This document shows, piece after piece, positions 1 to 40,700 of a stretch of 40,700 nucleotides of DNA (positions within the stretch are counted from its first letter, which is position 1; the number at the start of each line of letters is the position of its first letter). Source of the stretch: Eubacteriales bacterium (GTDB taxonomy: Bacteria; Bacillota; Clostridia; Lachnospirales; Lachnospiraceae). The notes beneath the pieces were generated by a model. It was given only the letters and a program-made list of their open reading frames with translations. It made no database searches and was not told the DNA's origin. The stretch spans positions 1-40,700 of the forward strand of contig JAUNSV010000012.1 of NCBI GenBank assembly GCA_030539055.1. Direction: 5' to 3'. A program made the position numbers and the translations under genes.

Positions 1-15
1 ATAAATAATTTATAA

Positions 16-2565
16 ATGACAAGAAAAAAAATTATAAAAAATAATAAACAAAAGATTTCTCTTAGAAATGAAGTAATTTTAGTTTCTATTTCTACTATAT
101 CCATTTTTATGTTTTTATCTAATATAAATTTGTGTGGAGCTATAGGCGAATATATAAAAAATTACTTGTTTTTTTTGTTTGGGATTGAGTCTTTTATAGT
201 TCCATTTTTAATCATTATTTTATTTTCTATTACTTTAGATTATTCTAATAATAACAAATTATTGATTTATATTTCTTTTATATTTTTTATATTTTCCACT
301 TCATCATTAATAGAATTATTCTTTCCTGAAAAAGGTGGTGTAGTAGCAATTTTTATAGTTAATTTTCTAATGAATTTTGTAGCTAAAATTGGTTCAATTG
401 TAATTTTATTTGCTATTTGGATTATTAGTATAGTATTTTTAACAAGAAAACCAATTTTTTCTATAATTACCAAAAAAAGTCTTGACACAGGAGATAAAAT
501 TGGAAAGGAAGCTTTAGAAAAAGCTAAAAATGCTAGTACTATTTTTTCAAACAAGGTTCAAAATTTACGAGTAGAACATAAAAAAAATACAATTAATAAT
601 ATCCCTTATGAAAATATGGATAATCAAATTCAAAAGAATTTTGATATTAAAAATGATTCTTCTTTAAAAGAAAACATTTCCTTAAATCTATTTAGATCCA
701 ACACAGAAGCAATTGCAAATGTAAAAGACATAGGAGAAGATTTTCACTTTAATAATGACATACAAAAACCTTATAAAGAATTAGTTGAAAATGAAAAAAA
801 ATTTAATAAAATAAATATTGATAATTCAATTGATAATATAAAATCAATTGAATCTGCAAGTATATTCAATAATGATGCTTTTTTTAAACCATTTGATAAC
901 AAAATAATTAATGATGAAAAAGATTATTTAGAAAAAAATGATACATACAATTCTCTTAAAAACGATAGTTTACATAACTATGATGATACTAATTTATTTA
1001 AAAACGATTATGTGAATGAAATAAAACAAAAAGATGTTGTAAGCAAAAATATAATACATAAAAAAATTGATAATTTTGAACAAACAATTACAAAAAATAT
1101 AAATAAAAAACAATACAAATTCCCACCATTAAATATATTAAATAAAAATATTTCACAAAATAAAATTGATAAAACAATGATTCAAAATACTGCTTTTATT
1201 TTACAAAATACACTAGAACAATTTGGTGTAGGAGCAAAAGTAATTAATGTATCTATAGGCCCTTGTGTTACACGATTTGAATTACAACCAGAAATTGGTG
1301 TACGAGTATCAAAAATTACATCTCTTGAGGATGATTTAAAACTTGCTTTAGCTGCAAAAGAAATTAGAATAGAAGCACCAATACCTGGAAAGCAAGCAAT
1401 AGGTATAGAAATACCAAATAAAGAAAATTCTGTAGTTTATATAGGAGATATTATTAATTCAAAAGAATTTAAAGAATCAAAATCCAAATTAACTATAGCT
1501 CTAGGAAAAGATGTCTCTGGAAATAATATAATATTTGATTTAGCTAAAATGCCTCATATACTAATTGCTGGAGCAACTGGATCTGGAAAATCTATATGTA
1601 TAAATTCAATAATTGTATCTTTAATATATAAGGCTACTCCAGATGAAGTAAAACTTTTGATGATTGATCCAAAAGTAGTTGAACTACAATCTTACAATGG
1701 AATACCACATTTACAAACAGAAGTAATAACTGATCCCAACAAAGCAAAAAGTGCATTGAATTGGGCAGTAGCAGAGATGACTAGAAGATATCAAATTTTT
1801 TCTGAGGCGAATGTAAAAGATTTGGAGGGCTACAATTCTTTTGTATTAGAATATAATTCACAACATGATGAAATAGATCATAAGGAAAAAATGCCTCAAT
1901 TTGTAATAATAATTGATGAATTAGCTGATTTAATGATGGTTGCATCTAAAGAAGTAGAAAATTCAATTGTAAGAATAGCACAATTAGCTCGTGCTTGTGG
2001 AATGCATTTGGTTGTTGCAACACAAAGACCTATGGCTTCTGTAGTAACAGGCTTAATAAAAGCTAATATTCCATCAAGAATAGCATTTGCAGTCTCTTCA
2101 GGACTTGATTCAAGAATAATTCTCGATATGCAAGGTGCAGAAAAATTATTGGGAAAAGGAGATATGCTTTTTTCTCCAAGTGGATCAAATCAACCACTAA
2201 GAGTACAAGGTGGATATGTTTCTGAAATAGAAATAAATAAAATAATACATCTTATTAGAGAAGAAAAAACTATTGTTGAAAATGAAAAAAAAGACCAAAT
2301 AAAAGAGTATATTACTAACGAAGATAGTAATTCTAGTTATAATGATTTAGATGAATTATTTTATCAATGTGGTAAACTAGCAATAGATACTAATCAAGCT
2401 TCTGCTGGTAATTTTCAAAGAAAATTTAAAATAGGATTTAATCGTGCTGCAAGAATAATAGATGAATTAGAAAAAGAAAATGTTGTTGGTATTCAAGAGG
2501 GTAAAAAACCAAGAGAAGTATTAATGTCTTTAGAAGAATTCAATCAAAAATTCAAAGGAGAATAA
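16..2565 (+). CDS. ftsK: DNA translocase FtsK/SpoIIIE
   Basis: This is an ATP-driven double-stranded DNA translocase that moves chromosomal DNA through the division septum. The 849-residue protein has about four hydrophobic membrane segments in residues 20-145, then a long Asn/Lys-rich low-complexity linker (about 160-375). The motor domain carries a Walker A motif GATGSGKS at 519-526 and a Walker B motif ending in IIIDE near 631-635. A C-terminal winged-helix gamma domain (about 783-849, with KIGFNRAARI) would read the orienting DNA sequences. The full family architecture is present. Only 15 bases precede the ATG and no ribosome binding site is visible in them, so the start is the least certain part. 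Its stop overlaps the murE start by one base. The sequence does not separate a vegetative FtsK from a sporulation SpoIIIE. Confidence 0.95.
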   Translation: MTRKKIIKNNKQKISLRNEVILVSISTISIFMFLSNINLCGAIGEYIKNYLFFLFGIESFIVPFLIIILFSITLDYSNNNKLLIYISFIFFIFSTSSLIELFFPEKGGVVAIFIVNFLMNFVAKIGSIVILFAIWIISIVFLTRKPIFSIITKKSLDTGDKIGKEALEKAKNASTIFSNKVQNLRVEHKKNTINNIPYENMDNQIQKNFDIKNDSSLKENISLNLFRSNTEAIANVKDIGEDFHFNNDIQKPYKELVENEKKFNKINIDNSIDNIKSIESASIFNNDAFFKPFDNKIINDEKDYLEKNDTYNSLKNDSLHNYDDTNLFKNDYVNEIKQKDVVSKNIIHKKIDNFEQTITKNINKKQYKFPPLNILNKNISQNKIDKTMIQNTAFILQNTLEQFGVGAKVINVSIGPCVTRFELQPEIGVRVSKITSLEDDLKLALAAKEIRIEAPIPGKQAIGIEIPNKENSVVYIGDIINSKEFKESKSKLTIALGKDVSGNNIIFDLAKMPHILIAGATGSGKSICINSIIVSLIYKATPDEVKLLMIDPKVVELQSYNGIPHLQTEVITDPNKAKSALNWAVAEMTRRYQIFSEANVKDLEGYNSFVLEYNSQHDEIDHKEKMPQFVIIIDELADLMMVASKEVENSIVRIAQLARACGMHLVVATQRPMASVVTGLIKANIPSRIAFAVSSGLDSRIILDMQGAEKLLGKGDMLFSPSGSNQPLRVQGGYVSEIEINKIIHLIREEKTIVENEKKDQIKEYITNEDSNSSYNDLDELFYQCGKLAIDTNQASAGNFQRKFKIGFNRAARIIDELEKENVVGIQEGKKPREVLMSLEEFNQKFKGE

Positions 2566-4046
2566 TGTTTAAATTAATTGATTTAATAAAAAATATTGAT
2601 TATGAAATAATTCAAGGAAATGTATCAAATATTTTAGTAGAAGAAATAGTATATGATAATCGTAAAGTTGTAAATGATTCTCTTTTTATTTGTATAAAAG
2701 GAGCAAGATATGATACTCATTCAAATATAAAAGAATTATATGACAAAGGATGCAAAGTATTTATAGTAGAAAGGGAAGTACCTTTAAATAATATAGAGAA
2801 TGCGATAATTATTAAAGTAGAAAATTCTCGTTTGGCTTTGGCATTAATCTCTTGTGAGAGATATAATAATCCATCTAAAAAATTAGTTATGATAGGTATT
2901 ACTGGTACAAAAGGTAAAACTTCAACAGCAAAAATTATTTGTAATGCATTAGAAAATAATGGTTATAATGTTGGAATGATAGGCACATTAGGTATATTTT
3001 ACAATGGTAAATATTTTGACTCTGGGAATACTACTCCTGAATCAAATGTATTACAATTCTATTTAAATGAAATGCTTAATAACAATGTTACTCATGTAGT
3101 AATGGAATGTTCATCACAAGGTTTTATGATGCATAGAGTAGATGGAATTGAATATGACTATTCTATTTTTACTAATATTACACCAGATCACATTGGTGAA
3201 AATGAACATAAAGATTTTGATGAATATTTTTATTATAAGAAAAAAATATTTGATCAATCTAAATGCACTTTTATAAATCAAGATAATGAACACTTTGAAG
3301 AAATAAAAAGATATGTTGAATATAAAAATATAGAATATTATACTTATAGCATTGATAAAGAATCAGATATTAAAGTGAATGATATAAAATACATTCAATC
3401 AGATAATTTTGTTGGTATAGGATTTACACTATCAGGATTATACGAGGATGAATATGAATTAGCTTTGCCTGGAAAGTACAATATATATAATGCTTTGGCT
3501 GCTATAACAGTTTGTAAAAAAATTGGTATAAAAAAAGAGATTATTCAAAAAACTCTTAAAAATATTAAAATTGATGGCAGAATGGAAGTAGTATATGCAT
3601 CAAAAAAATATAAAATATTAGTTGATTATGCCCACAATCCCGTATCAATGGAAAATTTACTAATAACTCTTAGAGAGTATAATCCAAAAAGATTAGTTGT
3701 TGTATTTGGATGTGGTGGGAATAGGGCAAAAGAAAGAAGATTTGGTATGGGTAGAGTTGCAGCAAAAATGGCGGATTTATCTATTTTAACTGCAGATAAT
3801 TCAAGATATGAAAAAACTGAGGATATTATTAATGACATAAAATCAACACTTGTTCCAGAGGGTGGAAAATATATAGAAGTACTCGATAGACGATTAGCTA
3901 TAGAGTATGTAATTAAAAATGCCAAAGAAGGTGATTTAATAGCAGTTATAGGAAAAGGGCATGAAGACTACAATGAAGCAAATGGACAAAGAACTCATTT
4001 TTTAGATAAGGAAGAAATATTAAAAGTTGTTGAAAAAATACGCTAG
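2565..4046 (+). CDS. murE: UDP-N-acetylmuramyl-tripeptide synthetase MurE
   Basis: MurE is the cytoplasmic ligase that adds the third amino acid to UDP-MurNAc-L-Ala-D-Glu in peptidoglycan synthesis. Visible features are the ATP-binding loop GITGTKGKTSTAK, the Mur ligase segment with MECSSQG and TPDHIGENEH, and the C-terminal GKGHEDY motif. Length (493 aa) is normal. The residues that select the amino acid read D411-N-S-R414, where meso-diaminopimelate enzymes usually have DNPR. The retained Arg favours diaminopimelate, but the Pro to Ser change leaves this as inference. The ATG overlaps the ftsK stop (TAATG) and is preceded by AAAGGAG, so translation is probably coupled. The 3' end overlaps priA by 20 bases. 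Confidence 0.95.
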   Translation: MFKLIDLIKNIDYEIIQGNVSNILVEEIVYDNRKVVNDSLFICIKGARYDTHSNIKELYDKGCKVFIVEREVPLNNIENAIIIKVENSRLALALISCERYNNPSKKLVMIGITGTKGKTSTAKIICNALENNGYNVGMIGTLGIFYNGKYFDSGNTTPESNVLQFYLNEMLNNNVTHVVMECSSQGFMMHRVDGIEYDYSIFTNITPDHIGENEHKDFDEYFYYKKKIFDQSKCTFINQDNEHFEEIKRYVEYKNIEYYTYSIDKESDIKVNDIKYIQSDNFVGIGFTLSGLYEDEYELALPGKYNIYNALAAITVCKKIGIKKEIIQKTLKNIKIDGRMEVVYASKKYKILVDYAHNPVSMENLLITLREYNPKRLVVVFGCGGNRAKERRFGMGRVAAKMADLSILTADNSRYEKTEDIINDIKSTLVPEGGKYIEVLDRRLAIEYVIKNAKEGDLIAVIGKGHEDYNEANGQRTHFLDKEEILKVVEKIR

Positions 4047-6048
4047 TATAATAATAGATATTACTAACGAAGCGGTCGATAGACCGTTTTATTATTTTAT
4101 TCCCTTAAATTTAAATAATCAAATATCAATAGGGACAAAAGTATTGGTACCTTTTGGCAATTCTAATAATTTAAAAGAGGGCTTTGTAATATCCATATTA
4201 AACGAAGACGAAGTATTATTTGATAAAGAAAAAATCAAAGAAATAAATAATATAGCAAAAAATAAAATTTCAATAAACGATATATTATTAAAAATGGCTA
4301 TTTATATGTCAAAAGAATACTTATGCCCATTAAATTTATGTTTAAAAACTGTGCTTCAAGTTAAAAGAACAATAAGGAAGAATATTAGACAAATTGATAT
4401 TTCAAAATATTATGAAGAAAACACAGACACTTCACTAAATAAAAAACATATTTTAAATGAAGAACAAAATAAATGTAAAAATGATATTTTATTAGATATA
4501 AATAAAGAAAAATTTTCATACAATTTATTATATGGGATCACTGGCTCTGGTAAAACAGAAGTATATATGTCTATAATAAATGAAGTAATAAAAATGAATA
4601 AAAAAGTCATTATCCTTATTCCAGAAATTTCATTAACATATCAAACGGTTATAAGGTTATCAAAAAGGTTTATTGGAAAAGTAGCTATTATTCATTCAAA
4701 AATGAGTGAGGGAGAAAAATTTATTCAATATGAGAAATGCATTAATAATGAAATAGATATACTAGTTGGTCCTAGATCTGCTATATTTGCACCTTTTGAA
4801 AATTTAGGATTAATAATTATAGATGAAGAACATGATAGATCATATATTTCTGAAACATCTCCTCGTTATAATACAATAGATTTAGCAGAATTTAGAGCGA
4901 AAAGTCAAAATGCTACACTCCTTTTAGGCTCTGCTACTCCTTCATTAAAAACTTATACAAGAGCATTAAATGGTGAAATAAGTATTCATAAATTAACAAA
5001 AAGAGCAAGTAATCAAAGTCAATTAGCAAAAACTTATGTAGTTGATTTAAGAGATGAATTTAAAAATAAAAATAAATCTCCATTTTCAAAAATTTTAAAT
5101 AATCTAATATTAGAAAAATTAGAAAAAAAAGAACAAATTATACTATTTATGAATAGGAGAGGATATTCTAATCTAATTAATTGTCGTAGTTGTGGTCATA
5201 CTATTAAATGCCCTCATTGCTCTGTAGCCTTAACAGTTCATAAAAATTCTTTATTAAAATGTCATTATTGTGGATACGAAATAAAAGAACCTCTTTTTTG
5301 CCCTGAGTGTAAATCGCCACATATTGGTACATTTGGTATGGGAACTGAAAAATTAGAAACATATGTTAAAAAAAATTACCCAAAAGCTAGAGTTCTTAGA
5401 ATGGATGCTGATACTACTCAAAAAAAAGGATCCCTAGATAAGATTATAGAAAAATTCAGAAATAAAGAAGCAGATATTTTAATAGGAACTCAAATGATAG
5501 TAAAGGGGCATGATTTTCCAAATGTAAGTTTAGTTGGAATTATGGCTGCAGATATGTCATTATATATACCTGATTATAAGTCATCAGAGCTCACTTTTCA
5601 ATTAATTACTCAATGCTCTGGAAGATCAGGAAGATCAATTGAGGGTGATGTAGTAATTCAAACTTATGATCCAGATCATTATGCTATTGAATATGCATCA
5701 AATCAAGACTATGAAAAATTTTATCAATGTGAAATTGAATTTCGTAAAATGTTAAATTATCCTCCATTTATTTATCTTCTTTCAATTGAAATTTCTTGTT
5801 TAGATGAATCATATTTAAATATTTTTATTAAAAATATAAAGGCATATTTAATTAAAAATATTAAAGATGTAGATATTTTTGGTCCATCAAATGCAAATAT
5901 ATATAAAATTAAAGATGTATATAGAAAAATGATTTATATTAAAGGAAAAAATAAAGAAGAATTAAAAATAATAAGAAATGATTTAAATTCATATATTAAA
6001 TCAAAGAATGATAAATCGTATATAAAATGCAATTTCAATATTGAATAA
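4027..6048 (+). CDS. priA: Primosomal protein N' (PriA helicase)
   Basis: PriA is the superfamily 2 helicase that reloads the replisome at stalled or broken forks. The N-terminal DNA-binding part begins with the family-typical KYASIIID...DRPFYYFIP. It is followed by Walker A (GITGSGKTE), the DEEH box, and the Cys-rich zinc module (CRSCG, CPHC, CHYCG, CPEC) inserted in the helicase domain. The C-terminal helicase motifs include GTQMIVKGHDFP and QCSGRSGR. At 673 aa it is shorter than many homologues but complete in motif order. The start is a TTG (4027, with a second TTG at 4030) inside the end of murE. No ATG lies nearby and the conserved N terminus begins immediately, so a TTG start is the best reading. 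Confidence 0.93.
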   Translation: MLKKYASIIIDITNEAVDRPFYYFIPLNLNNQISIGTKVLVPFGNSNNLKEGFVISILNEDEVLFDKEKIKEINNIAKNKISINDILLKMAIYMSKEYLCPLNLCLKTVLQVKRTIRKNIRQIDISKYYEENTDTSLNKKHILNEEQNKCKNDILLDINKEKFSYNLLYGITGSGKTEVYMSIINEVIKMNKKVIILIPEISLTYQTVIRLSKRFIGKVAIIHSKMSEGEKFIQYEKCINNEIDILVGPRSAIFAPFENLGLIIIDEEHDRSYISETSPRYNTIDLAEFRAKSQNATLLLGSATPSLKTYTRALNGEISIHKLTKRASNQSQLAKTYVVDLRDEFKNKNKSPFSKILNNLILEKLEKKEQIILFMNRRGYSNLINCRSCGHTIKCPHCSVALTVHKNSLLKCHYCGYEIKEPLFCPECKSPHIGTFGMGTEKLETYVKKNYPKARVLRMDADTTQKKGSLDKIIEKFRNKEADILIGTQMIVKGHDFPNVSLVGIMAADMSLYIPDYKSSELTFQLITQCSGRSGRSIEGDVVIQTYDPDHYAIEYASNQDYEKFYQCEIEFRKMLNYPPFIYLLSIEISCLDESYLNIFIKNIKAYLIKNIKDVDIFGPSNANIYKIKDVYRKMIYIKGKNKEELKIIRNDLNSYIKSKNDKSYIKCNFNIE

Positions 6049-6059
6049 AGGAGATTATT

Positions 6060-7808
6060 TTGATTAAAACCATTATAAAATCAATAAGAGAATATAAAAC
6101 TACTTCTATATTATCTTCTGTAACAGTAACAATCGAAGTATTTGTAGAAATATTAATTCCTTTTTGTATGGCAAATTTAATAGATAGAGGAATTGAGGGA
6201 TCGAATATTTCTTATGTAAATAAATATGGATTATATTTAGTTATATTATCGTTAATTCAAATTACTTTTGGAATTATTTCTGGAAGATTTGCATCAAAAG
6301 CAAGTGCTGGTTTCGCATCAAATTTAAGAGATGATGTATTTGATAAGATTCAAACATTTTCTTTTTTGAACATAGATAAATTTTCATCTGGATCTTTAGT
6401 AAGTAGACTTACAACAGATATTTCTAATATTCAACAAGCTTTTCAAATGACTATTAGAATGGCTGTTCGTGGTGTTATAATGCTTATTTTTTCTATTATA
6501 GCTGCATTTATTGTCAGCAAAGAAATTGCTATAATCTTTTTTATTATTGCACCAATTATCGGACTAGCATTTTTTATTTTAACAAAAATTGCTTTTCCAT
6601 TATTTGAGAAAATGTTTAGAGGATATGATGATTTAAATAATATTTTATCTGAAAATTTACGAGGAATAAGAGTTGTAAAGACTTTTAATAGAGAAAAATT
6701 TGAAGAAAAAAAATTTAAAATATTATCTGGATTTATTTATGGAGTAGGATTAAAAGCAGAACGATTAACTGCACTTTGGGATCCTATTATGAATATAGCT
6801 ATGTATTCAACTTCTGTTTTAATACTTTACCTTGGTGCAAAAGAAATCATTGCTTCTGGTAATCTGTCTTCTCTTGGACTTACAACAGGTAGCCTTATGA
6901 GTTTAATTACTTATAGCATTCAAATATTAATGAGTTTAATGATGATATCATTTGTTTTTGTAATGCTAATTATTGCAAGTACATCAATGAAAAGAATTAT
7001 AGAAATATTTGATGAAAAACCAAATATTTGTAATCCTATTAATCCTATTTATGAAGTAAATGACGGTTCTATTACTTTTAATAATGTATCATTTTCATAT
7101 AATGTACATGCAAACAAAAATGTATTAAGTAATATTAATTTACATATTAATCAAGGAGAGATGATAGGGATAATGGGAAGCACTGGTTCATCAAAATCTT
7201 CCTTAGTAAATTTAATACCAAGATTATATGATGTTATTGATGGTGAAATATTAGTTGGTAATGTAGATGTTAGAAAATATGATATTAAAACTTTAAGATC
7301 TCAAATTGGTATGGTCTTACAAAAAAATATATTATTTAAAGGTACAATAAAAAGTAATTTAGAATTTGGAAAACAAAATTTAACTGAAAATGAAATAAAT
7401 GAAGCTTTAAAAATTGCTTGTTGTGAAAGTTTTATAAAAGAAAATGATAATAAGAGTGAGATAATAGTTGAACAATCAGGTGGTAATTTTTCTGGTGGGC
7501 AAAAACAGCGTTTATGTATAGCAAGAGCTTTAGTTAAAAAGCCCAAAATATTAATTTTTGATGATTCAACATCAGCTGTAGACACAAAAACAGATGCTAA
7601 AATTAGAGAATCAATTAGATCTTTTTTACCAGAAACTACTAAAATTATTATTGCTCAAAGAATTTCATCAATTAAAGACTGTGATCGAATAATAGTAATG
7701 GAAGATGGAAGAATTGTAAATATTGGAACTCATAATGAATTATTACAAACTTCACCAATATATAAAGAAACATATTATTTACAATTAGAAAGTGGGCTAA
7801 CAGAATGA
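6060..7808 (+). CDS. ABC exporter subunit with degenerate ATPase site (half-transporter 1)
   Basis: This is an ABC transporter with the exporter fold: six membrane segments (about 1-310) fused to a nucleotide-binding domain. The ATPase residues are non-canonical. Walker A reads GSTGSSKS (373-380), with Ser for the last Gly. The Walker B Glu is Asp (D501-D502). The switch His is Gln (Q533, AQR). The signature SGGQ is intact. This pattern is that of the inactive-site partner in heterodimeric exporters such as TM287/288 or BmrCD. The start is a TTG, placed by an AAAGGAG seven bases upstream. The stop overlaps the next gene by four bases, as expected for subunits made together. The substrate is unknown; drugs, peptides or lipids are all possible. 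Confidence 0.9.
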   Translation: MIKTIIKSIREYKTTSILSSVTVTIEVFVEILIPFCMANLIDRGIEGSNISYVNKYGLYLVILSLIQITFGIISGRFASKASAGFASNLRDDVFDKIQTFSFLNIDKFSSGSLVSRLTTDISNIQQAFQMTIRMAVRGVIMLIFSIIAAFIVSKEIAIIFFIIAPIIGLAFFILTKIAFPLFEKMFRGYDDLNNILSENLRGIRVVKTFNREKFEEKKFKILSGFIYGVGLKAERLTALWDPIMNIAMYSTSVLILYLGAKEIIASGNLSSLGLTTGSLMSLITYSIQILMSLMMISFVFVMLIIASTSMKRIIEIFDEKPNICNPINPIYEVNDGSITFNNVSFSYNVHANKNVLSNINLHINQGEMIGIMGSTGSSKSSLVNLIPRLYDVIDGEILVGNVDVRKYDIKTLRSQIGMVLQKNILFKGTIKSNLEFGKQNLTENEINEALKIACCESFIKENDNKSEIIVEQSGGNFSGGQKQRLCIARALVKKPKILIFDDSTSAVDTKTDAKIRESIRSFLPETTKIIIAQRISSIKDCDRIIVMEDGRIVNIGTHNELLQTSPIYKETYYLQLESGLTE

Positions 7809-9619
7809 AAATGAAAAATAAGAAAAATATACAAAATAATGTTTTTGATAAAGGTATAATAATAAGACTATTCTCTTATTTAAAACCTTATCATATAAAA
7901 ATTATTACAATTATTGTCGCTATTATTATTTCTTCTTTAGTTAGTGTATACACCTCTTTATATATACAAGTAGTAATTGATGATTATATTTATCCTTTAT
8001 TAGCTAGTAATAACCCTGATTTTACTTTATTTATTCATTCAATTATTAGATATGCTATTATTTTATTAATTGGTGTAATTACTAGCTTAATTTTTCATAT
8101 GATGATGGTAAATGTATCTCAAAGTGTTTTAAAAGATTTAAGAGATGAAATGTTTTCAAAGATGCAATATTTTCCTATATCTTATTTTGATACAAATTCA
8201 CACGGTGATTTAATGTCGCATTTTACTAATGATATAGATGCATTACGCGAATTAATAGGAAGAACTGTAAGTGCTATTTTTACATCAATACTTACAATTA
8301 TTTTTGTATTTTTTTCTATGCTTTTAACAAGTATAAATCTTACAATTATTATATTAGTATGTATTACTATGATAATAATATATTCGGGATATTTAGCAAA
8401 AAAATCTGGAGAACATTTTTTTAAATCTCAAGATGCTATAGCTGCCTTAGATGGTTTTGTAGAAGAAATGATCAATGGAGCAAAAGAAATAAAAGTTTTT
8501 TGTTATGAAGAAAAAAATAAAAACAATTTTAATGATAGAAATATACTATGGAAAGAACAAGTTACAAAAGCAAATACTTATGCTTCAATCATTTTTCCAT
8601 CTATGGCAGGTTTTGGTAATTTATTATATGTTTTAATAGCAATTATTGGTGCATTTTTTGCAATTAATTCTTTTCCAAATTTTTCATTAAAAGGTATTAA
8701 TATATTATCTTTAGGTATGATTGCTTCTTTTTTATCTTTAACAAAAAGTTTTGTAAGACCAATTTCTGAAGTATCTGCACAAATGAATACTATAATTCAA
8801 GGTTTATCAGGTGCAAATAGAATATTTAAATTCTTAGATCAAAAATTTGAAATTGATGATGGTACTATAGACATAAAAAAAGAAGATGTAAAAGGTGCTA
8901 TAGTTTTTAATAATGTAAATTTTTCATATGACAATAATAAACAGATTTTAAAAAATATTTCATTGTATGCAAAACCTGGACAAAAAATTGCTTTAGTAGG
9001 ACATACTGGAGCTGGAAAAACTACTATTACAAATTTAATTAATAGATTTTATGATATTAATTCAGGAGAAATATTATATGATGGCATAAATATAAAAAAT
9101 ATTACAAAATATTCTTTAAGAAATTCCTTGGCTATTGTTTTACAAGATGTAAATTTGTTTACTGGAAGTGTTATGGATAATATAAGATATGGAAACTTAA
9201 ATGCAAGCGATGAAGAATGTATTAAAGCAGCTAAAATGGCTAATGCTTCATCATTTATAGAAATGTTACCAGATGGTTATAATACTCTTATTACAGGAGG
9301 TGGATCTTCATTATCACAAGGTCAAAGGCAATTGATTTCTATAGCTAGAGCATTAGTTGCAGATCCAGAAGTATTAATACTTGATGAAGCAACTTCTTCT
9401 ATAGATACTAGAACAGAACAATTGATATCTAATGGTATGGATACTTTAATGAATGGAAGAACAGTACTAGTAATTGCACATAGACTTTCTACTATTAAAA
9501 ATGCAAAAGCAATACTTGTAATGGAAAATGGAGAAATAATTGAAAGAGGAGATCATGAGACTCTTATGAATTTAAAAGGTAAATATTACGAATTATATTC
9601 AGGGAGTAAAACAATATAA
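7805..9619 (+). CDS. ABC exporter subunit with canonical ATPase residues (half-transporter 2)
   Basis: This is the partner of the preceding half-transporter, overlapping it by ATGA. The 604-residue protein has six membrane segments in about residues 30-330, then an ATPase domain with Walker A GHTGAGKT (399-406), Walker B LDE (D527, E528) and switch His559 (AHR), all canonical. Its signature is LSQGQ rather than LSGGQ. In known heterodimers the subunit with the good Walker residues tends to carry the altered signature, so the consensus site is completed by the SGGQ of the other subunit. The two proteins therefore complement each other. Together they probably form one membrane exporter; the direction is inferred from the fold and the cargo cannot be told. 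Confidence 0.92.
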   Translation: MKMKNKKNIQNNVFDKGIIIRLFSYLKPYHIKIITIIVAIIISSLVSVYTSLYIQVVIDDYIYPLLASNNPDFTLFIHSIIRYAIILLIGVITSLIFHMMMVNVSQSVLKDLRDEMFSKMQYFPISYFDTNSHGDLMSHFTNDIDALRELIGRTVSAIFTSILTIIFVFFSMLLTSINLTIIILVCITMIIIYSGYLAKKSGEHFFKSQDAIAALDGFVEEMINGAKEIKVFCYEEKNKNNFNDRNILWKEQVTKANTYASIIFPSMAGFGNLLYVLIAIIGAFFAINSFPNFSLKGINILSLGMIASFLSLTKSFVRPISEVSAQMNTIIQGLSGANRIFKFLDQKFEIDDGTIDIKKEDVKGAIVFNNVNFSYDNNKQILKNISLYAKPGQKIALVGHTGAGKTTITNLINRFYDINSGEILYDGINIKNITKYSLRNSLAIVLQDVNLFTGSVMDNIRYGNLNASDEECIKAAKMANASSFIEMLPDGYNTLITGGGSSLSQGQRQLISIARALVADPEVLILDEATSSIDTRTEQLISNGMDTLMNGRTVLVIAHRLSTIKNAKAILVMENGEIIERGDHETLMNLKGKYYELYSGSKTI

Positions 9620-9638
9620 AAAGTGAAATATCTGTGAA

Positions 9639-9665
9639 TTAGCACTCAATGCTTGACAGTGCTAA
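9639..9665 (+). promoter_or_regulatory. CIRCE operator (HrcA site) of clpB
   Basis: The inverted repeat TTAGCACTC-N9-CAGTGCTAA differs from the CIRCE consensus (TTAGCACTC-N9-GAGTGCTAA) at one position, the first base of the right arm. CIRCE is bound by the heat-shock repressor HrcA. Its right arm shares bases with the -35 box of the clpB promoter, so bound repressor should block RNA polymerase. hrcA itself is not in the window. Confidence 0.9.
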
Positions 9666-9681
9666 TAATTTATGATATAAT
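9653..9681 (+). promoter_or_regulatory. Promoter of clpB (sigma-A type)
   Basis: A perfect -35 TTGACA (9653-9658) and a perfect -10 TATAAT (9676-9681) are separated by 17 bp. The -35 box lies inside the CIRCE element. Transcription should start near 9688, directly before a long hairpin in the leader. Confidence 0.88.
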
Positions 9682-9691
9682 ACAACTAAAT

Positions 9692-9733
9692 AAACAACTT
9701 AGTCTTAGCGAATGTTAGGACTAAGTTGTTTTT
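9692..9733 (+). promoter_or_regulatory. Leader hairpin of clpB mRNA, terminator-like
   Basis: A 12-13 bp perfect stem pairs AACAACTTAGTC (9693-9704) with GACTAAGTTGTT (9719-9730) and is followed by a short run of T (9729-9733). It occupies the predicted very 5' end of the clpB transcript and ends 7 bases before the AAGGAGG at 9741. It may protect the 5' end of the mRNA or act as an attenuator. Which of these is true cannot be read from the sequence. Confidence 0.7.
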
Positions 9734-9754
9734 AAGAAAAAAGGAGGTTATATT

Positions 9755-12334
9755 ATGAATATAGAAAAATTTACAAAAAAATCTTTAGAAGCAATGAATT
9801 ATTGTGAAAAAATAGCTAATGATTATGGTAATCCAATAATTTCTAATATTCATTTTTTGAAAGCAAGTATTGAAATTGAAGATTCGCTAATAAAATCTTT
9901 ATTATTAAAAATGAATATTGATATTAATGCTTTTAGTGATGATATAAACACAAAATTAAACTCTTTACCTAAAGTAAGTGGCAATGCACAAAATAGAATT
10001 TCAAATGAATTAAATAATGTTTTTATATATGCAGAAGATGAAGCTAAATCGATGAAAGATGATTATGTTTCTATAGAACATTTATTTTTATCTTTAATTA
10101 AACATCAAGACAAAGAAACAAAAGTACTATTTAATAAATATAATATTACTAAAGACTCGTTTTTAAAAGCTTTAGCAACAATTAGAGGTAATACTAAAGT
10201 ATCATCTGATTCACCTGAAGATTCTTATGATGCATTAAACAAATATGGTTACGATTTAGTACAAAGAGCTAAAGAACGCAAATTAGAACCAGTAATAGGT
10301 AGAGATCAAGAAATATTAAATATGATAAGAATTTTGTCAAGAAAGTCAAAAAATAATCCTTGTTTAATAGGGGAACCAGGAGTAGGTAAGACTGCAATTA
10401 TCGAGGGATTAGCACAAAGAATAGTGGCAAATGATGTTCCAGATAATTTAAAAAATAAAAAGATTTTTGCACTTGATATGGCTTCATTACTTGCAGGAGC
10501 AAAATATCGTGGAGAATTTGAAGAAAGACTAAAAGCAGTATTGGATAATGTAAAAACATCTGATGGTAATATTATTTTATTTATTGATGAAATACATACA
10601 ATAGTAGGTGCAGGAAAAACTGATGGAGCCTTAGATGCAGGTAATATGTTAAAACCAATGTTAGCAAGAGGAGAATTACATTGTATAGGTGCTACTACTT
10701 TAAATGAATATAGGAAATATATAGAAAAAGATAAAGCATTAGAAAGACGCTTTCAAAGCGTTTTAGTAAATGAACCAAGTGTAGAAGATACTATATCAAT
10801 TTTAAGAGGATTAAAGGATAGATATGAAACTTTTCATGGTGTGAAAATATCAGATGCAGCTTTAGTAAAAGCAGCTGTACTATCTGATAGATATATAAAT
10901 GAAAGATTTTTGCCAGATAAAGCTATTGATTTAGTTGATGAAGCATGTGCATTAATTAAAACAGAATTGAATTCTATGCCTACTGAATTAGATGAAAAAA
11001 GGCGAAGAATGATGCAATTGGAAATAGAGGAAGTAGCATTAAAAAAAGAAAATGATAAAAAATCTAAAGAAAGATTAATTGAATTACAAAAGGAATTATC
11101 TCAAATTAAAGAGGAATTCAATTTTTTGAAATCAAAATGGGATAACGAAAAGAAAATAGTTGATAATATTGCAATAATTCAAGAAAAAATAGATAAAATA
11201 AAAAAAGAAATATCAATTGCCGAAGAAAAAACAGATTATGAAAGTGCTGCTAGATTAAAATATGAAGAATTACCTAAATTACAAAAAGAATTAGAAGAAA
11301 AAGAAAAAAATACTAATGATGATAACTTTTCATTATTGCATAATAAAGTAAATGAAGAAGAAATTGCTAAAATTGTATCAAGGTGGACTGGAATTCCTCT
11401 ATCTAAATTAACAGAAGCAGAAAAAGATAAAGTATTAAACTTAGATATAGAATTACATAAAAGAGTAATAGGGCAAAATGAAGCAGTTGAAAAAGTATCT
11501 GAAGCAATTCTTAGATCAAAAGCAGGCATAAAAGATATAACAAAACCTATAGGATCATTTTTATTCTTAGGACCTACTGGAGTAGGTAAAACAGAATTAG
11601 CTAAAGCATTATCTTATTATTTATTTGATTCAGAATCTCAAGTAATAAGAATAGATATGTCTGAATATATGGAGAAATTTTCTGTATCTAGATTAATAGG
11701 TGCTCCTCCAGGATATGTAGGTTATGATGAAGGTGGGCAATTAACAGAGGCAGTTAGAAGAAAACCTTATAGTGTAGTACTTTTTGATGAAATAGAAAAA
11801 GCTCATCCAGATGTTTTTAATATATTGCTTCAAGTATTAGATGATGGTCGTATTACAGATTCTTTAGGCAATACTATAGATTTTAAGAATACAATTATAA
11901 TATTAACATCTAATATCGGTTCTGAGTTTTTACTCGATGGAATCAATGAAAAAGGTGAGTTAAGAGATGATGTGCATAATAAAGTATTCAATGAACTAAA
12001 ACTACATTTTAGACCAGAATTTTTAAATAGATTAGATGAAATCATTCTATTTAAACCTTTAACTAAAGATAATATTAAATCAATAATTGACTTAATATTA
12101 AAAGATTTAAATAAAAGAATAGAAGATAAAAATATAATTATTAATCTTTCTGACAAAGCAAAAGAATATATTGCAAATGAATCTTATGATCCATCCTTTG
12201 GTGCAAGACCACTAAAGAGATTTATTCAAACTAATGTAGAAAATTTAGTAGCAAAAATGATTTTAAAAGGAAATATTAAGGACAATTCAATTATTTTGAT
12301 TGATTTAGAAAAGAATAAATTAGTAGCAAAGTAA
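9755..12334 (+). CDS. clpB: Chaperone ClpB
   Basis: ClpB is the hexameric AAA+ disaggregase that works with DnaK to rescue aggregated proteins. The 859-residue protein has an N-terminal Clp repeat domain (about 1-145) and a first ATPase module with GEPGVGKT near 205-212. A Lys/Glu-rich coiled-coil middle domain (about 405-525) follows, and this separates ClpB from ClpC/ClpA. The second ATPase module has GPTGVGKT near 606-613, with a C-terminal ClpB D2-small domain. The length is typical. The start has a strong AAGGAGG seven bases upstream. Expression should be heat-inducible through the upstream CIRCE operator. It is monocistronic, with a strong terminator just after the stop. Confidence 0.96.
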   Translation: MNIEKFTKKSLEAMNYCEKIANDYGNPIISNIHFLKASIEIEDSLIKSLLLKMNIDINAFSDDINTKLNSLPKVSGNAQNRISNELNNVFIYAEDEAKSMKDDYVSIEHLFLSLIKHQDKETKVLFNKYNITKDSFLKALATIRGNTKVSSDSPEDSYDALNKYGYDLVQRAKERKLEPVIGRDQEILNMIRILSRKSKNNPCLIGEPGVGKTAIIEGLAQRIVANDVPDNLKNKKIFALDMASLLAGAKYRGEFEERLKAVLDNVKTSDGNIILFIDEIHTIVGAGKTDGALDAGNMLKPMLARGELHCIGATTLNEYRKYIEKDKALERRFQSVLVNEPSVEDTISILRGLKDRYETFHGVKISDAALVKAAVLSDRYINERFLPDKAIDLVDEACALIKTELNSMPTELDEKRRRMMQLEIEEVALKKENDKKSKERLIELQKELSQIKEEFNFLKSKWDNEKKIVDNIAIIQEKIDKIKKEISIAEEKTDYESAARLKYEELPKLQKELEEKEKNTNDDNFSLLHNKVNEEEIAKIVSRWTGIPLSKLTEAEKDKVLNLDIELHKRVIGQNEAVEKVSEAILRSKAGIKDITKPIGSFLFLGPTGVGKTELAKALSYYLFDSESQVIRIDMSEYMEKFSVSRLIGAPPGYVGYDEGGQLTEAVRRKPYSVVLFDEIEKAHPDVFNILLQVLDDGRITDSLGNTIDFKNTIIILTSNIGSEFLLDGINEKGELRDDVHNKVFNELKLHFRPEFLNRLDEIILFKPLTKDNIKSIIDLILKDLNKRIEDKNIIINLSDKAKEYIANESYDPSFGARPLKRFIQTNVENLVAKMILKGNIKDNSIILIDLEKNKLVAK

Positions 12335-12335
12335 T

Positions 12336-12368
12336 AAAAACACTCCACTATAAGTGGAGTGTTTTTTT
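12336..12368 (+). terminator. Rho-independent terminator after clpB
   Basis: The stem CACTCCACT / AGTGGAGTG (12341-12349 with 12353-12361) has a 3-base loop. It is flanked by five A and followed by seven T, and it begins two bases after the clpB stop. Confidence 0.93.
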
Positions 12369-12411
12369 ATTAATAATGTAGTATAATTCAAATATTAACG
12401 GAGGATATTTT

Positions 12412-12999
12412 ATGAATTATATTACAGGAGACTTAATTAAAAAATTAAGAGAAGAAAAAAATATTACACAAAAACAATTAGGAGATTATTTATTTTTAAG
12501 TGATAAGACTATATCTAAGTGGGAAAATAATAAAGGATTACCTGATATTTCAATAATAGAAGAATTATCTAAAGTTTTAAATGTTTCTATAACTGAATTA
12601 CTTACTGGAAATCATAAAAAAAATAATAATAAATCTTCTAATATTACTAAAATTAAATTTTATGTATGTCCAATATGTGGGAATGTAATAACATCAATAG
12701 GAGAGGGAGATTTTAATTGTTGTGGAGTTAATTTGCCAGAAATTACTGTTGAAGAAAATGATAATAATAATACACATGAAATAATAATTGAACAAAATGA
12801 AGATGAGTATTACATTCACATTAATCATATTATGTTGAAAAAACATTATATATCTTTTATATCATATGTAACAAATGATACTTGTGAACTAAAAAAGCTG
12901 TATCCAGAACAAAATGCTGAAGCACATTTTATGAAAAAAGGGCATGGATATATATTTGTATATTGTAATAGAGAAGGGATGTATAAAAAAGAGATATAA
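12412..12999 (+). CDS. XRE-family regulator fused to a desulfoferrodoxin-like domain
   Basis: Residues 5-65 form an XRE/Cro helix-turn-helix domain (TQKQLGDYLFLSDKTISKWE). After a Lys/Asn linker comes a region built like desulfoferrodoxin. The rubredoxin-type iron site appears as C86-x2-C89 and C103-C104. The superoxide-reductase half has His122, His139-x5-His145 and Cys185. In superoxide reductases the last iron ligand is the His of CNxHG; here the motif reads C185-N-R-E188-G, so Glu replaces His. The protein may be a redox- or iron-sensing repressor rather than an enzyme; this is inference. A GGAGG lies eight bases before the ATG, and a TATAAT at 12382-12387 may be its -10 box. It stands alone between the clpB terminator and the next promoter. 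Confidence 0.85.
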   Translation: MNYITGDLIKKLREEKNITQKQLGDYLFLSDKTISKWENNKGLPDISIIEELSKVLNVSITELLTGNHKKNNNKSSNITKIKFYVCPICGNVITSIGEGDFNCCGVNLPEITVEENDNNNTHEIIIEQNEDEYYIHINHIMLKKHYISFISYVTNDTCELKKLYPEQNAEAHFMKKGHGYIFVYCNREGMYKKEI

Positions 13000-13017
13000 A
13001 TAACTAACAATAACTAC

Positions 13018-13046
13018 TTGATATTTTATATAATAATATATATAAT
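13018..13046 (+). promoter_or_regulatory. Predicted promoter of the gene at 13082
   Basis: TTGATA (13018-13023) and TATAAT (13041-13046) are separated by 17 bp. An AAAGGAG follows shortly before the next ATG. The surrounding DNA is almost pure A/T, so a chance match is possible. Confidence 0.55.
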
Positions 13047-13081
13047 TATATTATTACATACATATTAAAGGAGAAAAAACA

Positions 13082-13381
13082 ATGAATGAATACATGGTTT
13101 TTTCAAGAGCTACTATAGAAATAAATGATGAAAGTAAAAAAAGGGAAATAATTGACATAGTAGATAGTGAGTTTTTAAGTGATTCTAATGAGAATGAAAT
13201 AAAAAAAATAAGTGAGGGAATCTATGAGGGTTGTTCTGGTTTAATTGAAGTAATCGGAGCTGATGTAATTCACATACTTAGTGACAATAATTTGTTGCAA
13301 TATTTAGATAAGTTTTTAATTGAAAAAAAATTAATGACTATGGTAAAAGATAGAAGGCATATTTTTTATTTGATTGTATAG
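13082..13381 (+). CDS. Small protein of unknown function (99 aa)
   Basis: I do not recognise this protein. It is soluble in appearance, with no signal peptide or membrane segment, acidic in its middle (residues 15-45 are rich in Asp and Glu), and ends in a hydrophobic FYLIV. It has one Cys and no evident catalytic motif. The gene is supported by an AAAGGAG before the ATG, a plausible promoter at 13018-13046, and a hairpin after the stop. It appears to be monocistronic between the desulfoferrodoxin-like regulator and rpmE. It could be a target of that regulator, but only adjacency suggests so. Confidence 0.7.
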   Translation: MNEYMVFSRATIEINDESKKREIIDIVDSEFLSDSNENEIKKISEGIYEGCSGLIEVIGADVIHILSDNNLLQYLDKFLIEKKLMTMVKDRRHIFYLIV

Positions 13382-13420
13382 AAATGATATTTGAACTAGA
13401 AAGCTTATTTTATATAATTG

Positions 13421-13447
13421 AATCAAGCTAGAAACAAGGGCTTGATT
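13421..13447 (+). terminator. Terminator-like hairpin before rpmE
   Basis: AATCAAGC (13421-13428) pairs with GCTTGATT (13440-13447) around an 11-base loop. A modest T-rich tail follows. The right arm is shared with the predicted -35 box of rpmE. Confidence 0.55.
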
Positions 13448-13470
13448 TTATTATGAAAATATGATATAGT
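13442..13470 (+). promoter_or_regulatory. Predicted promoter of rpmE
   Basis: TTGATT (13442-13447) and TATAGT (13465-13470) are separated by 17 bp, which places the transcript start near 13477. The -35 box coincides with the right arm of the preceding hairpin. Confidence 0.6.
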
Positions 13471-13484
13471 TTTGTCATTAAAAA

Positions 13485-13501
13485 TATGGTTGGAAACCAT
13501 A
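13485..13501 (+). promoter_or_regulatory. Small hairpin in the rpmE leader
   Basis: TATGGTT (13485-13491) pairs perfectly with AACCATA (13495-13501) around a 3-base loop, ending two bases before the AAAGGAG of rpmE. This is a candidate autoregulatory L31 leader. Membership in a known L31 leader family was not tested. Confidence 0.45.
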
Positions 13502-13517
13502 ATAAAGGAGAATAAAT

Positions 13518-13727
13518 ATGTCTAAAGAAGGGCTACATCCAAAGTATCAAGAGTGCAAGGTAACATGCAATTGTGGTAATGCATTTGTTACAAGTTCTAC
13601 TAAAAAAGAAATACATGTTGAAATTTGTTCAAAATGTCATCCATTTTATACTGGTCAGCAAAAATCAGCTGCTGCTCGTGGTAGAATAGATAAGTTTAAT
13701 AAAAAATTTGGTTTATCTGAAAAATAG
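13518..13727 (+). CDS. rpmE: 50S ribosomal protein L31 (zinc-binding form)
   Basis: L31 sits at the bridge between the ribosomal subunits. The 69-residue sequence begins [10 protein letters not shown], carries the CNCGNAF segment and the [10 protein letters not shown] segment, and ends in a basic tail. The four Cys mark the zinc-containing (C+) paralogue rather than the zinc-free YtiA/RpmE2 type. AAAGGAG precedes the ATG. It has its own predicted promoter and terminator and so seems to be monocistronic. In related bacteria it lies just before DUF1385-prmC-prfA, as here. Confidence 0.96.
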
Positions 13728-13746
13728 TTTTTTTATATTAAATTTT

Positions 13747-13775
13747 AAAAGACGTATTTTTTACGTCTTTTTTTA
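13747..13775 (+). terminator. Rho-independent terminator after rpmE
   Basis: AAAAGACGTA (13747-13756) pairs with TACGTCTTTT (13762-13771) around a five-T loop and is followed by further T. The next gene starts only 16 bases later, so some read-through probably feeds it. Confidence 0.85.
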
Positions 13776-13790
13776 ATATTGTGAGGTAAA

Positions 13791-14732
13791 ATGAAAAAAG
13801 TATATTCTGGGATTGGTGGTCAAGCTGTGCTTGAGGGTATTATGATGAAAAATAAAAATAAATACTCTATAGCTTGCCGTTTAAATGATGGTTCAATAAA
13901 ATCAATTGAAAATGATTGTATCTCTATATCAGAAAAATATAAAATCAATAAAATACCCTTTTTACGCGGTGTTTTTATGTTTATTGAATCTATGATTTTA
14001 GGTTATAAAACTTTAACTCTTTCAGCATCATTTATGGAAGATGATATTGAAGAAAAACCAAGTAAATTTGAAGTATTTATTGAAAAAAAATTAAATAAAA
14101 AATTTTTTAATATTCTAATGGGAATAACTACTATTTTTTCAATATTAATTGCAATTATTATTTTTATGCTACTACCTGCTTTTATTTCTTCATTATTTTT
14201 ATTTTTTACTAATAATTCATTTTTTATAGCTTTTATTGAAGGAATAATAAGAATTATTTTATTTATTTCATATATTAAAGCAATATCAAAAATGAAAGAA
14301 ATTAAGAGAACTTTTGAATATCATGGTGCAGAACATAAGTGTATCAATTGTATTGAAAATGGTTTAGATTTAAATGTAGAAAATGTATTAAAATCTAGTA
14401 AAGAACATAAAAGATGTGGTACATCCTTTGTAGTTATTGTTATGATTATTTCTATCTTTTTCTTTATGTTTATACCTACAAATACATTATTAGTTAAATT
14501 TGTTTCACGCCTTTTATTTATTCCATTAATAGCTGGAATTTCATATGAAATCTTGCGTTTTGCCGGAAAATTTAATAATAAATTTGTTGATTTCATATCA
14601 AAGCCTGGTATGTGGATGCAAGGTCTTACAACATATGAACCTGATAAATATGAAGTAGAAGTAGCAATTTGTGCTGTAGAAAAAGTATTTGATTGGAAAA
14701 AATTTAAAGAAGATAATTTTTATGACTTATAA
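13791..14732 (+). CDS. DUF1385 membrane protein (YqhQ-like)
   Basis: This is a 313-residue member of the DUF1385 family, recognised by the N-terminal GIGGQAVLEGIMMK and the central FEYHGAEHK(C) and KRCGTSF motifs. Several hydrophobic segments (about residues 55-75, 105-125, 130-160, 210-230 and 235-255) make it a membrane protein. Its biochemical function is not established. Its place just before prmC and prfA is a standard clostridial arrangement. GAGG precedes the ATG. The 3' end overlaps the chosen prmC start by 11 bases. Confidence 0.93.
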   Translation: MKKVYSGIGGQAVLEGIMMKNKNKYSIACRLNDGSIKSIENDCISISEKYKINKIPFLRGVFMFIESMILGYKTLTLSASFMEDDIEEKPSKFEVFIEKKLNKKFFNILMGITTIFSILIAIIIFMLLPAFISSLFLFFTNNSFFIAFIEGIIRIILFISYIKAISKMKEIKRTFEYHGAEHKCINCIENGLDLNVENVLKSSKEHKRCGTSFVVIVMIISIFFFMFIPTNTLLVKFVSRLLFIPLIAGISYEILRFAGKFNNKFVDFISKPGMWMQGLTTYEPDKYEVEVAICAVEKVFDWKKFKEDNFYDL

Positions 14733-15636
14733 TTATTTAATTAATGAAGCATCTTCTATACTAAAAAAATATGGTATAGAAAATTATAAATATGATGCAC
14801 AACAATTATTGCTAGAGCTTGAAGATTTAGATATGGCAAGTTTTATTTGTTTATGCGAGAAAAATTTAGAAGATTTTTTATCCGATGAAGAAATAAATAA
14901 TATTATAGAAAATTATCAAGAGCTAATATCATTAAGATGTGAAAGAGTTCCACTACAATACATTGTTGGAAAAACATATTTTTGTGGTTTAGAGTTTTTA
15001 GTATCAAGAGATGTATTAATACCCAGAATAGATACAGAAACTTTAGTAGAAAAATTCATTGAAGATAATACTAATGTAAATATAGACATATTAGATATGT
15101 GTACAGGGAGTGGATGCATAGCCATAGCATTATCAAAATTAGGTAATTATCGTAGAATAATAGGAGTAGATATTTCATCAAAAGCACTAAATATAGCTTC
15201 TCAAAATGCACAAAATATTATTGAAGATAATAGTAATGATGATGAATTAAATAAAGAAGTATTATTTGTACAATCAGATTTATATGATAATTTTAAAATA
15301 TTAGAAGAAAAAATAGGGATATCAAAATTTGATTATATTACATGTAATCCTCCATATATAAAATCAAAAGATATTAATACTCTTCAAGATGAAGTAAAAA
15401 AATATGAACCAAAAATTGCCTTGGATGGTGATATAGATGGTTTAAAATTTTATAAAAAATTAGCAAAAGATAGTAAGAATTTTCTAAAAAAAAATGGGAA
15501 AATTTATCTTGAAATTGGATACGATCAAGCAAAAGATGTAATAAGTATTTTTGAAAAAGAAAATTATATTTTTGTAGAATTAGTAAAAGATATGGAAAAA
15601 AGAGACAGAGTTATTATTATGGAGAAAAATGATTAA
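14722..15636 (+). CDS. prmC: Peptide chain release factor glutamine methyltransferase PrmC
   Basis: PrmC is an S-adenosylmethionine-dependent enzyme that methylates the Gln of the GGQ motif in release factors, among them the PrfA encoded next. It has an N-terminal helical domain, the SAM-binding segment with [13 protein letters not shown], and the substrate-gripping NPPYI motif. I start it at ATG 14722 (304 aa). An upstream in-frame TTG at 14689 would add 11 residues that lack family resemblance and would increase the overlap with DUF1385. The 3' end overlaps prfA by eight bases, so enzyme and substrate are translationally coupled. Confidence 0.93.
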
Positions 15637-16699
15637 GAAGTTAGAAGACTTAAAATTACATTATGATGAAATAATAAACGAATTATCTTCTGATATTATT
15701 TCTAATGATAAAAACAAATATAAAGAATTAATTAAAGAACAAAATTTTTTAGAGCCTATAATTTCAAAATATGAAAAATTATTACAATATGAAAAAACTG
15801 AAAAAGAAGCAATAGAAATTCTATCGCATGAAAAAGATTTGGAAATGATTTCTCTTTGGAAAGCCGAATTAGATGACGCTAAATCAAAACAAATTCTTTT
15901 AGATAAAGAAATAAAAATGATGCTTATTCCAAAAGATGAAAATGATGACAAAAATATAATTGTGGAAATTAGGCAAGGTGCAGGTGGTGATGAAGCAGCA
16001 CTTTTTGCAACAGAATTATATAAAATGTATAACTCATATGCATCTAGTATGAATTGGAAAGTAGAATTGATTTCTTTAAATGAAAATGGAATTGGTGGTT
16101 ATAAGGAAGTTATTTTTACAATAAATGGTAAAGGTGCTTATTCAAAATTAAAATATGAATCAGGTGTTCATAGAGTTCAAAGAGTACCAGTAACAGAATC
16201 TGGTGGAAGAATTCACACATCCACAGTAACTGTTGCAGTACTTCCAGAAGCAGAAGAATGGGATGTAAAAATAAACATAGAAGATTGTCGATTTGATGTA
16301 TTTAGAGCATCTGGTCATGGTGGACAATGCGTAAATACAACAGATTCAGCTGTTCGCTTAACTCATATTCCATCGGGAATTGTAGTGTCTTGTCAAGATG
16401 GTAAATCACAATTAAAAAATAAAGAGCAAGCTATGAAAGTATTAAGAGCTCGTCTTTATGAAAAAGAATATAATGAACATCATGAAAAAGAAAAAAATAA
16501 CAAAAGATCTCTTATTGGCACTGGAGATAGATCCGAAAAAATTAGAACATATAATTTCCCTCAAGGAAGAGTTACAGACCATAGAATTAATCTTACTTTG
16601 TATAAAATCATAAATATTATGAATGGTGACATTAATGAATTAATAGAAACAATAATCGCAGAAGATAATGCAAGAAAGCTATCAAAAAATGATATTTAA
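15629..16699 (+). CDS. prfA: Peptide chain release factor 1
   Basis: Release factor 1 recognises UAA and UAG stop codons and triggers peptide release. The 356-residue protein has the RF1-type recognition tripeptide P187-V-T189 and the catalytic G231-G-Q233 in SGHGGQ. Length and domain order are normal. The ATG follows GGAG within the end of prmC. Its stop overlaps by four bases the stop of the convergent antiporter gene, and no terminator was seen at this junction. Confidence 0.96.
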
Positions 16700-18285
16700 T
16701 ATTTACACATAATAACACTATCACCTATAACTATTTTTGTATTGCCATTAGGAATAATAGTTTCTTTGTTTCTTTTTATCATAATAATTAAATTATCTTT
16801 ATCAAGATTAATATTCTTAATTTCCTTACCTTGAAATGAGTGATTTTTATTAATATTAATTTCAATAAATGACAAATTTTCTTTACTAATGAATTGAGTT
16901 CCTGCTAAAATAATAATATCATTTTCTTCTAAATAAAAACTACCACTTGGCCTAATATTGTTATTTTCTCTTATAATCATAGCAATTAAACTATCTGGTG
17001 GAGAGATTTCTTTAATCATTTTACCTACCCAAGGATGTTCTTTTTGTAAGCGTAATTTAACAAAATTAATATCATTATCATCTGCATAATCATTAAATGA
17101 TTTCATAACATTTTCATGATTATCTATCATTCCTAAAACCTTAGAAAAATTTGGTAATAAAGTACCTTGTAATAGTATTGAAAAAATGACAATAATAAAT
17201 ACTATATTAAAAATATTATCATTAGCATCATTTATCGAAACTGTGGCTATTATAGCAAAAACAATAGAAGAAGCACCTCTTAAACCTGCTATAGAAATAA
17301 GAGATACTTGATTTATACTTGATTTAAAAGGAAACATAATAGCACTTATTGCAATTGGTCTCGCAAAAAAAGTTAAAATAAAAAATATTATTATTGATGG
17401 AATTAATAAATTAATCAAAGTATGTGGAGTAACTAGAAGCCCTAATAAAAAGAATATTATCATTTGAGATAAATTAGTAATATTATTAAAGAATCGAATG
17501 ATTTCGTTTTTTCTAGGTATAAAAGAATTACCTAGAATTATACCAAAAATATATACTGCTAAGTATTGATTTCCATCAATTCTTTTTGTAAAAGAATAAC
17601 AAAAAATAGATAATGCAAATAAAAAAATGGTACCAGATGTATTATCTTCAAAATCATATTTATTTAAAATATAAATAGATAATTGAGCACATAAACAAGC
17701 AATTAGTATTCCAAAGAAAATTTGTTTAAAAAATAGAAGAGGAATATTTACATTGGTAGCATTTATGAGTGCTATAAAAATAATAGTAAACAAATATGAG
17801 AAAGGGTCATTTGAACCAGATTCAATAGCTAAAATACTTGATGTATTGTTTTTAAGATTTAGTTTTTTATTTTTTAAAATATTGAATACTGTTGCTGCAT
17901 CAGTTGGACTAATAGCAGAAGCTAAAAGAAAAGAAGACAGTATTGATGTATTAAATATAATATGAATTGAAAATCCTAATACTAAAATAGTAATAACAAC
18001 ACCTATTGTAGAAAGAAGTGCAGATGGAATAAGTACTTTTTTGGGTATACGAATATTTGTTCCAATACCTCCAGTAAACATTATAAATAATAAAAGAACA
18101 GAACATATTTCATCAGTAAAATTGTATTCAGAATAATCTATTTTAAATAAGCCATCACTCCCAAAAATCATTCCAAGACACAAAAAAATAAACAAAGAAG
18201 GAAGCCCGATTTTTTTTGTTAATTTATCGGCGATTAAACAAGATATTAGTACTATTGAAATAAATAATAATGTAATACTATCCAT
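16696..18285 (-). CDS. CPA1-family cation:proton antiporter with two RCK_C domains
   Basis: This is a monovalent-cation/proton antiporter of the CPA1 family, similar in layout to NhaP2/CvrA proteins. About 12-13 membrane segments fill residues 1-385, including [13 protein letters not shown] and [11 protein letters not shown], the latter with the ion-site Asp typical of the family. The cytoplasmic tail has one clear TrkA-C/RCK_C domain (about 405-462) and a second, more diverged copy (about 470-529). These tails usually sense a small ligand or nucleotide. Whether it moves Na+ or K+ cannot be told. Its start overlaps the end of the acyltransferase gene by eight bases, so the two form a transcription unit inserted between prfA and der. 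Confidence 0.9.
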
Positions 18286-19381
18286 TTATTTTTTCTGTTT
18301 TTATTAAAAATCTTTTTATAAAATAAAAAATTTTATTTAATAATAAAATAATTGTATTATCAATTATGAAAGCAATAAAGAAAGAGAAGAATAATGATAT
18401 AATTATAGTAAATAATAATCCACCAATATAATATCCATCGCAAATGTGTATATTAAAAAAATTAAATGTTATATTGGGTATAATTAGCCAATGGATTAAT
18501 ACAATTGAAAAACTATATTTAGAAATACTATTTATTATTATATTGTTTTTAAATTTTTCTTCATACTTTTTAAATAAAACAAATATAGATGAAACAATAG
18601 AAATCGAAATTGGAGAACTATTTGCACAAATATTTAAATATGATTCACTTGATATACATAATAAAAATAAAATAATTAAAGAAATAATTCCTAAAGAGAA
18701 AATAAAATTATAATATTTTTTAGTTTCATCTTTCATTAAAAAATATCCATATATAGGTAAAAAGACTAAAAGAGTAAGTGGATTATCTAACACAAAATTA
18801 ATTTTAAAAAGATATACACATAGTGTTTTTATTATAATACAAACAAAGGATATTAAAATTAAAATAAATAATTGATTATATTTTAAATTCTTTAGTAAGA
18901 TTCTTAAAAATGGGCATATTATATAAAAAGTTATAATGATATATAAAATCCACATATGTGGGGCTTCAGGTACATTACCACTAAGAATATTTAAGATATA
19001 GTATTTTAAACCAGTAGGTGGAAAAAAAATAATTCTTTTATTAACAATTAAATATAAAAAATAGTAAACAAACATTGGAATAATAATTTTAATTATTCTT
19101 TTATTATAAAAAGATAATATTTCTTCTTCTTTATATGGCAAAAGAAGAGCACCACTTAAAAATAAAAACATTACATTGCAAGAAATAGTAATAGTGGAAA
19201 TAATCTTAGATACTAATAAATATTCTTCACTTACATTTCCGAACTCAATATCCATCATTATAATATGAGTAATAATCAAAAAAATAGTAGCTAAAGCACG
19301 AATATAATCAAATAAAGCAATGCGATTAATAAGACTATTTGCATTTTTCATAATATTATTATATAATAAAATATTAAACAA
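18278..19381 (-). CDS. Acyltransferase-3 family membrane protein
   Basis: This is an integral membrane acyltransferase of the Acyltransferase-3 (OafA/YiaD-like) family. The N-terminal IALFDYIRALATIFLIITHI matches the family's conserved DxxRxxAxxxVxxxH pattern, and about ten hydrophobic segments follow. Members acetylate or succinylate sugars of cell-surface polymers; the substrate here is unknown. The longest frame starts at a TTG (19381, 367 aa). An ATG at 19351 (MKNANS, 357 aa) is equally plausible, and neither has a good ribosome binding site. It overlaps the downstream antiporter gene and is divergent from der. Confidence 0.85.
   Translation of the reverse strand: MFNILLYNNIMKNANSLINRIALFDYIRALATIFLIITHIIMMDIEFGNVSEEYLLVSKIISTITISCNVMFLFLSGALLLPYKEEEILSFYNKRIIKIIIPMFVYYFLYLIVNKRIIFFPPTGLKYYILNILSGNVPEAPHMWILYIIITFYIICPFLRILLKNLKYNQLFILILISFVCIIIKTLCVYLFKINFVLDNPLTLLVFLPIYGYFLMKDETKKYYNFIFSLGIISLIILFLLCISSESYLNICANSSPISISIVSSIFVLFKKYEEKFKNNIIINSISKYSFSIVLIHWLIIPNITFNFFNIHICDGYYIGGLLFTIIISLFFSFFIAFIIDNTIILLLNKIFYFIKRFLIKTEKING
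19339..19367 (+). promoter_or_regulatory. Predicted promoter of der
   Basis: TTGCAT (19339-19344) and TATAAT (19362-19367) are separated by 17 bp, 37 bases before the der ATG. It lies inside the 5' end of the divergent acyltransferase gene if the TTG start of that gene is used. Confidence 0.5.
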
Positions 19382-19404
19382 AACAAGAAAAAAATGAGGA
19401 AGAA

Positions 19405-20730
19405 ATGACTAAAAAAATCGTTTCAATTGTAGGCAGACCAAATGTAGGTAAATCAACATTATTTAATGCTATAGTTGGAAAAAGAGTTTCTATTGTTGAA
19501 GATACTAGAGGTGTTACAAGAGATAGAATATATCAAGATGCAAATTGGCTTGATAAAAATTTTTTGTTGGTTGATACTGGTGGAATAGAGAATAATACAA
19601 ATGATGAAATGTATAATAAAATTAAAGAGCAAACAAATATTGCTATAGAAACATCAAATGTAATAATATTTTTGGTAGATGCAAAAGATGGATTAATGGA
19701 AGAAGATAAAAATATTGCATTAATGCTTAGAAAATCAAAAAAAAATGTAATACTATGTATTAATAAAGTTGACAATTACAAAAAAGAAAAAGATAATTTA
19801 TATGAATTTTATGAACTGGGATTTGATGAAATTTTTTATGTATCATCTATAAATAAACAAGGTTTTGGTGATTTATTAGATAAGGTCATATCATTTTTTG
19901 AAGAAGAGATAGATGAAAATGAGAATGAAAATATTACTAAAATATGTATTATAGGAAAACCAAATTCTGGAAAGAGTAGTTTGATAAATAAGTTGTTAGA
20001 TGAAAATCGATCTATTGTTTCTAATATATCAGGAACTACAAGAGATTCAATAGATAGTTATATTAAAAAAAATGATAAAGAGTATTTAATAATAGATACA
20101 GCTGGTATAAGAAGAAAATCAATTATAAGAGATAATATAGAAAAATATTCACTACTTAGAACAGAAATGTCTGTACAAAAATCAGATATATGTATCTTAA
20201 TGATTGATGCTACAGAAGGCATTACAGAAATGGATGCACATATTGCAGGTATTTCTCACGAAAATAGTAAAGGTATTATTATTTGTATTAATAAATGGGA
20301 CTTAATAGAAAAAGATAATTATACAATTTATGAGTATGAAAAAAAAATTAAAAAAATTTTTTCTTTTATGCCTTATGCAGAGTATCTTTTTATTTCATGT
20401 AAAACTGGTCAAAGAGTAAATAAATTATTTGAATTAATTGATATAGTAAGAGAGAATCAATTACTTAGAATTTCTACTGGTACATTAAATGAAATAATTT
20501 TACAAGCTACAGCGATGAATACTTTACCACAGGACAAAGGAAAACAATTAAAAATTTTTTATGGAACTCAAATAGGTGTTTCACCACCAACAATTGTTTT
20601 GTTTGTTAATTATAAAAAATTAATGCATTTTTCATATATTAGATATTTAGAAAATAAATTTAGAGATGCATTTTTATTTAAAGGTACTCCTATAAAAATA
20701 ATATGTCGAGAGAGGAGAGAAGAATCATGA
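19405..20730 (+). CDS. der: Ribosome-associated GTPase Der (EngA)
   Basis: Der is a GTPase needed for late 50S subunit assembly, unique in having two tandem G domains. The first has GRPNVGKST (about 8-16), DTGGI and NKVD. The second has GKPNSGKSS (about 184-192), DTAGI and NKWD. A C-terminal KH-like domain ends the protein. At 441 aa it has the usual length. GAGGA precedes the ATG. The stop overlaps the plsY start (ATGA), the arrangement seen in many Clostridia. Confidence 0.96.
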   Translation: MTKKIVSIVGRPNVGKSTLFNAIVGKRVSIVEDTRGVTRDRIYQDANWLDKNFLLVDTGGIENNTNDEMYNKIKEQTNIAIETSNVIIFLVDAKDGLMEEDKNIALMLRKSKKNVILCINKVDNYKKEKDNLYEFYELGFDEIFYVSSINKQGFGDLLDKVISFFEEEIDENENENITKICIIGKPNSGKSSLINKLLDENRSIVSNISGTTRDSIDSYIKKNDKEYLIIDTAGIRRKSIIRDNIEKYSLLRTEMSVQKSDICILMIDATEGITEMDAHIAGISHENSKGIIICINKWDLIEKDNYTIYEYEKKIKKIFSFMPYAEYLFISCKTGQRVNKLFELIDIVRENQLLRISTGTLNEIILQATAMNTLPQDKGKQLKIFYGTQIGVSPPTIVLFVNYKKLMHFSYIRYLENKFRDAFLFKGTPIKIICRERREES

Positions 20731-21380
20731 ATTATTATTATATTTTACTATGTATATTAATAGGATATTTATTTGGTTCAATTCCAATAGGATATTTGTA
20801 TTCTTTAAGTAAAGGGAAAAATATTTTTGAAGAGGGATCTAAATCTCCAGGCTCAACTAATGTTGGGAGAGTATTTGGAAAAAAAGCAGGCAATCTTGTA
20901 TTTGTTTTAGATATATTAAAAACAGTATTTGGAATAATATTTGCTATAATTATATTTATGAAAATAATTAATATAAATGTTTATACAGATTATTCTAGAG
21001 CAATGATAATTATGTATACTGGACTAGGGTGTATAATAGGACATAATTATCCATTTACTACAAAATTTAAAGGTGGTAAAGGAATAGCTTGTACTTGTGC
21101 AGTAATATTATGCTTTTGTTGGTGGTTGGCTCTAATATTATATTGTATTCATATTTTAATTAAAAAAATATCAAATTATGTTTCTATTGCATCAATTGTT
21201 GCTGTTGTATTAGTTTTTGTTTCTTCATTAATTATGATAATACTATATGTACCACCATATAATTTTGAAAAATCATATAACTTACTTCCTGCAACTTTTT
21301 TAATGATGTGCTTAGGTATTTTTACACACAGAGCTAATATAAAAAGATTAATATTAGGAAAAGAGAATAAATATAGATAA
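20727..21380 (+). CDS. plsY: Glycerol-3-phosphate acyltransferase PlsY
   Basis: PlsY transfers the acyl group from acyl-phosphate to glycerol-3-phosphate, the first step of phospholipid synthesis, in the membrane. Conserved loops are visible: GSIPIGYL, GSTNVGRVFGKKAG and GHNYPFTTKFKGGKGIA, with about five to six membrane segments. I choose ATG 20727 (217 aa): it follows GAGAGGAGAG and overlaps the der stop as ATGA. A longer frame from 20703 would add eight charged residues before the first membrane segment. In many Clostridia gpsA follows plsY; here an unrelated PP-loop gene does. Confidence 0.94.
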   Translation: MNYYYILLCILIGYLFGSIPIGYLYSLSKGKNIFEEGSKSPGSTNVGRVFGKKAGNLVFVLDILKTVFGIIFAIIIFMKIININVYTDYSRAMIIMYTGLGCIIGHNYPFTTKFKGGKGIACTCAVILCFCWWLALILYCIHILIKKISNYVSIASIVAVVLVFVSSLIMIILYVPPYNFEKSYNLLPATFLMMCLGIFTHRANIKRLILGKENKYR

Positions 21381-21451
21381 AAACAACTATTCGCAAAACA
21401 ATAGTTTAACGAATAATAAATATAAAAAATACTATATAAACAAGGATTCTT

Positions 21452-22150
21452 ATGACATTACAACAATTACTTTCTTCAACTAGAAAATGTATTGATACAT
21501 ATAATTTAATAGATGAAAATGATAATATTTGTTTAGCTGTTTCTGGTGGTAAAGATTCGCTATCTATGAGTGTTGCATTTAAAAATTTACAAAAATTTTA
21601 TCCCAAAAAATTTAATATAAAAGCAATATGTATTGACTTAGGATTTAAAAATGTAAATTTTGATTTAATGAGAGCGTTTTTCGATAAATTAGATGTAGAA
21701 TTATATATAATTAAAACTGATATTTCGTCTATAGTTTTTGATATTAGAAAAGAAGAAAACCCATGCTCTTTATGTGCAAAAATGCGTAAGGGTGCTTTAA
21801 ATGCTAAGGCTAAAGAATTAAAAATGAATAAAATTGCTTTAGCACATAATATGGATGATTTTATTGAAACATCAATGATGTCATTATTATATGAGGGCTC
21901 TTTTTATACATTTAAAGCAAATACTTATTTAGACCGAACTGACTTACATGTAATAAGACCATTAATTTTTACATCAGAATATGATATAATTGGTTTTGCG
22001 AATAGTTATAATCTTCCTATATTAAAAAATCCCTGTTTAGCTAATGGAAATACAAAACGACAATATGTAAAAAATTTAATAAAAGAATTAGGAAAAGAAA
22101 ACCCTGGATTTCAAAAATCTTTATTCAATGCTTGTAAACAAATTATTTAA
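21452..22150 (+). CDS. TtcA-like PP-loop tRNA-thiolation family protein
   Basis: This is an ATP-pyrophosphatase of the TtcA/TilS superfamily. The PP-loop SGGKDS lies near residues 31-36. A CSLC pair at mid-protein and a further Cys in KNPCLAN fit the three-Cys iron-sulfur ligand pattern of TtcA, which makes 2-thiocytidine in tRNA. The HNMDDFIET segment also matches. At 232 aa it is shorter than E. coli TtcA, as is common for the clostridial branch. AAGGAT precedes the ATG. It may be co-transcribed with der-plsY and with the recombinase 19 bases downstream. The precise tRNA substrate is not provable from the sequence. Confidence 0.82.
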   Translation: MTLQQLLSSTRKCIDTYNLIDENDNICLAVSGGKDSLSMSVAFKNLQKFYPKKFNIKAICIDLGFKNVNFDLMRAFFDKLDVELYIIKTDISSIVFDIRKEENPCSLCAKMRKGALNAKAKELKMNKIALAHNMDDFIETSMMSLLYEGSFYTFKANTYLDRTDLHVIRPLIFTSEYDIIGFANSYNLPILKNPCLANGNTKRQYVKNLIKELGKENPGFQKSLFNACKQII

Positions 22151-22169
22151 AATTTAAAGAAGAAAACAA

Positions 22170-23213
22170 ATGCCATTATCTTATTCAGAAAATCAAGATA
22201 AAAAAAATATTGTTCATTTAAGAGAATTATTATCTTCTCTTCCATTATATTGTAAAGATTTTTTTAGAAGTATTGAACATAGAACTACTACTAGAACAAG
22301 ATTAGCTTATGCTTATGATTTAGGTATTTTTTTTAAATTTTTAAGTGAAGTAAATCCGTCTTTCAAAAATAAATTTCCTACAATTGAAGAATTAGATAAT
22401 CTTTCATTTATGGATATTGAAGAATATATGGAATATTTAAAATATCATTTAAATGATAATAAAAAAGATGTGTTAAATTCTGAACAAGGAATCAAAAGAA
22501 AAATTGCTTCTTTAAAAACTTTTTATAATTATTTTTATAAAAATGAATTAATTAAAAACAATCCTGCTCTATTAGTAACAATGCCAAAAATAAGACAAAA
22601 AGAAATAATTAGATTAGAAATAGATGAAGTAGTAAAATTATTAGATGCAGTTGAATCTGGGGAGGGTTTATCATCAAAAGAAACTTCTTATCATAAAAAA
22701 AATAAAGTAAGAGATATTGCTCTTCTTTCTCTTCTACTTGGTACTGGAATAAGAGTATCTGAATGTGTAGGAATAAATATTAATGATATAGATAAAGAAA
22801 CTCATGGAATACGCATTCATAGAAAAGGTGGTAAAGAAGTAATTATATATTATTCTGATGAAGTAAGTCATTATTTGAATAGATATATAGATGAAAGAAA
22901 AAAAATTATTTCAAATGATATTTATTCTGAAGATGCTTTATTTTTATCTTTACAAAATAAAAGAATAAATGTTCGTAGTGTAGAAAATATTGTTAAAAAA
23001 TATAGTAAAATTGTTGTACCATTAAAACATATTACACCTCATAAACTTAGATCAACTTATGGTACTAATTTATATAAAGAAACAGGTGATATTTATTTAG
23101 TAGCTGATGTTTTGGGACACGAAGATGTCAATACTACAAAAAAACATTATGCTGCTATAGAAGAAGATAGACGAAGAAATGCAAGAAATATTGTAAAATT
23201 AAGAGATAATTAA
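22170..23213 (+). CDS. Xer-type tyrosine recombinase
   Basis: This is a site-specific tyrosine recombinase with a SAM-like N-terminal core-binding domain and a complete catalytic set: Arg in GTGIRVSE (about 195), Lys in RKGGK, H291-x2-R294 (HKLR), His in LGHED and the nucleophile Y327 (KHYAA). At 347 aa, with an N-terminal extension containing LPLYCKDFF, it resembles the longer single-recombinase XerS-like enzymes more than the ~300-residue XerC/XerD. A role in chromosome dimer resolution is inferred. No phage or element genes surround it. The ribosome binding site is weak. It ends one base before the convergent rsfS stop. Confidence 0.85.
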   Translation: MPLSYSENQDKKNIVHLRELLSSLPLYCKDFFRSIEHRTTTRTRLAYAYDLGIFFKFLSEVNPSFKNKFPTIEELDNLSFMDIEEYMEYLKYHLNDNKKDVLNSEQGIKRKIASLKTFYNYFYKNELIKNNPALLVTMPKIRQKEIIRLEIDEVVKLLDAVESGEGLSSKETSYHKKNKVRDIALLSLLLGTGIRVSECVGININDIDKETHGIRIHRKGGKEVIIYYSDEVSHYLNRYIDERKKIISNDIYSEDALFLSLQNKRINVRSVENIVKKYSKIVVPLKHITPHKLRSTYGTNLYKETGDIYLVADVLGHEDVNTTKKHYAAIEEDRRRNARNIVKLRDN

Positions 23214-23214
23214 T

Positions 23215-23550
23215 TCATATTAATTCTATTCGTTTTGCATCTGCCCATATTTTTTCTAAATTATAAAATTTCCTTTCACTTTCAATAAATAAATGGATAA
23301 CAACATCAACTAAATCAATTAAAATCCAAGGTGAATTATCTCCCTCAATATTTTTAATTATTATATTTTCTTTTGTACATACTTTTACAATATCATTTTT
23401 TAGAGCTTCTAATAATCTCATATTATCAATCGAAACAATAACAAAATAATCAGAAATAATTGAAATATCAGAAATATCTAAAATTGAAATATTTTCTATT
23501 TTTTTTGTTTTTAAAAATTCATATATGGTATTTAATATTTTATCTTTCAA
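23215..23550 (-). CDS. rsfS: Ribosomal silencing factor RsfS
   Basis: RsfS (Iojap family) binds L14 on the large subunit and blocks subunit joining when nutrients are short. The 111-residue protein shows the family core, including DYFVIVS and the C-terminal DVVIHLF...ERKFYNLEKIWADA. Length is normal. It is the last gene of the rplU-to-rsfS run, downstream of yqeK, the usual Firmicutes order. AGGAG precedes the ATG. Confidence 0.94.
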   Translation of the reverse strand: MKDKILNTIYEFLKTKKIENISILDISDISIISDYFVIVSIDNMRLLEALKNDIVKVCTKENIIIKNIEGDNSPWILIDLVDVVIHLFIESERKFYNLEKIWADAKRIELI

Positions 23551-23605
23551 TAATATACTCCTATTTTTTAATTATTACTTACTTTTTATAAAAAATATTA
23601 ATCTC

Positions 23606-24181
23606 CTATTTATATTTTTCATAAAACATAAAAGTATTTATAGTATTTGAATGAATATATAAATTTTTATTTTTTAAAAAGTCAATAATTTCTTTAGTAA
23701 TATAATATACACATTTATTTATATTTGTATATGCTAATAGTCTAATATTTTTTAGTCTATTATCATCATCTCTTAAAGGCTCAATATAATCTGCAACATA
23801 TATTATTTTTTCAATTTCACGCATATTGGGTCTTCCTATTGTGTGATTTTTTATAGCATAATAAATATTTTCATCATCAATTAATAATTCATTTTTTACA
23901 TATTCAGCTCCTATAATACCATGAAGAACTTGAGGAGATTTTATATCTTCATCATCAAATGTAAAATTATATTTTTGCCCTAAAGATTTACATTCTTCAA
24001 GATTTAATGGTTTACAAATATCATGTAATAACCCAGCAATTAAAGATTTTTCAACATCTTGATTATAATAAAAAGATAAATTAGCAGCTGTCAATGAAAC
24101 AGATATTGAATGATTTAATCGTTCAAGTGATAATTTTTCTTTAATAATATTTAAATATTTATCAAATTGTAATTCATTCAT
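23606..24181 (-). CDS. yqeK: HD-domain phosphohydrolase YqeK (Ap4A hydrolase)
   Basis: This is an HD-domain enzyme of the YqeK family, members of which split diadenosine tetraphosphate symmetrically. Metal-binding residues are visible in LNHSISVS, the central LLHDICKP, NHT and IYVADYIEP. The 191-aa length is normal. Its start overlaps the nadD stop by four bases. The nadD-yqeK-rsfS order is standard in Firmicutes. Confidence 0.94.
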   Translation of the reverse strand: MNELQFDKYLNIIKEKLSLERLNHSISVSLTAANLSFYYNQDVEKSLIAGLLHDICKPLNLEECKSLGQKYNFTFDDEDIKSPQVLHGIIGAEYVKNELLIDDENIYYAIKNHTIGRPNMREIEKIIYVADYIEPLRDDDNRLKNIRLLAYTNINKCVYYITKEIIDFLKNKNLYIHSNTINTFMFYEKYK

Positions 24182-24810
24182 AAATATATTTTATTTCTTA
24201 TTATATACTCTAATACTTTTTTATTAATATTTAATTCTTTTGCTAATTCAATATTAAATTTTTGATCTTTTGTTCTTTGTGATAATAAAAATCTTATATT
24301 AGAGGATGAAATATTATTTTTTTTATAAGATAATAATATTATTTTTGTATTACATTTTTCTTGTAAAAAATTAATTTTTTTTGAAATTATTTCATTAGAA
24401 ATATTATCACGAGGAGCTACTACTAATTTTACTTCTAATAATAATTTTTTATATTCATACCATTCTTCTATAGAATTTAGTGAATCGTATCCAATTATAA
24501 AATATAAATCATCAATATTATATTTTTGTTTTATATCTTTTATTATTAGATAAGAATATGGTTTATAATTAATATTTTTTTCATAATCAAATAATTTTAA
24601 TTTTGAGTAATCTTTTATAGCTAAAGAAATCATTTTACATCTATCATCAAAAGAAATATTATATGCTATTCTTTTATGAACTGGTCTTATAGTTGGCATT
24701 AAAAGTACTTCATCTAGCAATAATTCTTTTATTGCACATAAAGCTATGTCTATATGTGCATTATGTATTGGATTAAAAGAACCACCAAATAAGGCTAATT
24801 TTTTATTCAT
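24178..24810 (-). CDS. nadD: Nicotinate-nucleotide adenylyltransferase NadD
   Basis: NadD joins nicotinate mononucleotide and ATP to form deamido-NAD in NAD synthesis. The nucleotidyltransferase signature GGSFNPIHNAH is at residues 9-19 and the C-terminal SSSNIR matches the ISSTxIR motif. The 210-aa length is normal. It overlaps the end of obg by eight bases and yqeK by four, so the three are probably translated together. Confidence 0.95.
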   Translation of the reverse strand: MNKKLALFGGSFNPIHNAHIDIALCAIKELLLDEVLLMPTIRPVHKRIAYNISFDDRCKMISLAIKDYSKLKLFDYEKNINYKPYSYLIIKDIKQKYNIDDLYFIIGYDSLNSIEEWYEYKKLLLEVKLVVAPRDNISNEIISKKINFLQEKCNTKIILLSYKKNNISSSNIRFLLSQRTKDQKFNIELAKELNINKKVLEYIIRNKIYL

Positions 24811-26086
24811 AATATTTAAATGAATAATCTATTATTTCAATATCGTCATTTTCTTTTAATCCTAATTGTTTTAATTTATTGATTATTCCTTCCTTTTCTA
24901 AATAATTTTGCAAAAATAGAAATCCTTTTTCGGTATCAATATTTGTATATCCCAACATTTTTTCTATTTTTTCTCCAGTAATTTTATATGTATGGTCATT
25001 AATTTTTTCTATAATTAATTCATTTTCTTTTTCTTTTAATTCATAATTTAAATCAATCTCTTCTTTGAAAATATTTATTTTATCACTAAAATTATTTAAT
25101 AATAAAGACAAATATTGCATTAATTCTTTTATACCTTTATTTTGAATTGCACTTATAATAAAATATTTATAATCTTTATATTGTAAAGATATTTCTTTAA
25201 CATAATTATCTATTGTTTCTTTTGAAACTAATTCGGATTTATTGAAAGCAAAGACCATATTTTTTGGTGAAAAATTAATATTATATTTTTCTAATTCATT
25301 ATTTATTATTTTTATATCATTCAAAGGATCTCTTCCCTCTAATCCAGAAATATCAACTATATGTAAAATTATTTTTGTTCTTTCAATATGTTTTAAAAAA
25401 CTTATTCCTAAACCATCACCTTTATGAGCATTTTCAATTAAACCTGGAATATCAACGATTACAAAAGGTTTTACTCCATTTATATTTACAACTCCAAGAT
25501 GAGGATTTATTGTTGTAAAATGATAATTTGCTATTTGAACTTTGGCGTTGGATACTTTAGAAATTATTGTAGATTTACCTACATTAGGAAAGCCTACTAA
25601 AGCAACATCTGCAAGTAGTTTTAATTCTAATGTAATATATAATTCTTGTGATTTGGAACCTTTTTTGGCATATTTAGGAGCCTGCATTATACTTGTAACA
25701 AAATGTTGATTACCTGCTCCACCTCTTCCACCTTTTAATATAGTATAAGTGTCATTTGTTTCAGTCATATCATGTATTATTTTTCCACTATTATAATCTC
25801 TAATAATAGTACCATTAGGAACTTTAATAATTAAATTATTACCATTTTTCCCTTTGCATTTTTTATTTTGACCATCTTCTCCACTTTCAGCAATATATTT
25901 AGTTTGATGTCTAAAGCTTTCCAATGTATTTAAAGATTTATCAATAACAAAAATAATATCTCCACCATTTCCACCATCACCACCATCTGGACCACCATTT
26001 GGTACATAAAGTTCACGTCGGAATGATACACATCCGTCGCCACCTTTTCCAGATTTTATAAATATTTTTGCTGAATCAATAAACAT
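24803..26086 (-). CDS. obg: GTPase ObgE/CgtA
   Basis: Obg is an essential GTPase tied to 50S assembly and stress signalling. It has the Gly-rich Obg fold (residues 1-158, with GGDGCVSFRRE and GGPDGGDGG), a G domain with GFPNVGKST, DIPGLIE and NKSE, and a C-terminal OCT domain (about 345-427). All three parts are intact. The ATG has no Shine-Dalgarno sequence. A TATAAT sits only six bases upstream (26093-26098, read on the minus strand), so it might be translated from a leaderless transcript or by read-through from rpmA. Confidence 0.95.
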   Translation of the reverse strand: MFIDSAKIFIKSGKGGDGCVSFRRELYVPNGGPDGGDGGNGGDIIFVIDKSLNTLESFRHQTKYIAESGEDGQNKKCKGKNGNNLIIKVPNGTIIRDYNSGKIIHDMTETNDTYTILKGGRGGAGNQHFVTSIMQAPKYAKKGSKSQELYITLELKLLADVALVGFPNVGKSTIISKVSNAKVQIANYHFTTINPHLGVVNINGVKPFVIVDIPGLIENAHKGDGLGISFLKHIERTKIILHIVDISGLEGRDPLNDIKIINNELEKYNINFSPKNMVFAFNKSELVSKETIDNYVKEISLQYKDYKYFIISAIQNKGIKELMQYLSLLLNNFSDKINIFKEEIDLNYELKEKENELIIEKINDHTYKITGEKIEKMLGYTNIDTEKGFLFLQNYLEKEGIINKLKQLGLKENDDIEIIDYSFKYYE

Positions 26087-26106
26087 AATTTAATTATATA
26101 ATAAAT

Positions 26107-26129
26107 AAAGCGACTAATAAAGTCGCTTT
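26107..26129 (-). terminator. Hairpin between rpmA and obg
   Basis: AAAGCGACT and AGTCGCTTT (26107-26115 with 26121-26129) form a 9-bp stem with a 5-base loop, just after the rpmA stop. On the minus strand the tail is TTTATTTATTA, a weak U-tract, so it may be a partial terminator that lets some transcription into obg. Confidence 0.65.
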
Positions 26130-26133
26130 TTTA

Positions 26134-26400
26134 TCAATTTTTTAATTCCTTAGGATAAACAGATACTTTTTTTTTGCTTCTGTTAATGTGTTCATATCTA
26201 ACGATGCCATCAATTTTAGCAAATAATGTAAAATTATTTCCTAACCCTACATTTGTACCTGGGTGAATCTTTGTTCCATTTTGTGTATATAATATATTAC
26301 CTGCTAGAACAAATTGTCCATCTGCTCTTTTTTGTCCTAATCGTTTTGATTGTGAGTCACGACCATTCTTAGTTGACCCTCCACCTTTATGATGAGCCAT
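26134..26400 (-). CDS. rpmA: 50S ribosomal protein L27, no N-terminal extension
   Basis: L27 reaches the peptidyl-transferase centre with its N terminus. The 88-residue protein begins [16 protein letters not shown], the mature form found in Gram-negative bacteria. Most Firmicutes make an extended precursor (an MLxLNLQxFA-type leader) that the protease Prp (YsxB) removes. Here the leader is absent and there is also no prp gene between rplU and rpmA: only 21 bases separate them. GGAGA lies a few bases upstream of the ATG. Confidence 0.96.
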
Positions 26401-26421
26401 TTTAATCTCCTTTCTAAAAAA

Positions 26422-26727
26422 TTATGATATAGAATCAATTTTTAATTCTGTATAAGGTTGTCTGTGACCATTTTTTTTATGATATCCAGACTTTCTTTTG
26501 TATCTGTATACAATAACCTTTTTTGCTTTATCATTTTTTACAACAGTAGCTTCAACTTTAGAGTCTGTAATATATGGAGTACCCATTTTAATGTCTTTAT
26601 CTACAAACATCAAGACCTTATCTAAAATGATTTTATCACCTTCATTTGATTCAATCTTTTCTACTCTTATAGTATCTCCAACACTAACTTTGTATTGTTT
26701 GCCACCGCTTTCTACTATAGCATACAT
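26422..26727 (-). CDS. rplU: 50S ribosomal protein L21
   Basis: L21 is a 23S rRNA-binding protein of the large subunit. The 101-residue sequence starts MYAIVESGGKQYKVSVGD and contains the basic YRYKRKSGYHKKNGHRQPYT segment near the C terminus, both diagnostic. AAAGGAAA precedes the ATG. It is first in the ribosomal protein run and lies directly downstream of tRNA-Gln, with no terminator between. Confidence 0.97.
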   Translation of the reverse strand: MYAIVESGGKQYKVSVGDTIRVEKIESNEGDKIILDKVLMFVDKDIKMGTPYITDSKVEATVVKNDKAKKVIVYRYKRKSGYHKKNGHRQPYTELKIDSIS

Positions 26728-26799
26728 AAATTTTTTCCTTTCATCGTATTCGCTAAGATAAGGTGGAAATATTATTCACTTTAACCTTTCTTATGCGTA
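26728..26799 (-). promoter_or_regulatory. rplU 5' leader, possible L21 leader RNA
   Basis: The 72 bases between the tRNA and rplU can fold into a stem pairing AAGA-AAGGT with ACCTT-A-TCTT (26784-26792 with 26755-26764, one bulge). In other Firmicutes rplU is preceded by a regulatory L21 leader at this place. The match to that family was not tested. The leader also contains TCTTAGCGAAT, found again in the clpB leader. Confidence 0.45.
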
Positions 26800-26871
26800 C
26801 ACCCCCGTATGGATTTGAACCATAAAATGACGGAGTCAGAGTCCGTTGCCTTACCATTTGGCTACGGGGGT
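26800..26871 (-). tRNA. tRNA-Gln (anticodon CTG)
   Basis: The minus strand folds into a full cloverleaf. The 7-bp acceptor is ACCCCCG/CGGGGGT, the D arm is GCC...GGC with GG in its loop, and the 5-bp anticodon stem ACGGA/TCCGT has loop CTCTGAC (anticodon CTG). The T arm is TATGG/CCATA with loop TTCAAAT. The discriminator base is G, as usual for glutamine tRNAs. CCA is not encoded. It should read CAG codons, which are uncommon in this AT-rich DNA, so a second glutamine tRNA (TTG) is expected elsewhere. Confidence 0.95.
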
Positions 26872-26884
26872 TTACAAGTTTAAG

Positions 26885-26913
26885 ATTATAAATCATAATT
26901 AAATAAAAGTCAA
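26885..26913 (-). promoter_or_regulatory. Promoter of tRNA-Gln and probably of the rplU cluster
   Basis: On the minus strand TTGACT (26908-26913) and TATAAT (26885-26890) are separated by exactly 17 bp, 13 bases before the tRNA. No other good promoter or terminator lies between the tRNA and rplU. Confidence 0.82.
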
Positions 26914-26967
26914 TAGACTATAATTTTTTGTAAATTCACTAAACTTTTTATATTGTCACTTTAAAAT

Positions 26968-28419
26968 TTACATAATTGGTTTTTTTCTAAAATGTGTACA
27001 GTCTTCAAAAGAGTAAGCTATACTTATTATTTCTCCCTCGCAAAATGGTTTTCCCATAATTTCTAATCCTATAGGTACACCAAGTGGTGCATCATCACTT
27101 TGTGAAGAAAAACCAGCTTGTACTACTATTGCAGGAAAACCTGTTATTGATGCTATTGCACCATTTCTTTCTTCTTGCTGGAATCCAACTTTACATACAA
27201 GTTGTTGTTGGTGTGGATAAATAATTGCATCAATATTATATTTATCAAATAAATTTAAAATTTCTTTTTTTAATTCTGCTCTTTTTTCTAGTCTATCTTT
27301 ATACTCTTTTGAATTAATTTCAATTTTATTTGCATATATAACATTTTCTTCAATATCTTTTGTATATTTTTTGCTTTTTAATAAATCATCTAATGAATGA
27401 ATCGGACTTTCATATTTAATTAAATAATTATATAAATCTGATTTAAAATCATATAAATGTAAACTAATATCTTTTACAAGATGTGAAGAGCTTATTTTTT
27501 CTTCAATATCTACTAATATTGCTCCTTGTTCTTTTAATATATTAAAACAATTAATCATACAATTATTTACTTCTTTATGCTCTTCTTTTGAACCCATAAA
27601 AGATTTTAGTATTCCTATCCTTTTTCCTTGTAGATATCCTTTAATTAAATTCTTAGTATAATCATGTGTTTTTTCTTTTTCTTCAAAAGTTGATTCATCA
27701 TTTTTATCATATCCTACAATTACATTTAATACTTTTGTAGCATCTTCAACAGTTCTAGCTATTGGTCCAACAGTATCTTGTGTGAGTGAATAAGGTATTA
27801 TACCATCTCTTGACACTAGCCCTATACTTGGTCTTATTCCACAAAGCGAACAAGCAGAAGATGGAGATCTTACAGAATTAATTGTATCTGTACCTATTCC
27901 TACTAGTGCAAAATTTGCTGCTATACCTGCTCCTGTTCCACCAGAAGACCCTCCAGGTGTTCTTGTATGATCATAAGGATTATAAGTTTGTCCTAAAATT
28001 GATGATACTGTTTCCCCCCATATAGCAAATTCATGTAAATTAGATTTTGCTATTATTATTGCTCCAGCTTTACGCAATTTTTGAACTATAAAAGCATCTT
28101 TCTTAGTATTAAAACTTTTTAAAGATAAAGACCCAGCTGTTGTAGGCATATCATAAGTTTCACAATTATCTTTTAAAAGAATACAAACACCATGTAATTC
28201 TCCAATTAATTTATTATTATTTTTAAAATACAAATCTAATGTCTTTGCTTCATTAATAGCATTTTCATTTATTAGAATTATAGAATTTAATTTTGCATTT
28301 TGTTTATCATATTTATTTATTCTATCCAAATATAATTTTGTTACTTCTTCGCAAGTAATTTTTCCAGAAAGAAGTGCATTATGAAATTTTTTTATTGTTA
28401 ATTCTTCAATATCAAACAT
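26968..28419 (-). CDS. Amidase-signature family hydrolase
   Basis: This is a Ser-cisSer-Lys amidase of the GatA/malonamidase family. The catalytic Lys is K83 (LLKDN). The cis-Ser lies in PGGSSGG (158-159), and the nucleophile is probably S182 in GTDTINSVRSPSS, where the usual GGS is INS. At 483 aa it has the family length. It is not GatA of a GatCAB complex: no gatB or gatC is adjacent and the active-site segment differs. It is the last gene of the decarboxylase operon, 21 bases after the OadB-like gene, with AGGAG before its ATG. Known family members include malonamidase, so a role in releasing malonate from an amide is attractive but is inference. Confidence 0.88.
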   Translation of the reverse strand: MFDIEELTIKKFHNALLSGKITCEEVTKLYLDRINKYDKQNAKLNSIILINENAINEAKTLDLYFKNNNKLIGELHGVCILLKDNCETYDMPTTAGSLSLKSFNTKKDAFIVQKLRKAGAIIIAKSNLHEFAIWGETVSSILGQTYNPYDHTRTPGGSSGGTGAGIAANFALVGIGTDTINSVRSPSSACSLCGIRPSIGLVSRDGIIPYSLTQDTVGPIARTVEDATKVLNVIVGYDKNDESTFEEKEKTHDYTKNLIKGYLQGKRIGILKSFMGSKEEHKEVNNCMINCFNILKEQGAILVDIEEKISSSHLVKDISLHLYDFKSDLYNYLIKYESPIHSLDDLLKSKKYTKDIEENVIYANKIEINSKEYKDRLEKRAELKKEILNLFDKYNIDAIIYPHQQQLVCKVGFQQEERNGAIASITGFPAIVVQAGFSSQSDDAPLGVPIGLEIMGKPFCEGEIISIAYSFEDCTHFRKKPIM

Positions 28420-28440
28420 AATCTATCTCCTATTCAAATA

Positions 28441-29613
28441 TTATATTTGTTGAAAAAATAATAGCAATAATCCAGCAGCTACAGCAGAGCCTATTACTCC
28501 AGCTACATTTGGCCCCATTGCATGCATAAGAAGAAAATTAGTTGGATTATATTTTTGTCCTTCTTTTTGTACTACTCTTGCAGCCATAGGTACAGCAGAT
28601 ACTCCAGCTGCTCCTATCATTGGATTAACTTTTCCTTTAGATACAAAACACATTATTTTTCCTATTAAAACACCAGCTGCTGTACCTATTGAAAAAGCAA
28701 TTAATCCAAGTAAAATAATTTTTAATGTAGATGGATTTAAAAAAGCACTTGCACTAGCTTTTGCACCAACAGTTAATCCTAGCATAATTGATACAAGATA
28801 CATTAATGAATTTGTGATAGTATTAACTAAAAAAGGTACTCTTTTAGATTCTTTTAATAAATTTCCTAACATAAGCATACCTATAAGAGAAGTAGCTGAT
28901 GGCAATAGTAAACATGTAAAAATTGTAACTGCAATAGGGAATAATATTTTTTCTGTTTGAGATACTTCCCTTAATTGTTCCATTTTAATTACTCTTTCTT
29001 TTTTTGTAGTAAGTAATTTAATAATAGGCGGTTGTATGAAAGGTACTAATGCCATATATGAATAAGCAGCAACAGCAATTGAGCCTAACAAATGTGGTGC
29101 AAGTTTTGATGTTAAATATAATGCTGTAGGACCATCTGCTCCTCCTATTATTCCTATTGAAGCAGCTTCTGGTCCAGTAAATCCTAGGAAAATAGCTCCG
29201 ATAAAAGTAAAGAAAATACCAAATTGTGCTGCAGCTCCCAATAATAATGATCTAGGATTAGCAATTAAAGGACCAAAATCAGTTCCAGCTCCTATACATA
29301 AAAAAATTAATGGTGGATATATTCCTAGTTCTACACCTTGATACAAGTAATACAATAAACCACCCTTTTCGCCACCAATGATTGGATGATTCATTATTCC
29401 AGCTAAGGGTAAATTAACAAGAAGCATACCAAATGCAATTGGTAATAAAAGATATGGTTCATATTGTTTATGAATAGCTAAATATATTAAAAAACAAGCT
29501 ATACATATCATTATTAATTCACCAGGTACACCAAAACTTCCAAAGAATACAGTTTTAGTAAATAGTTTTGATAAACCCATACTTTGATAGAATCCATATA
29601 ATAATTCTTGCAT
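28441..29613 (-). CDS. Na+-transporting carboxybiotin decarboxylase subunit (OadB/MmdB/MadB family)
   Basis: This is the integral membrane beta subunit of biotin-dependent sodium pumps. It decarboxylates carboxybiotin on the carrier and exports Na+. The 390-residue protein has about ten hydrophobic segments and the family's key loops: GAGTDFGPLIANP (with the essential Asp), GIIGGADGPTA, and the C-terminal NPMIGAAGVSAVPMAARVV and HAMGPNVAGVIGSAVAAG. The order carboxyltransferase / small subunit / biotin carrier / this pump matches methylmalonyl-CoA and glutaconyl-CoA decarboxylase loci. Sequence alone does not say which acyl substrate the complex serves. AGGAG precedes the ATG. Confidence 0.94.
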   Translation of the reverse strand: MQELLYGFYQSMGLSKLFTKTVFFGSFGVPGELIMICIACFLIYLAIHKQYEPYLLLPIAFGMLLVNLPLAGIMNHPIIGGEKGGLLYYLYQGVELGIYPPLIFLCIGAGTDFGPLIANPRSLLLGAAAQFGIFFTFIGAIFLGFTGPEAASIGIIGGADGPTALYLTSKLAPHLLGSIAVAAYSYMALVPFIQPPIIKLLTTKKERVIKMEQLREVSQTEKILFPIAVTIFTCLLLPSATSLIGMLMLGNLLKESKRVPFLVNTITNSLMYLVSIMLGLTVGAKASASAFLNPSTLKIILLGLIAFSIGTAAGVLIGKIMCFVSKGKVNPMIGAAGVSAVPMAARVVQKEGQKYNPTNFLLMHAMGPNVAGVIGSAVAAGLLLLFFQQI

Positions 29614-29635
29614 AATTATTTCTCCTATTTATTAT

Positions 29636-30028
29636 TTATAGAGCTATTAGACCATCCCCTGCATTTACCTTTTGTTGTTTTGAGCATAATATTGCACTTA
29701 CTACTCCATCACTTGGTGAAACTATTTCATTTTCCATTTTCATTGCTTCAATAATGACTAATACATCTCCTGCCTTTACACTTTGACCATTTTGAACTTT
29801 TATTTCAAGAACTGTACCTTGAAGTGGAGCATTTACTATTTGTGAATTTGATGAAATATTAGTTTGTGTTTTTTTAATTTCTTCTTTTGTTTCACTTGCA
29901 ACAGATACATTTTGATTAATTGGTGTACTTTGTACTTTATTTGTTTCACTTGTACTTATTCCACTCATTTCTTCAACTTCTACATCATGTCCTATTCCAT
30001 CAACATAAATTTTAAATTTTTTAATCAT
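29636..30028 (-). CDS. Biotin carboxyl carrier subunit of the decarboxylase
   Basis: This is the mobile carrier that takes CO2 from the carboxyltransferase to the membrane pump. The 130-residue protein has an N-terminal anchor segment (1-20), a flexible Ser/Thr/Asn/Gln-rich linker (about 21-63, in place of the more usual Pro/Ala linker), and a C-terminal biotinyl domain with EAMKMEN, biotin being attached at Lys97. AAGGAG precedes the ATG. It sits between the small OadG-like subunit and the OadB-like pump, the usual place. No biotin ligase gene is in the window. Confidence 0.95.
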   Translation of the reverse strand: MIKKFKIYVDGIGHDVEVEEMSGISTSETNKVQSTPINQNVSVASETKEEIKKTQTNISSNSQIVNAPLQGTVLEIKVQNGQSVKAGDVLVIIEAMKMENEIVSPSDGVVSAILCSKQQKVNAGDGLIAL

Positions 30029-30047
30029 TTTGTTTCTCCTTATATTT

Positions 30048-30236
30048 TTAATTATTTAAGTTAAAATTATCTAATATATTTTGACTCGACCAAATTTTAG
30101 AATAACTTGTTCTTTTGACTTTTTTAACAATTAAATTTTGTTCATTTGTCTTATTATACATTTCAACCGCCGCAGCAATAATAATATTGGATGTATCATC
30201 GTTTTTATTTATTGTTTGGCGGTTTGTTAGGGGAAA
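30048..30236 (-). pseudogene. C-terminal half of the OadG-like subunit, in the -1 frame
   Basis: Downstream of the 60-codon gene, the -1 frame stays open for 60 codons to a TAA at 30048-30050. It encodes the conserved C-terminal part of OadG/MmdD proteins: NIIIAAAVEMYN, then IVKKVKRTSYSKIWSS, which corresponds to the family's hydrophobic AAAV helix and the VKSIRR...W segment. It has no start codon or ribosome binding site of its own. Joined to the first half by a -1 shift at TTTCCCC it gives 120 residues, the normal family length. Whether this is a programmed frameshift, a mutation or a sequence error is open. Confidence 0.75.
30165..30236 (-). promoter_or_regulatory. Candidate -1 frameshift signal: slippery heptamer plus stem
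   Basis: On the minus strand the heptamer T-TTC-CCC (30236-30230) has the X-XXY-YYZ form and is followed at once by the zero-frame stop TAA. Five bases after the heptamer begins AACCGCC (30224-30218), which pairs perfectly with GGCGGTT (30171-30165) across a 46-base loop. This is an unusually GC-rich pair for this DNA. Spacing and order fit a -1 frameshift stimulator; function is unproved. Confidence 0.45.
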
Positions 30237-30409
30237 TTATTAATATCTTCTTTTTTTATTTTTTTAGGTTTATGAAGAATTATTGCTACAGCATCAATCA
30301 TATAAGATATTATCAATAATATTAAAAATACTATTATCATAGAAAAAATTGAAATGAAAAATGCTTCGCCTATTTGAACTTCATTTCCAAATGGAATTTG
30401 TATATTCAT
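30227..30409 (-). CDS. OadG/MmdD-like small decarboxylase subunit, N-terminal half
   Basis: This 60-codon frame encodes a single membrane helix (about residues 14-46) and a short Lys-rich tail ending NNFP before a TAA. It is the N-terminal half of the small gamma/delta subunit that holds the biotin decarboxylase complex together. Family members are usually about 85-120 aa and continue into a C-terminal soluble region; that region is present just downstream in the -1 frame. AAAGGAG precedes the ATG and the gene starts 14 bases after the carboxyltransferase stop. The short product may still be made, but it would lack the conserved C-terminal segment. Confidence 0.85.
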   Translation of the reverse strand: MNIQIPFGNEVQIGEAFFISIFSMIIVFLILLIISYMIDAVAIILHKPKKIKKEDINNFP

Positions 30410-30423
30410 TTATTTTTCTCCTT

Positions 30424-31968
30424 TTATAATGGTATATTTCCATGTTTTTTTAATTGTTTATGTACTCTTTTGGTAGCTAATGTATCAAATGCATTTATTA
30501 GTAGTTTTCTTGTTTCACTTGGTTCTATAATATCATCTATATATCCACGAGAAGCTGCTACATAAGGATTCATCATTTTATCATTGTATTCTTTAATTTT
30601 ATCTTCTTTTGTTTTTATTGGATTATCTGAATTTTTAATTTCTTTAGCAAAAATTATATTTGCTGCTCCATCAGCTCCCATTACTGCTATTTCTGCATTA
30701 GGCCATGCATAAACTAAATCTGAACCTAAATGTTTTGAGCACATTCCAATATATGCTCCACCATAAGCTTTTCTTATAATCACTGTAACCATTGGGACAG
30801 AACTTTCAGAGTAAGCAAACAGCATTTTTGCTCCATGTCGTATTATACCACCATGCTCTTGAATAGAACCAGGCAAAAAACCTGGTACATCAACTAATGT
30901 TAATATTGGAATATTAAATGCATCACATGTTCTTATAAATCTAGCTGCTTTATCTGAAGCATTTATATCAAGACAACCAGCCATACAATTAGGTTGATTT
31001 GCTATAATTCCTATAGATTTTCCACTTAGTCTAATAAATCCAGTAATTATATTTTTTGCATAATTTTTTTGAGATTCAAAAAAATCATTATCATCTGCTA
31101 TTTCTTTTATTATTTCTATCATATCATATGCTTTATTTGGATTTTCTGGTAATATTGTATTAAGTTTTAAACATTGTCTATTATAATCATCATTATTAGA
31201 TATTTCTTCACTTTCTTCTAAATTGTTTTGTGGTAAATAACTTAATAATTTTTTAATTTGTATTATACACTCTTCTTCATTTTTTGCACTAAAATGTGCT
31301 ACACCACTAATACTATTATGAGTAATAGATCCCCCAAGTTTTTCTGCACTTATTTCTTCTCCTATTACTGTTTTAATTACTTGTGGACCAGTAATAAACA
31401 TTTGAGATGTATTCTCTACCATAAAAATAAAATCTGTAATAGCAGGTGAATAAACAGCACCACCAGCACAAGGTCCCATAATTACTGATATTTGTGGAAT
31501 AACTCCAGATGCTTGAGTATTATTGTAAAAAATTTTTCCATAACCAGCTAGAGCATCAACTCCCTCTTGAATACGCGCTCCACCAGAATCATTAATTGCA
31601 ATATGTGGAGCTCCTACTTTTAGTGCCGCTTCTTGATTTTTTGCAATTTTATCGGCATGCATTTCACCAAGAGATCCACCAATTACAGTAAAATCTTGCG
31701 AAGAAGCATATACTAATCTTCCATTAATTTGACCATATCCTGTAATAACTCCCTCAGATGGTGATTCTTTCTTATCCATTCCAAAATCTGTGCATCTTTT
31801 TTTTACAAATAAACCTGTCTCAACAAAAGAATCTTTATCAAATAATAATTTAATTCTTTCTCTTGCAGTCATTTTTCCACTATTATGTTGTTTTGCAATT
31901 GCTTTTTCACCACCACCTTCTCTTAAATGTGCTTTTAAATTAATTAATTCATCTAATTTATTTTGCAT
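30424..31968 (-). CDS. mmdA: Acyl-CoA carboxyltransferase subunit (MmdA/PccB type)
   Basis: This is the biotin-dependent carboxyltransferase that moves a carboxyl group from an acyl-CoA to biotin. It is a single 514-residue chain with both crotonase-like halves: the N half has SEGVITGYG, NDSGGARIQEG and MGPCAGGAVYSPA, and the C half has DVPGFLPGSIQEHGGIIRHGAKM and RKAYGGAYIGMCSK. It resembles methylmalonyl-CoA decarboxylase alpha and propionyl-CoA carboxylase beta, not the split MdcD/MdcE or MadC/MadD pair of classical malonate decarboxylases. A CoA thioester substrate is therefore likely. Given the MdcA-type gene just upstream I infer malonyl-CoA; methylmalonyl-CoA is the alternative. Confidence 0.9.
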   Translation of the reverse strand: MQNKLDELINLKAHLREGGGEKAIAKQHNSGKMTARERIKLLFDKDSFVETGLFVKKRCTDFGMDKKESPSEGVITGYGQINGRLVYASSQDFTVIGGSLGEMHADKIAKNQEAALKVGAPHIAINDSGGARIQEGVDALAGYGKIFYNNTQASGVIPQISVIMGPCAGGAVYSPAITDFIFMVENTSQMFITGPQVIKTVIGEEISAEKLGGSITHNSISGVAHFSAKNEEECIIQIKKLLSYLPQNNLEESEEISNNDDYNRQCLKLNTILPENPNKAYDMIEIIKEIADDNDFFESQKNYAKNIITGFIRLSGKSIGIIANQPNCMAGCLDINASDKAARFIRTCDAFNIPILTLVDVPGFLPGSIQEHGGIIRHGAKMLFAYSESSVPMVTVIIRKAYGGAYIGMCSKHLGSDLVYAWPNAEIAVMGADGAANIIFAKEIKNSDNPIKTKEDKIKEYNDKMMNPYVAASRGYIDDIIEPSETRKLLINAFDTLATKRVHKQLKKHGNIPL

Positions 31969-32012
31969 AATTTTTCCCTTTCAAAAAATTTATTAAAAAA
32001 GTAAAATAATTT

Positions 32013-33635
32013 TTATTTTAAAAATTTTTCTGGTATTTCATATAAACCACCAGAAATATCTCGTATTTCTTCCAAAGATTTTGCTGAAAGCAAATCTCTA
32101 TTTGCCATTGCAACATCTATTCCTAAATCATTTGGCAATGCAATTTTACCCTCATTTCGTAATTCATCAAGTCTTTTATTTGAGCAATATTTTTCAAGTG
32201 GAATTCCTCTAGCAACTCCTGCCAATAATTCTCTTCTTTCTTCATTTGTATTAACCATATATAAATAAGCAATACCCTGCTCTGTAACAACATGTGTTAC
32301 ATCTTCTCCATAAATCATTATGGGGGCGACTTGCATACCTACTTTTTCACCAATTTTAATAGCTTCTAATTCTTCTTTGAATGCAGGACCAAATTTCGAA
32401 TTTGTTTTCAATATTTGTACAACTAACTTTCTTCCACCTCTTAAAGGTCTTTTAAGATCTCTAATTGAGTGCCATGCTTCACTATAGTGTCTTCGTCCAC
32501 TAGAATCATGCCCCATATTTGGTGCCCCACCAAAACCAGAAATTCTTCCAGAAGTGACTGTTGATGAATTACCAAAATAATCCATTTGTAATGTGGCTCC
32601 TAAAAATAAATCCATTCCATATAATCCAGCTAATTGGCAAAGTGGTCTATTTGAGCGAAGTGAACCATCTCTTCCTGTAAAGAAAATATCTGGTCTAGCT
32701 TTGGCATATTGTGCCATTCCTGTTTCGCCACCAAAAGCACACAAAGATTTTACCCAACCATTTTCTATTGCAGGAATTAATGTAGGATGAGGATTTAAAA
32801 CCCAATTTGTACATATTTTACCTTTTAAATTTAGTTGTTCACCATAGGTAGGTAAAATTAATTCTATAGCACATCCATTATAACCAATACCGTGATTTAA
32901 AGAAGTAACATGATGTTTTGCATATATTCCTTTTATTACCATCATAGCTTCTAGAATGTGTACATCTTGAATTTTTTTAGGGTCTCTAGTAAATAATGGC
33001 TCCATTGGAAAAGGACTGTCTGCTTGTACAATTACATCTACCCAATCTCCAGGAATATCTATTCTTGGGACTTTATCAACTATCTTATTAACTTGGCAAA
33101 TAACTAATCCATCTTTAAATGCTGTGGCTTCAACAAGAGTTGGTGTTTCTTCAGTATTTGCTCCTGTATATAAATTACCGTCTTTATCTGCCATATCAGC
33201 AGCGACAAGGCACACATTAGGTATTAAATCTACAAATAATCTTGCATATAGTTCAAAATAAGTATGAATTGCACCAACTCTTACGACACCACTCTCAACT
33301 AATTTTGATAATCTTTCTGATTGTACTCCCGCAAAAGCAAAATCAATTAATTGAGCTATTTTTTTTTCAAAAAGGTCTAAATGTTCATCTCTTGATATAG
33401 ATGGTATAATTAAATGAATATCATTAACTTTATTATTATCAACTTTAGTCATAGCTTCTGCAAGGAATGAAGCTTGTTTTTGATTACAACCCTCTAAAAT
33501 TAATTTATCTCCTTTATGAATTGCCAAATTTAAAACATCTACTATATCTTCTGTATTAACTATTTTTCCATTTAAATATTTAGAAATAGAATTTAATCTT
33601 TCTAATTTTTTTTTCCTATTTTCATCCCAAGCCAT
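32013..33635 (-). CDS. mdcA: Malonate decarboxylase alpha subunit (MdcA/MadA family transferase)
   Basis: This is an acetyl-thioester:malonate transferase, the activating subunit of malonate decarboxylases. The 540-residue protein carries segments I recognise from that family: EGCNQKQASFLAEA, GAIHTYFELYARLFVDL, DIPGDWVDVIVQA, LNHGIGYN, SGFGGAPNMGHDSSGRRH, RGGRKLVVQ and PIMIYGEDVTHVVTEQGIAYLY. In the classical enzyme the acceptor is an acyl-carrier subunit with a CoA-like prosthetic group; no such subunit or its synthesis genes is near. Here it precedes a CoA-type carboxyltransferase, so free CoA may be the carrier (inference). AAGGAGG lies 11 bases before the ATG. It is the first gene of the operon, divergent from lysR. 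Confidence 0.88.
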   Translation of the reverse strand: MAWDENRKKKLERLNSISKYLNGKIVNTEDIVDVLNLAIHKGDKLILEGCNQKQASFLAEAMTKVDNNKVNDIHLIIPSISRDEHLDLFEKKIAQLIDFAFAGVQSERLSKLVESGVVRVGAIHTYFELYARLFVDLIPNVCLVAADMADKDGNLYTGANTEETPTLVEATAFKDGLVICQVNKIVDKVPRIDIPGDWVDVIVQADSPFPMEPLFTRDPKKIQDVHILEAMMVIKGIYAKHHVTSLNHGIGYNGCAIELILPTYGEQLNLKGKICTNWVLNPHPTLIPAIENGWVKSLCAFGGETGMAQYAKARPDIFFTGRDGSLRSNRPLCQLAGLYGMDLFLGATLQMDYFGNSSTVTSGRISGFGGAPNMGHDSSGRRHYSEAWHSIRDLKRPLRGGRKLVVQILKTNSKFGPAFKEELEAIKIGEKVGMQVAPIMIYGEDVTHVVTEQGIAYLYMVNTNEERRELLAGVARGIPLEKYCSNKRLDELRNEGKIALPNDLGIDVAMANRDLLSAKSLEEIRDISGGLYEIPEKFLK

Positions 33636-33670
33636 AAAAAATACTTCCTCCTTGGATTATTTTACTTGAA

Positions 33671-33699
33671 ATTATATCACAATTATCTTATAATGTATA
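33671..33699 (-). promoter_or_regulatory. Predicted promoter of the decarboxylase operon
   Basis: On the minus strand TATACA (33694-33699) and TATAAT (33671-33676) are 17 bp apart. The -10 box is of the extended form TGaTATAAT, which compensates for the weak -35 box. Confidence 0.6.
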
Positions 33700-33717
33700 A
33701 TATATAATAATATAAGT

Positions 33718-33737
33718 AATGATATCATTTATGATAT
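33718..33737. promoter_or_regulatory. Candidate LysR-type operator
   Basis: Two overlapping symmetric elements lie between the divergent promoters: the palindrome AATGATATCATT (33718-33729) and the inverted repeat ATATCAT-TT-ATGATAT (33722-33737). ATGATAT also occurs twice, 12 bp apart. The neighbouring LysR protein is the obvious candidate to bind here. This is inference from position and symmetry. Confidence 0.5.
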
Positions 33738-33744
33738 GATTTTA

Positions 33745-33773
33745 TTAATATTAATACATTAAAATATTATAAT
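33745..33773 (+). promoter_or_regulatory. Predicted promoter of the lysR gene
   Basis: TTAATA (33745-33750) and TATAAT (33768-33773) are separated by 17 bp in nearly pure A/T DNA. It starts eight bases after the candidate operator, so autoregulation is possible. Confidence 0.45.
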
Positions 33774-33843
33774 AAAAATCATAAAAAAATTTAATAACTA
33801 TAAAAAATTGTAAATTTTTAAAAAATTTTTTTAAAGAGGTCAA

Positions 33844-34716
33844 ATGAATTTTAATCAACTAAATGTATTTTTATGTACTGCAAAATATGAACATTTCACA
33901 AAAGCATCAAATGAATTATTAATTTCTCAGCCATCATTAAGTAGAATTATAAAAGAATTAGAGAGTGAACTTGAAGTACCTTTATTTACAAGATATAAAA
34001 AGAAAATTACTCTTTCAGAATATGGAAAAGTACTTTTAAAACATACAAATAATATTTTTTCTGAACTTAATGATATAAAAAGTGAAATATCTGATATGAG
34101 AAATGATACACAAAAAAATGTATCTTTAAGTTTATACTCAGCTTCTACTCCTTTTCAAAAATTAATTGCTTCTTTTAATAAAAAATATCCAAATATACAT
34201 TTAAAAATAATACAATATGGCATGAGTGAAAAAGAAGAATATGAAACTGATTTATCACTTTATTCTACAATAATACCAATACATAAAGAAAATAATATTC
34301 AACTTTTAGAAGAAGAAATATTACTTGCTCTACCAATAAGTATGAATTATAAAAGTGAAAAAATTGTTGATTTATCTGATTTTAAAAATAAAGAATTTAT
34401 CTGTTTACAAAAGAAAAAAGATTTAAGAGAAATTACAGATTATTATTGTGCTTTGTCTGGTTTTTCTCCAAATGTAGTATTGGAATCTGATTCTCCATCA
34501 ACAATAAAACAATTTATTAGTCTTGGATTAGGTATATCATTTGTTCCAAGTATAACATGGAAAGATGTAAAAGATTCAAAAATAAAATTATTACACATTC
34601 AAAGTCCTAAATGTAAAAGATATATTAACCTTTCATGGAAAAAAAATTCTTATTTATCTAAAGCAAGTTTACTCTTTAAAGATTTTGTTATTAATAATTT
34701 TAATAATTATTTATAA
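33844..34716 (+). CDS. LysR-family transcriptional regulator
   Basis: This is a LysR-type regulator of 290 aa. The N-terminal winged helix-turn-helix (residues 1-60, with HFTKASNELLISQPSLSRIIKELE) is followed by a substrate-binding co-inducer domain (about 90-290). It is divergent from the MdcA-type gene, as LysR-type MdcR regulators commonly are in malonate operons, so it probably activates that operon in response to malonate or a derivative (inference). AGAGG precedes the ATG. A DUF2156-GNAT gene follows 19 bases later on the same strand and may share the transcript. Confidence 0.93.
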   Translation: MNFNQLNVFLCTAKYEHFTKASNELLISQPSLSRIIKELESELEVPLFTRYKKKITLSEYGKVLLKHTNNIFSELNDIKSEISDMRNDTQKNVSLSLYSASTPFQKLIASFNKKYPNIHLKIIQYGMSEKEEYETDLSLYSTIIPIHKENNIQLLEEEILLALPISMNYKSEKIVDLSDFKNKEFICLQKKKDLREITDYYCALSGFSPNVVLESDSPSTIKQFISLGLGISFVPSITWKDVKDSKIKLLHIQSPKCKRYINLSWKKNSYLSKASLLFKDFVINNFNNYL

Positions 34717-34735
34717 AAGGAGTCTTATTATATAA

Positions 34736-36184
34736 ATGAATAACTATATTAACAATATAGAATTTGAACCTTTATCTGAAAAAATATTTAATAAATTAAA
34801 TAATATTTTTTCAAAATGTCAATTTCAAATAACAGAATACTCTCTTGGTACATTAATTATTTATGATAATATTCTACATTCTAAATTTCATATTGATAAT
34901 AATTATTTAATAATTAAATTTAACTACAATAATGAAATAATCTTTCAATATCCAATTGTAACAATTAATGAAAATAATGATGAAATAGAATTTTTAGCTC
35001 TTTTAAAAATTGAAGAATATTGTATGTTAAATAATTTATCACTTAATATTGTGAATATTCCAGAAGCAAAAATAGATAAAATAATAAAAAGATATCCCAA
35101 TATTAATATTAATTGTATAAGAAAAAATAAAGACTATATATATAATGCTAAAGAATTAATTGATTTTCCAGGTAGAGTCTATTCAAAGAAAAAAAATCTT
35201 ATTAATCAATTTAATAAAAATTATATAAATTCTAATTTTAGAAGACTTACTATAGATGATATTAATATTATTAATGATTTTTTTATTGAATATGAAAAAA
35301 GTATAATAAAAGAAAAAACTAAAGAAGTATTAGAAGAATTACTCTTTTCTAAGATTATTTTTCAATATTTAAAATATGATTTCTTTTATGCAGGTGGTTT
35401 ATTTATTGATAATAAATTAGTTGGAATTAATATTAGTGAAATCTCTGGTAATACTCTAATAACTCATATAGAAAAAGCATTATATCAATATAAAGGTATT
35501 TATACAAAATTAATGAATGAATGCTATAAAAATTTTCCCAAAATATTTGATTATATTAATCGTGAAAATGATATGAATGATAAGGGTTTAAGAAAAGCAA
35601 AATATCAATATAAACCACTATATTTATTAAATAAATATTGGATAAAATGTGATAATATTTATTTTAATAAAATAACAAAATTACCTAGTATACAAACAGA
35701 GCGATTATTAATAAATGAAATATTAGAAGAAGATATTAAACTTTATAATGAATTAATTTATGATCTTGATAGAAATAAATTATGGGGAAACGATGATATA
35801 GCTGATGCAAAAAATATACTAAAAATTGATAATTTAAACGATAATAGTTTTTTTAATGTACAAGAATATTATTTTAATAATAAAATACAAATATCTCTAG
35901 CTATACGATTAAATAAAATATTAATTGGTGAAGTTTTATTATATAATTATGATTTTAGAGGCAATATAGAGATTGGTATAAGAATAAATAAAAAATATAA
36001 TAACTTGGGTTATGGTATAGAAGCATTTAATGCTATTTGTGATTATGCTTTATATGATTTAGGATTCAATAAAGTAAAAGCAAAATGTTTAAAAGAAAAT
36101 ATTCAATCAAAAAAAATGATTTTAAAAAGAATGCATTGTATAAATGAAGATGAAAAATATATTTTTTTTGAAAGCGATATATAA
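34736..36184 (+). CDS. DUF2156 domain fused to a GNAT acetyltransferase
   Basis: Residues about 1-305 match the DUF2156 family, related to the C-terminal domain of phosphatidylglycerol lysyltransferases and itself built from tandem acetyltransferase folds. Visible marks are GRVYSKKKNLINQF and YINRENDMNDKGLRKAKYQYKP. Residues about 315-482 are a separate RimJ-like GNAT domain beginning TERLLINEI, with the acetyl-CoA loop NNLGYGIEA. The same DUF2156 marks recur in the convergent gene at 36210-37091, which lacks the GNAT part. The substrate is unknown; transfer of an amino acid or acetyl group is suggested by the folds. AAAGGAG lies about 14 bases before the ATG. Confidence 0.82.
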   Translation: MNNYINNIEFEPLSEKIFNKLNNIFSKCQFQITEYSLGTLIIYDNILHSKFHIDNNYLIIKFNYNNEIIFQYPIVTINENNDEIEFLALLKIEEYCMLNNLSLNIVNIPEAKIDKIIKRYPNININCIRKNKDYIYNAKELIDFPGRVYSKKKNLINQFNKNYINSNFRRLTIDDINIINDFFIEYEKSIIKEKTKEVLEELLFSKIIFQYLKYDFFYAGGLFIDNKLVGINISEISGNTLITHIEKALYQYKGIYTKLMNECYKNFPKIFDYINRENDMNDKGLRKAKYQYKPLYLLNKYWIKCDNIYFNKITKLPSIQTERLLINEILEEDIKLYNELIYDLDRNKLWGNDDIADAKNILKIDNLNDNSFFNVQEYYFNNKIQISLAIRLNKILIGEVLLYNYDFRGNIEIGIRINKKYNNLGYGIEAFNAICDYALYDLGFNKVKAKCLKENIQSKKMILKRMHCINEDEKYIFFESDI

Positions 36185-36211
36185 AAAGAAGCAATATTAT
36201 TGCTTCTTTTT
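36183..36211. terminator. Bidirectional rho-independent terminator
   Basis: A perfect 13-bp stem pairs AAAAAGAAGCAAT (36183-36195) with ATTGCTTCTTTTT (36199-36211) around a 3-base loop, with A and T runs on both sides. It separates two convergent genes and serves both strands. Confidence 0.92.
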
Positions 36212-37091
36212 AATTAATAATTTCTACACAATATTTTTTTAATATTATTGTTGGATGATATTGCATTTTTGATATTTCTAATCCTTTATCTCCTACTGTT
36301 TCTTCCCTATTTATATATTGAACATCACTTGCATATTTTTTTGCAAATTCATTCATTAACACTTGATAAGAACCTTTATAATTCATATTTGCTTTTTCTA
36401 TATGAGCATATAATACATCTTCTATTATTTCTCCTGCAGCTACGCCTACAATAGTATCATTTACTTTTAAAATTATACCATGCATTTTATATTTTTCAAA
36501 AAAATCAAACACTTCATAAGTCTTATATAATTCCTCTTTAAATATAATAGAATTTTTATTTTCATAAAGTGAAAATTTTTTTAAAAATTCTTGAGCATTA
36601 ATTATATTATTTGAATTTAATTCCAATACTGACCAATTATTGTAATGAGATTTAAAATAATTAATATGATTTCTTTGCCCTGAGTACTTTCTTCCCTTTA
36701 ATTCAATTAAATCGATTGCATTATATATATAATCACTCCAATCTATTAATTCTTTAGTTATTATATTATAATTTGATGAATATAAGCACAAATCATCTTC
36801 TGCAACAGGGCAAAAAAAAGTTTTAATACTTTCATTTTTTGTGTATTCTATTATTTTATTAATTGAATCAATTGGATTTTCACCCATTGGAGTAGCAAAA
36901 CAAGTGCCAATATTAGGATCTTTCATTCTAAATAATAAAGTATTATCTATAATCGAGTACCATGTATCAAAAAAATCTCTCCACATAACACTTCCACCAA
37001 TTGTATTATCACATGCAAGACTATTGGAGTATTCAAAAAATGGTCTGATAATATCTATATCATCTATAGTAAGCTTTTTAAATTGTATCAA
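36210..37091 (-). CDS. DUF2156 domain protein
   Basis: This 293-residue protein consists of a single DUF2156 region with LKGRKYSGQRNHINYF and YINREETVGDKGLEISKMQYHP, the same marks as the first part of the convergent gene at 34736. The family is related to the transferase domain of aminoacyl-phosphatidylglycerol synthases, but no membrane flippase part is present here, so it acts in the cytoplasm. The start is a TTG preceded by AAAGGAAA. It lies 11 bases after the DUF362 gene and is probably co-transcribed with it. The function is unknown. Confidence 0.85.
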   Translation of the reverse strand: MIQFKKLTIDDIDIIRPFFEYSNSLACDNTIGGSVMWRDFFDTWYSIIDNTLLFRMKDPNIGTCFATPMGENPIDSINKIIEYTKNESIKTFFCPVAEDDLCLYSSNYNIITKELIDWSDYIYNAIDLIELKGRKYSGQRNHINYFKSHYNNWSVLELNSNNIINAQEFLKKFSLYENKNSIIFKEELYKTYEVFDFFEKYKMHGIILKVNDTIVGVAAGEIIEDVLYAHIEKANMNYKGSYQVLMNEFAKKYASDVQYINREETVGDKGLEISKMQYHPTIILKKYCVEIIN

Positions 37092-37102
37092 AATAATTTC
37101 CT

Positions 37103-37987
37103 TTATTTTATTTCAATTAATTCATATTCTTTAGAACCAAATCCTAATAAAGAAGCAGCATCTATTGTATGAGAACCGTTTCTAGATTCTACTCTTTCTA
37201 TAAAATGCTCTTTACCATCATCATTTGAATTATATACTAAATCTAGTGATGCTTTATCTATAGCAATAGGATCTATAGAAGATAAAATACCAATATCTTT
37301 CATACATGGATCTTCAGCAACACTACAACAATCACAATCTACAGACAAATTACATAGAATATTAATAAAAGCTATTTTCCCTTCAAATAATTTTACAATA
37401 CTAGATGCTGCATCAGCCATTGATTCACAAAATTGATCTTGACTAGCTATATTATCCCATACCATATCTTGATTATCAACTTTTCCAGCTGAATGAATAT
37501 AGCTTTTTCCTCTTGAAGAAGCACAACCTATAGATAATTGTTTTAATGCTCCTCCGAAACCTCCCATTGGATGTCCTTTAAAATGAGAAAGAACTAACAT
37601 AGAATCATAATTTTTAATATTTTTTCCAACAATATTTTTCTTTATGACTTTTCCATTAGGTATATCAAGCTCTAAATCAGGACCATTTTCATCCATCAAA
37701 TCAACATTAAAATATTTTGTCCATTCGTGATCTTTTAGTAATTTTAAATGTTTTTCTGATGAGTTTCTTTCCCCCTCATATGCTGTATTGCATTCAACTA
37801 CTGTTCCTTTTACTTCATTAATCATTGGTAACATAAATGTTGGTTTAATAAAATTTTGATTTCCCTTTTCACCAGAATGTAATTTCACACATACTTTGCC
37901 AGGAAGTGTAATATTTAATGCATTATACATTTTGATTACATTTTCTTTTGTAATATTTTTTATAAAATATACTTTAGATTTATTCAT
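37103..37987 (-). CDS. DUF362 family protein, Cys-rich
   Basis: This 294-residue DUF362 protein shows the family's GHPMGGFGGALKQLSIGCAS segment and a Cys-rich stretch near residues 210-230 (CNLSVDCDCCSVAEDPC) that could hold iron or an iron-sulfur cluster. Many DUF362 proteins carry an extra ferredoxin domain; this one does not in the usual form. The biochemical role is not established. A rubredoxin gene lies just upstream on the same strand, which suggests a redox context. AAGGAG precedes the ATG. Confidence 0.87.
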   Translation of the reverse strand: MNKSKVYFIKNITKENVIKMYNALNITLPGKVCVKLHSGEKGNQNFIKPTFMLPMINEVKGTVVECNTAYEGERNSSEKHLKLLKDHEWTKYFNVDLMDENGPDLELDIPNGKVIKKNIVGKNIKNYDSMLVLSHFKGHPMGGFGGALKQLSIGCASSRGKSYIHSAGKVDNQDMVWDNIASQDQFCESMADAASSIVKLFEGKIAFINILCNLSVDCDCCSVAEDPCMKDIGILSSIDPIAIDKASLDLVYNSNDDGKEHFIERVESRNGSHTIDAASLLGFGSKEYELIEIK

Positions 37988-37999
37988 TTTTTCTCCTTC

Positions 38000-38028
38000 A
38001 AAAAAAGTAGCACATAAGTGCCTCTTTT
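38000..38028 (-). terminator. Rho-independent terminator after rubredoxin
   Basis: Read on the minus strand, AAAAGAGGCAC pairs with GTGCTACTTTT (one mismatch and one G-U pair) around the loop TTAT, and seven T follow. It begins about ten bases after the rubredoxin stop and ends near the ribosome binding site of the DUF362 gene. Confidence 0.75.
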
Positions 38029-38037
38029 AAAAAAATA

Positions 38038-38172
38038 TTATTTTTTTTCTACAAACATTGCTTTTGGAGCTCCACACAATGGACATGACCAAGTGTCAGG
38101 TAAATCATTAAAATTTACTCCTTCTTTACTCTCATCATATTCATATCCACATATTTTGCATATATAAACCAT
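38038..38172 (-). CDS. Rubredoxin
   Basis: Rubredoxin is a one-iron electron carrier, used in anaerobes to pass electrons to superoxide reductase, rubrerythrin or similar partners. The 44-residue frame reads [20 protein letters not shown] at its start, with the two Fe-binding pairs CKICG (C5, C8) and CPLCG (C30, C33). It is slightly shorter than the usual 52-54 aa because the loop between the pairs is reduced. AGGAGG lies a few bases before the ATG, a good promoter lies upstream and a terminator follows. It is too short for many gene callers. Confidence 0.95.
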
Positions 38173-38200
38173 AATTATTCCTCCTATTTTGAACTGTGTT

Positions 38201-38229
38201 AGTTTAGCTTAAAAATATCTAAAAGTCAA
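38201..38229 (-). promoter_or_regulatory. Promoter of the rubredoxin gene
   Basis: On the minus strand TTGACT (38224-38229) and TAAACT (38201-38206) are separated by exactly 17 bp. The -10 box is about 28 bases before the rubredoxin ATG. Confidence 0.7.
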
Positions 38230-38269
38230 TATCTTTTTTATAAAAACAAAATAATATCATAAATTTAAC

Positions 38270-38303
38270 ATAGTTTTTACAAATTAATATAGTTTTTACG
38301 AAT
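38270..38303. repeat. Short tandem direct repeat
   Basis: ATAGTTTTTAC followed by (A/G)AA occurs twice, 19 bp apart, just beyond the stop of the MATE-type gene. No function is evident. Confidence 0.5.
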
Positions 38304-39983
38304 TTATTCTATTAAATATGAAAAGAAAATAGAGTTATTTCCATTTGTATTTTCATACTTTCCTAAAGAAGTGTTATTGAAATTGTATTGTTCTAAAACA
38401 TTTGTGTTAGTAATATAAAGCAAAATTTCGTTTGATATATTTATATTACATATAATTGCTTCTTTATGATTGCTTTTATTTGCATAAAATAATTGACTGT
38501 TTAATATATCATTAGTAATTATTTTAATTTTTTCTATACTAATTTTTTGATCTATTAAAAAAGTTTCAACCAAAATACATAATGATTCTATTCCTTCTTT
38601 TGTGCATTTTATATCTTTTGAAAAAGATTTTTTAATACTTTTATTTTCTAAATATAATGGATAATAAAATTTATTTTTATCAAATATATTTTTAATTTTT
38701 ATATAAATAAGTAATAGTATTATCGAAATAATTGGCGATATTGTAATTGAAATCCAAATATAATTAATATCTAATATATTTTTACATAAATAAATTAAAA
38801 AAACGGGAAAAATTAGCATACTTGAAGCAAATAAATAATGAGATAAGAATATTTTATTAATATATAAATAATATATTGCAAATATTCTTACAATCATAAA
38901 AGGAATTGCAGAAAAAGAAAATATCCTTATTGCAATAATAGCATCATTAAGTATATTGTGAGCGTCTATTCCTATAATAGAAGGAAATATTGGAGCAAGT
39001 AATTGTATTAAAATAAAAACAATAATACTTTCAATAATACCTGCTTTTATAATATACTTAAAACATCTTTTTATAGCATTTGCATTTGATTCACCAATAA
39101 AAATATTTTCACATACAATTAAAAACTCTGTAATTCCTTCAAAAATTGAAATAAATAAAAATAGAATATTAATTATTATAGCACCTATAATGACTGCATT
39201 ATCACCATAGTTTTTTAATAAAAATAAATTTAATATTAATTCAAAAATTGAAATATATAAAAATTGACTAGCTTCTCCACTGCCTATTTTAAAAATTGAT
39301 AATATATTCTTCATATCAAAATTAAAAATAAATGATGTTTTGCCATTTTTTGTAAAATAATATACAATAAACGGAATCAAAGATAAAATATATGAAAGCA
39401 AAGTAGCAATAGCAATTCCCTTTATTCCCATAATTTTTCCAAAGAATATAGATAGTACTGAATTTAATATTACTAATGAAATAGAATTAATAATGCAATA
39501 CACTTTTCCACCACGATATAGTGTTGTAGTAAACATTAATGAACTAACAATAATTATAACTGGAATGAATTTAATATATTTAAAGTATTCTCTTACATAA
39601 TAAATACTTTGAGAGTTACTTGCTACAATTTGTATAAAACTTTCTTCATTAATTATCATAATAATTGTAATAATAATACCAATACTTATAGCAAGAATCA
39701 TTCCTAAAGAAAAAAATTCATCTGCTTTGTTTTTATCATTTTTACCATACTCTCGTTCCATAAGAGAAGCTACACCACTACAAATTAAATAAGATATAAA
39801 TGCAACAAAAATTGTATATGGCTCAACTAAATTAATACCTGCAAATGCTATTTCATCAAATAGTATTCCTATTATTGTTTCATCTATAATTAATCTTATA
39901 AATTCAGAAAATAATCCAATTGTAGCTGGAATAAATAAAATTTTAAATTCATTATTAAAAAAATAGTTTTTATTTTTGATCAT
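38304..39983 (-). CDS. MATE-family transporter with a C-terminal cytoplasmic extension
   Basis: This is a multidrug and toxin extrusion (MATE/polysaccharide-flippase superfamily) membrane protein. About twelve membrane segments fill residues 1-430. Typical MATE proteins are about 450 aa; this one has 559. The extra C-terminal part (about 440-559) is soluble and faintly resembles a degenerate RsbW-type histidine-kinase ATPase fold (IKIITNDILNSQLFYA, then strands). That resemblance is low confidence. The cargo is unknown. It starts nine bases after the lipoprotein stop and has no clear ribosome binding site, so it may depend on coupling to that gene. Confidence 0.85.
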   Translation of the reverse strand: MIKNKNYFFNNEFKILFIPATIGLFSEFIRLIIDETIIGILFDEIAFAGINLVEPYTIFVAFISYLICSGVASLMEREYGKNDKNKADEFFSLGMILAISIGIIITIIMIINEESFIQIVASNSQSIYYVREYFKYIKFIPVIIIVSSLMFTTTLYRGGKVYCIINSISLVILNSVLSIFFGKIMGIKGIAIATLLSYILSLIPFIVYYFTKNGKTSFIFNFDMKNILSIFKIGSGEASQFLYISIFELILNLFLLKNYGDNAVIIGAIIINILFLFISIFEGITEFLIVCENIFIGESNANAIKRCFKYIIKAGIIESIIVFILIQLLAPIFPSIIGIDAHNILNDAIIAIRIFSFSAIPFMIVRIFAIYYLYINKIFLSHYLFASSMLIFPVFLIYLCKNILDINYIWISITISPIISIILLLIYIKIKNIFDKNKFYYPLYLENKSIKKSFSKDIKCTKEGIESLCILVETFLIDQKISIEKIKIITNDILNSQLFYANKSNHKEAIICNINISNEILLYITNTNVLEQYNFNNTSLGKYENTNGNNSIFFSYLIE

Positions 39984-39992
39984 ATTATATTA

Positions 39993-40622
39993 TTATTCTG
40001 AAACTAATACTACTTCATTTATTTCTTCATCATATTGATTTTTAAGTAATACTTTTGATCCAACTTTTATATCATCCATAGTAATAATATTTTTTGTTTT
40101 AAGAGGTCTTACATTAACTTCAGAACTAATAACATAGCTTGTTATATCATTTACTATAATTTGATATTTTTGATTTTCTTTTTTAATCTCTTTTACTATT
40201 TCATAAGCAGGAATATCTTGAAAAGTATCATAATTAACAAATATAGCTTCACAATTTACTAATGCTGGAATTGATAAACCTACTCCATCACTAATATTTC
40301 CATATATTTCTTCTCCTACTTTTAAATTATTTTTTGAAGATAAAATCATATTTTTTGAATCAAAAATTAATAAATTTGAAAGAGGTATTCTCATTTCTCC
40401 CTGCATAGCTGTTTTTGATTCATTATTAATAATAATTTCACTATCACTAATATTTGTGATTTTACCAAATATAGGGAAAGCATATCCTGTTAAGTCAATA
40501 GTGCTTTCATTAGTATCTGTTTTTAAATTAGTATCCTGTATTGAAATATTATTACAAGAAAAAAGAAAAGCACTAAGAAAAATTATACATATAATTAGTC
40601 TAAATATTCTAATTTGTTTCAT
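39993..40622 (-). CDS. Lipoprotein of unknown function
   Basis: This is a 209-residue secreted protein. A basic start and hydrophobic stretch (residues 6-22) end in the lipobox-like L20-F-S-C23, so it is probably anchored to the membrane through a diacylated Cys23. The mature part is beta-rich in appearance, with two similar stretches around GKITNISDSEIIINN and later KENQKYQIIVNDI. I do not recognise a family. AGGAGG precedes the ATG and a TATAAT with an extended -10 lies upstream. It is probably in one transcript with the MATE-type gene that follows. Confidence 0.8.
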   Translation of the reverse strand: MKQIRIFRLIICIIFLSAFLFSCNNISIQDTNLKTDTNESTIDLTGYAFPIFGKITNISDSEIIINNESKTAMQGEMRIPLSNLLIFDSKNMILSSKNNLKVGEEIYGNISDGVGLSIPALVNCEAIFVNYDTFQDIPAYEIVKEIKKENQKYQIIVNDITSYVISSEVNVRPLKTKNIITMDDIKVGSKVLLKNQYDEEINEVVLVSE

Positions 40623-40651
40623 TTTTTAAATCCTCCTATTAGATTAATCAA

Positions 40652-40660
40652 ATTATATCA
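40652..40660 (-). promoter_or_regulatory. Extended -10 promoter of the lipoprotein-MATE unit
   Basis: On the minus strand TGaTATAAT (40660-40652) lies about 30 bases before the lipoprotein ATG. No convincing -35 box is seen. The last 40 bases of the window hold nothing else I can support. Confidence 0.5.
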
Positions 40661-40700
40661 TTATTTAATATAAATTTAAAGTGATAATATTACTTTTATT

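Follow-up and report, generated by a model that had tools for sequence, protein, structure and literature searches.

The window, i.e., the whole 40,700-nucleotide stretch of DNA analyzed here, carries on its minus strand (positions 26968–33635) an operon with the order MdcA–MmdA–OadG–biotin carrier–OadB–amidase, with a LysR-type regulator gene oriented divergently to MdcA (Table 1). By profile matches and sequence, a carboxyltransferase, a biotin carrier with an AMKM motif, and an OadB-type beta subunit are united in this one operon, whose intergenic gaps measure 14 to 44 bases, the OadG region excepted, and an AGGAG-like site is found at five of the six gene starts. The regulator is kept in this position in the same genus (40 to 45% identity) and in Hungatella (46 to 47%). 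The gene order and coordinates given in an earlier note on this DNA agree with the open reading frames (ORFs) and profiles, with one correction for the OadG-like gene, which does not form a single frame: a 60-amino-acid ORF (30227–30409), whose PF04277 match exceeds the cut-off of 27, ends early, and the remainder lies in another frame, with tblastn matches at about 30060–30206. The frame break is located between about 30206 and 30236 in the window assembly, and the gene is intact (122 to 124 amino acids) in all four relatives compared. The host is a small-genome bacterium whose close relatives carry ruminant-gut names.

Table 1. Operon genes and the adjacent regulator gene, with positions in the window
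Feature	Position	Strand	Evidence
LysR-type regulator, divergent	33844..34716	+	PF03466/PF00126
MdcA-type alpha subunit, candidate acetyl-CoA:malonate CoA-transferase	32013..33635	-	540 aa; PF16957, 844 bits; TIGR01110, 788.1
Single-chain MmdA-type carboxyltransferase, candidate for malonyl-CoA to carboxybiotin step	30424..31968	-	514 aa; TIGR01117, 859.3; PF01039, 654
OadG-like small membrane subunit, frame broken	30048..30409	-	PF04277, 28.6; tblastn with relatives' OadG
Biotin carrier protein, AMKM motif	29636..30028	-	EAMKMENEI; PF00364, 68.4 bits
OadB-type carboxybiotin decarboxylase, predicted Na+ pump	28441..29613	-	TIGR01109, 485 bits
Amidase-signature hydrolase, candidate malonamate amidohydrolase	26968..28419	-	PF01425, 316.8

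The function established for MdcA is that of an ACP transferase. The 540-amino-acid protein, already assigned to the MdcA type in the earlier note, matches this family as the only one in Pfam and NCBIfam, albeit 1 bit below the TIGR01110 cut-off of 789.15, and its PDB matches at an E value of 0.001 are MdcA structures only, including 5vit/6mpr. The catalytic residues Tyr126, Arg217, Asn247, Ile250, and Gly370 are kept in the alignment. The genome encodes a single MdcA, and the plasmid records matching it number 49, each with less than 60% identity. Strong solved-structure matches by sequence were obtained for MdcA, MmdA, OadB, and the amidase. According to an excerpt of PMC5534430, MdcA is part of the biotin-independent malonate decarboxylase Mdc of Klebsiella and Pseudomonas, from which the window operon differs by having no MdcC/D/E and by possessing a biotin carrier and a membrane pump.

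The TIGR01117 score of the carboxyltransferase is below the cut-off of 998.8, which was dropped as a test for MmdA because none of 291 class genomes reaches it. Ile407, which occupies the position of Asp407 in PCC (6ybp), was rejected as proof of malonyl-CoA specificity, since this position is not discriminating: 15 of 30 other MmdAs share the Ile, the other 15 having Leu. In trees of both proteins, which lack an outgroup, 39 MdcA-linked MmdA rows are set apart by a 100-supported branch from the 30 best-scoring class-wide MmdA loci, and one MdcA branch (SH-aLRT, 99) parts 39 MmdA-linked rows, plus the truncated L055, from 43 carrier-type rows; a careful tree with 38 of those MdcA rows gave the same split (100/100). 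Only six MdcA columns set the two types apart at the thresholds used, and none of the 30 comparison MmdA loci has an MdcA beside it within the locus DNA examined.

The gene order described in the earlier note was found again in five other genomes of the same genus, one such contig stopping after OadG; an MdcA match is absent from 7 of 13 same-genus genomes, some of them 92 to 95% complete. A genome scan seeded with MmdA-linked MdcA yielded 170 loci, of which the 80 best are considered here: a single-chain MmdA adjoins MdcA in 38 (these take in the five same-genus genomes and the Hungatella genome G058), MdcC- and MdcD-like genes occur without MmdA in 41, and one contig was too short. Given these seeds and the restriction to the 80 best of 170 loci, 38/80 and 41/80 are not to be taken as frequencies. 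A hypergeometric figure was discarded, being computed from 39 and 40 rather than 38 and 41 loci and taking no account of common descent. MdcA and MmdA are co-inherited, and the recurrence of the operon is more than chance. Its core is also borne by a named strain, Hungatella hathewayi DSM 13479 (L071), and is therefore testable.

The operon resembles Veillonella-type methylmalonyl-CoA decarboxylase in its MmdA, OadG-like subunit, biotin carrier, and OadB-like beta subunit. Given that its MmdA belongs with TIGR01117, it might represent a pump for methylmalonyl-CoA or another acyl-CoA, with MdcA loading methylmalonate or some other diacid instead of malonate; 5-methylbarbiturate from thymine would yield methylmalonate by the same route as discussed below for uracil. 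We regard such a pump as unlikely, because the operon differs from the Veillonella type by the added MdcA, with its catalytic residues kept, and by an MmdA in a group of its own, and because MadL/MadM adjoin the operon in six loci. Methylmalonyl-CoA mutase (TIGR00641) was found in none of seven genomes (8 of 14 control genomes were positive), and supply by this enzyme was rejected. A variant leading from thymine via methylmalonate to propionate could run alongside a malonate cycle.

The predicted pump exceeds the TIGR01109 cut-off of 190.6; its score against TIGR03136, the profile for the Na+-transporting subunit of malonate decarboxylase, is 180.5, with a cut-off of 596.9. In a hand-read alignment with Salmonella OadB (6iva), the equivalents of Asp203, Ser382, and Asn412, which are named as Na+ ligand residues in an excerpt of PMC7274780, are kept as Asp160, Ser339, and Asn369. 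Biotin ligase is present in all seven genomes. The operon shares with the Mad system of Malonomonas rubra the MadA/MdcA-type transferase, the biotin carrier, the membrane carboxybiotin decarboxylase, and a Na+ coupling that is predicted here, as well as the MadL/MadM importer, which lies beside the operon in six related Erysipelotrichaceae loci (MadM of L047 is above the cut-off); AEC carriers flank it in eight loci. Unlike Mad, it has a single-chain MmdA in place of MadC and MadD, an OadB that scores higher with TIGR01109 than with TIGR03136, and no acyl carrier in the operon. Mad employs a specific acyl carrier according to the excerpt of PMC7274780, and part of PMC12303837 reports that MadLM and MdcF increased a malonate-dependent product in Escherichia coli.

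No MdcC/MadE gene is located in the window operon, in line with the carrier-free arrangement that the earlier note had described. Two PF01039 matches were retrieved from the genome, the MmdA of the operon and a divergent paralogue on contig 20, neither of them an MdcD-type carboxyltransferase. Genes for prosthetic-group synthesis are absent from the operon, as stated in the earlier note, but present in the genome, where contig 77 encodes CitC, CitX-CitG, CitF, and a CitD-type ACP, the single PF06857 match. An acyl-carrier malonate decarboxylase could therefore be imagined that borrows this carrier, whose prosthetic group the cell is equipped to make. An acyl-carrier malonate system elsewhere in the genome that used this alpha subunit would have spoken against the earlier reading; however, the contig 77 cluster, with its own CitF and a neighboring methylaspartate mutase, reads as citramalate/citrate lyase. 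Moreover, a linked carrier was seen in 0 of 38 MmdA-type versus 41 of 41 carrier-type loci (best 80 of 170), and none of the 38 contains MdcC/D/E/CitG in the locus DNA examined. MmdA-type enzymes are known to act on CoA thioesters (excerpt of PMC8473912). Altogether, borrowing appears very unlikely.

The best reading of the operon, and in our view a probable one, is a malonate decarboxylase that depends on biotin and Na+ and uses free CoA as its cycling carrier, as the earlier note had proposed; the MdcA and MmdA trees, the kept residues, the carrier-free loci, and MadL/MadM all point to it. Weighing against it are the ACP transferase function of MdcA, the small number of columns separating the two MdcA types, the prosthetic-group genes of contig 77, the broken OadG frame, and the same-genus genomes in which MdcA has no match. 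MdcA would move CoA from acetyl-CoA onto malonate, giving malonyl-CoA and acetate, and MmdA would transfer the carboxyl group of malonyl-CoA to the biotin carrier with regeneration of acetyl-CoA. OadB, held by OadG, would then couple the decarboxylation of carboxybiotin to Na+ export, the net conversion being malonate + H+ to acetate + CO2 and a Na+ gradient. CoA as the carrier, the substrate, the ion, and the direction are what we infer from sequence. Older work on Sporomusa malonica reportedly described anaerobic malonate breakdown via malonyl-CoA. The activity proposed for MdcA corresponds to malonate CoA-transferase (EC 2.8.3.3), which has no function number in KEGG according to a table of PMC8307300. 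The MdcA clade beside MmdA is a sequence candidate for this enzyme, and ACP transferase should not be the default annotation for an MdcA that adjoins MmdA. Two known modules would be united in a malonate decarboxylase seemingly without a dedicated carrier protein.

Rather than conserve energy, the operon could also make malonyl-CoA for biosynthesis, starting from malonate or through a reversal driven by Na+. Dimroth and Hilpert, judging by a title of 1984 cited in PMC7274780, are said to have carboxylated pyruvate and acetyl-CoA through reversed oxaloacetate and methylmalonyl-CoA pumps, and the chemistry of the main reading therefore seems to have precedent, too. AccD is above the cut-off in none of the six genomes of the genus that carry the operon, a result to be read against just 6 of 14 passing control genomes; what scores below the cut-off in these six is the MmdA of the operon, the contig 20 paralogue, and one broken fragment. 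FabD is likewise found in none of the six, which therefore have no obvious consumer of malonyl-CoA, and fatty-acid supply was set aside for this reason. Hungatella G058 has the operon besides its own AccD and FabD. We judge a biosynthetic role very unlikely.

For the energy-conserving malonate decarboxylase, an internal source of malonate is proposed in the amidase, to which the earlier note had given no role and which is a putative malonamate amidohydrolase. Its nearest PDB entry is the peptide amidase 1m21, the match to malonamidase E2 being weaker, and it is found in this position in 9 of the 38 MmdA-type loci. In four same-genus genomes, it is followed by AllF–AllG–cyclase–Mo-hydroxylase–permease genes, which suggests a route from uracil via barbiturate, ureidomalonate, and malonamate to malonate; the genome of the window carries AllF, AllG, AllH, cyclase, Mo-hydroxylase, and permease genes on another contig. 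The Mo-hydroxylase would oxidize uracil to barbiturate, which the cyclase-family enzyme would open to ureidomalonate. Phosphorolysis by the AllFGH-type transcarbamylase would yield malonamate, most likely the substrate of the amidase, and carbamoyl phosphate, from which ATP could be gained via carbamate kinase, whose gene shares a contig with the PF04199 cyclase and the transcarbamylase. From malonate released by the amidase, the MdcA-MmdA-OadB complex would produce acetate and a Na+ gradient. We see about even chances for a complete anaerobic fermentation of uracil, and perhaps thymine, in which energy is conserved twice, by carbamate-kinase ATP and by the Na+ gradient.

Pyrimidine oxidation to malonate by barbiturase and ureidomalonase is described in PMC3758960. 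The route outlined here, known from genes alone, would differ by the PF04199 cyclase and the AllFGH-type transcarbamylase in place of these two enzymes. Among the open-licence PMC matches listed, titles and abstract beginnings contain no description of a CoA-based Na+-pumping malonate system or a uracil-to-malonate route. If true, the scheme would identify the genes behind uracil oxidation as well as those of an alternative barbiturase, a ureidomalonate transcarbamylase, and a malonate CoA-transferase, and it points to a possible means for gut anaerobes of living on pyrimidines. The solved-structure match of the cyclase is weak. Cyclase matches occur in 55 plasmid records, the neighbors of which were viewed in four: a Rhodococcus ruber locus has neither xanthine-dehydrogenase-type genes nor nucleobase permeases nearby, a Haloarcula locus has the permeases without the former, and two Halorussus loci have both.

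The hybrid operon that the earlier note described, in which MdcA is joined to an MmdA/OadB-type pump, is real and also common to other genomes, and it is best explained as proposed there, i.e., as a Na+-pumping malonate decarboxylase cycling on CoA, a variant of the Na+-translocating decarboxylases. Short intergenic gaps and ribosome-binding-site-like sequences at five of the six starts make the operon compatible with one transcript, and a divergent LysR gene is located 208 bases upstream. The OadG-like gene is spread over two frames in this assembly, which is taken to reflect either a fault of the assembly or a lesion of recent date, because the gene is intact in all four relatives compared. 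The Na+ ligands are kept in OadB.

Coordinates of the features discussed in the window and in other loci
Feature	Location	Strand
MdcA, single-chain MmdA, OadG-like protein, biotin carrier, OadB-like pump, amidase	window 33635 to 26968	minus
OadG-like gene over two frames	window 30048-30409	
Pair of LPG_synthase_C (PF09924) proteins; a GNAT acetyltransferase domain is fused to the first	window 34736-36184 and 36210-37091	
MdcA columns separating the partner types	window MdcA positions 78, 98, 254, 338, 453, 477	
Second, divergent carboxyltransferase (34% to MmdA; contains a stretch of unknown residues)	L023 (G000 contig 20) 1478-4596	
108-aa protein at the place of OadG	L023, within 1478-4596	
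OadA-type subunit (NF008985, score 721.5, cut-off 718)	L023, within 1478-4596	
Nucleobase-permease-like gene (31% to uracil-type permease) upstream of the MdcA operon, Spirochaetaceae MAG	L070 1-840	

The MdcA family PF16957 was matched in 16 of 146 related genomes, 12 of them above its cut-off and nine with full-length matches, namely, the window's own genome, five others in its genus, and three more in the family. MdcA is carried by 6 of the 13 genus genomes, the seven others giving no PF16957 match, and the gene order of the window is kept in five same-genus genomes, with locus L028 ending after OadG. The Hungatella genome G058 has this order without the amidase, and G031 and G045 contain carrier-type clusters. 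A species-genome scan, seeded with peptides from MmdA-linked MdcA, yielded 170 confirmed loci, the best 80 of which comprise 38 MmdA-type loci (including six genomes named already, L038-L042 and L071), 41 carrier-type loci (with MdcC- and MdcD-like genes), and L055, which ends 67 bases after MdcA. OadB was detected in 32 of the 38; the contig stops early in five of the remaining six, and L053 gave no OadB match in the ~1.4 kb beyond the carrier. Among the hosts of MmdA-type loci are records of Lachnospiraceae, Erysipelotrichaceae/Solobacterium, Oscillospiraceae, and Clostridiaceae, together with two species of Hungatella and a single Spirochaetaceae MAG.

In an MdcA tree of 83 rows without outgroup, the partner type changes a single time, at a branch with support of 99 (the unlabelled L055 being excluded from the count), and a careful tree of 38 of these rows, again without outgroup, has one change with support of 100/100. 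The MmdA tree, built likewise, contains a branch of support 100 that parts 39 MdcA-linked rows from 30 others, which are the best-scoring loci of a class-wide search (139/291 genomes positive) and hence biased toward classical MmdA. The simplest reading of these sequence trees is that MdcA and MmdA would have been inherited jointly over a long time. Among the residues linked to MdcA catalysis in PMC5534430, Tyr134, Arg228, Asn258, and Gly381 do not vary across 40 rows of the MmdA type and 43 of the carrier type, and Ile261 is replaced by Val or Leu in 4/40 and by Val in 1/43, respectively. The same source describes acetyl-CoA modelled into the MdcA pocket, placed from a CoA-transferase structure, and by this model CoA would fit in principle. 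At the thresholds used, six alignment columns separate the two types, position 254 coming after the catalytic Asn-Ile loop; they are candidate determinants of carrier choice.

The window's genome (G000; 1.51 Mb, 83 contigs, one of them the window, 99.3% complete) contains one MdcA copy, a biotin ligase, and one MmdA; a divergent paralogue of the latter is found on contig 20, in a gene set (L023) that looks transcarboxylase-like. On contig 77 (L024), a CitD-type ACP, CitF, CitC, and a fused CitX-CitG adjoin methylaspartate mutase, and these acyl-carrier genes therefore fit citramalate lyase rather than malonate; the cluster would match the methylaspartate route of glutamate fermentation described in PMC8473912. 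Neither FabD nor an AccD over cut-off was found in six same-genus genomes of 75-99% completeness (G000, G001, G002, G005, G008, and G012), which may be without fatty-acid synthesis.

MadM and MadL are neighbours of the operon in six loci (L046-L049, L051, and L052) and AEC carriers in eight, MadM/MadL or AEC together accounting for nine Erysipelotrichaceae loci, and a DASS transporter is present in L064, L071, and L076. MadM of L047 exceeds its model cut-off (243.9 versus 236.3), MadL of L049 scores 104.2 in NCBIfam, below 113.45, and is above the Pfam cut-off, and the AEC of L047 is above cut-off in Pfam only. The amidase was found in nine other loci. With flanks of unequal length, it co-occurs with such a transporter in none of the 38 MmdA-type loci, and 17 have neither. 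This distribution suggests that, where present, the amidase takes the place of uptake in supplying malonate. BirA-type genes are near the operon in ten loci (L046-L049, L051, L052, L060, L066, L075, and L078), and an ATP synthase operon lies downstream in six. All four c subunits read (from the F-type ATP synthase genes of L046, L047, L051, and L052) have a second glutamate in helix 1 and by eye resemble the two-carboxylate Na+ rotor reported in PMC3692424; after the conserved Glu they have Thr in place of Ser.

A pathway from uracil via barbiturate, ureidomalonate, and malonamate to malonate is a bolder and less certain reading than the malonate decarboxylase itself. Pyrimidine oxidation down to malonate is known (PMC3758960), and in G002, G005, G008, and G012 the amidase is followed by AllF, AllG, a cyclase (PF04199), Mo-hydroxylase genes for three subunits, and a permease of the uracil/xanthine type. 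Contig 69 of G000 has the order PucR-AllH-AllF-AllG-cyclase-Mo-hydroxylase-permease, with a carbamate kinase ~15 kb past the permease; this kinase was found in six of the seven genomes searched, the exception being G012. According to PMC11326118, AllFGH of E. coli is an oxamic transcarbamylase, and deleting any one of the three genes stopped the formation of oxamate completely or almost completely. Compared with oxalurate and oxamate, ureidomalonate and malonamate are analogues one carbon longer. Against the uracil link, the closest curated models of the Mo-hydroxylase subunits are xanthine dehydrogenase, and permease and Mo-hydroxylase are compatible with purines as well. Moreover, the name PucR refers to purine catabolism, the AllH query found no match in the four same-genus loci, and the decarboxylase operon and the AllFGH cluster are unlinked in G000. 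Cyclase homologues (43-44%) on Halorussus plasmids (L175 and L176) have nucleobase permeases and genes of the xanthine-dehydrogenase type as neighbours, and these clusters may serve nucleobase oxidation in archaea.
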